From positions 30,779 through 94,778 of the forward strand of contig JAFSSE010000012.1 of the NCBI GenBank assembly GCA_017445755.1: a stretch of 64,000 nt of DNA, read 5' to 3'. The notes beneath the pieces were generated by a model. It worked only from the letters and a program-made list of their open reading frames with translations, was not told the origin of the DNA and made no database searches. A program made the translations under genes and the position numbers. Source of the stretch: Bacteroidales bacterium (GTDB lineage: Bacteria; Bacteroidota; Bacteroidia; Bacteroidales; UBA932). Positions 1 through 64,000 of the stretch are shown piece after piece (the first letter of the stretch is position 1; each line of letters begins with the position of its first letter).

Positions 1-887
1 TCTTCAAGGGATACTCGTACTACGTTCCCACTGGCAAGGGTGTTTTCGCCCTGCTGGGACTGTTTATCCTCGGCATGATCCTCGGGATCATGGTCCAGAG
101 CGTACTCGGAATCTTCATGAGCGAGAGGCAAATCCTTGATTACGGGATGATTGTCGTCTATCCGGTTCAGTTCCTTCCGGCAATGGTCTATACCTCGCTG
201 CAGAGCCGCAAGAACGCCTTTTTCGGTAATGGCATCCGGCTTGACAACCGCCATTTCGCCCCCCTCGGAGGGGCCCTCGCGGTCCTTCTCTGCATCGTCG
301 GTACACTGGCCCTCTCGATGGCCACCGACTGGATAAACTGGTGGAATCTCAAAATTACTACCGTCTCTCCTTTCCTGGCGAAGTTTTATGAGATCATAAA
401 GATGGCCATGCAGCAGATGACCGGCGGGCCGCTCTGGTCATCCATCCTCGTGACCGGCCTCATGGCCGCCTTCTTCGAGGAATGGCTCTGCCGGGGTGAA
501 GTGCTCCGGGGGCTTCTGCAGAAGATGAAACCCACCTGGGCCATCCTCGTTTCCGCCCTCTTCTTCGCCGTGATTCACGGGAATCCCTGGCAGGCCCTCA
601 ACGCCTTTATCATCGGCTGCGTACTCGGCTATATCTACTACCGGACCGGATCCCTCGTACTGACGATGATAATGCACGCGACAAACAACATTACCGCCGT
701 AATCCTCTCCCACATCGACTCCCTGAAGGACGTAGAGTTCTTCAAGGACATAATGGATCCGACTACCTACGGCATCGCCTCGCTTGTCTCGGTCATTGTC
801 GTCGCCGCTGTACTCTTCGCCTTCTCGCGGATTCCCCTTCTCTCACCGAAGGGCAACTGCGACGAGGTCTCTCCGCTGGCAGAATAG
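1..887 (+). CDS. CPBP-family intramembrane metalloprotease (5' end cut by window)
   Basis: The reading frame is open from the first bases of the window, so the true start lies outside it; 294 residues are visible. The protein is strongly hydrophobic, with several membrane segments. It carries the CPBP (CAAX protease and bacteriocin-processing) signature: EEWLCR at visible residues about 159-164, a helix with the second-motif His (FFAVIHGN, about 192), and a late His in MIMHATNN (about 225). Family members are glutamate/histidine membrane proteases, with roles in prenyl-protein processing, bacteriocin self-immunity or signalling; the substrate here cannot be told. It is convergent with the MurU-like gene. 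Family assignment is sure, function is not. Confidence 0.9.
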   Translation, partial: FKGYSYYVPTGKGVFALLGLFILGMILGIMVQSVLGIFMSERQILDYGMIVVYPVQFLPAMVYTSLQSRKNAFFGNGIRLDNRHFAPLGGALAVLLCIVGTLALSMATDWINWWNLKITTVSPFLAKFYEIIKMAMQQMTGGPLWSSILVTGLMAAFFEEWLCRGEVLRGLLQKMKPTWAILVSALFFAVIHGNPWQALNAFIIGCVLGYIYYRTGSLVLTMIMHATNNITAVILSHIDSLKDVEFFKDIMDPTTYGIASLVSVIVVAAVLFAFSRIPLLSPKGNCDEVSPLAE

Positions 888-897
888 CGTAGGACAA

Positions 898-925
898 TAA
901 AAATTCCCTTACCTAGAGGGAGAAT
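898..925 (-). terminator. Possible terminator of the murU-like transcript
   Basis: Read on the minus strand, a short stem (ATTC-T-CCCT pairing with AAGGGAAT) spans the stop codon and is followed by TTTTTATTG. The stem is short and has a bulge, so this is a weak call. Confidence 0.35.
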
Positions 926-1644
926 TCTTCCGCGAAGGATATTGCTTCAGACAGTGTCTGGAGCTTTCCTACGTCTACCATCCTGAGCCCCTCGGGGACA
1001 TACCCGTAAATCGGGTAGCGGCGGCAGACGGAAACATAGAAATCTATAATGGGGAAGCGCTCAGGGCAGTTTTCATCTTCGAAGACATCGAAGATTCTTC
1101 CGGAAAGGAAGTGTATTCCGGAGAAAGCGAGCTTCCTGTATTTCGAAGGGTCCAGGTCAGGATACGGACTCCTCACCTCCCCCGTTTTTATATTGGTCCA
1201 GCCGCATAGCCGAAGTTCCTCATCGAAAAGGAGATACCGGCTCGTCTCCCTTTCACTGACGACAAGGGTGGCGAGGGCGTCCTCCCTGCAGGCGGACACA
1301 AAGCCGGGAAGGTCTATATTCGAAAGGATATCCACGTTATGGACCAGAAAAGGTCCTCCCTCGAGGAATGGACGGGCATGGAGGATTCCGCCGCCGGTCT
1401 CCCGAAGAAGGTCCGTCTCGTCGGAAATATGGACCCCGGGGTCGTTGGAAGCGAGGTAATCCCGGATCATGGAGGCAAAATGATGGACATTGACAGTTAT
1501 GTCGTCAAAGCCCGAGCCGCGAAGCTTCGAAAGGACATGGTCAAGAAGCGGACGGCCGGCGACGGGCACCAGTGCCTTCGGCATCGTGTCCGTCAGGGGT
1601 TTCAACCTGGTTCCCAGGCCCGCCGCAAAAACCAGTGCCTTCAT
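913..1644 (-). CDS. murU: Nucleotidyltransferase, MurNAc-1-phosphate uridylyltransferase (MurU)-like
   Basis: 243-residue sugar-phosphate nucleotidyltransferase of the NTP_transferase fold. The N-terminus has the nucleotide-binding loop GLGTRLKP (residues 9-16) and a conserved PKALVPVAG segment; an Asp in HNVDIL (about 105) fits the metal-binding residue. MurU makes UDP-MurNAc from MurNAc-1-P and UTP, bypassing de novo synthesis. The start codon abuts the stop codon of the upstream AmgK-like kinase with no spacer, so the two are translated together, which matches the known AmgK-MurU pair. A mannose-1-P or glucose-1-P uridylyl/guanylyltransferase is possible by sequence alone; the neighbour makes MurU the better call. 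Confidence 0.8.
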   Translation of the reverse strand: MKALVFAAGLGTRLKPLTDTMPKALVPVAGRPLLDHVLSKLRGSGFDDITVNVHHFASMIRDYLASNDPGVHISDETDLLRETGGGILHARPFLEGGPFLVHNVDILSNIDLPGFVSACREDALATLVVSERETSRYLLFDEELRLCGWTNIKTGEVRSPYPDLDPSKYRKLAFSGIHFLSGRIFDVFEDENCPERFPIIDFYVSVCRRYPIYGYVPEGLRMVDVGKLQTLSEAISFAEEFSL

Positions 1645-3069
1645 TTAGAGGATTTTCTCGATATTGAGTTCCCGGTGGGAAAGGGTTATCTTCACGTCGA
1701 ATTTACCGGCGAGGTGTTTAGCAAGATGCTCCGCCGCATAGACCGAACGGTGCTGGCCGCCGGTACAGCCGAAACAGACCTGCAGGTGGGTGAACTTACG
1801 TTCCATGAAACGTTTGACATGCGCGTCAACCAGTTTGTAAACGCTGTCCAGGAAGACCTTGATTTCGCCGTCATCCTCGAGGAAACGTATAACCTCGGGG
1901 TCGTTGCCGTTGAACTGGCGGTAGTGCTCGTACTTCCCGGGATTGTTTATCGAACGGCAGTCGAAGACGTAGCCGCCACCGTTTCCGGTACTGTCCACGG
2001 GAATTCCCTTCTTGTAGGCAAAACTGCATATCCTCACCTCGAGCCGGTGGTCCTCCGTAATCTCATTGAACTGAGGCATGGTGGTCAGCTTTGTGAGGAT
2101 TCCGTTGAGGTAAGGATACTGGTCAAACGGGGTCTGAAGCAGTTTCCGAAGGTTGGAAAGGGCATATGGAACGCTCCCGAGGAAGTGGGGCTTTTTCTCG
2201 AAATACCCCCTGAATCCATAGGCGCCGAGCACCTGGAGGGTCCTGAAGAGGACGAAGAGGCGGAGACGGTCCCTGAACTGCTCCTCGTCCACATCGGGGA
2301 CAAAGGTTCTAAGCGCACGGAGATAAGTCCGTATCATCTCTTCCTTGAGGTCCTCCGGATAGCGGGACCTGGCCTGCCAGACGAAGGACGCCACGTCGTA
2401 GTAAATCGGTCCCCTGCGTCCGCCCTGATAGTCTATGAACCAGGGCTCTCCGTCCCGGATCATGACGTTTCTGGCCTGGAAGTCCCTGTACATGAAGGTA
2501 TTCCCCATCTCGCCGAGGAGATCGGCCTTAAGCCGTTCGAAGTCGTCCTGGAGCTCGACCTCATTGAATTCGAGGCCTGTTGCCTTCAGGAAACAGTACT
2601 TGAAATAATTCAGGTCAAAGTCCACCATCCTCTCATCAAAGGCGGGCTGGGGATAGCAGACACTGTAATCGAGCCCCTGAGCCCCACGGAACTGGAGCTT
2701 CGGAAGCTGTTCGATTGTCCGGCAGAGGAGATTGCATTCGTAGGAACCATAGGATCCGCTCTCGCGACCCTGGGCCACGAGATCATACAGGACCTTGTCT
2801 CCGAGGTCCTCCTGGATATAGCACATCCCGTCCTCGCTTACGGAAAAGACCTGGGGAACACGGAGTCCCTTGTCCCGGAAATGGCGTGTCAGGCCGATGA
2901 AAGCCCGATTTTCCTCGAGTGAGGTCCCGACTACTCCGACGACGGAAACATCCCCGCCCTTAAGGCGGTAATAGCGCCGGTTGCTTCCGGAAGACTTCAT
3001 CTCGATTTTCTCCGCAAGCGGCTGATGGGTATAGGATTCAAAGAGAATCCGAAGCATATCTTCTGCCAT
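1645..3069 (-). CDS. Fusion of AmgK-like amino-sugar kinase and RapZ C-terminal domain
   Basis: 474 residues. The N-terminal ~330 are an aminoglycoside-phosphotransferase-fold kinase with the catalytic loop YRDFQARN (Asp about 196) and metal Asp in FIDYQGG (about 213), closest to AmgK, the anomeric MurNAc/GlcNAc kinase of cell-wall recycling. Residues ~343-474 are a RapZ C-terminal domain: FDCRSINNPG followed by GCTGGQHRSV (about 434-443), the motif that in E. coli RapZ lies at the glucosamine-6-phosphate site. ATG at 3069 is chosen because an in-frame TTG at 3090 lies inside the -7 box TAAATTTG. It is followed directly by the MurU-like gene. The fusion suggests a kinase regulated by, or coupled to, amino-sugar phosphate sensing (inference). 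Confidence 0.85.
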   Translation of the reverse strand: MAEDMLRILFESYTHQPLAEKIEMKSSGSNRRYYRLKGGDVSVVGVVGTSLEENRAFIGLTRHFRDKGLRVPQVFSVSEDGMCYIQEDLGDKVLYDLVAQGRESGSYGSYECNLLCRTIEQLPKLQFRGAQGLDYSVCYPQPAFDERMVDFDLNYFKYCFLKATGLEFNEVELQDDFERLKADLLGEMGNTFMYRDFQARNVMIRDGEPWFIDYQGGRRGPIYYDVASFVWQARSRYPEDLKEEMIRTYLRALRTFVPDVDEEQFRDRLRLFVLFRTLQVLGAYGFRGYFEKKPHFLGSVPYALSNLRKLLQTPFDQYPYLNGILTKLTTMPQFNEITEDHRLEVRICSFAYKKGIPVDSTGNGGGYVFDCRSINNPGKYEHYRQFNGNDPEVIRFLEDDGEIKVFLDSVYKLVDAHVKRFMERKFTHLQVCFGCTGGQHRSVYAAEHLAKHLAGKFDVKITLSHRELNIEKIL

Positions 3070-3087
3070 GTTTTTTTCTTTAGCATC

Positions 3088-3095
3088 CAAATTTA
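3088..3095 (-). promoter_or_regulatory. -7 box TAAATTTG for the AmgK-RapZ/MurU operon
   Basis: Perfect TAnnTTTG on the minus strand, 19 bases before the ATG at 3069. It contains the TTG that would otherwise look like a start codon. Confidence 0.6.
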
Positions 3096-3202
3096 CGGAT
3101 TTTTCATCGAAATTGCCTATATTCGTGGAAATTTTATAAAATTACCCTGTCTTCGGACGGCATAATAATTGCAATTTTCCGTACGGATCAAAAACATACA
3201 TT

Positions 3203-3556
3203 ATGAAAAAAACTGTATTGAACCTTATTCTGGCCTGCTGCGCCCTCGTTCTTGCGTCTTCAGCAAACGTATTCGCCGCCCCTGTCCAGGAAGAAAATCT
3301 CTCTGGCTTTGTCCAGACTAACACCGATGTCAAGACCATCGTCCTGACAGATGCCGGTGAGAACAAGGTCAAGGTTATCAAACTTATCCGCGACTACCTC
3401 GGAATCGGTCTGAAAGAGGCCCACGCCCTCGTAGGAGAGACTCCTGCCGTCATTAAGGAGAACGTCCCCTCCAAGGAAGCCGAGAAGCTCGCCGCAAGTC
3501 TCCGCGAGCTCGGTGCAAAGGTGGAGCTCAAAGCAGGACAGCCGGCCGAAGAATAA
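3203..3556 (+). CDS. Secreted protein with a ribosomal L7/L12 C-terminal-like domain
   Basis: 117 residues. Residues 1-25 form a typical Sec signal peptide ending VFA before APVQEE. The remainder (about 43-111) reads like the C-terminal domain of ribosomal protein L7/L12: the VKVIKLIRDYLGIGLKEAH run, then a P-x-x-I-K-E-N-V loop, then a final EAEKLAASLRELGAKVELK helix-strand. In L7/L12 this domain recruits translation factors, but here the protein is exported and lacks the L7/L12 dimerisation domain. Its role is unknown; a periplasmic protein-binding adaptor is a guess. The porin gene starts 19 bases downstream, so the two are probably co-transcribed. Confidence 0.85.
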   Translation: MKKTVLNLILACCALVLASSANVFAAPVQEENLSGFVQTNTDVKTIVLTDAGENKVKVIKLIRDYLGIGLKEAHALVGETPAVIKENVPSKEAEKLAASLRELGAKVELKAGQPAEE

Positions 3557-3575
3557 ACCGGCCGTCTCCCGGTAG

Positions 3576-6218
3576 ATGCAAGGAAGCTGGTCGAAAATAC
3601 TGGTGCCCCTGACACTGGTCGGGATGGCACTTGCAGGCACGGGTGGAAATAATTTCCACGGCGTGCCGTCTGCGTATATGAGTGTACGCTCCATCGACCC
3701 CGACTCCCTGCGCATCAACCCCGGCAAAGACTCCATACGTACCCGTCCGGTATATACAATCCAGCACCCCGCAGGGGAATATATCGACTGGGAGGACATT
3801 GAAGATATCTATGAGGAGACCGAAGAGACGGATACGGTGCCGCTCTTCACAGCCAGGGATACCATGGTCGTCCCGGACTCCCTCCGCGACACGGACCCCT
3901 TCCTCTACAAGTGGTACGTCGCGACAAAGGATTCACTCGTCCACCGGATTGTAGTCGATTCCCTGAAAAACGCCGGGGACACCACGGACTGGGTCATCAT
4001 AGACTCCCTCTACCTTAAGGACTCGACGGATATTGCCGTAAAGGCCTTCAACGAGTGGTACAATTCCCTCGACAAGGCCGCCCGGAAGGCGTACGACTAC
4101 AAGCAGCAACTGCCCATCCTCCTTCACCGCCAGGACAGCATCCTCCATCGGAAAGATTCAATCCGGAACCGCCGGGACAGCATTTTCGAGAACACGCCAC
4201 GTATCCTCGAGACCGCCTACCTGCCGGATTCCCTGCAGTACAGGAGGATGCTCACATGGCACCATGACCGGGCGTTCAACCGGGTGGAGCTCTTCGACTA
4301 CGACACGACTTTCAACTACCGGTTCCACGATTATCCATTCCAGCGGGAAGATGTCGGTGCGACCTGGCTGGGCATGGCCGGGTCCGCGGTCATGACCCAC
4401 AATTTCTTCAAGCGGGGAAAGGTGGAAAGCGTCAGTTTCTTCGCCCCGTACGAGACCTGGACCGAAAATCCGGAGTCGATTCCCATATTCAATACGAAGA
4501 CCCCCTATACCGAACTCCAGTACAGCGGGACCCTTCTTTCATCGACCATGAAGGAGTCCAACAACCTCCGCCTTTTCACTACCCAGAACATCTTCCCCCA
4601 GCTGAACATCGCCCTTGAATACCGGCGCTACGGCGGCAGCGGCATCCTCCAGAACGAGGCGACCGACAACCGGACCTCGATAGTGTCCGGGAACTGGATG
4701 GGCAAGAGATATCTAGCCCACGGAGGGTATATCCACAATAAGGTGACCCGCGGGGAAAACGGCGGCGTCAGGGATATCATGTGGATCAGGGACACCCTGG
4801 TGGATGCCCGTGAAATATCCGTCAACCTCTCAGGGGCATCCAACACATTCAAGAAGAACACCTTCTTTTTCGACCAGAGTTACCGCCTGCCCCTGTCCTT
4901 CCTCCTGAAACTCATCAAGCCGGGAGCCGATTCTCTCGAGACGGAGAACCTCTCGAGCGCCTTCGTCGGAACCTCCACCGAATACACCACCTATACGAAG
5001 CTCTATAATGACGCAATATCGGCCTCCAACTCGGTTGAGAGCGCGTTTTTCAATGACCGCTTCTACATCAACCCGACTAAGAGCGCCGACTCGCTGAGCA
5101 TGACGCGCTTCGACAACAAGGTCTTTCTGAGAATCCAGCCATGGTCCGAAAACGCGGTTCTCTCCAAGATTGAAGGGGGCGTCGGGAACCGGTACCTCAG
5201 CCACTACATGCCAGGGAGGAACTCCTATCTGACAACCCCTGAAAAAACCGTCTGGAATACCTTCTATACCTATGCAGGAGCGGAAGGACATCTTCCGGGG
5301 AATATCTCATGGAATGCCTTCGGCCAGATCGACCTTATCGGCGCCGAAGCGGGAGACACCTACCTCGGGGCCGATGCGAAAATGGTCCTGCACCCGTTCC
5401 GAAGGGACAGAAAGAGCCCGATGACCTTTTCCGCCTCGATCTCCGAAGAGCTGGACACCCCCGACCTGTTCCAGCAGCAGTTCCACTCCAACCACTACTC
5501 CTGGAACAGTTCCTTCGACAAGGTCTCCACAACGAAGATCCAGGGTTCGGTTGACATCCCGAAATGGCGTTTCGCCGCCTCAGCCGGCTACGCCCTTCTG
5601 GCAAACAATATCTACTACGATACGCTCGGCGTGGCCCGCCAGAATGCGGAGCCCATGAGCGTCCTTTCCGCTGCGGTGAGGAAGGACTTCGTAATCGGCG
5701 ATTTCCTCCACCTCGACAACAGCGCCCTCATTCAGTATTCCTCCAATGAGGAAGTCCTGCCCCTTCCGCTCCTGGCCCTGAACTTACGCTGGTACATCCA
5801 GTTCAACGTTGTCCGGAAGGACGTCATGCAGATGCAGCTCGGGGCGGATACCCGCTATACCACCCCGTGGTACCTGCCTTCCTACAATCCCGTGACCGGG
5901 ACCTTCATGGCCCAGAATGCCTACGCCTACGGCAACTGCCCGGTCTTCGACCTGTTCATGAATATCCAGTGGAAAAAGGCCTGCCTCTTCGTCAAATGGG
6001 AAAATGCCGGCCGCGGCTGGCCAATGTCCAAGAGGGACTATTTCAGCGCCCACCGCTATATATCGACTGACCGGGAAATCAAAGTCGGTATCTGGTGGCC
6101 CTTCTACGTCAGTTCCAAGCAGCAGAAAACGATGTCCGCCCGGGCCGGATCCGGCATGAGCGGCGGTGGAGGCGGCTTTGGAGGCGGGCTCGGAGGCATT
6201 AAAAACCTGGGAAGATAG
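3576..6218 (+). CDS. Putative porin, Bacteroidota outer-membrane beta-barrel
   Basis: 880 residues with an N-terminal hydrophobic export signal (KILVPLTLVGMALAG). A charged Asp/Ser/Arg-rich stretch to about residue 220 contains repeated DSI-x-x-RKDSI-like segments. Then comes a long region of alternating hydrophobic/aromatic strands with many Tyr, Trp and Asn, typical of a large beta-barrel. The organisation matches the Bacteroidota 'putative porin' family. The C-terminus ends in a Gly-rich tail (GSGMSGGGGGFGGGLGG) after the barrel, which is unusual because most barrels end in a strand with a terminal aromatic residue. It sits between the secreted L7/L12-like gene and a lytic transglycosylase 3 bases downstream. 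Substrate unknown. Confidence 0.75.
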   Translation: MQGSWSKILVPLTLVGMALAGTGGNNFHGVPSAYMSVRSIDPDSLRINPGKDSIRTRPVYTIQHPAGEYIDWEDIEDIYEETEETDTVPLFTARDTMVVPDSLRDTDPFLYKWYVATKDSLVHRIVVDSLKNAGDTTDWVIIDSLYLKDSTDIAVKAFNEWYNSLDKAARKAYDYKQQLPILLHRQDSILHRKDSIRNRRDSIFENTPRILETAYLPDSLQYRRMLTWHHDRAFNRVELFDYDTTFNYRFHDYPFQREDVGATWLGMAGSAVMTHNFFKRGKVESVSFFAPYETWTENPESIPIFNTKTPYTELQYSGTLLSSTMKESNNLRLFTTQNIFPQLNIALEYRRYGGSGILQNEATDNRTSIVSGNWMGKRYLAHGGYIHNKVTRGENGGVRDIMWIRDTLVDAREISVNLSGASNTFKKNTFFFDQSYRLPLSFLLKLIKPGADSLETENLSSAFVGTSTEYTTYTKLYNDAISASNSVESAFFNDRFYINPTKSADSLSMTRFDNKVFLRIQPWSENAVLSKIEGGVGNRYLSHYMPGRNSYLTTPEKTVWNTFYTYAGAEGHLPGNISWNAFGQIDLIGAEAGDTYLGADAKMVLHPFRRDRKSPMTFSASISEELDTPDLFQQQFHSNHYSWNSSFDKVSTTKIQGSVDIPKWRFAASAGYALLANNIYYDTLGVARQNAEPMSVLSAAVRKDFVIGDFLHLDNSALIQYSSNEEVLPLPLLALNLRWYIQFNVVRKDVMQMQLGADTRYTTPWYLPSYNPVTGTFMAQNAYAYGNCPVFDLFMNIQWKKACLFVKWENAGRGWPMSKRDYFSAHRYISTDREIKVGIWWPFYVSSKQQKTMSARAGSGMSGGGGGFGGGLGGIKNLGR

Positions 6219-6221
6219 ACC

Positions 6222-7193
6222 ATGGGGAAAAAGGTCCTCACAGCCAGCATAATTTCGGTTTCCGTGCTCATTATCGCGGGACTGCTTCTCCGCCAGTCAT
6301 CCAGGGAGGAACCGCTTGTAAAGGAAATGCGGACTATCCACGGGACCATATCCCTCCAGAACAGCCGCGAGGTCGGCGTTGCGACAGCCATTGCAAAAGG
6401 GCTGATAGGCGGGGCCGGCTATAATACCGAAATCCGAAAGGCCCTCCCCGGCGAATCCCCTATCGATTCCCTACTCTCCCTCGCCACGGATTTTCTGATT
6501 ACAGACTATTCGGACACCCTCGAGCGGGCGGGCCTGGTCCTGTCGAATCCAGTCGGGGACTACGACGAAATTGTCTGGGTGATTCGTGAAGAGAACCAGC
6601 TGCTGCTGAAGACCTTAAACAGCCGCCTTAATGAGATTGCCGGCTCCGACCACATCAAGAGAATCCGGAAGGACCACCTGAAGGGGAAGTATGACATCGG
6701 CGCAATAAGCCGTTATGACAAACTTATCCGGGGCGGAGCCGCTTCCCTCGGCTGGGACTGGCGCCTCCTGGCCGCCCTGATTTACCATGAATCCCGATTC
6801 CATGTCGATGCCGGTTCCGGAAAGGGCGCCATCGGGCTCATGCAGATCCGAACCCAGAGAGTCAGCCAGGATTCCCTCCGTGACCCGGCCGTAAACATCG
6901 CTGTAGGAACCACTTACCTCCGAAAACTCCAGCGGCTTTTCTCTCCAATCGCCGCCGATGATACAGAGTGTATGAAATTCGTCCTTGCCGCCTACAACGC
7001 GGGTGAAGGCAATATTCTCCGCTGTATCAAGCAGGCCAGGGAGAGCGGCGTTGACTGCTCCCGCTGGAAAGAAGTCGCCTCCGTAATCCCGGACGTGAGG
7101 GGGTTTCGCGGACGGGAGACCGTATCCTACGTCACCAACGTCCTCGACACCTGGGCCGATTACTGCAGAATCTATCCTGAAACAATGCCGTAA
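6222..7193 (+). CDS. Membrane-anchored lytic transglycosylase (MltF/SLT-like)
   Basis: 323 residues. One N-terminal membrane segment (about 7-23) is followed by a short region resembling the end of a periplasmic solute-binding domain, and then an SLT domain from about residue 165. The catalytic Glu is in LIYHESRF (E190), followed by GAIGLMQI (about 203-209) and AAYNAGEGN. SLT enzymes cleave the MurNAc-GlcNAc bond of peptidoglycan with formation of 1,6-anhydroMurNAc. Full-length MltF has a complete binding domain; here it looks shortened to about 130 residues. The start lies 3 bases after the porin stop, so translation is coupled. Confidence 0.85.
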   Translation: MGKKVLTASIISVSVLIIAGLLLRQSSREEPLVKEMRTIHGTISLQNSREVGVATAIAKGLIGGAGYNTEIRKALPGESPIDSLLSLATDFLITDYSDTLERAGLVLSNPVGDYDEIVWVIREENQLLLKTLNSRLNEIAGSDHIKRIRKDHLKGKYDIGAISRYDKLIRGGAASLGWDWRLLAALIYHESRFHVDAGSGKGAIGLMQIRTQRVSQDSLRDPAVNIAVGTTYLRKLQRLFSPIAADDTECMKFVLAAYNAGEGNILRCIKQARESGVDCSRWKEVASVIPDVRGFRGRETVSYVTNVLDTWADYCRIYPETMP

Positions 7194-7217
7194 AAGCCGT
7201 TCTCAGGGGCAGGAAAG

Positions 7218-8381
7218 CTACTCCATACGGACCGTTTCGGCGGGGTCGATTCGGGCGATGTAGAGGGTCGGAATAAGGAGGAAGCCCATGATAACGAGAT
7301 ATGAAAGCAGGTCCGCTGCAAGAATCAGCGGCAGGTTGACATGGACCGGAACGAATGAGACGAAATAATTCGCCGGATTGAGGGGAATCAGATGGGTTGT
7401 CCCCTGGATGAGACAGAAAAGCAGGGCTATGGCGTTCCCGACCGCCATTCCCTTGATAACAAGGGTCGAAGCCGTGCGGAGAAAGACCATCCCGATGGAG
7501 CGGTCTTTCATACCGAGGGTCTTCAGGGTCCCGATTGTAGGGATGTTCCTGAGGAGCATGATAAGAAGCCCCGAAATCATATTGAATCCCGCCACGACCG
7601 TCATGAGGACAAGCAGTAGAAGGACATTGTTGTCGAGGAGGTTCAGCCAGTCGAAAAGCTGGGGATAGCGGCTTACGGCTGCACTGACCTTAAGTTCTTC
7701 CTCGGATTCATTTCCGCTGAGAAGGAGAAGGGTTCCTATCCTGGAGGCAAGTTCACGGGAAGAAGAAGCGGAACGCAGCCTGTCCTGGATGCGGATTTCC
7801 TGGATTGAGGCCTCATCGGAGGACCATCCGTTTATTCTCTGGACGTCCGCAAGGGAACCGCGGACTATCAGCCGGTCGTCGAGGGCCACTACATCATCAT
7901 GGACTGCCGAAATCCGGAATTTCCGGACCCGGACCTTCTCCCCGACAAAATAAGTGACCATTTCATCCCCGATCCCAAGCCCGGTAATTTCCCCGAGGCG
8001 GCGCGGAATCGAAACGGTCAGCGAGGAATCCTTCCAGGAAGGGGTCCCCTTGAGGAGGATGCCATGGATTATATCCCCGCTCCGGACGATGCCGGCGGCA
8101 TAGGCGGCAGGAGCCATGGAAACGACTCCCGGACGGGATAGAATCTCATATTCAGAAGGGAGGGAAGCCGGTATGGAACGGCTTTCCCCGAGGGTTGAAG
8201 AGGATATGGAGGAAATCTGGAGGTCACCCATGACCTCGGCGACGCCATCCCGTACGGCCTGTCTGAAGCCGGACGAGATGGCGAGGGCGAGAATCATTAC
8301 AAGGTAGCTCACGGCGATGGAGACCGCCGCGATCCTGCCCTGGAATCTTAGTTTCCGCGCTATGAAGCGGGTCGGATCCAT
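7218..8381 (-). CDS. ABC transporter permease, LolE/FtsX-like
   Basis: 387 residues. A membrane helix near residues 20-40 is followed by a large extracytoplasmic region (about 45-240) and three membrane helices in the last 140 residues, the MacB-PCD plus FtsX layout of LolC/LolE-type permeases. Such permeases release lipoproteins from the inner membrane or act in mechanotransmission complexes; no ATPase gene is adjacent, so the partner must be elsewhere. The stop codon of the upstream M13 peptidase directly abuts this ATG, indicating one transcript. Lipoprotein release is the usual annotation for this family in Bacteroidota. Confidence 0.8.
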   Translation of the reverse strand: MDPTRFIARKLRFQGRIAAVSIAVSYLVMILALAISSGFRQAVRDGVAEVMGDLQISSISSSTLGESRSIPASLPSEYEILSRPGVVSMAPAAYAAGIVRSGDIIHGILLKGTPSWKDSSLTVSIPRRLGEITGLGIGDEMVTYFVGEKVRVRKFRISAVHDDVVALDDRLIVRGSLADVQRINGWSSDEASIQEIRIQDRLRSASSSRELASRIGTLLLLSGNESEEELKVSAAVSRYPQLFDWLNLLDNNVLLLLVLMTVVAGFNMISGLLIMLLRNIPTIGTLKTLGMKDRSIGMVFLRTASTLVIKGMAVGNAIALLFCLIQGTTHLIPLNPANYFVSFVPVHVNLPLILAADLLSYLVIMGFLLIPTLYIARIDPAETVRME

Positions 8382-10391
8382 CTACCAGATGTGGACACGT
8401 TCGCTCTCCGGGCGGAACATCGGATCACCTTCGTGGATATCGAAGGCATCGAAGAAGGACTGGAAGTTCCGTAGCGAAACATTCACACGGTTAACCGCCA
8501 GGGAGTGGGGATCCATATTGGTAAGGCGGGCCTTTTCCTGGTCAGTGATGTTCTGGGCCCAGATGGCACCATAGGAGAGGTAGAAGCGCTGCTCCGGCGT
8601 AAAGCCGTCAATCAGCCCCTGGGGACGTCCTTTAATGGCATTCTGCATAGCCGAGAAGGCAATCGACAGGCCGCCGTGGTCGCCGATGTTCTCCCCGAGG
8701 GTGAAGCGGCCGTTCGCATGGACACCGGGAAGGACCTCAACCTCGTCGAACTGGGCTGCAAGGGCGTCTCCCTTCGCATCGAATTTCGCCTTATCCTCGT
8801 CCGTCCACCAGTTTACCATATTGCCGTTCGCGTCGAACATGGAACCCTGGTCATCGAAGCCGTGGGACATTTCATGGCCGATCACAACACCGATACCGCC
8901 ATAGTTGACCGGGTCGTCAGCGTAAGGATCGAAGAAGGGCTTCTGGAGAATACCCGCAGGGAAGCAGATCTCGTTCGTGGTCGGGTTGTAGTAGGCATTA
9001 ACAGTCTGCGGAGTCATGCCCCACTCGGTCTTGTCCGTCGGCTTTCCAAGCTTCGAAAGGTTGTCGGCGACATACCAGGCGCTGGCGTTCCTGAGGTTCT
9101 CGTAGTAGGTATTATCGGGATCGATGTCGAGGGTGCTGTAGTCCTTCCACTTGTCCGGATAGCCGATTTTAACCGTAAAGGAGGCAAGTTTTTCCCGGGC
9201 ACGGACCTTTGTCGTGTCGCTCATCCAGTCGAGGGCGTCAATATGCTCCCCGAGGGCGGTGCGGAGGTTCTCGACCAGGGCGACCATCTTCTTCTTGGAA
9301 CTCTCCGGGAAATAGCGGCTGACATACATCTGGCCGACGGCCTCCCCGAGGATGCCGTTAGGAACGCTCATGGCCCGTTTCCAGCGGGGCTGCTGCTCTT
9401 TCGCACCCGACATTTCGCGGGAATAGAACTCCCAGCTCGCGGTATAGAAATCATCCGAAAGGGCACCGGCCTGGTCGCTTACGAACTGGCAGAGGAGATA
9501 GTCCTTAAGGGTCTCCAGGGGAAGGGTGCTGAAAAGTTTGTCGAGCCCGTCAAAATAGGATGGCTGCTGGACGATAACTTTTTCCTGGGCAGGAATTCCG
9601 GCGGCTTCACTCATCCTGTCGAAACGGATTGCCGGCCACTTCGCGCAGATCTCTTCCGTAGACATCGGATTGTAGATGGCCATCATGTCGCGGTTCTGCT
9701 CCCTGCTCCAGAAAACCTCAGCCATAGCCATCTCAACGGTCATGTCGTTGGCGGCGACATCGGAAGGATTCTCAATCCCGGCGAGGGCGAGGACCTTCTC
9801 GAGATAAGCCACGTATGCGGCTTTGAGGTGGGCATTTTCCTCCTTGAGATAGTAGTCGCGGTCCCCCATTCCGAGGCCACCCTGGCCAAGGTAGAGAACC
9901 TGCATGTCGGAGTTTGCAAGGTCCGATTCCACACCGGCCCCGTAAAAACCACCCTCCCCGTAGAGATTCATCCTGCCGAGCCGGGTTGCAAGCTCGTCAA
10001 GGGAGGAAATCTGCCGGATCTCGGCAATATACGGCTGGATGGGCTCAGCTCCGAGGGCATTTCTCGTCGTGGAGTCAAGGGCCATCTTATACAGGTCCGA
10101 AATCTTCTGCTCGACAGTTCCGCGCTTTGCATTCATTTCCGACATGGAAGCGAACAGCTCATTGAGCTGCTTTCTGGTCGTTTCGGCAATGGCGTCGAAG
10201 GAGCCGTAGCGAGAAAACTCCGGCTTGAGCGGATTTTTCACCTGCCAGCCGCCGGTCGCATACTGATAGAAGTCAACCTTCGGACTGACCGTGGTATCGA
10301 GGTCGGTCAGATCAAGCGCAGGGGCGTGCTGTTTCGGAGCGCATGAGACCAGTGCAAGGAAAGGAATCATCATGATCAACAACTTTTTCAT
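8382..10391 (-). CDS. M13-family zinc endopeptidase (PepO/neprilysin-like) lipoprotein
   Basis: 669 residues. The N-terminus has a lipoprotein signal (lipobox LVSC, Cys about 17). The peptidase domain contains the zinc motif HEMSH (506-510) in GVVIGHEMSHGFDDQG, the third-ligand motif GENIGD (about 566-571) and the family's C-terminal end VHIW. M13 enzymes cleave short peptides; this one would face the periplasm or cell surface. It is the first gene of a pair with the LolE-like permease. No perfect -7 box was found upstream; TAAATTCG on the minus strand is the nearest match. Confidence 0.93.
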   Translation of the reverse strand: MKKLLIMMIPFLALVSCAPKQHAPALDLTDLDTTVSPKVDFYQYATGGWQVKNPLKPEFSRYGSFDAIAETTRKQLNELFASMSEMNAKRGTVEQKISDLYKMALDSTTRNALGAEPIQPYIAEIRQISSLDELATRLGRMNLYGEGGFYGAGVESDLANSDMQVLYLGQGGLGMGDRDYYLKEENAHLKAAYVAYLEKVLALAGIENPSDVAANDMTVEMAMAEVFWSREQNRDMMAIYNPMSTEEICAKWPAIRFDRMSEAAGIPAQEKVIVQQPSYFDGLDKLFSTLPLETLKDYLLCQFVSDQAGALSDDFYTASWEFYSREMSGAKEQQPRWKRAMSVPNGILGEAVGQMYVSRYFPESSKKKMVALVENLRTALGEHIDALDWMSDTTKVRAREKLASFTVKIGYPDKWKDYSTLDIDPDNTYYENLRNASAWYVADNLSKLGKPTDKTEWGMTPQTVNAYYNPTTNEICFPAGILQKPFFDPYADDPVNYGGIGVVIGHEMSHGFDDQGSMFDANGNMVNWWTDEDKAKFDAKGDALAAQFDEVEVLPGVHANGRFTLGENIGDHGGLSIAFSAMQNAIKGRPQGLIDGFTPEQRFYLSYGAIWAQNITDQEKARLTNMDPHSLAVNRVNVSLRNFQSFFDAFDIHEGDPMFRPESERVHIW

Positions 10392-10467
10392 AATCTTACT
10401 TTAATTATATTGCAAGTTGCGAATTTAAGCATTTTTGCAGATATTTGCACCAAATTTGATCCAAGAT

Positions 10468-10944
10468 ATGACTACAGAACAGAACAAGGAATACATGCGC
10501 GAGGCCATCCGTCTTGCAAGCGAGAGCGTCGAACGTGGCGGAGGCCCCTTTGGCGCCGTTATCGCAAAAGACGGGAAAATCATCGCAAGGGCTTCCAACT
10601 CCGTGACCCTTGAAAACGACCCTACGGCCCATGCCGAGGTCGCCTGCATCCGGGAGGCCTGCCGCGCCCTCGGGACCATCGATCTTTCCGGCTGCGAAAT
10701 CTACTCATCCTGCGAGCCCTGCCCGATGTGCCTCGGAGCCATTTACTGGGCTCACATCGACCGGATCTATTACGCAAATGACCGTAAAGATGCGGCTGAG
10801 ATAGGTTTCGACGACGATTTTATCTATGAGGAGATCGGGAAAAAGCCCGAGGACCGAAGGACTCCCCTCCTTCCTCTCCTGAGGGATGAAGGGCTGAAAT
10901 CATTCCGCCTCTGGAGCGAGAAAGAAGACAAGACGGAATACTGA
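10468..10944 (+). CDS. guaD: Nucleoside/guanine deaminase
   Basis: 158 residues, counting from ATG 10468; an upstream in-frame alternative would add 11 residues but lies in the promoter region. The zinc site is HAE (55-57) plus SCEPCPMC (Cys85, Cys88), the cytidine-deaminase-fold signature. The long match around DPTAHAEV and SGCEIYSSCEPCPMCLGAIYW fits Bacillus-type guanine deaminase better than TadA, which acts on tRNA. It would convert guanine to xanthine and ammonia in purine salvage. The DMT transporter gene begins 4 bases after the stop, suggesting joint expression, perhaps with a metabolite transporter. Confidence 0.85.
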   Translation: MTTEQNKEYMREAIRLASESVERGGGPFGAVIAKDGKIIARASNSVTLENDPTAHAEVACIREACRALGTIDLSGCEIYSSCEPCPMCLGAIYWAHIDRIYYANDRKDAAEIGFDDDFIYEEIGKKPEDRRTPLLPLLRDEGLKSFRLWSEKEDKTEY

Positions 10945-10948
10945 TCCG

Positions 10949-11860
10949 ATGATCGGTTTTTTCATACTTCTGACCCTTCTCATCGGCATTTCGATGCCGG
11001 TCCAGACCGCCGTCAACTCAGCCCTTGACAAAACGCTCGGAACGCCCCTGTCTGCGTCCTTCGCCGCCTTCTCCATAGGGACTATCATCAGCACTGTCAT
11101 TGCCGTCTGCACCTGTGGAAGCGCCGACTTCTCCCTCGTCCGGGATTTCCCATGGTACGCCTGGACAGGAGGAATCTGCGGGGTCACCGGAATTACCCTC
11201 TACATCGTCCTCTTTCCGAGGATAGGGAGCGTCCAGACTATCCTCCTTCCAATCCTTGGCCAGATAGCGACAGGAATGCTCATAGACCTCTTCGGCTGGT
11301 TCGGAATGAGCGCCAAGCCGCTTCCCCTCTCAGGGATCCTCGGCTTCCTCCTTGTCGTCGCAGGGGTTTGCATGGTAGTAATCAAAAAATCTGAAGAGGC
11401 GGACGGCCCGAAGGGCTCCAAACTGCCCTTCCAGCTTCTCGGAATCTTTGCCGGCGTCATGATCGCGTCCCAGAGCGCCATGAACGGGGCCCTCGCATCG
11501 ATGCTCCGCTCCCCCGCCGTCGCCTCGGCCATTTCCTTCATCTCGTCCACCCTTATCCTGATTGTCATCGTCCTCTTTTCAAAACGGGACCGGGAGTGTG
11601 TCCGTAGGATTCCGTCCGTCCCGAAGGTCTGGTGGCAGTGGACCGGCGGAGTTATCGGAAGCGGAATCGTCCTCGGCTTTGCGGCCGCAGCCCCGGTTCT
11701 CGGAGTCGGCCTGATGACTATTATCAGTATCCTCGGCCAGCTCTCCTGCAGCGTCGCAATCGACCGTTTCGGACTAATCGGGGTGCGGAAGAGGAAAATC
11801 TCTCCGATTCAGTATGCCGGACTCGCAGCAGTCCTTGCCGGATCCATTATCATATACTGA
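10949..11860 (+). CDS. DMT-family transporter (DUF606/YdcZ type, two-repeat)
   Basis: 303 residues with about ten membrane helices arranged as two related five-helix halves. Both halves start with a helix containing PVQTAVN or ASQSAMNG-like residues and both contain a GQL/GQI-x-x-S/T-x-x-x-ID-x-F-G motif (ILGQIATGMLIDLFGWFG and ILGQLSCSVAIDRFGLIG). This double repeat is the hallmark of DUF606/YdcZ members of the drug/metabolite transporter superfamily. The substrate is unknown; clustering with guanine deaminase hints at a nucleobase-related compound, but this is only context. The BASS-like transporter starts one base after its stop. Confidence 0.85.
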   Translation: MIGFFILLTLLIGISMPVQTAVNSALDKTLGTPLSASFAAFSIGTIISTVIAVCTCGSADFSLVRDFPWYAWTGGICGVTGITLYIVLFPRIGSVQTILLPILGQIATGMLIDLFGWFGMSAKPLPLSGILGFLLVVAGVCMVVIKKSEEADGPKGSKLPFQLLGIFAGVMIASQSAMNGALASMLRSPAVASAISFISSTLILIVIVLFSKRDRECVRRIPSVPKVWWQWTGGVIGSGIVLGFAAAAPVLGVGLMTIISILGQLSCSVAIDRFGLIGVRKRKISPIQYAGLAAVLAGSIIIY

Positions 11861-11861
11861 C

Positions 11862-12812
11862 ATGGGGCGGCTGAAGGAACTGTTGAAAGAATGGATGCTG
11901 CCCCTTGCCCTCGTCAGCGGCATTTCCATTTACCTCATCTACCACTTTATCCCGGCCCTCCATCCGATCGGCCCCGCCTGTCACCGGATCGTCTCCGTCT
12001 CCCAGCGGGTGACTATTGCAATAATGCTGTTCCTGCAGTTCGTAAAGGTCTCCCCTCATGATTTAAAACTTACCCGCTGGCATCTCTACGCCGCACTCTG
12101 CCAGCTTATCTCATCCTTCGGGGTCGCCCTTGTCGTGATGTACACCCCTCACGGTGAAATCCGGATTCTCCTCGAGTGCGCGATGATCTGCCTTATCTGT
12201 CCTACAGCGGCCGCAGCCGGGGTTATTACCGACCGTCTCGGCGGGACCCTCTCCGCCACCATGACCTACGTGGTCCTAATCAACACCCTTGCGACCTTCG
12301 CCATCCCGACTATGATACCGCTGATCCACCCCTCCGCTGAACTCGGTTTCTGGCAGTATGTCCTCGGGATTGCCGCGAAGATTTTCCCCCTGCTGCTGCT
12401 TCCCTGCCTCCTGGCATGGGCTGTCCGCTACTCCGCCAGACGGCTTCAGCGTTTCCTCATGAGACGGGCTCACTGGGCCTTCTATTTCTGGGGCGTGGGG
12501 CTCACCCTGGCCATGATCCTCGCGACAAGGGCTCTCGTCACCAGCTCTCTCGGTTTCGGAGTCATCCTCTGCATCGTCATGGTCTCCGTAGCTGTCTGCG
12601 CCCTCCAGTTCTTCGCCGGAAGGCATCTCGGGAAGGACCACGCCGAATGCATCACAGCCGGCCAGGCCCTGGGCCAGAAGAACACCGGCTTCATGATCTG
12701 GCTGGGATACGCCTACCTTACCCCGATCACTTCGGTCGTGGGCGGACTTTACGCCATCTGGCAGAACATTTTCAATTCATGGGAACTCTTCCGGCACGAG
12801 CATGGAAAATAA
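11862..12812 (+). CDS. BASS-like (bile acid:sodium symporter family) membrane transporter
   Basis: 316 residues, nine to ten membrane helices. ATG 11862 is chosen because the in-frame upstream codons lie inside the previous gene. Features shared with BASS/SBF-fold carriers are the PTAAAAGVITDRLGG segment in the middle and GQALGQKNTGFMIW near the C-terminus, the position of the conserved crossover motifs. The family moves organic anions or small metabolites with sodium. It directly follows the DMT transporter. The substrate cannot be inferred. A promoter box for the next gene begins at base 12817, just after its stop. Confidence 0.65.
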   Translation: MGRLKELLKEWMLPLALVSGISIYLIYHFIPALHPIGPACHRIVSVSQRVTIAIMLFLQFVKVSPHDLKLTRWHLYAALCQLISSFGVALVVMYTPHGEIRILLECAMICLICPTAAAAGVITDRLGGTLSATMTYVVLINTLATFAIPTMIPLIHPSAELGFWQYVLGIAAKIFPLLLLPCLLAWAVRYSARRLQRFLMRRAHWAFYFWGVGLTLAMILATRALVTSSLGFGVILCIVMVSVAVCALQFFAGRHLGKDHAECITAGQALGQKNTGFMIWLGYAYLTPITSVVGGLYAIWQNIFNSWELFRHEHGK

Positions 12813-12816
12813 TTCC

Positions 12817-12824
12817 TATATTTG
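12817..12824 (+). promoter_or_regulatory. -7 box TATATTTG for the HerA-like gene
   Basis: Perfect TAnnTTTG lying between the transporter stop and the HerA-like start, 26 bases before that ATG. Confidence 0.65.
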
Positions 12825-12850
12825 TACACAGACTAATAACACCCTAAGAT

Positions 12851-14488
12851 ATGCTTGACAAAGAACGCGGGCTGTACGTTGCCCACTCGGAAAACGGACC
12901 CATCTCTCTGGTTGGCAAGATGGCTAACCGCCACGGACTCATCGCCGGAGCTACCGGCACCGGAAAAACCGTAACCCTCCAGGTACTGGCGGAGACTTTC
13001 TGCCAGGCCGGCGTCCCCTGCTTCATGGCAGATATGAAAGGCGACGTCTCCGGCATCAGCCAGACGGGAAAACTCTCCAGCTTCATTGAGAAGCGCCTGC
13101 CCGAATTCGGCATCGAGGATCCCGCCTTCCAGGGCTGCCCTGTACGCTTTTTCGATGTTTTCGGAGAGCAGGGACACCCGATGAGGGCAACGATTTCGGA
13201 CATGGGCCCGGACCTTCTCGGGCGGCTCATGGAGCTGAATGAGACCCAGACCGGCGTTCTCAACATAGTCTTCAAGATTGCGGATGACAACGGGCTCCTT
13301 CTGATAGACCTGAAGGACCTTCGGGCCATGCTCAATTTCGTCGGACAGAACGCCGCGGAGTTTACGACCAAGTATGGAAACGTCACCGCCGCCTCGGTCG
13401 GCGCGATCCAGAGGGCTGTCCTCGCCCTGGAGACCCAGGGAGGAGAGAAGTTCTTCGGAGAACCGGCCTTCGACATCTATGACCTCCTCCAGTGCGAGGG
13501 CGGAAAAGGTATCATGAACGTACTTGCGGCCGACAAGCTGATGCTCCGTCCGAAACTCTACTCGACCTTCCTGCTCTGGCTCCTGTCGGAACTCTACTCG
13601 ACCCTCCCGGAAGTCGGCGACATGGATCTTCCGAAACTGGTCTTCTTCTTCGACGAGGCCCATATGCTCTTCGAGGATACCTCCAAGGCCCTTGTCAGTA
13701 AAATCGAACAGGTTATCCGCCTTATCCGTTCCAAGGGCGTCGGAATCTATTTCGTGACCCAGAGTCCGACCGATATCCCCGAGAACATCCTCGGCCAGCT
13801 CGGAAACCGTGTCCAGCACGCCCTCCGCGCCTATACCCCGAAGGACCAGAAGGCAGTAAAAACCGCCGCGGAGACCTTCCGCTCCAATCCCGCCTTTGAC
13901 ACCTACACAACCCTTCTCGAACTCGGAACGGGCGAAGCCCTCGTCTCCTTCCTCGATGAAAAGGGAGCCCCGAGAATAGTCGAACGCGCAAAGATTCTCT
14001 TCCCGCTCTCCCAAATCGGCGCAATTACGGAAGAGCAGCGCAAGCAGATTATCAACTCATCCCGTCTCTACGGCCGCTATGACCATGTCGTCGACCGCGA
14101 GAGCGCCTATGAACTGATCACCCAGGCGACTCAGGAGGCCGAGCGGCAGAAGGCCGAACTCGAAGCCGCCGAAGAGGCCGCCCGCCAGAAGGAACTCGAG
14201 GCGAAGGAAGCTGAAAAAGCGGCCAAGGAAGCAGCCAGGGCCGAACGCGAGGCCGCAAAGAAAGCCAAGAACAGTATCGGCTCCAAGGTTCTGAAATCCG
14301 TCCTCACCGCCGTAACCGGCGTAGTCGCCGCCGGCGTTGCCGACGCTGTCACCGGAAAAGTCACCGGCACGAAGAAGACCTCCTCGACCTCCACTACAAA
14401 GAAGGCCGTCACCAAGGCCACCAACGCTGCCACAAAGACCGTGACCCGCGAACTTACCCGCTCGATTCTCGGCAACTTGATTAAATAA
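12851..14488 (+). CDS. HerA-like/DUF853 ATPase
   Basis: 545 residues. Walker A GATGTGKT is at residues 33-40, followed by a conserved ADMKGDVSG segment; Walker B is VFFFDEAH (about 265-271), then an Arg-finger-like SKGVGIYFVTQSPTDIP stretch. This is the DUF853/YjgR group of HerA-type helicase-translocases, hexameric ATPases of unclear physiological role. Residues about 420-475 are an Ala/Glu/Lys-rich coiled coil, followed by a Thr/Lys-rich tail (KTSSTSTTKKAV). It has its own promoter and stands alone at the edge of the accessory island. No NurA nuclease gene is adjacent. Confidence 0.88.
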   Translation: MLDKERGLYVAHSENGPISLVGKMANRHGLIAGATGTGKTVTLQVLAETFCQAGVPCFMADMKGDVSGISQTGKLSSFIEKRLPEFGIEDPAFQGCPVRFFDVFGEQGHPMRATISDMGPDLLGRLMELNETQTGVLNIVFKIADDNGLLLIDLKDLRAMLNFVGQNAAEFTTKYGNVTAASVGAIQRAVLALETQGGEKFFGEPAFDIYDLLQCEGGKGIMNVLAADKLMLRPKLYSTFLLWLLSELYSTLPEVGDMDLPKLVFFFDEAHMLFEDTSKALVSKIEQVIRLIRSKGVGIYFVTQSPTDIPENILGQLGNRVQHALRAYTPKDQKAVKTAAETFRSNPAFDTYTTLLELGTGEALVSFLDEKGAPRIVERAKILFPLSQIGAITEEQRKQIINSSRLYGRYDHVVDRESAYELITQATQEAERQKAELEAAEEAARQKELEAKEAEKAAKEAARAEREAAKKAKNSIGSKVLKSVLTAVTGVVAAGVADAVTGKVTGTKKTSSTSTTKKAVTKATNAATKTVTRELTRSILGNLIK

Positions 14489-14502
14489 AGAACTCCGCCC
14501 GC

Positions 14503-16593
14503 TTAGAACTCCGCCGTAAAACGTACCGAAGGGAACAGCGGGAATATATAAATCTGTTTCCAGCACATATCCTCGGCATCATAGACCAGGGACACCGGAT
14601 TGTGCCTGTTCAGGAGATTGTATACTCCGGCATTCAAACTCATGGGATGCCGGTTCTTTTCCCATGATACGGTGCAGCCGAAATCCATCCGGATATATGC
14701 GGGCATACGGTAATTGTTTTTCCCCGAGTACCATTCGACAGGATCCGCTTCCTGCTCCTTAAGAAGCCACGGGGTAAACGACCCGACCGAGACTGTCTCG
14801 CAATGACCAGACTGGTATGTGAAGAATGCGTTCAGCCGGATATTGAATCCTGGTCTGGAAAGAAGAAGGCATGAACCGGTAGCGTTCAGGATGTGTGGGC
14901 GGTCAAACTGGGAAGGAAAAGGTTCGCCGCCATTAAGTTCAGCGAACAGGCGCGTAGAGTTGGAATAGGTATAGGCAAGCCGCAAGGACCATTCTTTCCT
15001 CTGATATTCAGCAAGGAACTCTATTCCCCTGGACGTGCCGGAACCGATGACGACGTCGCTTTTCCATCCGGACAGCGAGGGGCTGAATAGATTGACGGCG
15101 TTCCTGTAGTAAACAAGATTATCCATCCCCTTGTCGTAAACGTCTGCGGAAAGTGACAGGTTCTCTGCTCGATAAGACAGTCCGGCCGTCCACTGAAACG
15201 CCGTTTCATATGGAAGATCCCTGCTGGAAGGAACCATCAGATCCAGCGACCATCCCATGGGCAGCCCCTCGAGCTGATGGAAAAACTGGGAACGGTAATC
15301 AGCCGATAATTCTATGCTGAGCCCGCGCGACAGACCGATCGATGCCGCAACATCAAATTCCGGAACAAAGAACGATTCCGCCTTCTCGGGCTCTTCCGGA
15401 AAGTAGCGATAATTATTGACCCTTCCTCCGGCCCGAAACGTCAGCCAACGGAAAAGATTGCCGTTTATCTGGGAAAAGAGTGTCGTGAGGACGGACGGTC
15501 TGCTTTTTTCGGAAAACGCCGATTCCGAAACTGACGGCCTGTCGCCGGACTCAAGATCATATTTCGCTCCCGGGAGAAAGGATGAAACCTGGCCATTGAC
15601 TCCCAAAAGCAGATTTGTCTTTTTGCCGAGGCCGACTGTTCCGGAAGAAGAAAACGTTGCCTCCTTGACTGAACTCTCCACCGCGAAAGTATTCAGGGCT
15701 GAAAGCTCCTGCAGAAGCGTTTGATCAGACAGGAACCGATTCCAGGAAAGAGAGTTTTGTACCGTCCACCGTCCCCACTGCCCCTCATGCCGCAGCTGTG
15801 AAATCCAGTTGTTCCAGGAAAATGTCCCCTTTGCCTGACGATAGGCAAAATAATAAGAATCTGTCGAGTAAAACGAGCTGATACTTAAGTGGTTCTTGTT
15901 ACCAATCCGCCAATTGACCTTACCGAATGCATCATAGACTGTTCCGGAAGCATCCTCCAGGGCCCCGGAAAAGACCTTGCATCCCCTGAGAAGAAGGGGC
16001 GCGGCGACCCCTGCAGGTGAACCTCTAAGGGAACCTATAAAAGAAAGGCGGCCACTCTTGTCAGGGACACTGATGTCCCCTCCCAGAAGGAAAAGCGACC
16101 CGCTTACATGGCTTTTCAGCCGGGAGGGAATCTCCCGGGAAGTCGTCATGGCAATATGGGCCGAGGTAAAATTGCCATAGGCGGGAGAGAATCCGCCTAA
16201 AGAGATTCCGGCATCGGAACACACAGAAAGCGGAATTGCCTGGGTAAAGCCAAGAAGGTGGGAACTGCCATATACAGGGACACCGTCAAGGGTTATACGG
16301 CTGTTTCCTATGTTCCCTCCCCGCACATAGACTGCGGAACCTCCGTCTGACCCGGAAGACACGCCGGGAAGGAATTGGGTGAATTTAATAACATCGGGGT
16401 CGCCCATCGGAGTCACCTGTGACCTCAACGCAGTTTCCTGTACAGTATAACCGCCCCCGCCAAGGCGGATGAAACGGGACGATTCTTTGACGGCCGCTGC
16501 AAGGGTATCCTGACGTTCGGTCTCCTCCTGGGCGAAGAGCGCCCCGGAGACAAACAGTAGGGGGAAAAGCAGAATATGATGCAGTCGGGACAT
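14503..16593 (-). CDS. TonB-dependent outer-membrane receptor
   Basis: 696 residues. A signal peptide (cleavage after ALFA) leads into a short N-terminal segment and a plug domain with VYVRGGNIGNSRITLDGVPVYG (about 88-110), then a 22-strand-type barrel ending in FPSVRFTAEF, with terminal Phe as expected for BAM recognition. It is at the short end for the family and lacks the carboxypeptidase-D-like N-terminal domain common in Bacteroidota receptors. The ATG overlaps the stop of the DUF4249 gene by one base. It is the last gene of a three-gene operon with a cysteine peptidase and DUF4249 lipoprotein. Ligand unknown; peptide import is inferred from context. Confidence 0.9.
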   Translation of the reverse strand: MSRLHHILLFPLLFVSGALFAQEETERQDTLAAAVKESSRFIRLGGGGYTVQETALRSQVTPMGDPDVIKFTQFLPGVSSGSDGGSAVYVRGGNIGNSRITLDGVPVYGSSHLLGFTQAIPLSVCSDAGISLGGFSPAYGNFTSAHIAMTTSREIPSRLKSHVSGSLFLLGGDISVPDKSGRLSFIGSLRGSPAGVAAPLLLRGCKVFSGALEDASGTVYDAFGKVNWRIGNKNHLSISSFYSTDSYYFAYRQAKGTFSWNNWISQLRHEGQWGRWTVQNSLSWNRFLSDQTLLQELSALNTFAVESSVKEATFSSSGTVGLGKKTNLLLGVNGQVSSFLPGAKYDLESGDRPSVSESAFSEKSRPSVLTTLFSQINGNLFRWLTFRAGGRVNNYRYFPEEPEKAESFFVPEFDVAASIGLSRGLSIELSADYRSQFFHQLEGLPMGWSLDLMVPSSRDLPYETAFQWTAGLSYRAENLSLSADVYDKGMDNLVYYRNAVNLFSPSLSGWKSDVVIGSGTSRGIEFLAEYQRKEWSLRLAYTYSNSTRLFAELNGGEPFPSQFDRPHILNATGSCLLLSRPGFNIRLNAFFTYQSGHCETVSVGSFTPWLLKEQEADPVEWYSGKNNYRMPAYIRMDFGCTVSWEKNRHPMSLNAGVYNLLNRHNPVSLVYDAEDMCWKQIYIFPLFPSVRFTAEF

Positions 16594-17657
16594 TATTTGA
16601 AATCATCTTTATAGCCGCGGAGGGCCCGTTCCTGTTCACGGTAAACAAGGGCACCGAAAACTCCGGTGCCGCCCTGGATGTTTGAGTAGACGTTATCGTG
16701 GTCATACACGTAACGTATATCCCGACCTTTGTTTTGCTCTTTCTGGTAAATGTCTTTCAAATAAAGGTCCAGTTCATCAGAAACAGCATATATATCAAAT
16801 ATTCCGCCCTCTGTCGGTTCGTAGTCCCGCGGATAATCCGTAATCAGTATGAAACTCTGGTCGGAATATAGCGGAGAATCATTCAACTCGTCGTAGGGAT
16901 ATCCGTTTGTGAAGCCGGTAGGGAATCTGAGGCGCACCATCTGGCTATGCATCGGGAGATCTGAATATTTATCACGAATCCATATTTTCTGCGAAAAAAT
17001 TGATGTTTTCCAAAGCTTGACAGAATCTTTTCTGAAACACGGCAACTCTCCGACAGTCTTCTCTGTCTGATTAAAATCGTCGACAAGCGGATGCGTAGTC
17101 GCTATGTCCTGTCCCTCCTTATGAAAAATCCAAAGATTTGCGCTCTTTCTGTATGCTGCTCCCCTCAAGTCTTCATAAGTATAGTAATCATGGTAGAAAC
17201 GGCGGATTCTAAGTTCGCAAGAACAATAAAGGTAATTGATAACCAACCCGGGCCGTATCTTCATAAACTGTTTTACATAAAACTCCTGTGGGAAAGTCGT
17301 TTCCGCCGAAAGGATTTCCCTGTCTGCAGTCGATACGGAAAGAGAATAGCGGCCGCCATATTCCGGTACCATGGCGCAGGCCCACTCTGATTCGGTATTT
17401 CTTCTAAATTCCCAACACTCGTCCTGTCCCTTCCCGGACAGCATGACCCGGATACCGTCCGGGAGCGCCTGCGGCACTGCCGTCCCGTGCGGAGACAACA
17501 CCTTGAGGGAAAGGGTCTGCACCGAGTCCCGTGTCAGGATACAATGGACCGACAGCGGCAGATTCTCCGCCGGTGAGAAGTCCACCGGTTCCACACACGA
17601 TGCCATCAAGGCGGCGTACGCCGCCGCAGCAATCATATGTAAAACCTTATTGTTCAT
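16593..17657 (-). CDS. DUF4249 lipoprotein, partner of the TonB receptor
   Basis: 354 residues with a lipoprotein signal (lipobox LMASC). The body fits DUF4249: an N-terminal beta-sandwich-like region with GRYSLSVSTADREILSAETTFP and a C-terminal half rich in aromatic residues. DUF4249 genes are regularly found next to TonB receptors in Bacteroidota and are presumed surface-exposed accessory lipoproteins, by analogy with SusD. The coding sequence begins 11 bases inside the 3' end of the peptidase gene and ends 1 base inside the receptor gene, so all three are translationally coupled. Confidence 0.85.
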   Translation of the reverse strand: MNNKVLHMIAAAAYAALMASCVEPVDFSPAENLPLSVHCILTRDSVQTLSLKVLSPHGTAVPQALPDGIRVMLSGKGQDECWEFRRNTESEWACAMVPEYGGRYSLSVSTADREILSAETTFPQEFYVKQFMKIRPGLVINYLYCSCELRIRRFYHDYYTYEDLRGAAYRKSANLWIFHKEGQDIATTHPLVDDFNQTEKTVGELPCFRKDSVKLWKTSIFSQKIWIRDKYSDLPMHSQMVRLRFPTGFTNGYPYDELNDSPLYSDQSFILITDYPRDYEPTEGGIFDIYAVSDELDLYLKDIYQKEQNKGRDIRYVYDHDNVYSNIQGGTGVFGALVYREQERALRGYKDDFK

Positions 17658-19416
17658 CTCCCAGCCGTATTACTCTCGCCAAGTCCCCACACGGGGTGTA
17701 ATAACTTACCCAGACAGAGGGCTCCACCCCGCTTCCGTCCGTTTCAAAGTCCACGTACCGATATCCTTGATACAGAGGTGTCCAATCGGGATTGTCGCAC
17801 TCCCATGAAAAGCCATATGCTCCCGCAGGACATGAAAAACTATATACACCTTCAAATCCGGAAATCAACTCCGAAGAAAAATAGTTCCCTACGCCCCAAA
17901 GTGTGATGTCTTTATAAATATCAATGTTTATCCCGGCTGACACGTTTGCATGAATAGTAGAACTCGTGAACGGACTGCTTATAAAGCATCCGGCTGTTGT
18001 AGAAGATGACGTCGTAGAGTAAAAATAAACATTTGTACCTGACCAAGTTATACCGGCACTTGAGGGAAGACCTGTTATATAATAGGTCCCGTTGTAATTA
18101 TTTGACAAATTTGACGGCCCTTGTATTGCCGATAACTGAGGCGTCTCCAAGGTATTGATTTTTCCGCTATACTCCGGATATGACTCATATTGAGGCGTTT
18201 CAATTGCATTATCCGCCATCTGGGCATATGAAAATGCTTCGTAAAAAGAAATACCTGTCAAATCGTCGATATCCGCATCAACGGAACTCTCGTCTCCCAC
18301 AACATACCCTTTCATTGAAGACATCCACCAGAAAAGGAATGCATCATATTCCAGGTTGCTCCTGGCATAGGATTCTTCATCCGCAGCGCACGCCGTTGCT
18401 ATAGAAAAGTTCGGCTTATTCATGGCCCCGACAAATCCTCCGCTATAACACTGGCCCATCACTATTCCGGTATGGCCCGAATAGTTATGCAGCTTATTGA
18501 CCTCCGTCCTGAACTCGGACGGAGATAACAACTCGTTATTCCATAGACGAATATACGAAGTGTTACCTATCCGCTCACCGTGATCACAGACATATATGAA
18601 CACATCGTCCCCGTCTGCGACTTGTTGACCAAGGGATGTGAAAACTGATTGCAAATTTGATTTAGTCGCCGAATATAAATTGCTCTCTGTGACTCCATCT
18701 CCATCATAATCTGTAGGAGACGATACAAACGGACCCGTTATACGCTGACCATTCAGATAGTAATCATAATAACACAGGTTCATATCTTCATCCGAAGATG
18801 TTCCATCAGACATCAACAGGTAGATATGGCTTTTATTATAGTTATAATTCTGGGTCAGAATACGGAACATCTCGGAACAGTCATTCCAGTAGCGCTCGTA
18901 ATTGTTTTCCTTTGTGACGCCACCGCTAATGATTACAGCCCAATTATTACTGGATGAACTGCTTTTGGTGGTTTGGACTGATCTGTTTCCCGCAGAATTA
19001 TGGACTGTCCTGGACGGAATATCGGTAGGATATCGGAACCCCCACCATTTTCCGTCGTCTTCGAAAATGAAATAACGTTTCTCTGGCTCAATAAAGATGA
19101 CACCCGTCTTTGCATTCACAAATACGTATCTATATTTAGCTAAGCCATTTGATAGAGACTCGTACATCACGACCATCCACGACAAATAATTAGGAGTATA
19201 ATAATCCGGAGCATAAGCCCCCTGCTTAATCGCTGTTTTCGGCTTAAGCGGTTCCGCTGAAATAAATGCACAGTCAAACATTTGCCACAGCTCTTCCGTA
19301 AGTTCTATGGCCTGATCACGGCTCACCAGAGAACCGTCCTCGTTATAGTATCCGCTGTTTTTCCGGCAGGAAAACAACACCAGCAGAATAAAAAGAAACA
19401 ATACATTACGTTTCAT
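17647..19416 (-). CDS. Clan CD (C13/legumain-like) cysteine peptidase lipoprotein
   Basis: 589 residues. It begins with a lipoprotein signal (LVLFSC). Residues about 35-130 look like a PepSY-type propeptide (SWMVVMYESLSNG, YRYVFVNAKTGVI). After a Ser-rich linker comes a caspase-fold domain with WAVIISGG, then DDVFIYVCDHGER (His279) and GIVMGQCYSGGF (Cys323); this His-Gly/Cys order and spacing is the legumain/clan CD dyad. The last ~150 residues are beta-rich and resemble an Ig/PKD-like module. The codons are clearly AT-richer than the flanking genes, suggesting transfer. First gene of the operon with DUF4249 and the TonB receptor, with its own -7 box. C13 versus C11/gingipain-like family is not settled. 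Confidence 0.75.
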   Translation of the reverse strand: MKRNVLFLFILLVLFSCRKNSGYYNEDGSLVSRDQAIELTEELWQMFDCAFISAEPLKPKTAIKQGAYAPDYYTPNYLSWMVVMYESLSNGLAKYRYVFVNAKTGVIFIEPEKRYFIFEDDGKWWGFRYPTDIPSRTVHNSAGNRSVQTTKSSSSSNNWAVIISGGVTKENNYERYWNDCSEMFRILTQNYNYNKSHIYLLMSDGTSSDEDMNLCYYDYYLNGQRITGPFVSSPTDYDGDGVTESNLYSATKSNLQSVFTSLGQQVADGDDVFIYVCDHGERIGNTSYIRLWNNELLSPSEFRTEVNKLHNYSGHTGIVMGQCYSGGFVGAMNKPNFSIATACAADEESYARSNLEYDAFLFWWMSSMKGYVVGDESSVDADIDDLTGISFYEAFSYAQMADNAIETPQYESYPEYSGKINTLETPQLSAIQGPSNLSNNYNGTYYITGLPSSAGITWSGTNVYFYSTTSSSTTAGCFISSPFTSSTIHANVSAGINIDIYKDITLWGVGNYFSSELISGFEGVYSFSCPAGAYGFSWECDNPDWTPLYQGYRYVDFETDGSGVEPSVWVSYYTPCGDLARVIRLGDEQ

Positions 19417-19446
19417 TGTAAATCAGTGCTATAATTATGATTATGA

Positions 19447-19454
19447 CAAATGTA
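19447..19454 (-). promoter_or_regulatory. -7 box TACATTTG for the peptidase-DUF4249-TonB operon
   Basis: Perfect TAnnTTTG on the minus strand, 30 bases before the peptidase ATG. A TTGG lies about 22 bases further upstream. Confidence 0.6.
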
Positions 19455-19502
19455 CATAAAAACTTTCGATTTTAGGCCAATTGCATTTTAAAGAGGAAAA
19501 AT

Positions 19503-19540
19503 ATATATTTGGAGATGATGAAATCTAAGAGAATCTTTTT
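19503..19540 (+). repeat. Left copy of 38-bp direct repeat flanking hipBA
   Basis: Matches 21427-21464 at 35 of 38 positions, including a perfect 20-base core from 19513 to 19532. The core is the start of the sulfatase gene (codons MMKSKR); here the frame runs only to a stop after about 13 codons. A TATATTTG box sits at 19504-19511. Confidence 0.9.
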
Positions 19541-19598
19541 TGAGATTTGCTCGAAGATGCAGAAATAAACTATAATAAGATAATGTTTAAGTATAAAA

Positions 19599-19629
19599 TT
19601 TGATTTTTAACTATAATTAATTACATTTG
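19599..19629 (+). promoter_or_regulatory. hipBA promoter, TTTG-N19-TACATTTG
   Basis: TTTG at 19599-19602 and TACATTTG at 19622-19629, separated by exactly 19 bases, the consensus Bacteroidota arrangement. The hipB ATG is 22 bases downstream of the -7 box. Confidence 0.75.
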
Positions 19630-19648
19630 CATCGATAAAGACTGATGC
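19629..19648 (+). promoter_or_regulatory. Inverted repeat GCATC-N10-GATGC, candidate HipB operator
   Basis: Perfect 5-base arms at 19629-19633 and 19644-19648, between the -7 box and the hipB start. HipB-type antitoxins repress their own operon by binding inverted repeats at this position; binding here is inferred. Confidence 0.45.
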
Positions 19649-19651
19649 GTT

Positions 19652-19960
19652 ATGGACTTAAAAAAGTATTCGAACACCCAGATACTGCAGATGCTAGGGC
19701 TGAGGTTCAAGGATTACAGGTTGATGATGAACCTTTCCCAGGGAGACCTGGCCAAGGCGGCCGGGGTTTCTGTTTCCACAGTCCACAAGTTTGAGACAGG
19801 TACAATCACGAATATGAACATCACCAACCTGATGGCCCTGCTCCGACCAGTTGGCCTGTTAGACCGGTTCGATGACTTGATTCCGGAGCAGCCCGAGAAT
19901 CCATACTTGACTACTACGGAGCATCAGAGGCAAAGAGTCAGGAGGAAGAACAATGGCTAG
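19652..19960 (+). CDS. hipB: HipB-like XRE antitoxin
   Basis: 102 residues. A helix-turn-helix of the XRE family covers about residues 15-70 (LRFKDYRLMMNLSQGDLAKAAGVSVSTVHKFETG). The C-terminal tail is basic (HQRQRVRRKNN). HipB proteins neutralise HipA kinases and repress the operon. The stop overlaps the hipA start by 8 bases, and a strong Shine-Dalgarno-like GGAGGAAG precedes the hipA ATG within this gene. The pair sits between two copies of a direct repeat. Confidence 0.88.
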   Translation: MDLKKYSNTQILQMLGLRFKDYRLMMNLSQGDLAKAAGVSVSTVHKFETGTITNMNITNLMALLRPVGLLDRFDDLIPEQPENPYLTTTEHQRQRVRRKNNG

Positions 19961-21452
19961 GAATATAGACAATGGCCGCCTGAGTGTCATGCTCTGGGGA
20001 CAGGAGATTGGGCAAATCTGCTGGAATCCGAAAAAGGGGAACTCATATTTTTTCTTTTCACACGATTATCTTGCTTCGGGGCTGGATATCGCACCTCTGA
20101 CCGCTTCGTCGAAAAGTCCTTCTGCCCGTTTCGCTATCTATGGCAACACGGATTCCGCGAAATATCAGAAACTCCCGCCCTTCATCGCGGATTCCCTTCC
20201 CGATGATTGGGGCAACACCCTTTTCGATCAGTGGTTCACCGAGCATCATTATCACGAAAAAGACAAGACTCCCCTGGCGAAACTTTCCTTTGTCGGCAGC
20301 CGCGCTATGGGTGCTCTTGAATTCATTCCCTGCAGCGAGGAATCCTTCAGCGCCAATGAAAAGCTGATAATCCCGAAACTGTATGAACTGGCGAAGAAGA
20401 TCGAACAGGACCGTGAACACGCCATCATCTCCCCGGAAGAGACCCTTACACAGAAAGCGCTGATGGCTGTCGGCACGTCCGCCGGCGGGCGGTTCAAGAA
20501 AGCGATTATCGCAATGGATGAAGGTGGAAACATCTTCTCCGGCCAGACTTCTGCACGGGGAGACCGGAAGTACTACATCCTCAAATTCAATACCCCTGAG
20601 TTCTGTCTCTCGGAGATAGAGAAGACCTGGTATGACCTTGCTACAACGGCGGGCATCACGATGATGCCCTCTCGACTGATTGAAGTGGAAGGCATCCACC
20701 ATTTCCTGACCGAACGGTTTGACCGTCGCGCCGGTGAGAAGGTCTTCACCCAAACGCTCGCAGCGGTCAATCCCGAGGCATATTGCTATGAGGATCTTTT
20801 CTCCACCTGCAGACAGCTCTCTATCCCACAGGATGAGCTTAATGAGCTTTACTTGCGGATGGTGTTCAATATCCTTTCCAACAATACGGACGACCATGCT
20901 AAGAATTTCTCTTTCATCATGGAAAAAGACGGATCCTGGCACCTCTCCCCTGCTTATGATCTCTGCTTCATTTTGAAGACCGCTGCCGTGCCCGAGAAGA
21001 ATCACGAGTTCTCCATTCGTGGGAAATTCGAAGATATCACCCTCGCAGACCTCCTGGCCTTCGCCGCCCAGAACGATATCAAAAATCCCGCGAAGTACAT
21101 CGAAAAGGTCAAGGACACGCTCCGTGATTTCAGGGCGCTGGCGACATCGAATGGCGTCGCTCCCCTCTTCATCGACATAATAGAGACACGACTGCGTGAA
21201 CTCTCTCCGGATGTCTTTGCTCCGGCCGTCGTCACTCCAGATCTTATCCGGTTCGAGATGACCGACTCTGGAAACATCCATTTGTATGCGACAATTGACG
21301 GCCAGGAAAAACGACGGGTCTTCACTAAGAAAAGCAAGCAGTATGAGGCCGTTCTCGATGCCATGAAAAAAACGCTCTCGAAAGAGGAACAGAAAGAGAT
21401 TCTTGAAAGGTATTTGGGTTTTTTTCATATATTTATAGATGATGAAATCTAA
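19953..21452 (+). CDS. hipA: HipA-like Ser/Thr kinase toxin
   Basis: 499 residues, somewhat longer than E. coli HipA (440). It has the HipA N-terminal subdomain (RLSVMLWGQEIG), the FIADSLPDDWGN segment, the catalytic loop NNTDDHAKNFS (residues 310-320) and the metal-binding AYDLCF (about 335-340). HipA kinases phosphorylate aminoacyl-tRNA synthetases such as GltX and arrest growth. Extra residues lie C-terminal to the kinase core. The final codons (IDDEI) are encoded by the right copy of the direct repeat, so the native C-terminus may have been replaced on insertion. The catalytic residues are intact, so the toxin should be active. Confidence 0.9.
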   Translation: MARNIDNGRLSVMLWGQEIGQICWNPKKGNSYFFFSHDYLASGLDIAPLTASSKSPSARFAIYGNTDSAKYQKLPPFIADSLPDDWGNTLFDQWFTEHHYHEKDKTPLAKLSFVGSRAMGALEFIPCSEESFSANEKLIIPKLYELAKKIEQDREHAIISPEETLTQKALMAVGTSAGGRFKKAIIAMDEGGNIFSGQTSARGDRKYYILKFNTPEFCLSEIEKTWYDLATTAGITMMPSRLIEVEGIHHFLTERFDRRAGEKVFTQTLAAVNPEAYCYEDLFSTCRQLSIPQDELNELYLRMVFNILSNNTDDHAKNFSFIMEKDGSWHLSPAYDLCFILKTAAVPEKNHEFSIRGKFEDITLADLLAFAAQNDIKNPAKYIEKVKDTLRDFRALATSNGVAPLFIDIIETRLRELSPDVFAPAVVTPDLIRFEMTDSGNIHLYATIDGQEKRRVFTKKSKQYEAVLDAMKKTLSKEEQKEILERYLGFFHIFIDDEI

Positions 21453-21464
21453 GAGACTCTTTTT
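21427..21464 (+). repeat. Right copy of 38-bp direct repeat flanking hipBA
   Basis: Exactly 1924 bases from the left copy. It overlaps both the last codons of hipA and the first codons of the sulfatase remnant. The three mismatches are at the two bases just upstream of the 20-base core and one base after it. Confidence 0.9.
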
Positions 21465-21788
21465 GGCAGCTGTGGCCACAACGGCCGCCGTCGGGTGTAC
21501 CGGTAACAAAACGGCGACAAAGCCGAATATAGTCTTTTTCCTGGTCGATGACTACGGATGGCTCGACAGTAGCGTCGCCTACGGGGAAGAAGTCTATCCG
21601 AACAACCTGAGGATTGACACGCCGAATATGCAGCGGCTCTCCGAGCGGAGCAGCATGATGTAGCCGATGAGTATCCGGAAGTTACCAGCATCCTCGCCGC
21701 ACGGCTCGGCAGTACGCTGACCCGTTGGAATGCCAGCATGCCTACAGTCCGTGCAACAGGAAAGCCGGTTCCTATGCCGGGCCGGTGA
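21439..21788 (+). pseudogene. Sulfatase lipoprotein gene with large internal deletion
   Basis: The first ~71 codons encode a lipoprotein signal (lipobox AVGC) and the sulfatase N-terminus KPNIVFFLVDDYGW, after which the frame hits a stop at 21661. From about 21658 another frame encodes DEYPEVTSILAARLG and ends SMPTVRATGKPVPMPGR, which is the typical C-terminal end of Bacteroidota sulfatases. The middle of the enzyme, including the C/S-x-P-S-R active site, is missing (about 1.2 kb by comparison with normal length), and the two ends are out of frame. The gene start is duplicated upstream of hipBA. Confidence 0.85.
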
Positions 21789-21789
21789 T

Positions 21790-22320
21790 TTATTCAAAGA
21801 AGCTGAAATGGACCTTACCGTAAACCTTCTCCTTCTTGAAACGGGGATGGTCCCTGAATGAATACGTTCCGGGGTGCTCGAGGATGAAGTAGCAGCCGGG
21901 ATGGAGGATGTCATGGGAAAAAACCTTGTCAGGAATAGTGTCCAGGCCCTCAATTGCGTAAGGCGGGTCCGCGAACACGATATCGAATTTTTCCCGGCAT
22001 AGAGGCAGGAAGTCGAAAACGTTGTTCCGGACCATGGTGACATTGTCCAGACCGAGACGCCTGGCCTCCGTTTTTATGAAGGAAGCGTTCTCACGGGCCA
22101 TTTCAACGCAGTAAACCCGGGCAGCACCGCGGGAGGCGAATTCAAAGGAAATGGCGCCGGTACCTCCGAAGAGGTCCAGCACCTTCAGGTCCTCGAATTC
22201 ATATTCGTTATCCAGTACATTGAAAAGCCCTTCCCTCGCGAAATCGGTCGTCGGGCGGGCCTTATAACCCTGAGGCGGGAGGATTGTCTTCCCCTTCAGG
22301 CGGCCGCCTATGATCCTCAT
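21790..22320 (-). CDS. rsmD: 16S rRNA m2G966 methyltransferase RsmD
   Basis: 176 residues. N-terminal MRIIGGRLKG and RPTTDFAREGLFN are characteristic of RsmD. The SAM-binding motif is DLFGGTG (49-55) and the catalytic motif DPPY (118-121), as in N2-guanine methyltransferases. It modifies G966 of 16S rRNA in the 30S subunit. The start overlaps the stop of the DUF3822 gene by 4 bases (ATGA). The DUF3822-rsmD pair is common in Bacteroidales and marks the return to core genome after the hipBA/sulfatase island. Confidence 0.95.
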   Translation of the reverse strand: MRIIGGRLKGKTILPPQGYKARPTTDFAREGLFNVLDNEYEFEDLKVLDLFGGTGAISFEFASRGAARVYCVEMARENASFIKTEARRLGLDNVTMVRNNVFDFLPLCREKFDIVFADPPYAIEGLDTIPDKVFSHDILHPGCYFILEHPGTYSFRDHPRFKKEKVYGKVHFSFFE

Positions 22321-23000
22321 AGCTTGTCCACGGATTTGAAATATCGGTAGAGGGAGAGCTCCTCTTCGTCAGAGACGGGAGTCCGGAGGGTAATTGTCGA
22401 AATCTCCGGATTGAGCTGTAGCTTTTTCAGGGCGAGGAAAATGAAATATTCCGCTGTCGTAAAGTCCGCGGCCTCATAGACATTCGCAAGGAGAAGACTC
22501 TTCCCCTGGGCTATGACAAGGTAGAGATATCCATCCCGGAAAGAGCAGACAATCCGGTTGTAGTCGGGGCAATCCGGAAGGTCACGGAGAAGGAAAAACA
22601 TCTCCGGAAGCACCTCTGCGGCCGTTCCGTCGGAACGGAGCACCGTCTGGGCGATGACCCTGGAGAGGGATTCATCTATTGAGGGGGAATAGACCAGTAC
22701 CGATGCGAAAGAAGGAATGCTGACATAGGCGACCTGGTCGGTCTGACGGAGCGGAGAGACCTCGGAGAGAATCTGACGTGCAGTCGAGGGAGAGAAGAAC
22801 GGCTCCGGGACAAGCGTACATTTAGGGGTGAAGAGGGATATCTCCACCTCGTCGTAGCGCTTCTGGAACTCGGGCGTAGTAAAAAGGCGCTCAGCGCCCA
22901 TCCAGCCCGACGCCCAGGCGCGGGACCCTTCTTCAATAGCGAAAGAATATCCACTCAAGGATACTTGAATGGATATTCTGCTCTGATTCTGCCGTTCCAT
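22317..23000 (-). CDS. DUF3822 family protein
   Basis: 227 residues, no signal peptide. The overall pattern, with a half-molecule repeat of mixed beta/alpha segments (SIQVSLSGYSFAI near the N-terminus and CSFRDGYLYLVIAQGKSLLLANVY in the C-terminal half), fits DUF3822, an actin-like ATPase-fold family restricted to Bacteroidota. No catalytic residues are established. It lies directly upstream of rsmD with a 4-base overlap and 11 bases after the upstream membrane protein gene. Function unknown; conserved pairing with rsmD suggests a link to ribosome assembly, which is inference. Confidence 0.75.
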   Translation of the reverse strand: MERQNQSRISIQVSLSGYSFAIEEGSRAWASGWMGAERLFTTPEFQKRYDEVEISLFTPKCTLVPEPFFSPSTARQILSEVSPLRQTDQVAYVSIPSFASVLVYSPSIDESLSRVIAQTVLRSDGTAAEVLPEMFFLLRDLPDCPDYNRIVCSFRDGYLYLVIAQGKSLLLANVYEAADFTTAEYFIFLALKKLQLNPEISTITLRTPVSDEEELSLYRYFKSVDKL

Positions 23001-23011
23001 AGAAGAGCGGA

Positions 23012-23701
23012 CTACTCCCAGTTACCGGCGTTGTTGTTAGGTGCGGAAACGCTTCCGACCTGAAGTCCCTTATACCTGTTCTGGGTCTCGCAGTCGGCGT
23101 CGAGATTGATTCGGAGCTGGTTGTCCATACCCTTGAGAAGGGACTTCCAGGGCATCTTCGCCTCGAAGAGGGGAACATCGACACCGGAGACCTTCTTCAC
23201 GATGGCATCCATTATGACTTCTTCCTTTCCGGAGAAGGGGATGTATTTCAGCGAGTCGATAACAAAGTCCTCACGGCCGTTGAAGAGAGTATCCTTGACA
23301 GCGATAGGAGTCGTAATCGAGAATACCAGGGGCATACCCGTCTTGGACAGGGCGAGGAGTTCCTCGTTTGTAATCTTGCGGTTTTTCTTACGGACGGCGG
23401 CGGTATTTGCTACAGCCACGGAGTCATCCTGGGATCCAATCTGCATAACAACCTGCATCTTCCCGGTCTCGTAGAACTGCTTAAGCGAGTCTACGTCGGC
23501 GGTATAGTGGCCGGTAACGGACTTGAAGGCGACTTCCAGGTCACGGATATCCTTCAGACGCTGTACTGCAACGACCTGGCGGGCATCCTTTTCCTTGTTG
23601 AAATTCACCGGTTCCATTATGCTGCTGTAAAGAAGATACACGAGCCCGACAGCGGCTGCAGCGAGAAGAACCTCAACGATGATTTTAACTGCTTTGTTCA
23701 T
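23012..23701 (-). CDS. Conserved protein with one N-terminal membrane anchor
   Basis: 229 residues. A single membrane helix (about 6-25) follows a short basic N-terminus, and the rest is predicted outside the cytoplasm. A segment after the helix (RQVVAVQRLKDIRDLEVAFKSVTGHYTADVDSLKQF) resembles the start of a pilin/pseudopilin-like helix and loop, but no processing site is present. I cannot name a family with confidence. It is the first gene of the DUF3822-rsmD operon and has its own -7 box TAACTTTG at 23737-23744. Confidence 0.7.
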   Translation of the reverse strand: MNKAVKIIVEVLLAAAAVGLVYLLYSSIMEPVNFNKEKDARQVVAVQRLKDIRDLEVAFKSVTGHYTADVDSLKQFYETGKMQVVMQIGSQDDSVAVANTAAVRKKNRKITNEELLALSKTGMPLVFSITTPIAVKDTLFNGREDFVIDSLKYIPFSGKEEVIMDAIVKKVSGVDVPLFEAKMPWKSLLKGMDNQLRINLDADCETQNRYKGLQVGSVSAPNNNAGNWE

Positions 23702-23736
23702 TATGTAACTTTTTATCTTGTTTCGTAAACACCCTA

Positions 23737-23744
23737 CAAAGTTA
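23737..23744 (-). promoter_or_regulatory. -7 box TAACTTTG for the 23012-rsmD operon
   Basis: Perfect TAnnTTTG on the minus strand, 36 bases before the ATG at 23701. It is divergent from the box at 23777. Confidence 0.6.
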
Positions 23745-23776
23745 GGAAAATGATTTATTAATTACAAGAGAATTTG

Positions 23777-23784
23777 TAAATTTG
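23777..23784 (+). promoter_or_regulatory. -7 box TAAATTTG for the DHH phosphoesterase operon
   Basis: Perfect TAnnTTTG with TTTA 19 bases upstream (23754). The TTG inside it is in frame with the gene but is promoter, not a start codon. Confidence 0.65.
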
Positions 23785-23805
23785 CAAAGCAAACCGATAT
23801 TCGGG

Positions 23806-24849
23806 ATGGAAGAGATTACAAAAGCAAAAGTTCAGCAGTTTGACAGTATGCTCCGGGAGGCCCGGTGCGTTACCATCGCCGCCCATGTCAATGCGGACGG
23901 CGACGCTGTCGGCAGCTGCTCGGGCATGCTCCACTACCTTTGTGAAAACCGGGGTCTGGATGCCGTAGTTGCCCTTCCGGACCGGGATGCAGGCGTCTCC
24001 TCCTTCCTTATTCCGGAGGAAGACCGCCCCTTCTTCCTCTTCCATGGGAGCAATCCCGAGGAGGCGGAGCGAAGGATTGAGGGCAGTGACCTTATCATCC
24101 TCCAGGACTGCAACGGATTCAGCCGCACCGAGGGGCTCGCTTCAGCCCTTGAGAAAGCCCCCGCGAAAAAGGTTCTTATCGATCACCATGTCGGTCCGGA
24201 AACGGAGAGTTTCGACCTCGTCTTCTCGACCTCGGAGGTTTCCTCCGCTTCGGAGCTCCTCTTTTTCATACTCATGGCCCTTCCGGACATCGGCGGTGAC
24301 GCCGGGAAACTTCCTCAGATGACAGGGCTCGCCCTAATGACCGGAATGACGACGGATACCAACAACTTCGCCAACTCGGTCTATCCGACAACCTTTGACA
24401 TGGCTTCCCGTCTGATTGCCGCCGGCGTCGACAGGGATTCCATCCTCGGCCAGCTGTACTTCAGTTACAAGGAGAACCGGCTCCGCCTCATGGGTTTCCT
24501 TCTCAGCAAGATGACGATTACCCCCGAAGGGGTCGCATACATGATCCTGACGCGGAGAAACCTCGCCCATTTCGGGATTTCCGAAGGGGAAACCGAGGGA
24601 TTTGTCAACCTGCCGCTCTCCATCAAGGAAGTCAGGATGAGCGTTTTCCTGAAACAGGACAACGGCTGCTTCCGCGTCTCAACCCGTTCCAAAAAAGGTG
24701 TGTCCGCCCGGAAGTTCGCCGAGCGGTACTTCAATGGCGGCGGCCATGAAAACGCGGCCGGAGGACGACTCTACTTCTCCGACGAGATATCCTCCATCCG
24801 CGACGTCGTTGCCTACCTGGAACAATCGATAAACGACTTTTTCGCATGA
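23806..24849 (+). CDS. nrnA: DHH-family phosphoesterase (NrnA-like oligoribonuclease/pAp phosphatase)
   Basis: 347 residues from ATG 23806. DHH-family motifs are in order: AAHVNADGDAVGS (His27, Asp31, Asp33), QDCNG, IDHHVG (126-130) and, in the DHHA1 domain, GGGHENAAGG (about 311-320). NrnA degrades short RNA oligomers and dephosphorylates 3'-phosphoadenosine 5'-phosphate in the cytoplasm. The length fits NrnA (about 320). It overlaps the FKBP gene by 4 bases and starts a run of five or six co-oriented genes. Confidence 0.9.
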   Translation: MEEITKAKVQQFDSMLREARCVTIAAHVNADGDAVGSCSGMLHYLCENRGLDAVVALPDRDAGVSSFLIPEEDRPFFLFHGSNPEEAERRIEGSDLIILQDCNGFSRTEGLASALEKAPAKKVLIDHHVGPETESFDLVFSTSEVSSASELLFFILMALPDIGGDAGKLPQMTGLALMTGMTTDTNNFANSVYPTTFDMASRLIAAGVDRDSILGQLYFSYKENRLRLMGFLLSKMTITPEGVAYMILTRRNLAHFGISEGETEGFVNLPLSIKEVRMSVFLKQDNGCFRVSTRSKKGVSARKFAERYFNGGGHENAAGGRLYFSDEISSIRDVVAYLEQSINDFFA

Positions 24850-25367
24850 AACGGAATATAATCCTCATTCTGGCGGTCCTCGCGTTATTCTCCTGCGCCA
24901 AACAGCAGCAGGAGAACTACTACGCCAGCCAGGAGGCCCAGATTGAAAGATTCGTCAACGCCGCAGGCGGGGTCAGGACCGTCCATAACGGCGGCGCGAC
25001 GCGCGTTGTCATTGCGGAGGGGACCACGGCGGACTCTCTCGCCGCAAACGGTGTGGTTTCCTTCTACTATGCAGGATATATTCTGTCCGGGACCTCCGTT
25101 TCCTCCTCCAACCTCTTCGACACCAACAATGAAAACCTGAACTGGCCGGTCAGCGATTCCACCTCGTTCAATATCCTCACCGTAAAACTCGACGAGGAGC
25201 CGCTCCTTCCCGGACTGAAGAGCGGTCTTACCGGGGTAAAGGGCGGAGAGGAGAGTTATATCCTCTTCACCGGAAAATACGGCTACGGGAATCACTCGTC
25301 AGGCACGATTCCTGCAAATGCATCTCTCGTCTATCATATTTGGGTAGAAAGCATATCAAACGAATAA
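24846..25367 (+). CDS. FKBP-type peptidyl-prolyl isomerase lipoprotein
   Basis: 173 residues. Lipobox LFSC with Cys17, then a Glu/Gln-rich helix (QEAQIERFVNAAG) and an FKBP domain with VSFYYAGYILSGT, PGLKSGLTGVKGGEESYILFTGKYGYG and IPANASLVYHIWV. These are the core strands of the FKBP fold, although several active-site aromatics are changed. It resembles periplasmic/outer-membrane FKBPs of Bacteroidota such as the GldI group. The start overlaps the DHH gene by 4 bases. It likely folds exported proteins. Confidence 0.85.
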   Translation: MKRNIILILAVLALFSCAKQQQENYYASQEAQIERFVNAAGGVRTVHNGGATRVVIAEGTTADSLAANGVVSFYYAGYILSGTSVSSSNLFDTNNENLNWPVSDSTSFNILTVKLDEEPLLPGLKSGLTGVKGGEESYILFTGKYGYGNHSSGTIPANASLVYHIWVESISNE

Positions 25368-25377
25368 ATTACTGGAA

Positions 25378-26421
25378 ATGAATAATATATCTAGATCATT
25401 AACCCTCTCCGCCCTGGCCGTGCTCATCCTTTCCGGCTGTGCAAAGGAAACCACCACGGCCCCGAATTTCGCGGCAAAGCTGTACTTCGACTCCTGGATT
25501 CAGGTCTGGCAGAGCGATCATGGCAATTCCGCCCGGGAAGCCGGAAACGGCATCTGGATCCTCGAAGAAGAGGTCGGGACGGGTGATACCTACGCCGACA
25601 GCTGCATGTTCGCAAACCTCGACTATACCATTACGGACCTGCAGGGAAATGTATCCGGAACTACTTATGAGTCAGTAGCAAAGCGAGTTGGTACCTATAA
25701 CAAGTCCTACTACTATGGACCGAAAATCAGCATAATCCAGGAAGGCGGCTGCTACGCAGGCCTCCAGGACGCCCTCTCCGGGATGAAGATCGGCGGAAGA
25801 AGGAAGGTCGCTATCCCCTCCTGGCTGATGACAACAGCCCGCTACGACTCCCCTGACGGCTATCTCGCCGTAACCACCAATATCAACCCCGCAATCTACG
25901 ACATCACCTTACGGGAGCAGATTTACAATATTTACGACTGGGAAACCGACTCCCTGGACGTTTACGCAAAGAAATTCATGAACGGAGCCGACTCGACCTT
26001 CTTCGCCGGAGATTCGACAGCCGCCCGCTACGGTTTCTACTTCGAGCCCCTCAACACCGGCTATGCCGAGGAGAAGCTTCCCTCCGATACTACCTTCAAG
26101 ATCAATTACGTAGCCCGGCTCCTGAACGGCCAGGTCTTCGACACCACAATCGCCGATACCGCAAAGGTCTGGAACCTTTATGACCCCACAAAGACCTACA
26201 AGAGCGTGGAAGTCACCCTCAGCGAGAACGTCAACGAAATCACCATGAACGAGAGTTCAAACCTGCTCCTGGGGTTCCAGGCGGGCTGCGCAATGCTCCA
26301 TAAGGGGATGAAAGGAAGGGTTGCCTTCTACTCGTCCTACGGATACACCTACAGCGGCACCGGATCGGCGGTTCCTCCGTTCTCTCCCCTGGTTTTTGAC
26401 CTCTTCTATACGGAGGAGTAA
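25378..26421 (+). CDS. Two-domain FKBP-type peptidyl-prolyl isomerase lipoprotein
   Basis: 347 residues. Lipobox ILSGC with Cys21. Two FKBP-like domains can be seen: the first (about 60-190) with LDYTITDLQGNVSGTTYES and AGLQDALSGMKIGGRRKVAIPSW, the second (about 220-347) with INYVARLLNGQVFDTT, LGFQAGCAMLHKGMKGRVAFYSSYGY and PPFSPLVFDLFYTEE. Both match the central FKBP layout of hydrophobic strand, K-G-G/R-V/A-x-x-P/Y-S. It follows the single-domain FKBP by 10 bases. Probably an outer-membrane-facing chaperone or isomerase. Confidence 0.85.
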   Translation: MNNISRSLTLSALAVLILSGCAKETTTAPNFAAKLYFDSWIQVWQSDHGNSAREAGNGIWILEEEVGTGDTYADSCMFANLDYTITDLQGNVSGTTYESVAKRVGTYNKSYYYGPKISIIQEGGCYAGLQDALSGMKIGGRRKVAIPSWLMTTARYDSPDGYLAVTTNINPAIYDITLREQIYNIYDWETDSLDVYAKKFMNGADSTFFAGDSTAARYGFYFEPLNTGYAEEKLPSDTTFKINYVARLLNGQVFDTTIADTAKVWNLYDPTKTYKSVEVTLSENVNEITMNESSNLLLGFQAGCAMLHKGMKGRVAFYSSYGYTYSGTGSAVPPFSPLVFDLFYTEE

Positions 26422-26424
26422 CGG

Positions 26425-27822
26425 ATGGCAGCACAGAGCGCACCGACCGAACTCGGAACCAAAAGCATCAACTCCCTCATACGGCAATACGCAGTCCCTG
26501 GCATAATAGCCATGACCGCGTCGTCCCTTTACAATATGGTCGACAGCATTTTCATCGGCCATATCCCCCAGGCGGGGGCGCTGGCGATATCCGGACTTGC
26601 CGTCACCTTCCCCCTGATGAACATTTCCGCCGCCCTCGGCACCCTGGTCGGTGTCGGCGCAGCGACGATGATTTCGGTCCTCCTGGGCCAGAAAAACTAC
26701 GGGACTGCAGGAAAGGTCCTCTCCAACGAAGTGACCCTGAACATAATTGTAGGCCTTGTTTTCACGGTGGCGACCCTGCTTTTCATGGATCCCATCCTGC
26801 TGTTTTTCGGGGCGAGCCAGAACACCCTTCCCTACGCCCGGGACTACATGGTCATCATTTCCATAGGCAACGTCTTCACCCACCTCTACTTCGGGCTCAA
26901 CAGCGTAATCCGATCCTCCGGAAATCCGCGGCTGGCGATGAACCTGACCCTGTTTACGGTCATTTCAAACGCCATTTTGGACCCGGTCTTCATCTTTGTC
27001 CTCGGAATGGGCATCCGCGGAGCCGCCCTTGCAACCGTAATCTGCCAGATTGCGGCCCTGGCCTATACTCTATACTATTTCTTCGACAGGAAGAAATTCC
27101 TCCACCTGGACCGCCGCCGTCCGCTCCAGCTCGACTGGCGCATCGCCAAGGACTCCCTCGCAATTGGCATGGGCCCCTTCCTTATGAACCTCGCGAGCTG
27201 CATCGTCGTACTGTTCATAAACAACCAGCTGCTCAAATACGGCGGGGACCTCGCCATTGGCGCCTACGGAATCGCCAACCGGATTTCCTTCCTCTTCGCC
27301 ATGGTGGTGGTCGGTTTCAACCACGGCATGCAGCCGATTGCCGGCTACAACTACGGAGCAAGGCAGTACTCCAGGGTCCGGGAAGTATATGTAAAAACCT
27401 CCCTCTGGGCCACTGCAGTAATGACTGTCGGTTTCATTATCTCGGAATTCCTTTCCGCACCGGCCGTATCGCTCTTTACCCATGACCCCGAGCTGACCGC
27501 CCTTGCGGAACGCGGAATCCGGCAAATGAACATAGTCTTCCCCATCATCGGCTTCCAGATGGTCACGACAAACCTCTTCCAATGCCTCGGAATGGTACAG
27601 AAGTCCATCTTCCTTTCCCTTACGCGGCAGCTTCTTTTCCTCGTGCCCTGCGTCTATATCCTTCCCTCCCTCATGGGTTCGGAGGCGGGCGTCTGGTACA
27701 GTTTCCCTATTTCCGATTTCCTTGCATCGGTTCTGACCGCCATCTTCGCCGTTGACCTTCTCCGTAAGCTCGGCCATCTGAAAGACGGTGACGACCCCTC
27801 AATCCTCGGCAGCAAAATATGA
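26425..27822 (+). CDS. MATE-family efflux transporter
   Basis: 465 residues, twelve membrane helices in two halves. Hallmarks include IRQYAVPGIIAMTASSLYNMVDSIFIGH at the N-terminus (P-x-I-x-x-x-x-x-x-x-x-N-x-D) and VGFNHGMQPIAGYNYGARQY in the second half. MATE carriers export cationic drugs or metabolites in exchange for sodium or protons. The start lies 3 bases after the FKBP stop and the stop overlaps the next gene by 4 bases, so it belongs to this operon. Substrate unknown. Confidence 0.93.
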   Translation: MAAQSAPTELGTKSINSLIRQYAVPGIIAMTASSLYNMVDSIFIGHIPQAGALAISGLAVTFPLMNISAALGTLVGVGAATMISVLLGQKNYGTAGKVLSNEVTLNIIVGLVFTVATLLFMDPILLFFGASQNTLPYARDYMVIISIGNVFTHLYFGLNSVIRSSGNPRLAMNLTLFTVISNAILDPVFIFVLGMGIRGAALATVICQIAALAYTLYYFFDRKKFLHLDRRRPLQLDWRIAKDSLAIGMGPFLMNLASCIVVLFINNQLLKYGGDLAIGAYGIANRISFLFAMVVVGFNHGMQPIAGYNYGARQYSRVREVYVKTSLWATAVMTVGFIISEFLSAPAVSLFTHDPELTALAERGIRQMNIVFPIIGFQMVTTNLFQCLGMVQKSIFLSLTRQLLFLVPCVYILPSLMGSEAGVWYSFPISDFLASVLTAIFAVDLLRKLGHLKDGDDPSILGSKI

Positions 27823-28427
27823 AAACCCTTATCACAATAGGACGCTCCTTTGGCAGCGGAGGCGGCTTTGTCGCCCAGGAGATTGGCCGCCGTCTCGGCA
27901 TCAAAGTCTGGGACAACGACCTGATTTCCAAGGCCGCGGAAGAAAGCGGCTTCTCAAAGGACCTTTTCGCCCGCAGCGACGAGTCGAAAAGCGCCTTCTC
28001 ACTCTCGAGCTTCTTCGCTTCATGGAGGTTCGGCCAGGCCCAGGACTACGTCGGCTCCGACGCCCTCTTCAGAATCCAGAGCGAGGTGATCCGCCGCATC
28101 GCCTCTGAGGGTTCCGCCATTTTTGTCGGACGCTGCTCCGACTACATTCTGAGGGACATGGATACTCTCGACGTCTTTGTCGCGGCCCCTTCGGAGTACC
28201 GTATAGAGAGGGTGGCCCAGAGGGAGAACATGACTCCCGAACAGGCCGAAGAGCTTATCCGGAAAAAGGACCGCACGAGGCAGGCATATTACAATTTCTT
28301 CACCTTCGGGAACTGGGGCTCGGCAGACGGATACGACCTCTGCGTCGACAGCTCAATCCTCGGTATCGAAGGGACTGCGGACTTTATTATCGAATTCGGC
28401 AGGAGGGCAGGAAAGATTGATGGGTAG
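27819..28427 (+). CDS. Cytidylate kinase-like P-loop protein
   Basis: 202 residues. The N-terminal ITIGRSFGSGGGFVAQEIGRRLG is the variant P-loop of the cytidylate-kinase-like family (AAA_26), with DNDLISKAAE just after it. A lid-like region R-E-N-M-T-x-E-x-A-E-x-L-I-x-K-x-D-x-x-R-x-x-Y-Y is typical of this family and is not the canonical Cmk. These proteins are predicted nucleotide kinases, but a substrate has rarely been shown. Overlaps the MATE gene by 4 bases and the serine hydrolase gene by 11. Confidence 0.85.
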   Translation: MKTLITIGRSFGSGGGFVAQEIGRRLGIKVWDNDLISKAAEESGFSKDLFARSDESKSAFSLSSFFASWRFGQAQDYVGSDALFRIQSEVIRRIASEGSAIFVGRCSDYILRDMDTLDVFVAAPSEYRIERVAQRENMTPEQAEELIRKKDRTRQAYYNFFTFGNWGSADGYDLCVDSSILGIEGTADFIIEFGRRAGKIDG

Positions 28428-29664
28428 GAAGGTGCTCGCTTCCGTTATTCTGTCTCTCGTGGCGCTGGTCGCCGCGGGACAGTACCGCTATCCCGTATCC
28501 ATCAACGAAATGCTCTCCAACAGCATGTCCGAGACGCCTGAGCTTAAAAAGATGGATGAGAAGATCGACAGCTTCATGACCTTCTGGGGAATCCGAGGAG
28601 CATCGCTGAGCATAATGCGGGGAGATTCCCTGCTCTTTTCAAAGGGCTACGGCTGGGCGGACAAGGAAAGGGGACGAAGGATGGAACCCGGAACCACAAT
28701 GCGCCTTGCCTCCGTTTCGAAACTCCTGACCGCCGTAGGTATAATGACCCTCCAGGAAAAAGGGCTCCTGAATATCCAGAGCCCCGTTTTCGGACCTTAC
28801 GGCATCCTCAGTGAATACGACCGGTACATCCGGGATGACAACTATTACCTTATTACCGTCGAGCACCTGCTCCGCCACCAGGGCGGTTTCACCCGGCGTT
28901 TCGGGGACCCCATGTTCTCGACCCAGCAGCTGATGCGGCAGCACGGCCTGACTAGCCCGCCGGATGCCGAGACCATCCTTCGGACCCAGCTCCCCTACCG
29001 CCTCGACTTCGAGCCAGGGACATCGACCTACTACTCCAATCTGGGATACCTCCTGCTTTCGCTTATAATTGAGAAAACCAGCGGCAAGAGCTATGAGCAG
29101 TTCATGCAGGAGGAGGTCTTTGAAAAGGCCGGCTGCTATGACTTCCATATCGCCGGAAACTACTACAAGGACCGCTACAATGGGGAAAGCCGCTATTACA
29201 TGCAGGCCGACAGCGAACCTGTCCCGGATATTTCCGGGAGCGGAAACCTGGTGGAGAAATGCTACGGAGGAAACGATCTTCCGACCCTTTCAGGGGCCGG
29301 TGCATGGGTCGGGTCCACGCCGGAACTCGCCCGTCTTGTCGCCTCCATAGACGGCATTCTCCGGGTTCCGGACCTCCTCGGTTTTTTCAGCATCTACCAG
29401 ATGACCCAGCGGCTCGGGGATGAGATTTACCCTCTCGGCTGGATTGACGCGACTTCCGAAGGGGAACTTACCCGTACCGGATCCTTCTCCGGGACTTCCG
29501 CCCTCATCAAATACTATCCCGACGGGGAGTGCTGGATAATGGTCACAAACACCAGCACCTGGCGCGGCTCCCGGTTCACGAAGAACACCTCCGGCTTCTT
29601 CAATAAGCTGAGGCCCCGCTTCTCGGATAAACTCCCGAAGCAGGACCTCTTCATCAAACGGTAA
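28417..29664 (+). CDS. Serine hydrolase, beta-lactamase/class C PBP-like, exported
   Basis: 415 residues (or 414 from the second ATG). Signal peptide to about residue 21 (VALVAAGQ). The beta-lactamase fold shows the S-x-x-K motif SVSK (about 99-102) in TTMRLASVSKLLTA, and the second-motif YSN in GTSTYYSNLGY. These enzymes include esterases, D-aminopeptidases and peptidoglycan peptidases. It begins inside the 3' end of the cytidylate kinase-like gene, so it is last in the operon started by the DHH gene. The exact substrate is unknown. Confidence 0.88.
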   Translation: MMGRKVLASVILSLVALVAAGQYRYPVSINEMLSNSMSETPELKKMDEKIDSFMTFWGIRGASLSIMRGDSLLFSKGYGWADKERGRRMEPGTTMRLASVSKLLTAVGIMTLQEKGLLNIQSPVFGPYGILSEYDRYIRDDNYYLITVEHLLRHQGGFTRRFGDPMFSTQQLMRQHGLTSPPDAETILRTQLPYRLDFEPGTSTYYSNLGYLLLSLIIEKTSGKSYEQFMQEEVFEKAGCYDFHIAGNYYKDRYNGESRYYMQADSEPVPDISGSGNLVEKCYGGNDLPTLSGAGAWVGSTPELARLVASIDGILRVPDLLGFFSIYQMTQRLGDEIYPLGWIDATSEGELTRTGSFSGTSALIKYYPDGECWIMVTNTSTWRGSRFTKNTSGFFNKLRPRFSDKLPKQDLFIKR

Positions 29665-29672
29665 AAAACCTC

Positions 29673-30584
29673 TTATTTCACGACGGACATAACCGCCTCG
29701 GCGATCGAATTAAGCTTCGTATCGACGGTATCGGCGCGGCTCGCGAGAACGCAAGGGACCTTTGTACCGACGAGCATACCCGCCTGGCGGACGCCGGAGG
29801 CAAGCTTGGAATTGGTCTTCCAGAATACGTTGGCGGACTCGATGTTCGGGAAGAGGATGCAGTCTGCATCTCCCGCAACCGGGCTCTCAAGTTTCTTGAT
29901 TTCAACCGATTCCCTGTCAATAGCTACGTCAAGGGCAAGAGGGCCGTCACCGACGCAGCCCTTGATCTGGCCGCGGTCGCACATCTTTGCGAGCATGGCG
30001 GCCTCAATGCATGCGGGCATCGAATCGAGCATCTGCTCGGAAGCGGCGAGGAAGGCGATCTTCGGCTTTGCAATGCCGAAGGACCTGGCGACTCCGACGA
30101 GGAAGCCGGCGATCTTGACCTTCTGGCGGAAATCCGGGAGCGGAACGACGGCCATATCGCTCATGAAGATGAGCTTGTGGTACATCGGGTTCTCGAGGAC
30201 CGCAACGTGGCTCAGAAGCCCCTTCGGAGGAAGGAGACCGGTCTCCTTGTTCAGGATGGCGCGGAGGAACTTGTCGGTGGAGCAGAGTCCCTTCATAAGG
30301 ACGTCGCCTTCTCCGTCATGGACCAACCTGACCGCCTCGGCGACCGCCTTGAGCTCGTCCTTTATATCGACAATGGTAAACTTCCCGACGTCGATTCCCC
30401 TTTCCTCGCAGACCTTTTTGATAAGGTCCTCGTCGCCGGTAAGGGTCACGGTGACAAATCCGAGGTCTGTTGCCTTGGAAGCCGCTTCAATGGTGTGCTC
30501 ATCGACAGCCCACGCTGCCACCATCCGCTTGCAGATGTTCTTCGCCTTGAGCTCGGCAAAGAGGTCGTTGAATGTCTTTATCAT
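29673..30584 (-). CDS. ptb: Phosphate butyryl/acyltransferase (Ptb-like)
   Basis: 303 residues from ATG 30584; a longer in-frame extension would run into the upstream gene and has no family support. It matches the short PTA/PTB family (about 300 residues): VLMKGLCSTDKFLRAILNKE, LSHVAVLENPMYHKLIFMSDMAV and VGDGPLALDVAIDRES are characteristic. Ptb converts acyl-CoA and phosphate to acyl-phosphate and CoA. It lies 4 bases after the acetate kinase gene, forming an acyl-CoA to carboxylate plus ATP module. Phosphate acetyltransferase activity is possible given the partner. Confidence 0.85.
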   Translation of the reverse strand: MIKTFNDLFAELKAKNICKRMVAAWAVDEHTIEAASKATDLGFVTVTLTGDEDLIKKVCEERGIDVGKFTIVDIKDELKAVAEAVRLVHDGEGDVLMKGLCSTDKFLRAILNKETGLLPPKGLLSHVAVLENPMYHKLIFMSDMAVVPLPDFRQKVKIAGFLVGVARSFGIAKPKIAFLAASEQMLDSMPACIEAAMLAKMCDRGQIKGCVGDGPLALDVAIDRESVEIKKLESPVAGDADCILFPNIESANVFWKTNSKLASGVRQAGMLVGTKVPCVLASRADTVDTKLNSIAEAVMSVVK

Positions 30585-30588
30585 GTTA

Positions 30589-31803
30589 TTAATCCTGGGT
30601 TTGGGAAACAAGGTGCATTGTATCGCGAGCAATGACCAGCTCTTCGTTTGTGCAGATGACGACGGCCTTGACCTTCGAGTCCGGAGTCGAGATAAGGGCA
30701 TCGTGGCCGCCGGTCATATTGGCCTCATAATCGACCTTGAGGCCGAGATACGAGAAGTTTTCAAGGACGCGGCGGCGGAGGCGGCTGTTGTTTTCGCCGA
30801 TTCCGCCGGTGAAGACGATCAGGTCTACGCCGTCCATGACAGCCACATAAGAGCCGATGTTCTTGATGATGTCATAGGTGAATTTCTTGAACGCGAGTTT
30901 CGCCTTGGGGTCGCCGTCATTCGCAAGGACGTTCATCTCGCGGGCGTCGGAGGTCTTCCCGGTGAGTCCGAGGAAGCCGGACTTGCGGTTCAGTATCGTG
31001 GACATCTCGTCGGGAGTGGTTCCGAGCTTTTTCATCAGGAAGAGGACGGCGTTGGCGTCGATATTGCCGACGCGGGTACCCATAATCATGCCTTCCAGCG
31101 GAGAGAAGCCCATCGAGGTATCGACGCAGCGGCCGCCTTCGATTGCGCAGATCGAGCTGCCGGCACCGAGGTGGCAGGTGATGATCTTCGATTCGGCGAT
31201 GTCGAGCCCTGCGAAGCGGGCGCCCTTGCCGGCGACATACTGGTGGGAGGTGCCATGGGCGCCGTAGCGGCGGACACGGTACTGCTCGTAATACTCATAA
31301 GGGAGGGCGTACATGAAGGCCTTCGGGGGCATTGTCTGATGGAAGGCGGTGTCGAAGGTTACGACCTGCGGAACAGTCGGAAGGACATGGCTGATTGCAC
31401 GGATTCCGAGGAGGTGGGCAGGGTTATGGAGAGGGGCGAACTCGGCGCAGTACTCGATTTTAGCGAGCACATCGTCGTTCACTATTGCACTTGAGGAGAA
31501 GAAATCACCACCCTGGACAATCCGGTGGCCGACTGCCTCGATGTCTTCCAGGGAGGAGAGGACGCCGTTTTCAGGATCCACGAGGGCGGAGAGAATCAGC
31601 TGCATGCCGACCTTATGATCCGGGATCTCTATATCCTTGACAATCTTTTCTTTCCCTGACGGGGCATATTGGAGGACACCCATGGGGAGTCCGATTTTTT
31701 CTGCGATTCCTTTGGCGATTACATCAAAAAGGTCATCGCTTTTCATGTCGAGAAGCTGGTATTTGATTGACGAGCTTCCGCAATTGATAACGAGAATGAT
31801 CAT
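30589..31803 (-). CDS. ackA: Acetate kinase
   Basis: 404 residues from ATG 31803; the upstream in-frame codons overlap the 5' leader. Motifs include INCGSSSIKYQL (nucleotide fold), HRIVQGGD, FDTAFHQTMP, YGAHGTSHQYV, CHLGAGSSI, DTSMGFSPLEG and FTGGIGENN, the full acetate-kinase set, and the length fits AckA rather than butyrate kinase (about 355). AckA converts acetyl-phosphate and ADP to acetate and ATP. A perfect -7 box TAACTTTG is at 31825-31832. It heads the ackA-ptb pair and is divergent from comEC. Confidence 0.95.
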   Translation of the reverse strand: MIILVINCGSSSIKYQLLDMKSDDLFDVIAKGIAEKIGLPMGVLQYAPSGKEKIVKDIEIPDHKVGMQLILSALVDPENGVLSSLEDIEAVGHRIVQGGDFFSSSAIVNDDVLAKIEYCAEFAPLHNPAHLLGIRAISHVLPTVPQVVTFDTAFHQTMPPKAFMYALPYEYYEQYRVRRYGAHGTSHQYVAGKGARFAGLDIAESKIITCHLGAGSSICAIEGGRCVDTSMGFSPLEGMIMGTRVGNIDANAVLFLMKKLGTTPDEMSTILNRKSGFLGLTGKTSDAREMNVLANDGDPKAKLAFKKFTYDIIKNIGSYVAVMDGVDLIVFTGGIGENNSRLRRRVLENFSYLGLKVDYEANMTGGHDALISTPDSKVKAVVICTNEELVIARDTMHLVSQTQD

Positions 31804-31824
31804 GATCTTAACTTTAAAGCGACG

Positions 31825-31832
31825 CAAAGTTA
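31825..31832 (-). promoter_or_regulatory. -7 box TAACTTTG for ackA-ptb
   Basis: Perfect TAnnTTTG on the minus strand, 21 bases before the ackA ATG; the leader would be about 15 bases. Confidence 0.65.
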
Positions 31833-31865
31833 AGGAAAATCACTCACTTTACCATAAAAAATTGC

Positions 31866-31873
31866 TACCTTAG
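31866..31873 (+). promoter_or_regulatory. -7-like box TACCTTAG for the comEC-like gene
   Basis: One mismatch to TAnnTTTG, 28 bases before the ATG at 31902, in the divergent gap with ackA. Confidence 0.4.
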
Positions 31874-31901
31874 CCGATGCCTGCAGCATAAACTGTGAAA
31901 A

Positions 31902-32972
31902 ATGGATCAGCCGTTCCATATAGAAGTGCTTACCTGCTCCTTCACAGCCGGAGTCGCCCTCGGGACGCTTCCGGGTGCATCCTATACCCTCGCCCTTGTC
32001 TCAAGCGCCCTTCTCTGCATCCTGCTGCTCCTTCCCTTTGCGGGAAAAATCCTTCCCCTGACCTTCCTCCTGACAGGTTTTATGTGCTCCCTTACGGCCT
32101 CCTTCGGATCTCCCGCCGCGGAGCCAGGTCTTCTCGGACGGCTCGCTGAGGAATGTGTCGGGAAAGTCAGGGCCGTAATCGACGCCATACCCTTTCCTTC
32201 CTCCGGAACCGCCCCCCTCCTTAAGGCCTTCCTGACCGGAGACAGAAGCTCTCTTTCAAGGGAAACCACGGCTGTTTTCCGAGCGTCAGGGGCCTCCCAC
32301 CTGCTGGCACTTTCGGGGCTGCATATCGGGGTTATATACTTGATTTTCAAACGCGTAGGAGGCGTTCTCGGAAACTCTCCCGCCATCCGGGCCCTAAGGT
32401 CTTTACTTACAGTTGCCGCAGCGGGGTTTTTCACCCTTATGGCAGGCGCCTCCCCATCCATCGTAAGGGCCTTTCTCTTTATCGCAATAAGCGAAATCTC
32501 CGTACTTGGCGGAAGGCAGCGGAACTCCCTGAAAATCCTCTGCCTGGCCCTTTTCCTCCAGCTCGCCGCCAGCCCCCTGACAATCCGGTCCGTCGGGTTC
32601 CAGCTCTCCTACGCCGCTATGCTTGGAATCTTCCTTCTTTTTCCTGTCATGGACTCATGGTATCCCGCCCCTGAAAAGCCGGCTCCCGCTGTCTTTCACC
32701 CGGTCCGCAGAATCTGGCAGGGAGCAGCCCTTTCAATTTCCTGCCAGGCCTTCACAGCCCCGCTCTGCTGGCATTATTTCCACTCTTTCCCACGATATTT
32801 TCTGCTTTCGAATCTTCTGGCACTGCCGCTCACAACGGGAATCATTACCCTTGCAATCGCGACCCTGGCGTCCTCTCTGCTTCCTTCGGGGCCGCCATCC
32901 ATTCTGGTTTTCCTGACTGACAGGGCAGTTTCCCTGCTACTTGAAATCCTTGGGATTATCGCTTCACTTTAA
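31902..32972 (+). CDS. ComEC/Rec2-family membrane protein, competence domain only
   Basis: 356 residues, about nine membrane helices. The conserved ComEC core is clear: KAFLTGDRSSLSRE, FRASGASHLLALSGLHIG, and AGASPSIVRAFLF. In competent bacteria ComEC forms the inner-membrane channel for single-stranded DNA. Typical ComEC proteins have 650-800 residues, with an N-terminal OB-like domain and often a C-terminal beta-lactamase-like nuclease domain; both are missing here. The 3' end overlaps the convergent apbE by 4 bases. Competence function is doubtful without the other domains. Confidence 0.85.
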   Translation: MDQPFHIEVLTCSFTAGVALGTLPGASYTLALVSSALLCILLLLPFAGKILPLTFLLTGFMCSLTASFGSPAAEPGLLGRLAEECVGKVRAVIDAIPFPSSGTAPLLKAFLTGDRSSLSRETTAVFRASGASHLLALSGLHIGVIYLIFKRVGGVLGNSPAIRALRSLLTVAAAGFFTLMAGASPSIVRAFLFIAISEISVLGGRQRNSLKILCLALFLQLAASPLTIRSVGFQLSYAAMLGIFLLFPVMDSWYPAPEKPAPAVFHPVRRIWQGAALSISCQAFTAPLCWHYFHSFPRYFLLSNLLALPLTTGIITLAIATLASSLLPSGPPSILVFLTDRAVSLLLEILGIIASL

Positions 32973-34036
32973 AAGCCGGGGCTGCGCCACGAGACCATTG
33001 ACCCGTCAGCGTCGGAGGATATGAGACAGGCCTCAACGCCATCGAGGGAAAGAATCAGCTCTCTCGATTTCTCCGTCCCGATTACCATGCACCAGGTTGC
33101 AAGGGCATCCGCCGCGGCGGCAGGCGAGGTCCCTCCGTCGGCGAAGGCGGGATGGACCGCGACCGTTGCGCTGAGGAGGGTGGATTCAGATGGGAAACCG
33201 GTCCTGGGGTCAATTGTATGGGAATACTTTCGACCCTCATGGACATAGAGTTTACGGTAATTCCCCGAAGTTACGAGCCCGCACGGTCCCCCGTCGGATT
33301 TCCATACACCCTCGAGGTCGGCCCCGGGAGTGTTGTTCCCGTCCGAAGGCCGGTCAATTCCGACCGTCCACATCTCCCCGGACGGATTAACCCCGTCACA
33401 GAAAATTTCCCCGATATCGACGAGCATGTCCTTAACCCCTACAGAGCTCAGCCATGAGGCGACAAGATCGCAGGAAAGGCCCTGGGCTACAGCGTTGTAG
33501 TTTAGAATCGGAAGGGCGTCGGAAGAGCTTTCGGGAAGTAGGAGGTCCGAAGGGGAAAGGGTCCCGTCGGGGCCGAGTAGCGGCCGGATGGATGGCTGAA
33601 GACGGGCCATGCCGCAGGAAGCGAGGGTTTTTTCAACAAGCCCTCCCGAAGGCAGGGAATCCCTCGTGAAACCGAAGCCCCAGATATCAAAAACAGGGCC
33701 TGCAGCACAGTCTATAGCCCCTTCCGAGAGTTCATACCAGCGGCGGGCCTCCCCGTACATGTCCATAAAAAGCTCGTTCGGGCGGATGGCTTCCCCCCTG
33801 TTGAACCTGGAGAGTAGGGAGCCCCTGTTATATCCGGAAAGGGTCGTATCTATAAGGGTCAGGATCGAATCTATGGAATAACGGATTTCCTCCGGAGATA
33901 GTTCCACCCCTTCGGTATTGAGCTTCACGCTGTAAACCCCGCCCTGGGCATAGCCCCGGATCTGGATATAGCGCTCACCCCGCCCACAGCAGAGAACAAG
34001 CAGCAAAAGAGTTGCAAAGAGGAGGTACCGTTTCAT
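32969..34036 (-). CDS. apbE: FAD:protein FMN transferase (ApbE), lipoprotein
   Basis: 355 residues from ATG 34036; a TTG 24 bases further up lies inside the -7 box and is rejected. A lipoprotein-type signal ends LVLCCG. ApbE motifs are IDCAAGPVFDIWGFG, YNAVAQGLSCDLVASWL, VDIGEIFCDG and SHTIDPRTGFP. It transfers FMN from FAD to Thr residues of exported proteins such as NqrB/NqrC and RnfG subunits. Monocistronic by context, with promoter TACCTTTG at 34058-34065. Confidence 0.92.
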   Translation of the reverse strand: MKRYLLFATLLLLVLCCGRGERYIQIRGYAQGGVYSVKLNTEGVELSPEEIRYSIDSILTLIDTTLSGYNRGSLLSRFNRGEAIRPNELFMDMYGEARRWYELSEGAIDCAAGPVFDIWGFGFTRDSLPSGGLVEKTLASCGMARLQPSIRPLLGPDGTLSPSDLLLPESSSDALPILNYNAVAQGLSCDLVASWLSSVGVKDMLVDIGEIFCDGVNPSGEMWTVGIDRPSDGNNTPGADLEGVWKSDGGPCGLVTSGNYRKLYVHEGRKYSHTIDPRTGFPSESTLLSATVAVHPAFADGGTSPAAAADALATWCMVIGTEKSRELILSLDGVEACLISSDADGSMVSWRSPGF

Positions 34037-34057
34037 AAATTTGGCAAAGTGTTTGTA

Positions 34058-34065
34058 CAAAGGTA
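34058..34065 (-). promoter_or_regulatory. -7 box TACCTTTG for apbE
   Basis: Perfect TAnnTTTG on the minus strand, 22 bases before the apbE ATG. Confidence 0.65.
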
Positions 34066-34116
34066 GGAGATTTCGCGGAAAATAGCGATATTTGCATGTT
34101 TATCGGTTTGAATTTT

Positions 34117-35184
34117 ATGAAAAGATTCGGTTTAAAACTACTGCTTCCTGCCGCAGCCCTGCTGTGCCTTGCCTCTTCATGCAAGGACGATGACGACAGC
34201 AGTACTACCAAATATCTTTCCGGAGACGGGGTTACCTTCTCTTTCAAGGCCTATGTCCGGATGAAGGACCAGATTACCTTCAAGCCCTACGGCGCATACC
34301 ATCCGGAGAGCGGCGAACAGGTCTATTATACATGCACCTGCACAGCCCTTTCAATCAAGGACACCCTCTACCTCACAGACGGAGCCAAAAAAGAGGGCGA
34401 CGTAACCTTCGGTCCTTATACAATGCCCGATTCGACCGGGCTGTTCACCTTTACCTGCGCAGCCGGGGCAACCGGATACTACGGCTACTCCACCTCGGCG
34501 GACGTTACCGTAGTTGACCCGGAGCTTGGAGTCAACCTGACCGGAACCGGTATCGATCCCTCTGAAGTTGAATACATTGTCGATTCCCGTAACACCGTTG
34601 ACATACCCGTCGCTGAACAGGTATATTGCTATACTACAATCGCTGATCTCGACTGGTTGCGCCAGAATATGGGATACTATCCCGTCGGGGAGGAAAAGAC
34701 CTTCGGGTCCGCCTACCTTGGCTGCGAGGCCGTATCCTATATGCTCGGACGTTTCTACAATTTCCAGGAGGCCAAGACCGCCTGTCCGACGGGATGGCGC
34801 CTACCTACCGATGAAGAAGTAATTGCGGTCGCAAAGACCGTAACCGGGAAAACCGTCAGCGTAGGGGAAACAATCGAGGGAGCGGCCGGCGCCTTCATGG
34901 CTGACGCCTATTTCTTTGACGAAAAGATGTGGGAGTTCTGGCCCCAGGTGCCCATCACAAACTCTACCGCCCTCGGCTTCATCCCTTCCGGATACGCCCA
35001 GAATAACGGCAACGGAGTTATTTTCAGCGGCATTACCAGCTACGGCGGATTCTGGACCTCGACCGAGAAAGACGGGAAGGCCCTCTACCGCTTCATGAAC
35101 GAAAATATCCCGGACATCCTGGCCGCCTACGCCGATGAAACAACCTTCATGGCAAATGTCCGCTGCGTCCGGAACACTATCTGA
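34117..35184 (+). CDS. FISUMP-domain lipoprotein
   Basis: 355 residues from ATG 34117, which begins a good lipoprotein signal with lipobox LASSC followed by KDDDDSS. Residues about 25-150 are beta-rich with a repeated Y-x-x-x-C-T-C-T / F-T-C-A-A pattern. The C-terminal ~170 residues match the FISUMP domain: DWLRQNMGYYP, a Y-x-F-Q-E-A region, CPTGWRLPTDEEV, GGFWTST and a final RCVRN. FISUMP domains occur in surface proteins of Bacteroidota and Fibrobacteres; binding role presumed. The 3' end overlaps the convergent lolA by 8 bases, with a terminator just beyond. Confidence 0.82.
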   Translation: MKRFGLKLLLPAAALLCLASSCKDDDDSSTTKYLSGDGVTFSFKAYVRMKDQITFKPYGAYHPESGEQVYYTCTCTALSIKDTLYLTDGAKKEGDVTFGPYTMPDSTGLFTFTCAAGATGYYGYSTSADVTVVDPELGVNLTGTGIDPSEVEYIVDSRNTVDIPVAEQVYCYTTIADLDWLRQNMGYYPVGEEKTFGSAYLGCEAVSYMLGRFYNFQEAKTACPTGWRLPTDEEVIAVAKTVTGKTVSVGETIEGAAGAFMADAYFFDEKMWEFWPQVPITNSTALGFIPSGYAQNNGNGVIFSGITSYGGFWTSTEKDGKALYRFMNENIPDILAAYADETTFMANVRCVRNTI

Positions 35185-35701
35185 GATCTGTGATCAGATA
35201 ATCACTTCCAAAGGACTTCCCGTCAAATGTGAAGTCCTTTTTTTCGCCCGTGGGCTCGAGGAAAACAATACCTTTAAGGACAAAACGGGCCTTTGTATCA
35301 TCGTCGAGGGTAAGAGTCACGTCCAGGGAATCGGACGAAGAAGCATTGACTTTCAGCCGGTCGCGGATCTTAAGATACGAGGAAATGAAAAGGGCGGGAT
35401 TTGTCACAAGGTCATCGTCATCTACAGTTTCTATAACGACCTCCTTCGCCTCCCGGTCAACGGACCAGCGGCTTTTCCCGTCGCTGCGGATTTCCAGCCC
35501 GAGCCCTGAAAGGGAGAAGCAGTTGTCCTCGACCACCACCTGCCCGGAAGTAACCTCCCTCATCGGAACATTCTTCTGCTCAAGAGAATAGGTGTAATCG
35601 AAAACAACCCTGTGGCCGGGAACCCGGTCCAGGAGAGGGATATTCTGGGCATGGGAGCCAAGGGAGACAAGCAGAGCCAGGATGAGCAGTTTCAGTTTCA
35701 T
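35177..35701 (-). CDS. lolA: LolA-like outer-membrane lipoprotein carrier
   Basis: 174 residues. Signal peptide to about residue 18 (SLGSHA). The rest is the half-barrel LolA pattern: an initial V-x-F-x-Y-x-x strand, GKSRWSVDREAKEVVIET, and a final DFTFDGKSFGSDYLITDLR. LolA shuttles lipoproteins across the periplasm to the outer membrane. Its place directly after ftsK is conserved in Bacteroidales and supports the call, since sequence conservation of LolA is low. Lies 13 bases downstream of ftsK. Confidence 0.75.
   Translation of the reverse strand: MKLKLLILALLVSLGSHAQNIPLLDRVPGHRVVFDYTYSLEQKNVPMREVTSGQVVVEDNCFSLSGLGLEIRSDGKSRWSVDREAKEVVIETVDDDDLVTNPALFISSYLKIRDRLKVNASSSDSLDVTLTLDDDTKARFVLKGIVFLEPTGEKKDFTFDGKSFGSDYLITDLR
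35210..35244 (+). terminator. Intrinsic terminator of the FISUMP gene, embedded in lolA codons
   Basis: Perfect 10-base stem (35210-35219 with 35231-35240), 11-base loop, followed by a run of seven T on the plus strand. It lies inside the last third of the convergent lolA coding sequence. Confidence 0.8.
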
Positions 35702-35714
35702 ATCCTCAGGTTTT

Positions 35715-38075
35715 TTACTTGAGGAAGTGGCTCAGGATTTCATCCAGTTCGTTGAAGTCCTTCACCAGCACCTCGCGTGGTTTGGAACCCTGCTGCGGCC
35801 CGACGATTCCGGCGGACTCGAGCTGGTCCATTACCCTGCCTGCTTTTGCATATCCCATGCCAAGCCGGCGCTGGAGGTCTGAGGTGGAGCCCCTCTGGGA
35901 GGTCACGACAAGCCGTGCCGCGTCCTCGAAACGGTCGTCCAGGTTGTTGATATCAATCATTCCGCCGCCTTCCTCGCCGCTTTCCGGCTCCGGCTCAGGA
36001 AGGTAATACGGGGTATTGTAACTCTTCTTATAGCCCTTCTGGGAACCTATGAAAGAGGTAATTGCGCTGACTTCATCTCCATCCACATAGCCGCACTGGA
36101 CGCGTTCCATCTCGATACCGCTGTAAATCAGCATATCGCCCTTTCCGATCAGCTTATCGGCCCCGGGATTATCGAGAATGGTCGCAGAATCGACGCGGGA
36201 AGTAACCCTGAAGGCGATTCTCATAGGGAAGTTCGTCTTGATAAGTCCGGTTACGACGTCAACCGTCGGACGCTGGGTCGCAAGGATTACATGGAGACCG
36301 GCGGCGCGTCCCTTCTGGGCAAGACGGATAACCGAGGTCATGATGCTGCGGCTGAGCGCCTTCGACTCCGGACCGGCGCCGGTTGACATCGTAAGGTCGG
36401 CATACTCGTCGATTACCGTAACGATATAAGGGAGGAAGTGGTGGCCGTCCGTCGGAAGGAGATGGCGGTCCTTGTACTTCTCGTTATAACGCTTGATATT
36501 GTTGACTCCGGCCTTGGAGAGGAGTTCATAACGGGCGTCCATCTCGACACAGAGGGATTTCAGCACCGAGGCGGCATCCTTCGGATTCTTAACAATCGCC
36601 TTTTCCTGTTCATCCTTCTCGCTCGCGGCCATCGGGAGAATAGCGAGATAATGGTAAAGCAGATCGCTATAGGAGGAGAACTCGACCATCTTGGGGTCGA
36701 TGAATACGAATTTCAGCTCCGAGGGATGCTTCGCATAGAGGAGCGAAGAAACTATAACGTTGAGACCGACGGACTTACCCTGCTTGGTAGCGCCCGCGAC
36801 AAGGATATGCGGAGCGTCCGCGAGGTCGAAGACCTTGACCTTCTGGGTAATGGTATAACCGATTGCGACCGGGAGCTCATAATCCGAATCCTTGAAAGCG
36901 GGGTCATTCAGAAGGGCCCTCAGCGGCACTATGGAGGGCTTGTCATTAGCCACTTCGATGCCGACGGAATCCGAAAGCGTCACAATACGGACACCGCGGG
37001 CGTTCAGGGACATGGCGATATCCTCCTGGAGGTTCTTTATGGAGGCAATCTTCACTCCCGGCGCCGGATAAACCTTGTAAAGGGTCACCGTAGGGCCGAC
37101 AATTGCCCTGACGTCGCGGATCTGGATCTTATAGTTTGCAAGGGTATTCCTGATCTTCAGGTTGTTGCGGTCGAGCTCATCCTGGGACACCTCGTTACGG
37201 CTGGATGCATAGTCTCCGAGAAGGTCGAGGGAAGGGAACCTGAAGGAAGGAAGGTCTGCCCGGTTGTCAATCCTCGGAAGAGGGCCCTTACCCTCCGCAT
37301 TGTTTTCAAGGGTATCGTCGGTCACGACATCGAAACTGCCCTCATCCACAGCTGTTTCCACCTCCGGCTCGGGAATTTCCTCTTCCGGTTCGGGTTCAAA
37401 GTAGGGCTCCTCTTCCGGCTCGGGTTCCGGTTCCGGCTCGGGCTCCGGTTCGTACACCGGCACCGCTTCGGGTTCCGCCTCCCCTGTCCTGTCCTTCTTA
37501 CCGAACACCTTTTCGGAAAGGGGACGGCTAAGGAGCAGCAGCCAAAGGAATACCAGCAGAAGGAGCAGGACTCCCGTTATGACTGTACCCATAAGGTTTA
37601 TCGACCAAAGAGTTACAGTTGCACCGCAGCGCCCGCCAAGGCCGCCTCCGAAGACGTTTCCGAGTCCGGTAAGGGATGCGAAAAAACCAAGGACGACCGA
37701 GAAAAGGCAGGTTCCGGAGAGGGCCAGGAGGAACCACCGGCCAAGATGGAGGTGGATCTTCCGGGAAATCATCCCTACTGAAAGGGCACCGAGGAAGGCG
37801 ACGAGAAGGAGCGAAGCGACTCCGAAACTCTTCCCGACGAGGAAATAGGACCAGCGAAGGCCGGCCTTTCCGCCGAGATTCGAGACCTCAACGGCCCTGT
37901 CCATCATTTCCGGATCCAGGAGGAGACTCTGGTCCAGCTTCCATGTAAAGAAATAAGAAACTACGGAAAGAAGCGAGAAGAGGGTAAAAACCGCCATGAA
38001 CCAACCCGCGATGCGGATTGGCCGTTCATATTTTTCCACATCGAAGTGGAAACGCTTCTTCCTTTCTGATCTCAT
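35715..38075 (-). CDS. ftsK: DNA translocase FtsK
   Basis: 786 residues. Four membrane helices occupy the first ~190 residues, followed by an acidic Glu-Pro repeat linker (about 200-260). The motor has Walker A GATKQGKS (428-435), a Walker B-like VTVIDEYADL, and LATQRPTVDVVTG. The last ~70 residues are the winged-helix gamma domain (TSQRGSTSDLQRRLGMGYAKAGRVMDQLESAGIVGP), which reads KOPS-like DNA sites. FtsK couples chromosome dimer resolution to division. The ATG overlaps the DUF4290 stop by 4 bases; lolA follows. The linker is short compared with E. coli FtsK but normal for Bacteroidota. Confidence 0.96.
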   Translation of the reverse strand: MRSERKKRFHFDVEKYERPIRIAGWFMAVFTLFSLLSVVSYFFTWKLDQSLLLDPEMMDRAVEVSNLGGKAGLRWSYFLVGKSFGVASLLLVAFLGALSVGMISRKIHLHLGRWFLLALSGTCLFSVVLGFFASLTGLGNVFGGGLGGRCGATVTLWSINLMGTVITGVLLLLLVFLWLLLLSRPLSEKVFGKKDRTGEAEPEAVPVYEPEPEPEPEPEPEEEPYFEPEPEEEIPEPEVETAVDEGSFDVVTDDTLENNAEGKGPLPRIDNRADLPSFRFPSLDLLGDYASSRNEVSQDELDRNNLKIRNTLANYKIQIRDVRAIVGPTVTLYKVYPAPGVKIASIKNLQEDIAMSLNARGVRIVTLSDSVGIEVANDKPSIVPLRALLNDPAFKDSDYELPVAIGYTITQKVKVFDLADAPHILVAGATKQGKSVGLNVIVSSLLYAKHPSELKFVFIDPKMVEFSSYSDLLYHYLAILPMAASEKDEQEKAIVKNPKDAASVLKSLCVEMDARYELLSKAGVNNIKRYNEKYKDRHLLPTDGHHFLPYIVTVIDEYADLTMSTGAGPESKALSRSIMTSVIRLAQKGRAAGLHVILATQRPTVDVVTGLIKTNFPMRIAFRVTSRVDSATILDNPGADKLIGKGDMLIYSGIEMERVQCGYVDGDEVSAITSFIGSQKGYKKSYNTPYYLPEPEPESGEEGGGMIDINNLDDRFEDAARLVVTSQRGSTSDLQRRLGMGYAKAGRVMDQLESAGIVGPQQGSKPREVLVKDFNELDEILSHFLK

Positions 38076-38746
38076 TGCTGGGCTTTTTTCTTGTTTTTCT
38101 TACGGTTCCGGTTGCGGCTCCCGTTCCCGTTATTGTTATAGCCGAGGTTCATTCCGGGACGGGCGAAAGTAATTGCCGAAGAAATCTTCGAAAGCTCCAT
38201 CCCCTCCGGAACCTTGACACGGCCTCCGGAGATACGCTCGATATCCTGGAAAATCGTCGAGTCAGCGACAGTATCCTTGTTCCAGATAAGGTATTGCTGG
38301 CGCATATATACCGCCAGGGACCGGATCATGGCGGTCTTAACCTCCCCATCCGGCTCGGTAGCGATCAGGTCGATGATGCTCTCGATATTCCGCCCGTAAT
38401 GGCGGGCCTTGATCGGCCGGGTATTGAGGGGAATGTCATGGGGCTTACCGTACACATTCTCCGGCACGGGGGCGGGGAAAGGGGAATCTATGTCAAGGTC
38501 ATAGCCGGCAATCATGTAAAGATGGTCCCATAGCTTGTGGACCCAGTCTTCCTGCTGGTGGACCTGTGAATTCAGGCGCTCCATGACCTTAACTATCGCG
38601 GCGGCCTGCTCGCTCCGTTTCGCCTTGTCCTCAACCGCCTTCATCTGCTCCACCATTTTGAGCACAATCCGGCCGTATTCCGGCATCTGCAGTTTCTCTA
38701 CTTCGGTATTGTAATATAGCTTTATTGACTTTTCAGTAGCTTCCAT
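38072..38746 (-). CDS. DUF4290 family protein
   Basis: 224 residues from ATG 38746; longer in-frame versions would start upstream of the promoter-proximal leader and lack support. It is soluble and alpha-helical, with YYNTEVEKLQMPEYGRIV and HYGRNIESIIDLIATEP being typical of DUF4290, a Bacteroidota-only family of unknown function. The C-terminus is a basic low-complexity tail (NNNGNGSRNRNRKKNKKK), suggestive of nucleic-acid contact. It overlaps ftsK by 4 bases. A perfect -7 box lies 26 bases upstream of the start. Confidence 0.85.
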   Translation of the reverse strand: MEATEKSIKLYYNTEVEKLQMPEYGRIVLKMVEQMKAVEDKAKRSEQAAAIVKVMERLNSQVHQQEDWVHKLWDHLYMIAGYDLDIDSPFPAPVPENVYGKPHDIPLNTRPIKARHYGRNIESIIDLIATEPDGEVKTAMIRSLAVYMRQQYLIWNKDTVADSTIFQDIERISGGRVKVPEGMELSKISSAITFARPGMNLGYNNNGNGSRNRNRKKNKKKAQQ

Positions 38747-38771
38747 AAACAAAGATTCTGTTGCATCCTTG

Positions 38772-38779
38772 CAAATATA
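38772..38779 (-). promoter_or_regulatory. -7 box TATATTTG for the DUF4290-ftsK-lolA operon
   Basis: Perfect TAnnTTTG on the minus strand, just beyond the 3' end of addA, 26 bases before the DUF4290 ATG. Confidence 0.65.
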
Positions 38780-38790
38780 ATGATTTTCAA

Positions 38791-41700
38791 TCAATCTTCC
38801 TCGAAGAAATCCTCTCCATTTTCATTGATGTACCACAGCGTCGTCCTGACGTCCCTGTATCCCATCTTGCGGAAGAGGGCGGCATAGGCGGCAACCTGGT
38901 CATGGTAGGCCCTTTTGGGGACTCCGAACTTATAGTCGACTATCCGTACGGCTCCGTCCCGGACTATGACCCGGTCGGGGCGACGCTCCTCCCCGTCCGT
39001 ATCGAGTATGCCTATCTCCCGGAAAACGCCCTTCCCGTCCTCAGGGAACCAGCCCCTCGAGAGGACAGAACTTATTTTCTCCGAAAGGAAGGATTCAGTC
39101 CCGGCCGCCTCCGACGGGGCGATTTCTCCGGACTGGACGGCAGCGGAAACGGCGGCATGAAGGTCCGAGGGGACCTTGACACGGGAGAGTATCCCATGGA
39201 GGACAATGCCGCGAAGACGGCGGGAGGCATCTACTCCGACCTCCCCGTCCGCATTGAAGAATTCCTTCGCATCACGGCTAAGACGAAGACGGCTGGCGGC
39301 CCCTGCCGGATAGGACGTATAAGAGAGCGAAATCTTGCCCTGGCCTTCCCCTGAAGGCGGTTCCGGAATATATAGCTCCCCGATTCGGTACCGCTTGACG
39401 GGGTCTTCTTCTTCGCCGCATTTCCACTCCGGGACGGCTGCACTTTCGACATAGCTTCTGAGCCGGCGGGCCATGTTGTCATACCTGTGGTCCGCCGCTA
39501 TGACCCTCAGATTGTACTTTGGCCGGGTCATGGCCACATAAAAGAGATTGAGGTTGTCTATATAGTCGAAATTCAGTTCCCTGCGGTAAGCCCCTGCAAA
39601 GAGGGTATCGCTCGACTTGGAAGAGAGCGTCACCCGGTAGGCAGCGCTTCTGACCGTCTCCGGAAGCGTCTTTCCCTCAGGAAGGCACCAGGCGTCTTCG
39701 GACCTGAAAAGCGTCACGGTCTCGGCAAAGGGGAAGATGACAAAGGGAAACTCGAGCCCCTTGGACTTATGGGCCGTAATAAGGCGGACTGAATCCTTTT
39801 CGTCGGGAGAGCTAACCTCAACCTTTGCCTCCGGCCAGTCCCTTAGGAAGGCCTCCAGGGAGTTCCCTTCCGAGGATGTCCAGTCCGAAAGGTAATCCAT
39901 AAACGACTGGATATAAACGGTTTCCGCATCAAATCTTTCCGGATCCGCAGCACGGATTTCCGAAAGGAGCTGCTCCGAAAGGTCAACAATGGAGTGGTAA
40001 CTGTCCGGAATATCAACTCCCAGGGAAAGGGCAAGGAAACTGCTAACCCTCGCGCGTTCTCCCTCTTCCCGCTTCTTCCCGACAAGGGAGAGGAGCGAAA
40101 TCAGGCGGCGGACCGTAACTGAAGAGCGTATATCGAGACTGTCATCCGAGATTACCGGTATCCCGTTCTCCATCAGCATCCTCGCGGTCAGCGGACCAAA
40201 ATGCTTTTTCTTACGAAGGACAATGGCTATTTCCCCATACCGTCCTCCCGCATCCATGTACTCCCGGATGGACTTAAGTATCTCATCCAGCTCATGTTCG
40301 ACGTCCGGACAGAAGGAAAGCGTAACGCTGCCACCCGCGCTCTTATCGACGGCGACTTCCTGGGAGGCGTCGGAATAAAGGTCCGAAATCTTCTCATGGG
40401 AAGAGTCCAGTCCCTCGTCCAGCATCCTCGAAAGCTCCGGGAAGAGGGCGCTGTTGAATTCGACTATGTTCCTGAGGGTTCTGCGGTTGGAGCGAAGGGT
40501 TTCCACCTTGACGGATTCCCCATCGAAAGAGTGCTCCAGCCCGCTGAGAAGGTGCCAGTCGGAATCCCTCCAGCGATAGATTGACTGTTTCACATCTCCC
40601 ACCACGAGGTTGTCCTGCCCGAGGGCAACGCTGTTTTCAACCAGGGGGCGGAAATTGTCCCACTGAATCCTCGACGTGTCCTGGAACTCATCCAGGAGGA
40701 AGTGGTCGTAACGCGTTCCCGTCTTCTCATAGACAAAGGGAGCATCCGTACCGTCGATTATCTTCCGGAGAAGAACATTGGTTTCATCTATGCTGATAAC
40801 GTTTTTCTCCTTCTGGATCTCTGCGAAGGCCTCCATGAGACGTCCGGCGATGCCAAGGTCATAAAGTCCTTTCCGGATAAGCCCGAGGGTGTTGTACTCC
40901 TTCCGGCGAATCCCCTTGAAAAGGTCCAGAAACTCGGAAAAACGCTCTTCAAAGCCGGTCCCCTCAAGGTTTTGAGAAAGGGTGGCATTCGCCTTTGTGA
41001 AACGCTCCCCTGGATCCTCATAATTGAAAAAGGCCGGAGTCAGGGACGGGACAGCATCATTTTCCCCAAGCTTTGTAAAGTTTACAATCTGGGCCATCCT
41101 CTTCCCTTTGAAATCTTCCGGCTCCAGGCCCGCGGAACGAATGATTCCAAGCACCGCTTCCGCCTTCTCACGAACGTCCTTCGAGTATTCTTTCCGGATC
41201 CGGTCGGTCTCCTTCCGGATAAGCCGGAGGTTCTCCGGGGTATAAACCTTACTGACGTCCACATGACCCTCCTCGGCTACCGTTCGGAAAGATTCTGATT
41301 TGATATTTATGGCCATGTCCCTCAGAGACCCCTCCAGCCGGTACTTTTTCCCGTCCCGGAGGGATTCCATCACATTCTCCGTCAGCCAGTCCAGCATCCC
41401 CCGGTCCTTCTCCGTAAGGGAATCCAGAATCCTGTCAACACTCTCATTGACAAGCATTTCCCGGTCAAGCTCGACCCGGTACGAAGCGAACTGCCCGATT
41501 TCATGGGCAAAGGACTTCAGCGTCTGCTGGAAGAAGCGGTCGATAGTACTGACGGAAAAGGCGGAATAGTCATGGAGGATGGACGCCAGATAGCGTCCCG
41601 CCTTGTCCCTGGCATCGGCTTCGCCCTTACAGGCCCCGTCCCTTACAAGGAGCGGAAGGTACTTCGAAGAAGGGGTATCCTCCGACAGGATAAACAGTTC

Positions 41701-41868
41701 GCTGAGGATTCTCGTTTTCATCTCGTCGGTCGCCTTGTTGGTAAAGGTGACCGCAAGGATATGGCGGTAAGCGTAAGGATCGCCCGAGGTAAAGAGCAGA
41801 CGAATGTATTCGTAGGCGAGGCGGAAGGTCTTTCCGGAACCCGCAGATGCTTTCAGGATCCGTATCAT
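38791..41868 (-). CDS. addA: AddA/RecB-like UvrD-family helicase-nuclease
   Basis: 1025 residues. ATG 41868 gives an ATGA overlap with addB, preferable to a TTG nine bases upstream. Helicase motifs: ASAGSGKT (7-14), ILAVTFTNKATDEM, DEFQDTSRIQW, GDVKQSIYRWR, RLITAHKSKGLEFP and FYVAMTRPK. The last ~100 residues contain a RecB-type nuclease with RPDRVIVRDGAVRIVDYKFG. Together with AddB it would process double-strand breaks for RecA loading. Two-subunit AddAB with this gene order (B then A) is usual in Bacteroidales. Confidence 0.93.
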   Translation of the reverse strand: MIRILKASAGSGKTFRLAYEYIRLLFTSGDPYAYRHILAVTFTNKATDEMKTRILSELFILSEDTPSSKYLPLLVRDGACKGEADARDKAGRYLASILHDYSAFSVSTIDRFFQQTLKSFAHEIGQFASYRVELDREMLVNESVDRILDSLTEKDRGMLDWLTENVMESLRDGKKYRLEGSLRDMAINIKSESFRTVAEEGHVDVSKVYTPENLRLIRKETDRIRKEYSKDVREKAEAVLGIIRSAGLEPEDFKGKRMAQIVNFTKLGENDAVPSLTPAFFNYEDPGERFTKANATLSQNLEGTGFEERFSEFLDLFKGIRRKEYNTLGLIRKGLYDLGIAGRLMEAFAEIQKEKNVISIDETNVLLRKIIDGTDAPFVYEKTGTRYDHFLLDEFQDTSRIQWDNFRPLVENSVALGQDNLVVGDVKQSIYRWRDSDWHLLSGLEHSFDGESVKVETLRSNRRTLRNIVEFNSALFPELSRMLDEGLDSSHEKISDLYSDASQEVAVDKSAGGSVTLSFCPDVEHELDEILKSIREYMDAGGRYGEIAIVLRKKKHFGPLTARMLMENGIPVISDDSLDIRSSVTVRRLISLLSLVGKKREEGERARVSSFLALSLGVDIPDSYHSIVDLSEQLLSEIRAADPERFDAETVYIQSFMDYLSDWTSSEGNSLEAFLRDWPEAKVEVSSPDEKDSVRLITAHKSKGLEFPFVIFPFAETVTLFRSEDAWCLPEGKTLPETVRSAAYRVTLSSKSSDTLFAGAYRRELNFDYIDNLNLFYVAMTRPKYNLRVIAADHRYDNMARRLRSYVESAAVPEWKCGEEEDPVKRYRIGELYIPEPPSGEGQGKISLSYTSYPAGAASRLRLSRDAKEFFNADGEVGVDASRRLRGIVLHGILSRVKVPSDLHAAVSAAVQSGEIAPSEAAGTESFLSEKISSVLSRGWFPEDGKGVFREIGILDTDGEERRPDRVIVRDGAVRIVDYKFGVPKRAYHDQVAAYAALFRKMGYRDVRTTLWYINENGEDFFEED

Positions 41869-44714
41869 CTTCCGCAAATCATTTTAAAGTCGCACCACTC
41901 GCAGTGTTCCGGAACGTCCGTCCTCCGGAAAGGAATGGAAGTATCCACCATCTCGGAAAGGGTCCCGGAGAGTCCTTCCCGGACAAGGGAAGCGAACTTT
42001 GCGTTAATCTCATGGTCCTGGACCTGATGGACAAAGAGGTCAGAGGGCGAGTAAATCGAGTTCAGGACGTGTTCTACACCGGAAATCTCCCGGGCTACGA
42101 CATCATACAGGAACATCTGGAGGGCAATTTTCGGCCGGTCTTTCGCCTCGGGGTCGAAAAGCTGCCCGGCGACCTCCTCTTCCTGCCCTTCCCGGACCTC
42201 GAATTCCTTCTCGGAGACACTTCCGGTCTTATAGTCAACCACCCGCACAGTCCCGTCGGCGAAGGAGTCGAGCCGGTCCATGGTTCCGGTAAAGCGGAAT
42301 CCGTCCATGTTCCAGTAAAACTTCCTCTCGAGTCCGAGGATTCGAAGATCCGGTTTCCCCTCCAGGTACTCCGCATCCCTTTCCAGAGTTTTCAGGATAT
42401 ACTGGATAATGACATCCTCGACAACGAGGTCACGCCCCGTCACCTCGTCTGTCGAAAGGTTCTCCAGAATCAGGTCCCTCACGAGAGTCCGGATTCGCTC
42501 CCTGTCTTTTATCAGAGAAAGGACATATGGACGGGTAAGTGTCTTATCCTCACGGGTATAGAGGATTTCCATCGCCTTGTGATAGACATTCCCGAGCCCG
42601 ATGGCGTCGAGCGTCTCCGTAACCTCGTCGTCGGTTTTCAGCTCCTTGACAAAGCCGTAATAGAACTTCGCCGGACAGTCGAGGTAATTCTTAAGGGACG
42701 TGGCGGAAAGGTTCCTGGAGCGGATTTTCGCTACATCCTCCTTCGTTTTGGGAATCAGGGAATCTTCCGCGGAGAGGAGTTTCAGCGGGGCGGCTGCGAC
42801 CTTCCGGTGGAGAGGGACATGGAAATGGTATTCCAGCTGGCGTATGAAGCGGCTTTCCTCGCCGGAGCGAAGCCCTTCCGTCCGGCTGTCACTGATCAGC
42901 CAGACCTTCTTCGGCCGCTGGATCATCCTGTAGAAATAATAGGCCCACATCGCGTCCTGGTGCTCATATGTAGGCATATCGAAGCCCTTCCGGAGCTCCG
43001 GAGGAACGAACGACGAGCTGACGCTGCGGCGGGGGAAGGTACCTTCGTTGGCGCTCAGGATGATAAGGTTGTCAAAGTCCAGGGCCCTGGTTTCGAGAGG
43101 GCCCATAACCTGAAGTCCGCCAAGCGGTTCCCCGTTGAAGGGGACGGCAACGGTGGCAAGATGCTGCTCCAGCAGGCGGAAATATGTAACCGGCAGTATC
43201 TCGAGCGACAGGGAGCTGAAAACATTGAGAACGGTATAATACCGCTTTACAAAATCCAGCTCCAGCGCGAGGTCTTCCCTTTCGGAAAGGCCTGCCCCGA
43301 TAAAGCCGAGGATATCCCTCTGATATGCGACGATTTCCTGGACCACATTGGCGGACGGGGTAGTAAGGTCCTTAACTACAGGGCGGAAAATCCGTTCGGT
43401 AAGGGGTCCTTTCCGCAAATCCTCCCCGTCCACATAGTATTTCAGATCCCTGGAAACATTTGTTACCGCCTCTTCTTCGGCGGGGGTCAGGAGGGATCGG
43501 AAAATACTGCTGGAGAAGATTGCATGGACCTGCCGGTGATAGAACTGCCAGGAGCCCTTTTTCTGCCGTAGATGGAGCTGCAGGGCCGAAACCGAGGACA
43601 TGAGCATATAGATGTCGCTCCCCGAAATGGGATAGCCCATGGTGACATTTATCTTCCCTGCTTCCGGCGGAATAGAGTTCAGAACCGGAAGAAGGAGATT
43701 TTCATCCGGAAGGACGATGGCGGTACGAACCGGATCCGTAAGATCTACGGTCCGGAGGATTTCCGGGAGGAGTTTCGCCTGGCCGACTGAAGACGGGACC
43801 CGAATTACCTCAAACTCCGGAATTCCCTCTTCCTTAATGAGCGGGAAGGCCTCTCCAAAGTCGGAAAGATTCTCCCTCAGAAAGTGTGAGGAGCGGTTCC
43901 TCGGATCCCGGATCATCTTCCCTTCGTAGTCCCAGGTAAACTCTGCGATTCCGGCCTTTTTCATCCTCAGGAGCACCGTCCTCTCGCTGGTACTGAGGGT
44001 ATTGAGCCCGACGAAGACATAGGATGTCACCCCGTCGAAAAGCCCCTCGAGTACGTCCGTAACCGGCTTTTCCTTAAGCTTTTCCGCGAGGTCGCGATAG
44101 ACCATCCCTTCGTAGGCCATCCCTTTGGAGCGGAGTGAGGACCGGAAGTCCTCGTAGAGGGGATAGAGGAGGTTCCATATCTGGAGGAAACGGGTTTTTA
44201 TATCATCCGATCCGCCCTCGAGGGCGACCGTAAGCCGGGCCGCATCCTTCCGGAAATGGCGGACGAACTGTTCCACGGCCTTACGCTGGGTCTCACTGAG
44301 ATAACTCAGCGTATCCTGCATACCCTTGAAATCGGAAACGTTTGTCAGCAGAAGACGCGCATCGACAAGGTATTTGTCTATATCGTCGAAGTCGGAAAGG
44401 ATAATGTCTCCCCAGAAAATAAACTCATCGAGGAGTTCAGCCCTCGGATAAATCTTCCGGTAACTGTCGTAGAGGGCCAGGAGAAGTCCCAGACGGTCAG
44501 TCGGTTCCACTCCATAGGCACGGTAGAAAAAGTCGCTGACGGAAAGAAGGGTCGGCTCAATGAAAGGTGCCTTGACCCCCCTCGACGCCACGCATTCCGA
44601 AAGGTACTTCCGGAAAAAGGCCATGGAGCGCCGGTTCGGGAAGATAAAACATCTCCTCCCGATTTCCCCGGCGGCAAAATAATGGTCAGCGACCTGTTTC
44701 AGATAAGGAATCAT
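41865..44714 (-). CDS. addB: AddB-like PD-(D/E)XK nuclease/inactive helicase subunit
   Basis: 949 residues. ATG 44714 overlaps the stop of the S4 gene (ATGA), so the 24-base longer version is rejected. The N-terminus CFIFPNRRSMAFFRKYLSE replaces a canonical Walker A, as expected for an AddB with a degenerate helicase. The C-terminal nuclease contains VRVVDYKTGSV, and four cysteines placed as in the AddB iron-sulfur staple: one in DCPAKFYYGF and three in HCEWCDFKMIC at the extreme C-terminus. It forms the dimer with AddA encoded next. Confidence 0.9.
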   Translation of the reverse strand: MIPYLKQVADHYFAAGEIGRRCFIFPNRRSMAFFRKYLSECVASRGVKAPFIEPTLLSVSDFFYRAYGVEPTDRLGLLLALYDSYRKIYPRAELLDEFIFWGDIILSDFDDIDKYLVDARLLLTNVSDFKGMQDTLSYLSETQRKAVEQFVRHFRKDAARLTVALEGGSDDIKTRFLQIWNLLYPLYEDFRSSLRSKGMAYEGMVYRDLAEKLKEKPVTDVLEGLFDGVTSYVFVGLNTLSTSERTVLLRMKKAGIAEFTWDYEGKMIRDPRNRSSHFLRENLSDFGEAFPLIKEEGIPEFEVIRVPSSVGQAKLLPEILRTVDLTDPVRTAIVLPDENLLLPVLNSIPPEAGKINVTMGYPISGSDIYMLMSSVSALQLHLRQKKGSWQFYHRQVHAIFSSSIFRSLLTPAEEEAVTNVSRDLKYYVDGEDLRKGPLTERIFRPVVKDLTTPSANVVQEIVAYQRDILGFIGAGLSEREDLALELDFVKRYYTVLNVFSSLSLEILPVTYFRLLEQHLATVAVPFNGEPLGGLQVMGPLETRALDFDNLIILSANEGTFPRRSVSSSFVPPELRKGFDMPTYEHQDAMWAYYFYRMIQRPKKVWLISDSRTEGLRSGEESRFIRQLEYHFHVPLHRKVAAAPLKLLSAEDSLIPKTKEDVAKIRSRNLSATSLKNYLDCPAKFYYGFVKELKTDDEVTETLDAIGLGNVYHKAMEILYTREDKTLTRPYVLSLIKDRERIRTLVRDLILENLSTDEVTGRDLVVEDVIIQYILKTLERDAEYLEGKPDLRILGLERKFYWNMDGFRFTGTMDRLDSFADGTVRVVDYKTGSVSEKEFEVREGQEEEVAGQLFDPEAKDRPKIALQMFLYDVVAREISGVEHVLNSIYSPSDLFVHQVQDHEINAKFASLVREGLSGTLSEMVDTSIPFRRTDVPEHCEWCDFKMICGR

Positions 44715-45103
44715 TCGCCCCCCATCAGCATGTCCCACATCCCTTCGATTTCCCGGCGGTCCTTCTTTGTAGGCCGGCCGGAGCCGCGTTCCCGCTTTAC
44801 GAAAAACGTTTCAACGGGTGCCCTAAGCTTGTCAAGTTCGGACTGCGGGGTAAGGTTTTCGGCATATTCACTTACCACGCTCGCCCCTACCCGGTTTTCA
44901 AGCGGCTTAAGGACACGGTAGGTATAAAGCACGGTCCCTTTCCGGACCTGGATTTCATCCCCGGGGGCAACCGCCTTCGAGGGTTTTGCGTTGGCACCGG
45001 AGACTTTCACCCTGCCGCCGCTGCATGCCTCTGTCGCTTCACTCCGCGTCTTGAACGCGCGGATTGCCCAGAGGTACTTGTCAATTCTTACCGTTCCCGC
45101 CAT
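44711..45103 (-). CDS. S4-domain RNA-binding protein (Hsp15-like)
   Basis: 130 residues. The S4 RNA-binding domain spans about residues 5-60 (VRIDKYLWAIRAFKTRSEATEACSGGRVKVSG), followed by a basic C-terminal tail (RERGSGRPTKKDRREIEG) typical of Hsp15/HslR. Hsp15 binds stalled 50S subunits carrying nascent chains. It overlaps addB by 4 bases. Between it and manA is an AT-rich stretch with the palindrome TAATTAATCGATTAATAATTA at its centre, but no recognisable promoter. Confidence 0.88.
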   Translation of the reverse strand: MAGTVRIDKYLWAIRAFKTRSEATEACSGGRVKVSGANAKPSKAVAPGDEIQVRKGTVLYTYRVLKPLENRVGASVVSEYAENLTPQSELDKLRAPVETFFVKRERGSGRPTKKDRREIEGMWDMLMGGE

Positions 45104-45120
45104 AATTAATCGATTAATAA

Positions 45121-46089
45121 TTAAAGATATGAGTCCTTCTCCTCCCGGGGGTCAAGCCCGGCTTCCAGAAGAAGTGTATCCCGCTTTTCGGGAGCAATGA
45201 CAAAGTCCGTAGTTTCGGACGGAACAAGCAGCACCTCCCCCTCTGATAGACGGTAGCGGCGCTCCCCTTCCCAGTCCCCTTCCACTATGTCCAGGAAGGC
45301 CCCGCCCCTGACGCAGGCGTACAGAAGGAAGGAATCGGATTCCCTTCGGGTTATCCGGAGCGGATCCGAAAGCCGGAGCTCGTTTACAGTGAACTGTTCC
45401 GTAGCGGCAAGGACCGAACGTGTCCCGGAAGGGTCCGAATGGCGCCTGAGAAGTGGATCCCACTGCCGGAAATCAATGAGGTCAAAGGCCTCTTCCAGAT
45501 GGAGTTCCGAGGTCCCCTGGCCCCAGCTGTGGAGCCGGAAATAAAGGTCTGAGCTCTCCGCGACCTCGACTATTTTCATGTTCCCGGAAGCCGCATGTAC
45601 AGTCCCCGGAGGAATCAGGAAAGAGTCTCCGACCTCCGGACGGACCTTGCAGAGAATATCTTCGACGGAGCCGTCAACGCAGCCAGTGAAGAACTCCGAA
45701 GCGGAGACATCGCGGCGGAAACCCATGTAAAGGAGGGCGTCCTCCCCGGCCTCGGCCACATACCAGAGGGCCGTCTTCCCGAAGGCGTCATAACGCTCCG
45801 CGGCGGAGGTATCGTCGGCGTTTACATGGAGCGAAGTCCGCCCCTTGACATCCAGGAACTTCACCATTACCGGGAACTGGGTCCCGTAGAACTCGAAGGA
45901 GGTATCCCCGACCACACGCTCCAGATAGGTCTGCATCAGCTCGGAAATGGTATTCCCGCCGAACCAGCCATTCCCGACCATGGAATCGGGATAGCCAAGG
46001 TCGGCGAGCGCAAAACGCTCGCCGCCCCAGTCCTTTTCCACATCCTCCGGAAGGAAGCGGAAGGGATAGAGTTTCTTTTCGTCAGCCAT
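45121..46089 (-). CDS. manA: Mannose-6-phosphate isomerase, class I
   Basis: 322 residues, cupin fold. KDWGGERFAL near the N-terminus, PVMVKFLDVKGRTSLHVNADD (zinc-binding region; the usual Q-x-H-P is L-H-V-N here) and GDSFLIPPGTVHAASGN (second zinc site with His) identify a short type I isomerase of the Bacillus/Bacteroidota type. It interconverts mannose-6-phosphate and fructose-6-phosphate. The ATG shares one base with the fumarase stop codon (TAATG), indicating coupled translation. Gene symbol reflects family, not tested activity. Confidence 0.85.
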   Translation of the reverse strand: MADEKKLYPFRFLPEDVEKDWGGERFALADLGYPDSMVGNGWFGGNTISELMQTYLERVVGDTSFEFYGTQFPVMVKFLDVKGRTSLHVNADDTSAAERYDAFGKTALWYVAEAGEDALLYMGFRRDVSASEFFTGCVDGSVEDILCKVRPEVGDSFLIPPGTVHAASGNMKIVEVAESSDLYFRLHSWGQGTSELHLEEAFDLIDFRQWDPLLRRHSDPSGTRSVLAATEQFTVNELRLSDPLRITRRESDSFLLYACVRGGAFLDIVEGDWEGERRYRLSEGEVLLVPSETTDFVIAPEKRDTLLLEAGLDPREEKDSYL

Positions 46090-47738
46090 TAGAGTCCGAT
46101 GGTCTTGAAGAAATCATTGCCCTTGTCGTCGACGAGGATGAAGGCCGGGAAGTCCTCCACCGTGATTTTCCAGATCGCCTCCATTCCAAGTTCAGGATAC
46201 TCGACGCACTCGATGGACTTGATGCTGCTCTGGGAAAGGACGGCGGCCACTCCGCCGATTGTTCCGAGATAGAAGCCGCCATGCTTCTGGCAGGCGTCGG
46301 TGACCACCTTGGAACGGTTGCCCTTGGCAATCATCACGAGGGAGGCGCCATGGTCCTGGAACTCATCTACATACGGGTCCATGCGGTTCGCCGTGGTGGG
46401 GCCCATGGAGCCGCAGGGGTAACCTGCCGGAGTTTTTGCAGGGCCGGCGTACAGGATGGGATGGTCCTTGAAATATGCGGGCATCTCTTCCCCGGCGTCC
46501 AGACGGGCCTTGAGCTTTGCATGGGCTATGTCGCGGGCCACGATAATGGTCCCCTTGAGATTCACCCTGGTTCCGACCTCATACTTTGTGAGCTCTGCGC
46601 GAACAGAGTCAATGCCTTTGTCGAGGTCTATCTCAATGCCGGAGGGACCTTCTCCCGGACGGCGGTACTCTTCGGGAATAAGCTCTGAAGGGTTGCTGTC
46701 CATCTTCTCGATCCAAACGCCGTCGGCGTTGATCTTGGACTTGATATTGCGGTCCGCGCTGCAGCTGACGCCCATACCGATAGGGCAGCTTGCGCCGTGG
46801 CGAGGCAGGCGTACAACACGGATGTCATGGGCAAGATACTTGCCTCCGAACTGGGCTCCAAGGCCGATTTTCTGCGCTTCCTTCAGGAGTTTCTCCTCAA
46901 GGTCTATGTCGCGGAATGCGCGACCGGTCTCGTCTCCGGTAGTAGGAAGAGAGTCGTAGAACTTTATGCTCGCAAGCTTTACGGTAAGGAGGTTCTTTTC
47001 GGCTGAAGTGCCGCCGATAACGAATGCAATGTGATAAGGCGGGCAGGCGGCCGTTCCGAGAGAGCGCATCTTCTCCACCAGGAAGGGGATGAGGGTCCCC
47101 TCGTTCTGGATGGTGGCCTTGGTCATGGGATAGAAGTAGGTCTTGTTGGCGCTGCCGCCGCCCTTTGCCACCATAACGAAGCGGTATTCACTGCCACGGG
47201 TGGCCTCGATGTCAATCTGGGCGGGGAGGTTGCACCTGGTATTTACCTCATTGTACATATCCAGGGGAGCATTCTGGCTGTAGCGGAGGTTCTCCTCGGT
47301 ATAACATTCGAAAACGCCGCGGCTAAGGGCCTCTTCGTCTTCGAAGTCAGTCCAGACACCCTGGCCCTTTTCACCATGAATGATTGCCGTTCCGGTATCC
47401 TGGCAGAAAGGAAGGACACCCTTCACGGACGTTTCCGCGTTGCGAAGGAACTGAAGTGCCACATACCTGTCGTTATCCGAGGCCTCCGGGTCCTTTAGGA
47501 TTGCCGCCACCTGCTCATTGTGGGCTCGGCGGAGCATGAACTGGCAGTCGTGGAAGGACTGCCGGGCCACCAGGGTCAGGGCCTCCGGCGAGACCTCCAG
47601 TATGGTCTTGCCGCCGCAGCCGCAGTGGCCGCCAAGTTTAACAGTCTTAACGAGTTTCTCAGAACCGGGAATCCTGTAATACTCTGTTGTGTCCGGGCCC
47701 AGCTGGAACATGGGCGCATATTTGAATTCTTGTGCCAT
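46089..47738 (-). CDS. fumB: Fumarate hydratase, class I (iron-sulfur)
   Basis: 549 residues, the length of the fused two-domain class I enzymes. Cysteines for a 4Fe-4S cluster are in [31 protein letters not shown]; the N-terminal [14 protein letters not shown] is another Cys-rich stretch typical of this family in Bacteroidetes. C-terminal [30 protein letters not shown] forms the swivelling domain. It interconverts fumarate and malate in the reductive TCA branch used for succinate fermentation. Starts 13 bases after prfB and is coupled to manA. Confidence 0.93.
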
Positions 47739-47751
47739 ATAGTGTTGATAA

Positions 47752-48892
47752 TTAATCTATTTCATCGTCTGTAACAGCCGCTCCCCTACCCATGAGGAAG
47801 GCCTTCATGAATTCGTTGATGTCCCCGTCGAGGACGCCCTGGGTGTCGGCGGTGGAGACGCCGGTCCGGAGGTCTTTCACAAGCTTGTACGGATGGAGGA
47901 CATAATTCCTGATCTGGGAGCCCCATTCAATCCGCTTCTTCTGTCCTTCGAGTTCCGCCTGTTTTTCCTGGCGTTTCTTAAGCTCAATATCGTAGAGGCG
48001 CGATTTCAGGATTCTTAGGGCATTCTCCCTGTTGTCAAACTGGGAGCGGGTTTCCGTATTCTCTACCATGATGCCGGAAGGGATGTGGCGGACACGGACA
48101 CCGGTCTCGACCTTGTTGACATTCTGGCCCCCATGGCCTCCGCTACGGAAGGTATCCCACTCGAGGTCGGAGGGGTTGATGACGATGTTAATCGTATCAT
48201 CTACAAGAGGATATACGAAGACCGAAGAAAAGGTCGTCTGGCGCTTTCCCTGGGCGTTGAACGGAGAAATCCGAACCAGGCGGTGGACTCCGTTCTCGGC
48301 CTTCAGGTAGCCGTAGGCATAATCGCCCTCAACCTCGATGGTCACCGACTTTATTCCGGCCTCATCCCCTTCGAGAAGGTCCGTAACGGTCATCTTGAAG
48401 CCGTTACGCTCGCCCCAGCGGAGGTACATTCTCATGAGCATGGAAGACCAGTCATTCGCCTCGGTGCCGCCGGCGCCGGAATTAATTGTCAGCACCGCCC
48501 CGAGGTTATCCCCTTCCCCGCCGAGCATGTTCCTCAGTTCCAGGGCCTCAACTGCATCCACGGCCTCTTTCATGGCCGCGTCCAGTTCCCTCGTCTCATC
48601 GGTCTCGACCGCCTCCTCCTCTCCTCCGGAAACGCTCTCCTTCGCGAACTCATAGAGGACGTCGAGGTCGTCGACAAGCGTCGATGCCCTGTCGAAGTCA
48701 GTAACCCACGATTTCAGGGCCGAGAGCTTCTTCAAGAACTTCTCGGCTTCCTTGGGTTCATTCCAGAAATCGGACTGCTGGGTCTGCAGTTCCTTCTCGT
48801 TTACACTCCGCCGTTTCTCGGGGATGTCAAAGACACCTCCCCAGCGTTTCCAAACGCTGATGCAGAGCCCTGATCTCGTCGCTTGTCACCAT
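47752..48892 (-). CDS. prfB: Peptide chain release factor 2, made by programmed +1 frameshift
   Basis: ATG at 48892 opens a 21-codon frame ([21 protein letters not shown]) that ends at CTT TGA C. Slipping one base forward gives the rest: [12 protein letters not shown] and on to the stop at 47752, 379 residues in all. The codon-recognition motif is SPF ([11 protein letters not shown]) and the hydrolysis motif GGQ is in [11 protein letters not shown] purine-rich GGGGAGG lies just before the slip site, as in E. coli prfB. RF2 ends translation at UGA and UAA. It lies between the L,D-transpeptidase and fumarase genes. Confidence 0.95.
48826..48841 (-). promoter_or_regulatory. prfB programmed +1 frameshift site (CTTTGAC with upstream SD-like GGAGG)
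   Basis: Slip codon CTT at 48832-48830 followed by stop TGA and C (poor termination context). A GGGGAGG element 3 bases upstream mimics a Shine-Dalgarno sequence. This autoregulates RF2: low RF2 lets the ribosome pause at UGA and shift. Confidence 0.93.
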
Positions 48893-48922
48893 AAAGCGCA
48901 ACTCTCCATATTTAGAATTATA

Positions 48923-49447
48923 TTACTGTTTTTTCACCTTATCCAGCTCCCTGTCAAGGGCAATGTCTTCGGGCCCCGGGACCACCCTGACCTTCATACC
49001 CTTCTTAACATAAGGGAGGAGCTTCAGAAGGTCCTCATTGTGGAGGCGGATGCAGCCCTTGCTGTCCCGCGTCCCGATCCTGTCGTCCCGTTCGGGACAG
49101 GTTCCGTGGATACCTATCGCCTTGAAACCGGTTATGAGATGGATGAAATAAGGACCGTACGCCTCAACCTTGCCCTTCCCGTCATGGTAATCATAGAGGA
49201 CTCCACGGGTATTCTGAATCCACTCCACGGTAAAGGTCCCCTCCGGGGTCTTGCTGTCCCCGGCGACCCTCTTCCGCCCGATTCTCTCTCCGGTAGCGAC
49301 CGGATATCTCTGGAGGGTATCCCCTTCCGAAGAAAGCAGATACAGCTCCATCTTACCCTTGTCAACAAGGATTTCCTGGGCCCGGGAGGTATGGAAGGCG
49401 GCCATCAGAAGCAAAACGGCCGGAAGGACGGACAAATATCTTTTCAT
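48923..49447 (-). CDS. L,D-transpeptidase (YkuD domain), exported
   Basis: 174 residues. Signal peptide to about residue 22 (FHTSRA). The YkuD domain has TPEGTFTVE, GIHGTCP (His114) and the catalytic motif SKGCIRL (Cys132, Arg134). Such enzymes form 3-3 crosslinks in peptidoglycan or attach proteins to it; short exported versions with this motif are common. The ATG overlaps the murI stop by 4 bases, tying crosslinking to D-glutamate supply. Confidence 0.92.
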   Translation of the reverse strand: MKRYLSVLPAVLLLMAAFHTSRAQEILVDKGKMELYLLSSEGDTLQRYPVATGERIGRKRVAGDSKTPEGTFTVEWIQNTRGVLYDYHDGKGKVEAYGPYFIHLITGFKAIGIHGTCPERDDRIGTRDSKGCIRLHNEDLLKLLPYVKKGMKVRVVPGPEDIALDRELDKVKKQ

Positions 49448-50193
49448 TCTTCGGAAACTATCTTAAAAATTCGCTCCAGGGAGGAAGGGTCCCCGGATGA
49501 AATGAGCTCGATGGAAAAGCCGTCGGAGCGGACAAGGTTCCGGGATTCCATCACTGAAAGGGTGTGCTGGGCAACCGCCGGAGCCGGATCAATGACCCTC
49601 ACCCCGGGCCCTGCAACCGCTTCAATGGTTTCCCGAAGGAAGGGATAGTGGGTACAGCCGAGAACTATGGTATCAGCCCCGGCATCCAGAAGGGGCCGGA
49701 CACTCCTTTCCACAACTTCCCCGGCGCGGGGGCCCGATAAATCTCCGCTTTCCACAAGCTCCACAAAGCCCTCGCCGACATGTTCCTCAATCCTTACTTC
49801 ATCTTCATATAAGCCCCTTGTTTCCAGGTACTTAAGCCCGTTCAGGGTCCCCGCCGTGGCAAGCACTCCGATAACTCCGGTCCGGGTCCCCAGGGCAGCC
49901 GGTTTGACCGCCGGCTCCATCCCTATGAAGGGAACGGACGGATACTCCTTCCGAAGCGTCCGGATAGCCGCGGCCGTAGCGGTATTGCAGGCGACGACAA
50001 TGATGTCGCAGCCCTTCCCGAGAAGAAAATCCGTAATGCTGCGGGCCCTCTCACGGATATACTGAACGGTTTTTTCTCCATACGGGCAGTGGGCGTTATC
50101 CGCGAAATAGACATACTTCTCCAGGGGAAGCACCTTCACGAGCTCCCTGTAAACGGACATTCCGCCGGAACCAGAATCGAAAATACCGATCAT
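49444..50193 (-). CDS. murI: Glutamate racemase
   Basis: 249 residues. FDSGSGGMSV at the N-terminus, catalytic cysteines in VACNTA (Cys69) and LGCTHYP (Cys180), all standard for MurI. It supplies D-glutamate for peptidoglycan in the cytoplasm. First gene of the murI-ldt-prfB-fumarase-manA-S4-addB-addA run, all on the minus strand with overlaps or short gaps. The -7 box TATATTTG lies only 5 bases upstream of the ATG, so the message may have almost no leader. Confidence 0.95.
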   Translation of the reverse strand: MIGIFDSGSGGMSVYRELVKVLPLEKYVYFADNAHCPYGEKTVQYIRERARSITDFLLGKGCDIIVVACNTATAAAIRTLRKEYPSVPFIGMEPAVKPAALGTRTGVIGVLATAGTLNGLKYLETRGLYEDEVRIEEHVGEGFVELVESGDLSGPRAGEVVERSVRPLLDAGADTIVLGCTHYPFLRETIEAVAGPGVRVIDPAPAVAQHTLSVMESRNLVRSDGFSIELISSGDPSSLERIFKIVSEE

Positions 50194-50197
50194 GTTA

Positions 50198-50205
50198 CAA
50201 ATATA
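50198..50205 (-). promoter_or_regulatory. -7 box TATATTTG for murI
   Basis: Perfect TAnnTTTG on the minus strand, 4 bases from the murI start codon. Transcription from it would give a leaderless or nearly leaderless mRNA. Confidence 0.55.
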
Positions 50206-50230
50206 GAGAAAAAATTGCTATCTTCATAGC

Positions 50231-51898
50231 ATGAAAATCATCAGAAATACCCTTTTCCCGGTCATTCTTCTCCTGACCCTCGCCGGCTGCTCGGGCGGGG
50301 TCCGGATCAGCGAAGAAATGATCCCCGAAGAATATGTCAGAGTCCACCTTTCCGCAATCGCGAAGTCCGAAGGGAAGAAAATAGTTTTCGTTCATGGAAA
50401 CGGGAGCTACCCCGCCGAGATGCTTCCCTCCGCCGAAAAGAAGGTTAAGGCCGCGCTTGAAAACGTCCGGTCCACCTACGTCGGGAACAATATCTACGGT
50501 CCCGTCCCACCGCATCTCAACCGGACAATCGGATCCTATACCGCCGCCTGTGCATGGTATGAAATCCTTTTTGGAGAGGCCCCTGAGGGGAATTCTTATA
50601 TTCCACCCCGCCTGGAACCGAATCCGGAAGGAATCGAGATTGCAAGGAAATGCGCCCACGCCGGCTGCACCGACCCGACAAAGGTCAGTAACGAGGGCTT
50701 CAAGAATATAAAAGTCATCTACGACGAAAAGAAACTGCCCGACTACACCCTCCCGGATCCGCTCCGGATGGAAAACGGGGAAGCTGTCCTCTCTGAGAAG
50801 GACTGGATGGAAAAAAGGCGGCCGGAGCTTCTGGAACTCTTTGAAAGGGAAATGTTCGGAAAGGCCCCGGGAAGGCCGGAAGGACTTCATTTTGAAACCC
50901 TTTACCGGGATGAAAACGCCCTCGGAGGGATAGGCGTCCGAAAAGAGGTAAAGGTCCATTTCGACAAGAGCGGTGAGCACTACCTGAAGCTTCTCGTCTA
51001 TACTCCGAAATCCGCAAGCGGGCCCGTCCCGCTCTTTCTCGGAATCAATTTCAAGGGAAACTACGGCATCTCCTCCGACGAAGGAATTCTCCTTCCGACA
51101 GAAGAGGAAATCGCCCGTTACGGAATCGTTGAGAACCTGGAAAGGGCTGCCAACGACCACAGATGGCCCGTTGAAAGGATTCTTGAAAAGGGATACGGGG
51201 TCGCCACTTTTTACAGGGGGGACATAGACCCGGACTATGACGACGGCTTCGAAAACGGGGTCCATCCCCTCTTTTACAGGAAAGGCCAGGACCATCCCGA
51301 GCCCGACGAGTGGGGAACCATAGCCGCCTGGGCCTGGGGCCTCAGCCGTGCCCTCGACTACCTCGAAACTGACACCGACACCGACGCTTCCAGAGTTGCC
51401 GTCATCGGCCATTCCCGCCTCGGGAAAACAGCCCTCTGGGCCGGTGCAAAGGATGAAAGGTTCAAAATAATTATCTCGAACTGCTCCGGAAACTGCGGAG
51501 CGGCCCTTTCCCGGAGGCGCTACGGGGAAACTCCCTATAAAGTCAACTGCTACCGTCCCCAGTGGTTCTGCGACAACTTCCAAAAGTACAACAAGAAGGA
51601 AGATTCCCTGCCCTTCGACCAGCATGAGCTAATAGCCCTTTCAGCCCCGCGCCCGGTCTATGTCGCAAGCGCGACCGAGGATAAAAACGCCGACCCGAAG
51701 GGCGAATTCCTCGCTCTCCGGGCCGCATCTGAAGTATATCGTCTATTCGGTAAAACCGGTCTTGACGGAGTTGAAATGCCTGCTCCCGACTCTCCTGTCG
51801 GCGAAGGTGTCCTGCGTTACCATATCCGCACCGGGAATCACGATATAACTCCCTGGGACTGGGAACAGTACCTTAGCTTTGCAGACTGCTACCTGTAG
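50231..51898 (+). CDS. CE15 glucuronoyl esterase-like lipoprotein with a partial N-terminal domain
   Basis: 555 residues. Lipoprotein signal, lipobox TLAGC. Residues about 30-130 look like only the C-terminal part of a DUF4886/SGNH-type domain (ALENVRSTYVGNN, HLNRTIGSYTAACAWYEILFG). From about 180 there is an alpha/beta hydrolase with PLFLGINFKGN, nucleophile motif GHSRLGK (Ser395) and C-terminal His in GNHDITPWDW (His537), the CE15 glucuronoyl esterase pattern. CE15 enzymes cut ester links between lignin and glucuronoxylan. A weak box TATCTTCA lies upstream. Not in an operon; convergent with the next gene by a 10-base overlap. Confidence 0.8.
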   Translation: MKIIRNTLFPVILLLTLAGCSGGVRISEEMIPEEYVRVHLSAIAKSEGKKIVFVHGNGSYPAEMLPSAEKKVKAALENVRSTYVGNNIYGPVPPHLNRTIGSYTAACAWYEILFGEAPEGNSYIPPRLEPNPEGIEIARKCAHAGCTDPTKVSNEGFKNIKVIYDEKKLPDYTLPDPLRMENGEAVLSEKDWMEKRRPELLELFEREMFGKAPGRPEGLHFETLYRDENALGGIGVRKEVKVHFDKSGEHYLKLLVYTPKSASGPVPLFLGINFKGNYGISSDEGILLPTEEEIARYGIVENLERAANDHRWPVERILEKGYGVATFYRGDIDPDYDDGFENGVHPLFYRKGQDHPEPDEWGTIAAWAWGLSRALDYLETDTDTDASRVAVIGHSRLGKTALWAGAKDERFKIIISNCSGNCGAALSRRRYGETPYKVNCYRPQWFCDNFQKYNKKEDSLPFDQHELIALSAPRPVYVASATEDKNADPKGEFLALRAASEVYRLFGKTGLDGVEMPAPDSPVGEGVLRYHIRTGNHDITPWDWEQYLSFADCYL

Positions 51899-53256
51899 TA
51901 GTTGTACTTGTCGTACATCGAGCCGTACATCTGGCCGAGAACCTCGAGGTAGGGCTGGGAGTCGAACAGCATGGTACGGTAAACCGTATTGTCAACCATG
52001 TAGTACTCCACACCGTTCATTACGATGGTCTCATAGTCGTCCGGCAGAGAGGTCACGAGCGCTCCTGCAGGAGGGATGATCGTGGTGTACTGGCCGTTCT
52101 GGTAGAGATAGAACACACCGTCCTGATAGAAGTAGTCGGAGTTCGCATATGCGTAGCTCTGGACGAGGTTGAGCTTGTTGGCAAGCTCATAGGCGGTAAG
52201 GGCCCGGGAGCTGTTCAGGGCGTAATTCGCATTCTGCTGGGCAATCAGCGCATTCTGCTGGGCGATCAGGCGGTTCTGCTCCGCGATGGTATCATAATAG
52301 TCAAAGCGGTAGTTGAATGCCCTGTACGCATTGGTATAATAGGAGAAGCGCACTGCATTGAGGAAGGCCCTGTCAATTGCCATCGCAACCCTGACTCCGA
52401 ACGGAGGCCTGCTGACATAATATACGCCACCGTAATACCTGTAATAGATATTATTGTAGATATAGTAGTCGATTCCCCAGTGGTTGACCCTCCTGTAACG
52501 GGGAGGCAGGTAGTTGATCCTGTATCCATAGTAGTGAGGTACATCGCCCCAGAAGTGGCCCGGACGGTCATATCCGAGGAAGTCACGGTGGCGGGGTGCT
52601 GTACGGGCGAGGTTGCGGTCCCTGTCCATGCGGAAGTTATCGTCGCCATAGCGGTAATTGCCGCCATTGTCACGGTAGCTCTCCTTAGGTGCGGCCGCCT
52701 GGCTCTGGGTATTTCCAAGCCCGGAACGGGTGATGTTGCTGTTTACGCGTACGGTAGATGTGGAAGCAGCGGTCTCGGTCGAACCGGTGGACCGTACTGC
52801 GGTACCGCTCTGGGTCGCACGGGTCGTTGCGGTCGTAGAGGTGCTGCCGGTGGCGCGGGTCGTGGTGCCGCTCTGGCGCGTAGTGGTGGTTCCGCTGGTG
52901 GAGCGGGTTGTAGAGCCGCTCTGGCGGGTCGTGGTGCCGCTCTGACGGGTGGTGGTTCCGCTCGTGGAACGGGTCGTAGTGCCGCTCTGACGGGTCGACG
53001 TCCCGCTGGTGGAACGGGTAGAAGTACCGCTCTGACGCGAAGTCGAAGTGCTTCCGGAAGACCTCGTAGTCGTACCAGACTGCTTCGTCGAGGACGAAGA
53101 AGAACGGGTAGTAGTTGAGGAGGAACTCCGGGTAGTCTGTGAAGAACCGGTCCGGGAAGTGGCTCCGGTGGCCCTGGTCTGTGCGAAAGAATCGGATGCG
53201 GCGGTGACTGCAAGGGCTGTCATCAGGGCTGCCGCGATTGAGTAGAATCTTTTCAT
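51889..53256 (-). CDS. DUF6515-like exported protein with Ser/Thr/Arg repeat region
   Basis: 455 residues. Signal peptide to about residue 25 (SDSFA). Residues 30-165 are a low-complexity repeat of SGTTTR-STSGTTTRQ units. The middle is Tyr/Asn/Arg-rich (DIYYYIYNN-like, YYRYYGGVYYVSRPPFGV). A short helical repeat IAQQNALIAQQNA follows, and the C-terminal part has DYFYQDGVFYLYQNGQYTTIIPPAGALVTSLP, which fits the DUF6515 family. Function unknown; probably cell-envelope. The gene follows namZ by 18 bases and may be the last of that operon. Confidence 0.7.
   Translation of the reverse strand: MKRFYSIAAALMTALAVTAASDSFAQTRATGATSRTGSSQTTRSSSSTTTRSSSSSTKQSGTTTRSSGSTSTSRQSGTSTRSTSGTSTRQSGTTTRSTSGTTTRQSGTTTRQSGSTTRSTSGTTTTRQSGTTTRATGSTSTTATTRATQSGTAVRSTGSTETAASTSTVRVNSNITRSGLGNTQSQAAAPKESYRDNGGNYRYGDDNFRMDRDRNLARTAPRHRDFLGYDRPGHFWGDVPHYYGYRINYLPPRYRRVNHWGIDYYIYNNIYYRYYGGVYYVSRPPFGVRVAMAIDRAFLNAVRFSYYTNAYRAFNYRFDYYDTIAEQNRLIAQQNALIAQQNANYALNSSRALTAYELANKLNLVQSYAYANSDYFYQDGVFYLYQNGQYTTIIPPAGALVTSLPDDYETIVMNGVEYYMVDNTVYRTMLFDSQPYLEVLGQMYGSMYDKYNYYR
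52840..53105 (-). repeat. Coding tandem repeat (SGTTTR-STSGTTTRQ units)
   Basis: Imperfect 24-45-base direct repeats in phase with the codons, each unit encoding Ser-Gly-Thr-Thr-Thr-Arg with Gln or Ser-Thr-Ser fillers. Such tracts expand and contract by slippage. Confidence 0.8.
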
Positions 53257-53274
53257 GACTATAGGTCTTTAAGG

Positions 53275-54519
53275 TTATTTGTATAAGTAATATTTACGGG
53301 AAAGTTTCTTGAAGGAATCGTTGTCCTTGTTCCAGTAGGAATCTATGTCTTCGACCTTCATCCGCTCCCCGAAACGGGTACGGACAAAATCCGTACCACA
53401 GACGATGTCGAACATCCTCAGCCGGCCGGCCTCGACGAAGGGATTGCGGTCGGGATAGAGCTCATGGACGGCCTGCATCACATAGAACTGGGTCATCGTC
53501 AGGGAGGCGGCGGAATAGTCCGTATAATAGTACTGTACGCCGTTGAGGTCCTTCCCTGCCTGCCCTCCGAAGAAAGGTTTGTAGTGGATCGTCCGGAACG
53601 CGACTCCGGGAAGGTTATAGCTGTCAAGCCGGGCCTTAAGAGCGTCGGCGTCAATCCATTCCGCACCGAAAACGCGGAACGGAAGAGTATAGCCGACCCC
53701 GATATTGAGGAAGTTCTGGAACTCGCCCGCGATGCCGGCTGAAGGGTAGCCGATAGCGGATTCCGCATCGGGAATCTGCGGCGACGGGAGGATCCAGGGA
53801 AGGCGGGTGTCAACATAGGTCATTGACCTCTTCCACCCCTCCATCGGGACGACGGTGAGATCGCAGACCAGGGGCTTTTCATTGCCCTTTTCGCCGCAGT
53901 TGAGTCCCTCCTCGTTAAGGAGGATGGCAAGCTCCCCGACCGTCAGTCCGTAGACATAGGGAATCTTGAACTCGCTGACGAAGGAGTGGAATCCGTCTTC
54001 CGTGAGGCAGCCCTCGACCTTCTCCCCGCCGAGCGGGTTCGGCCTGTCGAGGACGACGACGGATATCCCTTTCTCGGCACAGGCGCGCATCACGAGCCCG
54101 AGCGTACTGATAAAGGTATAGGACCGGCAGCCGACGTCCTGAATGTCATATACCATGACCTCGATGCCTTTCAGCATCTCGGGAGAGGGCTTCCGGAACT
54201 TGCCGTAGATTGAATAGACCGGAAGGCCGGTTGTCGGATCGGTATAGTCGGTCACGAAGCCGCCGGCATAAATGTCGCCCCGGACTCCGTGCTCAGGCCC
54301 GTAAAGGGCCACGAGGTTGACCTCGGGGGCGGCATGGAGGATGTCGATCGTAGACCGGAGGTTGCGGTCAACTCCGCTCGGGTTCGTCACCAGGCCGACC
54401 TTCTTCCCCTTCAGGACATCAAACCCGCGGTCGCGGAGAACCTCGACGCCCGGCTTTACCTGGGCGCTGAGACCCAGGGAGAAAAGGAGAAAGGAAAGAC
54501 AGAAGATCTTGAATTTCAT
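53275..54519 (-). CDS. namZ: NamZ-type exo-beta-N-acetylmuramidase (DUF1343)
   Basis: 414 residues from ATG 54519, giving a clean signal peptide ending LGLSAQ. DUF1343 hallmarks: LVTNPSGVDRNLRSTIDIL, LYGPEHGVRGD, VMVYDIQDVGCRSYTF, VLDRPNPLGG, WILPSPQIPDAESAIGYP. NamZ (GH171) removes MurNAc from the non-reducing end of peptidoglycan chains in the periplasm. It lies 4 bases after the AmpG-like permease gene, so product release and uptake are encoded together. Supplies substrate for the AmgK/MurU pathway at the left end of the window. Confidence 0.93.
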   Translation of the reverse strand: MKFKIFCLSFLLFSLGLSAQVKPGVEVLRDRGFDVLKGKKVGLVTNPSGVDRNLRSTIDILHAAPEVNLVALYGPEHGVRGDIYAGGFVTDYTDPTTGLPVYSIYGKFRKPSPEMLKGIEVMVYDIQDVGCRSYTFISTLGLVMRACAEKGISVVVLDRPNPLGGEKVEGCLTEDGFHSFVSEFKIPYVYGLTVGELAILLNEEGLNCGEKGNEKPLVCDLTVVPMEGWKRSMTYVDTRLPWILPSPQIPDAESAIGYPSAGIAGEFQNFLNIGVGYTLPFRVFGAEWIDADALKARLDSYNLPGVAFRTIHYKPFFGGQAGKDLNGVQYYYTDYSAASLTMTQFYVMQAVHELYPDRNPFVEAGRLRMFDIVCGTDFVRTRFGERMKVEDIDSYWNKDNDSFKKLSRKYYLYK

Positions 54520-54523
54520 ATAT

Positions 54524-55840
54524 TTACTTTTTACCATATTCTTTCGGGACCACACGTTTGACGGCGAAGGTCACGGCCACCGTCGCGAGGCAGCAGGCCA
54601 TCACCATCCAGAAGAAGCCGACATAGCCGAGGGACACCTGGAGCCAGCCGGCGAAAAAGCCCGGAATCATCATGCTCAGCGCCATGAAAGCGGTACAGAG
54701 CGAGTAGTGGGAGGTCTTGAACTCCCCTTCCGAGACAAAGATCATGAAGAGCATGTAGGCCGTGAAACCGAAGCCATAGCCGAACTGCTCGATGAAAACG
54801 CAGGTCGAAATTACGGCGATATTCGTCGGGACGGCCATACTCAGATAGACAAAAGTCAGGCAGGGCAGGGTCATGCAGGCCGCCATGGGCCACATGGCCT
54901 TCCTGAGCCCCCACTTCGAGGCCGCGATTCCGCCGATAATCCCGCCGACGGTCAGCCCGATTATGCCGATGGTGCCATAGACGAGGCCGACGGTCTCGGT
55001 TGAAAGGGCAAGGCCGCCCTCAGCTGCCGCATCGAGGAGGAATGGATTGATCATCTTGATCAGGAAGGCCTCCGGGAGGCGGTAGAGCAGCATGAAAACT
55101 ATGGCGAGAAGAACCAGGGGCTTTTTGAAGAAGGTCGCAAAGGTTCGGCCGAATTCCTTGAAAATGTCCCTCGCGGAAGCTGCGTTCTCCCTCCGGACAT
55201 CCTGGAGGGGCCGGGGCATGAAAAAGACGTGGTAGAGGGTGATTGCGGCGAAGAGGACCGCGCAGACCACCATCGTAACCGACCATGCCTTCGGGATATC
55301 GGAGTAACGGGTTTCCAGAAGGCCGGCGATTACCACCAGGACGCCCTGCCCGAAAATGGACGAAAGGCGGTAGAAGGTGCTTCGGATGCCGACAAAGAGG
55401 GATTGGTCGCCCTGGTCGAGGGCGAGCATGTAGTACCCGTCCGCCGCGATGTCATGGGTAGACGAGGCGAAGGCCGTGATCCAGAAGATAATGAGGGTCA
55501 GGACAAAGAGCGAGACCGGGGTGTGGCCCGTGGCAATGACCTCCGCAGAAGGACGCGGCAGGGCCAGGGCCAGCCCTATGAAGGTCGCGCTCATCAGAAT
55601 CTGCATGGCGATCACCCACCAGCGCTTGGTCCGGATAATATCCACAAAGGGGCTCCAGAAGGGTTTTATGACCCAGGGAAGATAGAGGATACTGGTATAG
55701 GCCGCTATGTCCGGGTTGGACATTCCCATCTTCTTGAACATGATGGTTGAAATCGTGTTCACTATGAAATACGGAATTCCTTCCGCGAAATAAAGGGTCG
55801 GAACCCAGAACCAGGGAGATAGGGATTTATTTGATTTCAT
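54524..55840 (-). CDS. ampG: AmpG-like MFS permease for muropeptides/MurNAc
   Basis: 438 residues, twelve membrane helices. FWVPTLYFAEGIPYFIVN and FWITAFASSTHDIAADGYYM match the AmpG motifs (G-x-P-x, D-x-x-A-D-G). AmpG imports anhydro-muropeptides in Gram-negatives; in Bacteroidota homologues next to NamZ are thought to take up MurNAc-containing products. Sits between the DUF4922-SpoIID gene (5 bases upstream) and namZ. No signal for a dedicated promoter. Confidence 0.88.
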   Translation of the reverse strand: MKSNKSLSPWFWVPTLYFAEGIPYFIVNTISTIMFKKMGMSNPDIAAYTSILYLPWVIKPFWSPFVDIIRTKRWWVIAMQILMSATFIGLALALPRPSAEVIATGHTPVSLFVLTLIIFWITAFASSTHDIAADGYYMLALDQGDQSLFVGIRSTFYRLSSIFGQGVLVVIAGLLETRYSDIPKAWSVTMVVCAVLFAAITLYHVFFMPRPLQDVRRENAASARDIFKEFGRTFATFFKKPLVLLAIVFMLLYRLPEAFLIKMINPFLLDAAAEGGLALSTETVGLVYGTIGIIGLTVGGIIGGIAASKWGLRKAMWPMAACMTLPCLTFVYLSMAVPTNIAVISTCVFIEQFGYGFGFTAYMLFMIFVSEGEFKTSHYSLCTAFMALSMMIPGFFAGWLQVSLGYVGFFWMVMACCLATVAVTFAVKRVVPKEYGKK

Positions 55841-55845
55841 GGACT

Positions 55846-58206
55846 TTATAGGTTCAAATCGGGACGCTCGAGCGTCGATCCCGGATAATAGTGTCGAAGA
55901 ATCGCGTCATAGGTGTAGCCGCGGTAGGCCATGACGGCGGCGCCTATCTGGCAGAGGCCTACGCCGTGGCCCCAGCCGGCGCCCCTTAGCACGATGCCGC
56001 TTTCCTTGAATTCCGGGACAAACGCAGAGCTGTAAAGGTGGGACTCCGAAAGGAAACGACGGATAATAAGCTCTTTACCTATATCCATGGTCCGTTTGGT
56101 CCCAACCACGCGAAGTTTGCTGATTCTCCCGGAGGTACCCCTTTCAAGCGGAATCAGATCTTTGATTGTACCGAAATCGATGCCGCTCCGGCGGCGAATC
56201 AGTTCGGAGAGTTCCTCTACCGTATATTCCACCTTCCAGCGGTAGAAATCCTTCGTTTCGAGGTCATAGTCGTTCAAAACCTGGGAGAGGATGGCCTTGT
56301 CACGGGTATTGCAGAAGGCGTCCGGGGACGAAAGGATGAACTTCTCGGCATCCGCCGAAACATCGGCCGGTTCGCCTCCGGGGGTATCCTTCTTTCCGAC
56401 GAGATAAGGATAGTCGGTATCGGCCCAGCATGTCGAGAAACGCTCCATGACACCGCCGCAGCACTTTGAAAAACGGGCGTCCACAATCTTCCCGCCGCTC
56501 ATCATGACAAGACCCCAGGTCTCGTCGATGGCGGTCCGGACATTCTCCCCAATGGCTCCGGTAAGGCCCTGATACCGCTGGCAGTGGTCATCCGCGCAGA
56601 CGTCAAAGCGGGTGTGGTCATCGTGGTCGAACCACTTGACATACTCGGAGACGCTGCCCTCATTCCCTTCGGAAGCGGCCGCGTTTTTCGACTCCAGAAA
56701 AGTCACCAGCGAAGGGGTCCCGGTACAGGACTCCGGCAGGCCCTCGACCGTCCGGCTCCGGCGGGAAAGGATCTGGGACATGACCCAGGAGCGGGAGATA
56801 ACCGAATGGGCCTTAAGGAATTCCAGGGTCGCGGAGGACTTCATTTCCGAAGAAATGACGCTCAGAAGATAGTCCTCGACTCCGATAATATTTACGGCCG
56901 TGACCTTCCCGTGTTCCACAATGAATTTCAGGGTTCCGGCAAATTTCTGGTCCTGGAGGCGCTGCCAGTGAAAATCCACCCCGATAGTGACCCCGTAAAG
57001 GATGAAGGAGGGTTCTGCAAAGAGGGTCGAAATGGTAACGGCCTCAAAGTAGAGTTCGTCGTACAGGGCCCCGTTGTAATCAATCTTTCCCTCCCGGTAG
57101 CTGACCTTCTGGGGACCGGCCCCGTCGGAGATGATTTCAAAGACGATTTCGGCTCCCGACATGATTCCAACCTCGATTTTCGGCTGGGTGCGGACAAGCC
57201 GCCAGAGGATTTTCCGCTCCAACTCCTCGGAGATGGAGACCTCGGAAATGATATCCGCGAGGGTGTCCTTGTCAATGCGCTCGAAATCCTCTTCCCTCGG
57301 GACGGGCACAAAGCCGGCGACGTCCGCCGCGCCCGGACTGATCACATAATGATCCTCCCCTTCCGCATAGAAATGGCGGGAGCGGACCTTCGAGCGGAGA
57401 ACTACGAAGCTGCGATACTCCCCTTCCGAGAAATAGGTGAAGACGTTGAAGCGGGGTTCCTTCTCGTCCCCGATGAAGGGGGCGCAGTCGAGAAGGCGGT
57501 AGAACATCTTCGCCATGGACTTCGACGTCCGGGCCCTCAGGGCGAAAACTCCCCGGGTAAAGTGTTTGTAATGGAAGAGTTGCGCATCCTGGACGGAAGC
57601 GATATACTCTATGTCCGCGGCAATCTGGGAGGGCACGTCGCAGCGCTCGGACTTATTCGGAACTCCCGACTCGGTCTCGGAGGCGGCAATGATTCTAAGC
57701 AGCCGGTCAACCGACCGCTCCAGGGGGAGATAGCCCTTCGGGCAGGCCTGGAAATGCATGTGGTCAGGCGCCGAGGCCCCGCTGGACGGCCCATTGTAAT
57801 AAACTATGTATCCGTCCATTTCCCGGGCCATGTCGAGCATATCGACATAGCGGTGCCAGATGCTCTGCTCGGTATGGTCAGCCGAGCAGATGACAAGGTG
57901 GTTGGCGAAAATCGGATAGCGGTTCATTATCACCTCATACCGGCGCCCCTTGCGCCCCTCGAAGGGGAAAAAGCGCTGGATTTCAGGACGGTTCTCCGTG
58001 CAGAGGAAGCATTTCCGCTTCGCTATGGACTCCGGATCCACCTCGGCGACGGAAGAGGCAATCCGCTCCGGATTGTATTGCAGGGTCACATTCAGCCCAC
58101 CGAGGGGGAGCTGCCGGGTCCGCGCCGATTTAAGGGCGCGGAAGGCGGAGGCCAATTCCGGCCAGACCGAAAACTGGTCGTGGGCAAATTTCTCTATGTC
58201 AGTCAT
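55846..58206 (-). CDS. DUF4922-SpoIID/LytB fusion protein
   Basis: 786 residues from ATG 58206; a longer version would run into the nudix gene. The first ~300 residues are DUF4922, a HIT-fold nucleotidyltransferase-like region: RKCFLCTENRP, FANHLVICSADHTEQ and APDHMHFQACPKG (HxHxQ). From about 400 it has a SpoIID/LytB domain, with IGVEDYLLSVISSEM, LKAHSVISRSWVM, FSKCCGGVM, and GAGWGHGVGLCQIGA. SpoIID is a lytic transglycosylase acting on denuded glycan strands. No signal peptide is apparent, which is odd for a wall enzyme. Part of the salvage operon with ampG and namZ. Confidence 0.88.
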   Translation of the reverse strand: MTDIEKFAHDQFSVWPELASAFRALKSARTRQLPLGGLNVTLQYNPERIASSVAEVDPESIAKRKCFLCTENRPEIQRFFPFEGRKGRRYEVIMNRYPIFANHLVICSADHTEQSIWHRYVDMLDMAREMDGYIVYYNGPSSGASAPDHMHFQACPKGYLPLERSVDRLLRIIAASETESGVPNKSERCDVPSQIAADIEYIASVQDAQLFHYKHFTRGVFALRARTSKSMAKMFYRLLDCAPFIGDEKEPRFNVFTYFSEGEYRSFVVLRSKVRSRHFYAEGEDHYVISPGAADVAGFVPVPREEDFERIDKDTLADIISEVSISEELERKILWRLVRTQPKIEVGIMSGAEIVFEIISDGAGPQKVSYREGKIDYNGALYDELYFEAVTISTLFAEPSFILYGVTIGVDFHWQRLQDQKFAGTLKFIVEHGKVTAVNIIGVEDYLLSVISSEMKSSATLEFLKAHSVISRSWVMSQILSRRSRTVEGLPESCTGTPSLVTFLESKNAAASEGNEGSVSEYVKWFDHDDHTRFDVCADDHCQRYQGLTGAIGENVRTAIDETWGLVMMSGGKIVDARFSKCCGGVMERFSTCWADTDYPYLVGKKDTPGGEPADVSADAEKFILSSPDAFCNTRDKAILSQVLNDYDLETKDFYRWKVEYTVEELSELIRRRSGIDFGTIKDLIPLERGTSGRISKLRVVGTKRTMDIGKELIIRRFLSESHLYSSAFVPEFKESGIVLRGAGWGHGVGLCQIGAAVMAYRGYTYDAILRHYYPGSTLERPDLNL

Positions 58207-58231
58207 ATATGTGGTTTTCGTCCGGAACTCG

Positions 58232-58819
58232 TCAAAGCAGCGCAAAAAGCCGCGAGCGGATCCGGCCGAACTCATCCTCAAAGTTAGGGGTAAACAATGA
58301 CTTTCCCAAATTCTTTTCTATCTCATCCAAACTCCACCAGCGTACCTCGTCCACCTCGTCTTCATCCGGGCTGAGGTCGAAATCTCCCACCGAGGCGAAA
58401 ACGCTGACACACTCCCTTTCCTTCTCACTTTCATATACATATGTCTCGAGCCAGAAAGGATTGAAACAGCTCAGCCCGATCTCCTCGCCGGCCTCGCGGT
58501 AAAGGGTCTCCTCGATGCTTTCCCCGAAGGAGACATGACCACCAACCGCCGTATCCCAAAGCCCCGGATAGAGGTCCTTGCGGGCAGAACGCTTCTGGAG
58601 GCAGATTTCCATCGAGGAATTGACGAGGTGGAGGTGGACCACCGGATGGAGGAGACGGCTGCCGCCATGGCAGTACGAGCGGGTCGCCTCTCCTATGACA
58701 AGACCCGAGGGCTCTATCACCGGGAAAACCTCCTCATGGGACTTCAGGGGACTCGCAAAGCCGATTTTCGGCCGGGGAATCACCGGAACGGGATTAAGGG
58801 GATAAACCAGGTCGAACAT
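58232..58819 (-). CDS. NUDIX hydrolase
   Basis: 195 residues. Nudix box GHVSFGESIEETLYREAGEEIGL... (94-116) is a complete G-x5-E-x7-R-E-U-x-E-E-x-G-U motif. The N-terminal part (MFDLVYPLNPVPVIPRPKIGF) is distinctive and not the usual MutT start; the layout recalls isopentenyl-diphosphate isomerase-like Nudix proteins. It hydrolyses a nucleoside-diphosphate-linked compound of unknown identity. 3 bases downstream of the acyl-ACP thioesterase and 25 bases before the DUF4922 gene. Confidence 0.88.
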   Translation of the reverse strand: MFDLVYPLNPVPVIPRPKIGFASPLKSHEEVFPVIEPSGLVIGEATRSYCHGGSRLLHPVVHLHLVNSSMEICLQKRSARKDLYPGLWDTAVGGHVSFGESIEETLYREAGEEIGLSCFNPFWLETYVYESEKERECVSVFASVGDFDLSPDEDEVDEVRWWSLDEIEKNLGKSLFTPNFEDEFGRIRSRLFALL

Positions 58820-58821
58820 GG

Positions 58822-59574
58822 CTAGAAGACAAACTGGACTGTAAAGGCGGACTGCCCGCCGACCCTGCCTTCAACGAAGAAGGTCTTTCCGTCGCCCGCG
58901 GCGGAGCGGAAAAGTTCCACGGTTTCACCCGGATGGGTTTCCCGGTTGAAATTGATGCGGACGTCCCGGACCGGAGCGCCCATGGCGGTATCATAGCCGA
59001 GGGCATCCATAGCCCAGACCATGTAACGGGCATTGTTGGTGTGTCCGAGCATATCGACGTCGGAATAGGAGACCGTATGCTCCCCGGCCTTTTCGACGCC
59101 CTCCTTCGGAATGACGATTTTCGGGGCCGGCTCCGCTATCGCATCATCCTTCTTCTCATTCCCATAAAGGGCCTTCAGGTCTTCCGAATCCCGGACCAGG
59201 TGGCGGGTCTCGACATTCAGTACAAGCCACGAGCTGGTCGCGGACACGAGCACCTTTCCGGAAGAGTCCAGAAGCTCGAAATCACGAAGATAGAAAAGTC
59301 CGTCCGTCGATTTATGCCAGGTCCGGAGGACGACATCGTCCCTCCACCTAGGGGCCTCATGGATAATGAAACGCATCCTGGAAAGGACCCAGGCCGTATG
59401 GTGGACCTGGAGGTCATCATAGCCAAAACCAAGCTCCTGGGCCGCCCAAAAGGCGATTTCCTGGGCAAGGTCCATGAACGACGCGGCTTTCAGCCGGCAT
59501 GTCTCATCCGTGAAATAGCACGGGATGCAGATATCCTCGTAAAACTTATACCCTTCTTTCCGTATTTTTCCCAT
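58822..59574 (-). CDS. Acyl-ACP thioesterase (FatA/FatB-like)
   Basis: 250 residues, double hot-dog fold. Markers: FYEDICIPCYFTDETCRLKAASFMDLAQE, AWVLSRMRFIIHEAPRWRDDV and the second-domain motif YSDVDMLGHTNNARYMVWAMDAL (Asn-x-His region). It releases free fatty acids from acyl-ACP in the cytoplasm. It is between the HU-like gene (3 bases) and the Nudix gene (2 bases), an operon whose later genes act in cell-wall salvage. Confidence 0.9.
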   Translation of the reverse strand: MGKIRKEGYKFYEDICIPCYFTDETCRLKAASFMDLAQEIAFWAAQELGFGYDDLQVHHTAWVLSRMRFIIHEAPRWRDDVVLRTWHKSTDGLFYLRDFELLDSSGKVLVSATSSWLVLNVETRHLVRDSEDLKALYGNEKKDDAIAEPAPKIVIPKEGVEKAGEHTVSYSDVDMLGHTNNARYMVWAMDALGYDTAMGAPVRDVRINFNRETHPGETVELFRSAAGDGKTFFVEGRVGGQSAFTVQFVF

Positions 59575-59577
59575 ATT

Positions 59578-60432
59578 CTACAGATGTAATAGCTGGAGCT
59601 CTTCTTCCGTATAAAGGATCCGGTCCACAAAGTCCGGCGCCATACGGGCGACCACTACGTACGCAATCAGCAGCACCGCCGCCACCGCCAGCACCCCGAC
59701 GCACACCGACACAATCCTTTTCATCATCCTCCTTCCCCGACCCTTTTCCACCGGCTCTTCGGAAGGGACTTCCTCGACCGGGATTTCTTCGACGGCTTCC
59801 ACGGGGGCTTCCTCGACGGTTTCCACGGGGGCCTCAACGGCTTCCTCGGCAGGAACTTCGGCAGCCGCTTCCTCAACGACCTCCTCAGCGACCTCTTCAA
59901 CCACCTCTTCAGTCGGGGCGTCAATAACCACCGCCTCCGGAATCTCTTCCGGAATATCTACCATGGAAGCCAGCCCGGCCACTGCCGCAGCAACCTCGGC
60001 CGGAGTTTCCTCATGAGTCTTTAAAGATATAGGTGCAAGGCCGAAGCCGCCGGGATAGATATCGAGGTTCTCGTCGGCGATGAAGAAAAAGTTGTTCTCC
60101 TTTGTCGCCCTGAGCCGGCCAAGGCCCGGGAAAAAGACGGTTTTCTTCTCCTTCAGCACCTCCCGGAGCTGGGAGAGGAACGGTACGACGATCCTTACGG
60201 CGTCATCCTGCGAAATACTGTTCGACTGGGCGTAAAAATCCACCAGAAGGGTATCCCGTCCTTCCGACCGGTTGAAATACAGTCTCCTGTAAGGCGGATT
60301 GATTGTATAACCCCGGTCCGTAAAAGTAGAAGGGACCATCTCTGCCACGAAGGATCCGAGGCCCGGCAGGGTCACAGAATCGTTATCGAGAATAATTTCC
60401 CTGATGATTTTTGAAAGCAGGTCTATATCCAT
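59578..60432 (-). CDS. HU-domain (CCDC81-like) membrane protein without SPOR domain
   Basis: 284 residues. The first ~140 contain two HU-like domains of the bacterial CCDC81 type (IIREIILDNDSVTLPGLGSFVAEM, KKTVFFPGLGRLRATKENNFFF). A Glu/Val/Pro-rich linker (about 155-232) follows, then a basic stretch (KGRGRRMMKR) and one membrane helix (about 238-262), with a ~22-residue tail. Relatives in Bacteroidota often continue into a periplasmic SPOR domain that binds denuded peptidoglycan; here the protein stops soon after the helix. May link chromosome or DNA-like ligand to the envelope (inference). Promoter TAACTTTG at 60457. Confidence 0.75.
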   Translation of the reverse strand: MDIDLLSKIIREIILDNDSVTLPGLGSFVAEMVPSTFTDRGYTINPPYRRLYFNRSEGRDTLLVDFYAQSNSISQDDAVRIVVPFLSQLREVLKEKKTVFFPGLGRLRATKENNFFFIADENLDIYPGGFGLAPISLKTHEETPAEVAAAVAGLASMVDIPEEIPEAVVIDAPTEEVVEEVAEEVVEEAAAEVPAEEAVEAPVETVEEAPVEAVEEIPVEEVPSEEPVEKGRGRRMMKRIVSVCVGVLAVAAVLLIAYVVVARMAPDFVDRILYTEEELQLLHL

Positions 60433-60456
60433 GGCACGTCTTTCCGTTAAGGTTTA

Positions 60457-60488
60457 CAAAGTTACGAAAGAAAGCAAAAATTATCAAA
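60457..60488 (-). promoter_or_regulatory. Promoter TTTG-N20-TAACTTTG for the HU-like/salvage operon
   Basis: On the minus strand TTTG (60485-60488) and TAACTTTG (60457-60464) are separated by 20 bases. The start codon is 24 bases downstream. Confidence 0.75.
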
Positions 60489-60492
60489 AAAA

Positions 60493-60523
60493 TTTGGATT
60501 CCCGATAAAATATACTACCTTTG
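60493..60523 (+). promoter_or_regulatory. Promoter TTTG-N19-TACCTTTG for tRNA-Asn
   Basis: TTTG at 60493-60496 and TACCTTTG at 60516-60523, exactly 19 bases apart; the tRNA starts 42 bases downstream. Divergent from the HU-like gene promoter. Confidence 0.85.
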
Positions 60524-60565
60524 CAATCCCGAATACGGGAAGAAACGGTATCAATACTGCAATAT

Positions 60566-60642
60566 TCCTCCTTAGCTCAGTTGGTTAGAGCATCTGACTG
60601 TTAATCAGAGGGTCGTAGGTTCAAGTCCTACAGGGGGAGCCA
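60566..60642 (+). tRNA. tRNA-Asn(GTT)
   Basis: 77 bases with CCA encoded. Acceptor TCCTCCT pairs with AGGGGGA (one G-T pair), anticodon loop CTGTTAA gives GTT, and the T arm is GTAGG-TTCAAGT-CCTAC. Discriminator is G. It borders an accessory region on its 3' side. Confidence 0.97.
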
Positions 60643-60645
60643 AAG

Positions 60646-60690
60646 CGGACAAATTGTCAAAATCGGCAGTTTGTCCGTTTTCTTTTTCTT
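60646..60690 (+). terminator. Intrinsic terminator of tRNA-Asn
   Basis: 8-base stem CGGACAAA (60646-60653) with TTTGTCCG (60670-60677), 16-base loop, followed by a T-rich tract. Confidence 0.75.
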
Positions 60691-60746
60691 TGTAACTCTC
60701 TGATTTCAAGCCCCATGTGAACAAGAATTCATCCTTGGACAGAGGT

Positions 60747-60914
60747 TCAATATCGTCCGTTTTCCTTGCTCCATACAATTCCATCGGGGTTGAGGGTGTT
60801 GAGGTTGTAGTTTTTGATGTGAAGGGAGACCCCGTTCTCGTTGAGGTAGTTGATAACTTTGAGGGCTTCGAGCGTGTTCCTTCCCAGACGGTCAGCATTT
60901 CTACTACGGGAACC
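60747..60914 (-). pseudogene. Remnant of a serine recombinase (resolvase catalytic-domain fragment)
   Basis: One minus-strand frame reads DRLGRNTLEALKVINYLN then ENGVSLHIKNYNLNTLNPDG before a stop at 60747. This is the R-L-G-R-N helix and following strand of Bacteroidota serine recombinases (S/R-x-L-G-R-N-x-x-x-x-L and V-x-L-x-I-K-N-Y-N-x-x-T-L-N-P-D-G). Further upstream the similarity moves to another frame (VPVVEMLTVWEG), indicating a frameshift. The N-terminal serine and the whole C-terminal domain are missing. It lies about 100 bases after tRNA-Asn. Confidence 0.7.
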
Positions 60915-61085
60915 TGAAAGCACTCTGTGAACACTGGGGAAAGGATGCCCTCGGGGTCGGGTATGCCTATCTCCGGAACTACGGCATCAGCGAAGAAAAT
61001 CCCTTCCAGAATGCTAAATGCGTGATTCGCAGAGGAATACTTGTCACTTCGAAAAAAAAGTGTTAGTTTTGTGCAGTAAAACACA

Positions 61086-61112
61086 TATCTTTGCGTTTAT
61101 AGTATAGATTTG
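61086..61112 (+). promoter_or_regulatory. Two -7 boxes (TATCTTTG, TAGATTTG) for the small lipoprotein gene
   Basis: Both are perfect TAnnTTTG, at 61086-61093 and 61105-61112. The second lies 25 bases before the ATG at 61138 and is the better-placed one. Confidence 0.55.
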
Positions 61113-61137
61113 TTTGAACTCAATTTGTTATTTGGAT

Positions 61138-61641
61138 ATGAAACCGCTCAAAATCATGCTGTTATTCGCCGGTCTGATTCTTCTGGTCGGTTGCGAAAAA
61201 GCATCCCCTGACAGTTTGCAAGGCAGGTGGGAACCCATATATGCCTCCGGTGTTCATGAAGATGCTGTTTACTCATACTCTTTTGATGGACCTGTCGATG
61301 AGCACGGACAGATTCTAGCGACGATGGTGGGCAAAATAAACCCTGATATAGAGTATGAGCCGAGTACCATGCTAATTACGGGAATCCGCTTTTTCCGGAA
61401 TCATGGGGAAGATGTTTTCACTACTTTCTTCAAGGACTCTCCCCATAACGAGATTGGAAAACCACTCAAGTACAGAGTCAAAAGCGGGAAACTCTACCGT
61501 GAATTGCCTATGGGTGCATTCATCAACTGTTCTCCCGATGTTCTCGAAGAAGGTTCTGGGAAATTTGACGAAGGCACTCCCATTTCATTCCTGGGCAATG
61601 GGCAGGTAAAGATAGGCGATTTCACCTACAGCAAAAAGTGA
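61138..61641 (+). CDS. Small lipoprotein of unknown function
   Basis: 167 residues from ATG 61138; the upstream in-frame codons overlap the promoter region. Signal with lipobox LLVGC (Cys19), then EKASPDSLQGRWEPIYASG, where L-Q-G-R-W-E-P-x-Y suggests a lipocalin-like or META-like beta-barrel start. The rest is beta-rich without a recognised motif. The DNA is AT-richer than the core genes. It stands alone next to a recombinase remnant, so it is probably part of the accessory region. I cannot assign a function. Confidence 0.75.
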   Translation: MKPLKIMLLFAGLILLVGCEKASPDSLQGRWEPIYASGVHEDAVYSYSFDGPVDEHGQILATMVGKINPDIEYEPSTMLITGIRFFRNHGEDVFTTFFKDSPHNEIGKPLKYRVKSGKLYRELPMGAFINCSPDVLEEGSGKFDEGTPISFLGNGQVKIGDFTYSKK

Positions 61642-61685
61642 TTGACGCAACTATATGCGTAGTCAGTTTATATTAAAAACATAAG

Positions 61686-61718
61686 GTGATACACTCGGCA
61701 ACGGTGTATCACTTTTTT
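61686..61718 (+). terminator. Intrinsic terminator downstream of the lipoprotein gene
   Basis: Perfect 9-base stem GTGATACAC (61686-61694) with GTGTATCAC (61704-61712), 9-base loop, and TTTTTT following. Confidence 0.8.
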
Positions 61719-62007
61719 GTATGACGGCGGTATAACCCTAAGGAGCGAAAGACGGGGATTTACTGTGTATCGTGACGGGAAGGTGGTGGCGCAATATACA
61801 GCAATCGGGAGGCCGTTATGATTCGGCGGCTTTACGGATAAAAGACTGGTGTTTGAAGTCCATAGATGGCGTCTTTTCCCTGTATGATGGCCGTACAAGT
61901 CGTTTTTCCTATACGTCTTGATAAGCCACGAAAGTTTCACCTATGTTTCACCTGATGTCTTTTCGGCTTATTCTAAATCATTGATTTTTAATATATTACA
62001 AGATATA
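61719..62007 (+). other. Intergenic region with no recognised gene
   Basis: No credible gene. A short plus-strand frame (YDGGITLRSERRG, TVYRDGKVVAQYTAIGRPL) followed in another frame by FGGFTDKRLVFEVHRW reads like the broken end of a coding sequence, but I do not recognise the family. The right part is AT-rich. Confidence 0.4.
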
Positions 62008-62065
62008 GTTCGAGTCTCGTTTTCCGCTCCAAACGCCTCGCAGCCATGCGGGGCGTTTTTGTTTG
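62008..62065 (+). repeat. tRNA-Gly-like 3' end plus hairpin, copy 1 (att-like)
   Basis: 62008-62031 reads exactly as tRNA positions 53-76: G, T-loop TTCGAGT, T-stem CTCGT, acceptor TTTCCGC, discriminator T, CCA. The matching acceptor 5' side would be GCGGAAA, typical of tRNA-Gly. No 5' tRNA part is present. It is followed by the hairpin AACGCCTCGCA/TGCGGGGCGTT with T tract. 62021-62065 recurs at 63740-63784 with one mismatch in 45. Confidence 0.8.
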
Positions 62066-62078
62066 CGCCCCGGAGGTA

Positions 62079-62840
62079 TCAACCAAGAACCTCTTTGAAT
62101 TCCATGATATCCAGCATCGTAAACTGCGTTCCGTCTATAAAGCCATTCCATGATTGATGGAAATGCCCATAGAACCATCTCTTGAGGGGATGTTCACGGC
62201 TCCTGATGCACTGATGAATCTTATCCATCGTGGTCCTTTCCGCGGAGACATCCTCAAGTAACGAAGGATCCCATTCGGCCCAGGATTCCAAGCCGGCGTG
62301 TGTATTCAGTTCACAAAAAGAAGGGGCCGTATGGGTAACGACGGTGTCGATTTTTATCCTCTCGGGGATTGACTCCAGTTCCTCTGGCATGAAAACCGGA
62401 GCTTCATCCCGCCAGTAGTATGATACGTCCTTGACATGATAGCGGACATTCAATTTCATCCTCTCATATCGGTCAATACTGGTGGCCCCACCGATGCATA
62501 GGATATTGTGTCCGGCAGCCGAGATGACACTATAATCCGGAACCGTTTTCCAACGCGCATAATGAATTCGTTCTTCGGCAAAGTAGGCCGGATCATCATG
62601 ATTGCCCCGAACGAATACGACCCAGTTATTCGATTTGCGAAGCCGACCGGCAACAGCATTGTAAACCTGATCATAATATCCTGGCTTGTCAAATCCAAAC
62701 CCGCAATCTCCAGCAATAATCAGCAAGGTGTCCGTACATCCGTATCGGATGCACAACTTGAAAACAAGCGTCCGGAAGTCTCCGTGGATGTCTCCGGAAA
62801 CGATGACCTGCTTGGCTTCTGGATAGTCGAACAGTTTCAT
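62079..62840 (-). CDS. Calcineurin-like metallophosphoesterase
   Basis: 253 residues from ATG 62840; a TTG five codons upstream is less likely. The metal-binding motifs are in order: GDIHGD (16-21), AGDCG (43-47), RGNHDDP (78-84), THTAPS, and YGHFHQSW near the C-terminus. This is the complete set for a single-domain phosphodiesterase/phosphatase of the calcineurin fold. Substrate unknown. It lies between the two tRNA-Gly-like repeats with an HTH protein, and a candidate small RNA starts from its upstream region on the other strand. Confidence 0.88.
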   Translation of the reverse strand: MKLFDYPEAKQVIVSGDIHGDFRTLVFKLCIRYGCTDTLLIIAGDCGFGFDKPGYYDQVYNAVAGRLRKSNNWVVFVRGNHDDPAYFAEERIHYARWKTVPDYSVISAAGHNILCIGGATSIDRYERMKLNVRYHVKDVSYYWRDEAPVFMPEELESIPERIKIDTVVTHTAPSFCELNTHAGLESWAEWDPSLLEDVSAERTTMDKIHQCIRSREHPLKRWFYGHFHQSWNGFIDGTQFTMLDIMEFKEVLG

Positions 62841-62871
62841 TTTGCGGTTCAGCAAATAGTTCTTATCTTTG
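62841..62871 (+). promoter_or_regulatory. Promoter TTTG-N19-TATCTTTG of the candidate small RNA
   Basis: TTTG at 62841-62844 and TATCTTTG at 62864-62871, exactly 19 bases apart, with no coding sequence downstream on this strand before a terminator. Confidence 0.8.
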
Positions 62872-62875
62872 CATC

Positions 62876-63013
62876 GAGATAATAAATCGTGATACGGATG
62901 GACACAGGGTAGTGCAAAGTCCCCGCCGGCTTAATCCTCGCTTTCGAAGTAATTCCGTCACGTTGTCTTGGGGCGAATCTAGCAGGAGGTCATTTGGCCT
63001 CCTGCTTTGTTTT
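62876..63013 (+). ncRNA. Candidate small structured RNA (about 135 nt)
   Basis: Between a consensus promoter and an intrinsic terminator with no plausible open frame. The body can close on itself: CGTGA-(TA)-CGGA at 62888-62898 pairs with TCCG-TCACG at 62954-62962, leaving a 55-base internal region. The terminator is an 8-base stem GCAGGAGG/CCTCCTGC (62982-63005) followed by TTTGTTTT. The last ~24 bases are antisense to the 3' end of the HTH gene. I do not match it to a known RNA family. Confidence 0.55.
62982..63013 (+). terminator. Terminator of the candidate small RNA
   Basis: Perfect 8-base stem 62982-62989 with 62998-63005, 8-base loop, then TTTGTTTT. It overlaps the stop codon of the convergent HTH gene. 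Confidence 0.8.
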
Positions 63014-63679
63014 CCCCGCATCGATAGCCGTTATGCAGTATTGCACTTTCGATTTGTCGCTATGCTTCACGCCGACCATCATTTTCACGACACCAATACC
63101 CGGACAGGAACAGTGCATCCTCAACATGCTTTTAAACCCTTTTTGATTCTTCTTTTTTGGATTTGCGGGCGTCGTCTCAACCAATACGGCATTTGTCAAG
63201 ATGGCATCCAACTGCAATACAGCCAGTGTCGACAAATAATTGATAGACGCTTGCCCCGCCGTCTCTTCTATGGAAACATATCGAATGTTGATGTCATCCT
63301 TTAGGCAGAGGTTATACCTCTTCGCCTCTGGATTCTTCTGCTTCCACCCATGATAAAATGACAGAATGATCTTCTGTCGGCATCTCCTGTCTTCGGTCGA
63401 ATCTCCGGTAGGAATGTCAATGGCCGTTATCTCGGCTTCCGAATCGGGTGGGACAAGTGGCGCCTCATCCAACTTCGGCTCCTCAACATATCCTACCAGC
63501 ATCTCAAACGGTACGCCCATCACCTCGGCAGCCTTGTAAATGGTCTCCAGGTTCTTGGTCCTGAACAGCGCTTTGACATTTTGCTTCCGAATGCCCATCT
63601 GTCTGGCGAACTCGCTCTTGGTCATCCCAATCCGCTCCAATAAAGTTTCTCCCTTCGCTTCAAAGTATATCTGAATCAT
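62990..63679 (-). CDS. XRE helix-turn-helix protein with unusual C-terminal domain (LPD3/PBECR-like?)
   Basis: 229 residues from ATG 63679; a longer form would start inside repeat sequence upstream of the promoter. Residues about 8-62 are an XRE-type helix-turn-helix (MTKSEFARQMGIRKQNVKALF). A Glu/Pro-rich linker follows. From about 100 comes a separate domain with IRYVSIEETAGQASINYLS, LAVLQLDAILTNAVLVE, KMMVGVKHSDKSKVQYCITAI. This beta/alpha pattern resembles polyvalent-protein LPD3 or Barnase-EndoU-ColicinE5/RelE-like nuclease domains of mobile elements, but I cannot confirm it. Own -7 box TACCTTTG. Regulator-toxin fusion is inference. Confidence 0.7.
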   Translation of the reverse strand: MIQIYFEAKGETLLERIGMTKSEFARQMGIRKQNVKALFRTKNLETIYKAAEVMGVPFEMLVGYVEEPKLDEAPLVPPDSEAEITAIDIPTGDSTEDRRCRQKIILSFYHGWKQKNPEAKRYNLCLKDDINIRYVSIEETAGQASINYLSTLAVLQLDAILTNAVLVETTPANPKKKNQKGFKSMLRMHCSCPGIGVVKMMVGVKHSDKSKVQYCITAIDAGKTKQEAK

Positions 63680-63694
63680 ACCTTCTACTTTTTT

Positions 63695-63702
63695 CAAAGG
63701 TA
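63695..63702 (-). promoter_or_regulatory. -7 box TACCTTTG for the HTH gene
   Basis: Perfect TAnnTTTG on the minus strand, 16 bases before the ATG at 63679, with CTTG about 20 bases upstream. Confidence 0.65.
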
Positions 63703-63739
63703 ATAATAATTTATTACCCTGGCAAGTATTCCGCTCCTC

Positions 63740-63784
63740 TTTCCGCTCCAAACGCCTCGCAGCAATGCGGGGCGTTTTTGTTTG
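63740..63784 (+). repeat. tRNA-Gly-like acceptor end plus hairpin, copy 2 (att-like)
   Basis: Acceptor TTTCCGC (63740-63746), T, CCA, then the same hairpin and T tract as copy 1, 44 of 45 bases identical. Here the T-arm part is missing; instead a second TTCCGCTCC sits just upstream (63729-63737). Confidence 0.8.
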
Positions 63785-63844
63785 TGGCCGGGTGCCGGTC
63801 TATGCGTTTGGGCCAACTCGCTCCAGTCAGTTCGTTCCGGCCAG

Positions 63845-63871
63845 GCTTGCACACTGCGGCAGTGTACAAGC
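63845..63871. repeat. Near-perfect palindrome with 1-base centre
   Basis: GCTTG-C-ACACTGC, G, GCAGTGT-A-CAAGC: 12 paired bases each side with one mismatch and almost no loop. Confidence 0.85.
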
Positions 63872-63896
63872 AGACTACCCTATACGGCCGTTTTTC

Positions 63897-63952
63897 TGTA
63901 CACTGCTCCGGAATAACCCTCGAAAACGAGCCGTTCTGCCGAGCAGTGTACA
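63897..63952. repeat. Nested inverted repeat TGTACACTGCTC / GAGCAGTGTACA
   Basis: Perfect 12-base arms at 63897-63908 and 63941-63952. The 32-base spacer contains a small palindrome CTCGAAAACGAG. The same GCAGTGTACA word occurs in the palindrome to the left and TGTACA again at 63981. No gene was recognised from 63785 to the window end. Confidence 0.85.
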
Positions 63953-64000
63953 CGAATCCCTTCTTAGAAACCTTCTTCTTTGTACACATCGGCAGCGTAC

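Follow-up and report, generated by a model that had tools for sequence, protein, structure and literature searches.

A putative TonB import operon with an associated protease and an exchangeable front gene in gut Bacteroidales

The locus raises the question of why a cysteine peptidase should be encoded together with a DUF4249 lipoprotein and a TonB-dependent receptor, and how these proteins might work together. In the window, by which we mean the whole 64-kb stretch of DNA analysed, the coordinates of the open reading frames (ORFs) bear out the original prediction of three genes overlapping end to end, by 11 bases between peptidase and DUF4249 and by 1 base between DUF4249 and the receptor. 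The features are the following.

14503..16593, minus strand: TonB-dependent receptor, 696 aa, without N-terminal extension (ORF, Pfam)
16593..17657, minus strand: DUF4249 lipoprotein, 354 aa (ORF, Pfam)
17647..19416, minus strand: lipoprotein peptidase of family C13 with legumain fold, 589 aa, the front gene (ORF, Pfam, alignment, model)
17650..17874, minus strand: C-terminal beta-strand region of the peptidase, residues about 515-589, with block means of 54-83 (structure model)
18157..18954, minus strand: catalytic domain, residues about 155-420, legumain fold (AlphaFold model, Foldseek)
18448..18450, minus strand: codon of catalytic Cys323 (alignment)
18580..18582, minus strand: codon of catalytic His279 (alignment)
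18967..19359, minus strand: propeptide-like N-terminal domain, residues about 20-150 (also a separate gene in relatives; without a Pfam family)
19447..19454, minus strand: candidate Bacteroides -7 element TACATTTG (TAnnTTTG match, 38 bases before the ATG)

The second protein matched DUF4249 (PF14054), a family of Bacteroidota lipoproteins that is still uncharacterised, at 2.1e-10, with 41.1 bits against a curated cut-off of 28.5, as had been predicted, and it matched DUF4249 alone in a Pfam search with E up to 1, so that a SusD-like partner was not found. The receptor matched the TonB barrel (7e-16) and Plug (3.2e-5) families above their gathering cut-offs, and the Pfam scan found no carboxypeptidase-like N-terminal domain on it, in agreement with the earlier claim that the common extension is missing. 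Neither the DUF4249 profile (at E 1) nor the TonB profile (at E 0.001) found a relative in the PDB. Lipobox-like cysteines were recognised by eye in the peptidase and in the DUF4249 protein.

The same trio, in the same gene order, was found in 6 further loci in 5 other Bacteroidales genomes, and it is well supported that the C13 peptidase, DUF4249 and the TonB receptor form one unit. A scan of contigs with the single protein yielded no relative, and one with an alignment yielded 72 loci. In the wider C13 family, 64 of the 72 named loci had no DUF4249 match in the stretch examined, a figure limited by the stretch covered (some contigs were shorter than 4 kb) and by the DUF4249 profile used. On the C13 tree, a single branch (SH-aLRT 82, unstarred) sets the linked peptidases apart, so that linkage needs 1 change, compared with 8.5 after shuffling. 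The conditions named beforehand as refuting the trio, that it occurs only here or that related peptidases are always unlinked, thus do not hold. High-scoring C13s of the same bacterial family, in which the C13 domain is placed further along the protein, had no DUF4249 or TonB match in 20 neighbourhoods (L079-L098) searched with the first profiles, and these were set aside as another lineage.

The front gene was predicted to be AT-rich, and its G+C content is indeed 43.8%, compared to 54.4% for the window. Recent arrival of the gene is not needed to explain this. In the 7 loci compared, each of the 8 C13 front genes had the lowest G+C of its three genes, so low G+C is a family trait rather than a mark of recent arrival; in the two loci with the N-terminal domain only, the front gene was not the lowest. 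A promoter of its own had also been predicted, and the match 38 bases before the ATG fits TAnnTTTG, which we take to be the Bacteroides-type -7 motif. Placement by chance would be unlikely, although it has to be allowed for because the window holds 28 such matches on the two strands together.

The front protein matched the Pfam family Peptidase_C13 at 5.8e-16, with 59.2 bits against a curated cut-off of 22.8. The prediction of a clan CD peptidase of the C13/C11 type was therefore correct as to the clan, to which C13 peptidases belong, and can be narrowed to C13, while C11 does not hold. His279 lies within DHG and Cys323 within QCYSG, a legumain-type dyad in clan CD motifs. The proposed dyad was borne out in an alignment of 67 rows, with H in 57 of the 60 rows that have a letter at column 279 and C in 55 of 59 at column 323; the misses include one stray letter per column from rows without the catalytic domain. 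An initial structure model (8 rows, mean pLDDT 54.3) was left unused. In the AlphaFold model, the means of pLDDT over blocks of ten residues were 87-98 for residues 161-420, but 69-74 at 211-230, and Foldseek matched the model to legumain (4n6o_A) with an E of 6.9e-12, a probability of 1.00 and a TM-score of 0.63 by target length. Legumain has a C-terminal prodomain. The peptidase of the window has the fold and the catalytic dyad in common with legumain, but is a predicted bacterial lipoprotein with an N-terminal domain of its own and a C-terminal beta region.

The N-terminal domain also occurs as a separate gene. Free copies are found in or beside 4 of the 7 complete trios; two Prevotella loci that are unlinked likewise have one next to the peptidase, and in L069 and L072 the domain stands before the core without a catalytic domain. 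In L138 the domain and the peptidase are two ORFs, which may be one split gene. This layout is analogous to that of Spi and C10 peptidases. A match to I69 (Spi) was absent in 6 rows (5 free-standing domains and 1 broken peptidase) with E up to 10. The first hhalign comparison of the domain with I69 gave a probability of 94.5, which we discounted because it aligned the signal-peptide end alone; without signal peptides the probability fell to 5.2 (E 0.0074), and the score of 20.4, over 18 columns, was higher than in all 20 column-shuffled controls (best 15.6). Ubiquitin matches of the domain profile (best E 0.00087) covered about 20-40 residues round one motif and were taken as chance.

Across the surveyed neighbourhoods, the DUF4249-TonB core is constant, and many copies of it are preceded by a single exported protein whose class is exchangeable. 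The front slot is filled by C13, by peptidases of the C10 (streptopain) family that carry a Spi propeptide, by an unnamed family with the motif YNCHSYAW, by a serpin (one locus) or by nothing recognised. Most often the front protein is a predicted cysteine-peptidase zymogen, C13 here and C10 with Spi elsewhere; its share among the 58 readable pairs is not a population rate, because the DUF4249 profile was built from members linked to C13 or to the N-terminal domain. No front gene was recognised in 28 of the 58 pairs, that is, among up to three same-strand genes with gaps of at most 250 bases, as called by a greedy ORF caller which is not a gene finder. On the TonB tree, the front class changed at least 24 times over 58 rows. 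This is the parsimony minimum on one quick tree, in which the gain or loss of a recognised front gene also counts as a change; of the nine C13 rows, two (L071, L204) are contig-edge C-termini. Before the trio of L062 lie a TPR protein and a small protein, and some C10 and YNCH fronts follow genes in the same order. Of the loci scanned, the TPR assignment holds in L062, L203, L259 and L201, but not in L244; DUF3244 matches to the small protein were all below the curated cut-off (L062, L207, L256, L265, L303) and absent in L203 and L248.

The core of L201, which has no peptidase, is 98.4% identical to that of L071, which has one, so that nature provides two almost identical cores, only one of them with the enzyme, for comparison. 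The gene overlaps, and the fact that the linked C13s form one group, could mean that the peptidase matures or sheds its own partners (the receptor, DUF4249 or a lipoprotein encoded nearby) and thereby regulates import. We regard this as quite unlikely, because one cleavage site would have to be common to unrelated peptidase families, and the L071/L201 pair and the 28 cores without a recognised front gene also speak against it. Related bacteria keep the importer while the protease is swapped, inactivated or absent, which suggests that a single import core is combined with exchangeable front ends.

The dyad is intact in 8 of 9 linked C13 peptidases, L068 having lost both residues, and in 18 of 25 linked C10 peptidases, the other 7 of which lack the catalytic Cys. 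This Cys was missing in 6 of 23 linked C10s against 1 of 33 unlinked ones (Fisher p 0.015, kinship ignored); L225 (without Cys) and L269 (with the dyad), found later, are outside this test and included in the 25. The class of linked loci is loose, with intervening genes in L270, L271, L294, L295 and L300, and with L239, L266 and L278 counted although a TonB gene was not called directly after DUF4249, while L315 was scored unlinked with DUF4249 and TonB about 2 kb further on. An independent-pairs sign test on the C10 tree was not significant (median p 0.125, range 0.031-0.625), and because the Fisher test ignores kinship, the enrichment of apparently dead enzymes among linked C10s is a hint. 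It is possible that the fold mainly holds a protein or peptide near the receptor, with cutting secondary, as L068, L069 and L072 and, of the two found later, L225 would also suggest; we find this improbable, given the sign test and the dyad kept in most linked enzymes, that of the window among them. A wider form of the idea, in which unrelated cysteine-peptidase families were recruited to one slot and repeatedly made non-catalytic, so that the fold became an exchangeable substrate adaptor of the receptor, seems to us rather doubtful. Dead, truncated and missing front genes show that the core can be retained without cutting. Of the predicted peptide-harvesting unit, one unit of three recurring genes stands, and L068, L069, L072, L201 and the 7 C10s speak against obligatory cutting. 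The wider pattern of exchangeable fronts, of which the trio is one case, had not been foreseen.

Our own reading, which we hold tentatively and with a little less than even confidence, is that gut Bacteroidales have here a TonB import operon with an associated protease and a front end open to exchange, in which a surface zymogen would feed the importer. The zymogen would be anchored at the cell surface by its lipid and kept inactive by its N-terminal domain. Once processed, it may attack an extracellular protein and free or trim a ligand, either a peptide or a cofactor carried by the protein; DUF4249, acting as a lid or as a docking lipoprotein, would bind this ligand, which the receptor would then take in. 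Different front genes would fit different carrier proteins, and dead or N-domain-only front proteins may bind or shield rather than cut. Such a scheme of cutting, binding and import is plausible, although unproven. Support comes from the recurrence of the trio although the peptidases are only 29-34% identical to that of the window, and from the C10 peptidases with Spi in the same slot; the serpin likewise points to extracellular proteolysis. Also in favour are the single grouping on the C13 tree, the gene order of L062, the changes of front class on the TonB tree, the similar mutants of BT2172/BT2173, the mostly intact dyads and the match of the model to legumain. The import reading is weakened by the 28 pairs without a recognised front gene, by the dead, truncated and missing fronts, by the negative PDB searches with the DUF4249 and TonB profiles, by the 64 C13 loci without a DUF4249 match and by C10s that occur without DUF4249 or TonB: 33 of 40 short-C10 loci (as distinct from C10 proteins of about 600 aa), drawn from outside the DUF4249 survey, were not scored as linked.

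The high turnover of the front class also fits a guard of the portal, with the core importing some other nutrient and the front peptidase destroying host peptides or bacteriocins that exploit the receptor. The swapped and inactivated fronts would then be marks of an arms race, and so would the free N-domain lipoproteins, as Spi-like inhibitors beside trios, in Prevotella and before two cores; the missing peptidase beside the intact core of L201 fits as well. However, dead peptidases could not guard, and a non-systematic look at the ORF lists recognised no toxin or immunity genes. We consider such a guard unlikely.

RagAB and SusCD also combine a TonB receptor with a surface lipoprotein and are fed by surface enzymes. 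Their partner is SusD-like, whereas that of the window is DUF4249, and the receptor of the window lacks the N-terminal extension. Among the literature matches listed (titles and abstract openings, mostly open-access), none described the trio of C13, DUF4249 and TonB. Passages on BT2172/BT2173 describe a DUF4249-TonB pair as in the window, a conserved operon whose mutants have similar consequences, and mention no front peptidase (PMC11003636). According to the passages on Bfp, these are predicted lipoprotein cysteine proteases of a gut Bacteroides species with small partner genes (Bfi), and a streptococcal relative has the propeptide analogue Spi encoded beside it (PMC2873492). In these respects they are like the peptidase of the window, but they belong to C10, their Bfi partners are staphostatin-like and those passages give no import partner, the word TonB occurring once elsewhere in the text.

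A parallel in working is offered by FusA/FusC and YddB/PqqL, in which a TonB-dependent transporter and a dedicated protease are encoded in one gene cluster, as in the window, and the use of protein as a nutrient has been proposed (PMC6793856). As described there, their protease is a periplasmic M16 metalloprotease acting after import, whereas ours is a predicted lipoprotein cysteine peptidase of Bacteroidales with a DUF4249 partner, and in relatives the peptidase gene has been exchanged or inactivated or is absent. The main text of that paper contains none of the words Bacteroidetes, cysteine and lipoprotein. Our best reading is that the system of the window resembles Fus/PqqL in working, with a protease and a partner unrelated to theirs. 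The neighbourhoods tie DUF4249 to extracellular proteolysis and give a guess at its ligand. If the import reading is true, gut Bacteroidales would possess, as a counterpart to their polysaccharide loci, import units for foraging on protein in which the front peptidase is exchanged in evolution.

Three ORFs make up the trio in the window, and the Pfam matches of all three exceed the curated cut-offs. These and the upstream pair are as follows:

19416-17647, minus strand: front peptidase, Peptidase_C13 (Pfam, 5.8e-16)
17657-16593, minus strand: DUF4249 lipoprotein, DUF4249 (Pfam, 2.1e-10)
16593-14503, minus strand: TonB receptor, TonB barrel and plug (Pfam)
19652-21452, plus strand: HipB-like HTH gene and HipA-like gene, upstream of the trio and divergent

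The end-to-end overlaps described in the original prediction (11 bases, then 1 base) were recovered. A convergent gene for a HerA-like ATPase lies downstream, and neither this nor the HipB/HipA-like pair looks to be part of the unit. A search of the organism's own genome (82.9% complete) found five DUF4249 genes and one C13 gene. This genome also carries two short C10 (streptopain) peptidases with intact dyads (L285:5349-6746 and L286:5911-7368), and neither DUF4249 nor TonB was found beside them by the profiles used.

The window peptidase matched human and plant legumains (phmmer, best 1e-6), and the top Foldseek match of its AlphaFold model was legumain (4n6o_A, E 6.9e-12), with a GPI transamidase chain ranked 14th. 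The model, made from a 67-row alignment, had a mean pLDDT of 76.7, and the block means were 87-98 over residues 161 to 420, save for 69-74 at 211-230. The predicted His279/Cys323 dyad held up across relatives, with H in 57 of 60 and C in 55 of 59 rows having a letter at the respective column. The N-terminal domain (residues about 20-150; N-domain) had no Pfam match, either in the window protein or as a free-standing protein.

Relatives of the peptidase occurred in 13 of 398 genomes from its bacterial family and in 8 of 393 at the order level, the own genome being counted in both. A single scan across 84,980 named species genomes yielded 72 loci of a broadened C13 family. The neighbourhood check proposed originally bore the trio out: the complete order peptidase-DUF4249-TonB is present at seven loci (the window, L061, L062, L063, L066, L068 and L130), the six beyond the window belonging to five other genomes, as L063 and L066 are from one genome. 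At L071, L204 and L205 the peptidase C-terminus lies at the contig edge and is followed by DUF4249; two loci are decayed (L065, with a DUF4249 fragment only, and L070, broken). Among the 72 named loci, a DUF4249 match adjoins the peptidase in eight (L129, L130, L134, L135, L150, L155, L180 and L197), of which all but L130 are apparently contigs already among L061-L070; in the other 64, none was found within the stretch examined. The carriers are recorded as uncultured Bacteroidales or Bacteroidia, several from the gut of horse, roe deer, reindeer and water buffalo, and that of L197 is Candidatus Egerieousia.

Individual loci vary in layout. A free N-domain gene sits between DUF4249 and TonB in L066. 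L061 carries two peptidase-DUF4249 pairs in tandem; its single run (L061:2017-15018) also holds two receptors and one free N-domain gene, and the genes at 2017-3721 resemble, by eye, a pair of ECF sigma and anti-sigma factor genes. In L205, the gene after DUF4249, where a receptor would be expected, encodes a protein with a PNGase F C-terminal domain (L205:6674-7801, 1.7e-6).

The nine linked catalytic domains formed one side of a branch in the tree of 58 domains (SH-aLRT 82, not starred), and linkage required one change on this tree, compared to a shuffled mean of 8.5. Most simply, the link between C13 and the DUF4249-TonB core arose once and was retained while the linked peptidases diverged to 29-34% identity with that of the window.

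Lipoproteins consisting of the N-domain only (about 130-200 aa) were found in or beside four of the seven complete trios (L061, L063, L066 and L130). Such a gene also precedes the peptidase at two unlinked Prevotella loci, L137 and L138 (the latter possibly a split gene), and replaces it before DUF4249-TonB in L069 and L072. L069 is the closest relative of the window core within the set (identity 46.4% for DUF4249, 42.8% for TonB and 42.5% for the N-domain). For SpeB and Spi, PMC2873492 describes an inhibitor that is an analogue of the propeptide and whose gene adjoins that of the protease. The free N-domain genes resemble this arrangement, and any homology to I69, the Spi family, would be tentative.

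The position before the core is open to other genes. Using a DUF4249 profile, we examined what lies upstream of 108 DUF4249 ORFs. Besides C13, this front slot was occupied by C10 peptidases with a Spi (I69) propeptide; all 15 such proteins scanned with Pfam had I69, under cut-off in two of them, and 14 had the C10 domain (L259 had I69 only). C10 with the Spi propeptide stands before or near DUF4249/TonB in L203, L244, L248, L252, L261, L262, L270, L271, L275, L278, L279 and others. A further occupant is a family with the motif YNCHSYAW (YNCH), with no curated family above its cut-off, whose members before DUF4249-TonB are:

L256:2075-3538, L265:4263-5813, L272:4078-5517, L273:3940-5364, L207:7031-7831, L255:4705-5484

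A serpin (L227:944-2185, 3.8e-89) was found once, directly before the pair. The L062 trio is preceded by two genes, one for a TPR protein and one for a small protein that matches DUF3244 below cut-off; comparable pairs stand ahead of some of the C10 and YNCH fronts, the DUF3244 match not being present in every small gene scanned. Upstream of C10 fronts there is often a protein of ~555 aa together with a small gene; Pfam assigned the former to TPR in L203 and L259 but not in L244.

The TonB tree had 65 rows, 58 with readable upstream sequence, in which the fronts were none recognised (28), C10 (11), C13 (9), YNCH (7), N-domain only (2) and serpin (1); these shares are not population rates, the profile having been built from peptidase-linked members. 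Front class needs at least 24 changes on this tree, against a shuffled mean of 27.5; 7 of 200 shuffles gave a count as low. Thus the front genes turn over, with mild clustering only, against a constant core.

Catalytic residues are sometimes lost. The dyad was kept in eight of nine linked C13 peptidases, and both residues were lost in L068, where the trio is complete. In linked C10, 17 of 23 rows (21 loci) kept both residues and six lacked Cys, compared to Cys kept in 32 of 33 unlinked ones (Fisher p 0.015); with the later L225 (without Cys) and L269 (with the dyad), the totals were 18/25 and 7/25. Seven Cys losses (six linked and one unlinked, L225 excluded) represented seven changes on the C10 tree, and a kinship-aware pair test of losses on the tree was not significant (median p 0.125). 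Eight rows showed the YNCH motif, one gene accounting for two of them through overlapping stretches; the motif was changed in three, with C/H letters altered in L265, L207 and L272.

Peptidases may also disappear. L071 and L201 come from two species within the window's genus. Over 3388 bases, spanning DUF4249 and almost the entire TonB gene, they share 98.4% identity. This match starts within the final 19 bases, counting the stop codon, of the peptidase ORF in L071 (L201:7733 vs L071:262), so all that L201 retains of the peptidase gene is its tail. Deletion would most simply explain this loss; a TPR gene is upstream of the L201 core, and the L071 peptidase is visible for its last 92 residues only because of the contig end. 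Catalysis is not essential for retention of the core. The peptidase might alternatively act mainly by binding.

The linkage is conserved, the peptidase joins an N-domain to a catalytic domain, lipobox-like cysteines are present, the dyad is intact, and the slot exchanges its occupants. The peptidase could be located at the cell surface, be freed from its propeptide and attack an extracellular protein, a product of which would be passed to DUF4249 and then imported. We regard this whole route as tentative, slightly short of even confidence; competing accounts are that the peptidase guards against harmful peptides or that it processes its own partners. In a relative, disruption of the TonB transporter BT2172 and of the DUF4249 protein BT2173 is reported to have similar consequences (PMC11003636).

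The nearest concept is that of the protease-associated import systems FusA/FusC and YddB/PqqL (PMC6793856), whose proteases are periplasmic M16 enzymes. The window trio has no such defining protease; therefore it would work like a Fus-type system without being a member. Our search of the open literature found no account of the trio. It is real and conserved, and is read here as a form of protease-associated TonB import that the papers found do not describe; its chief interest lies in an exchangeable peptidase front, repeatedly inactivated or missing, rather than in a single trio.
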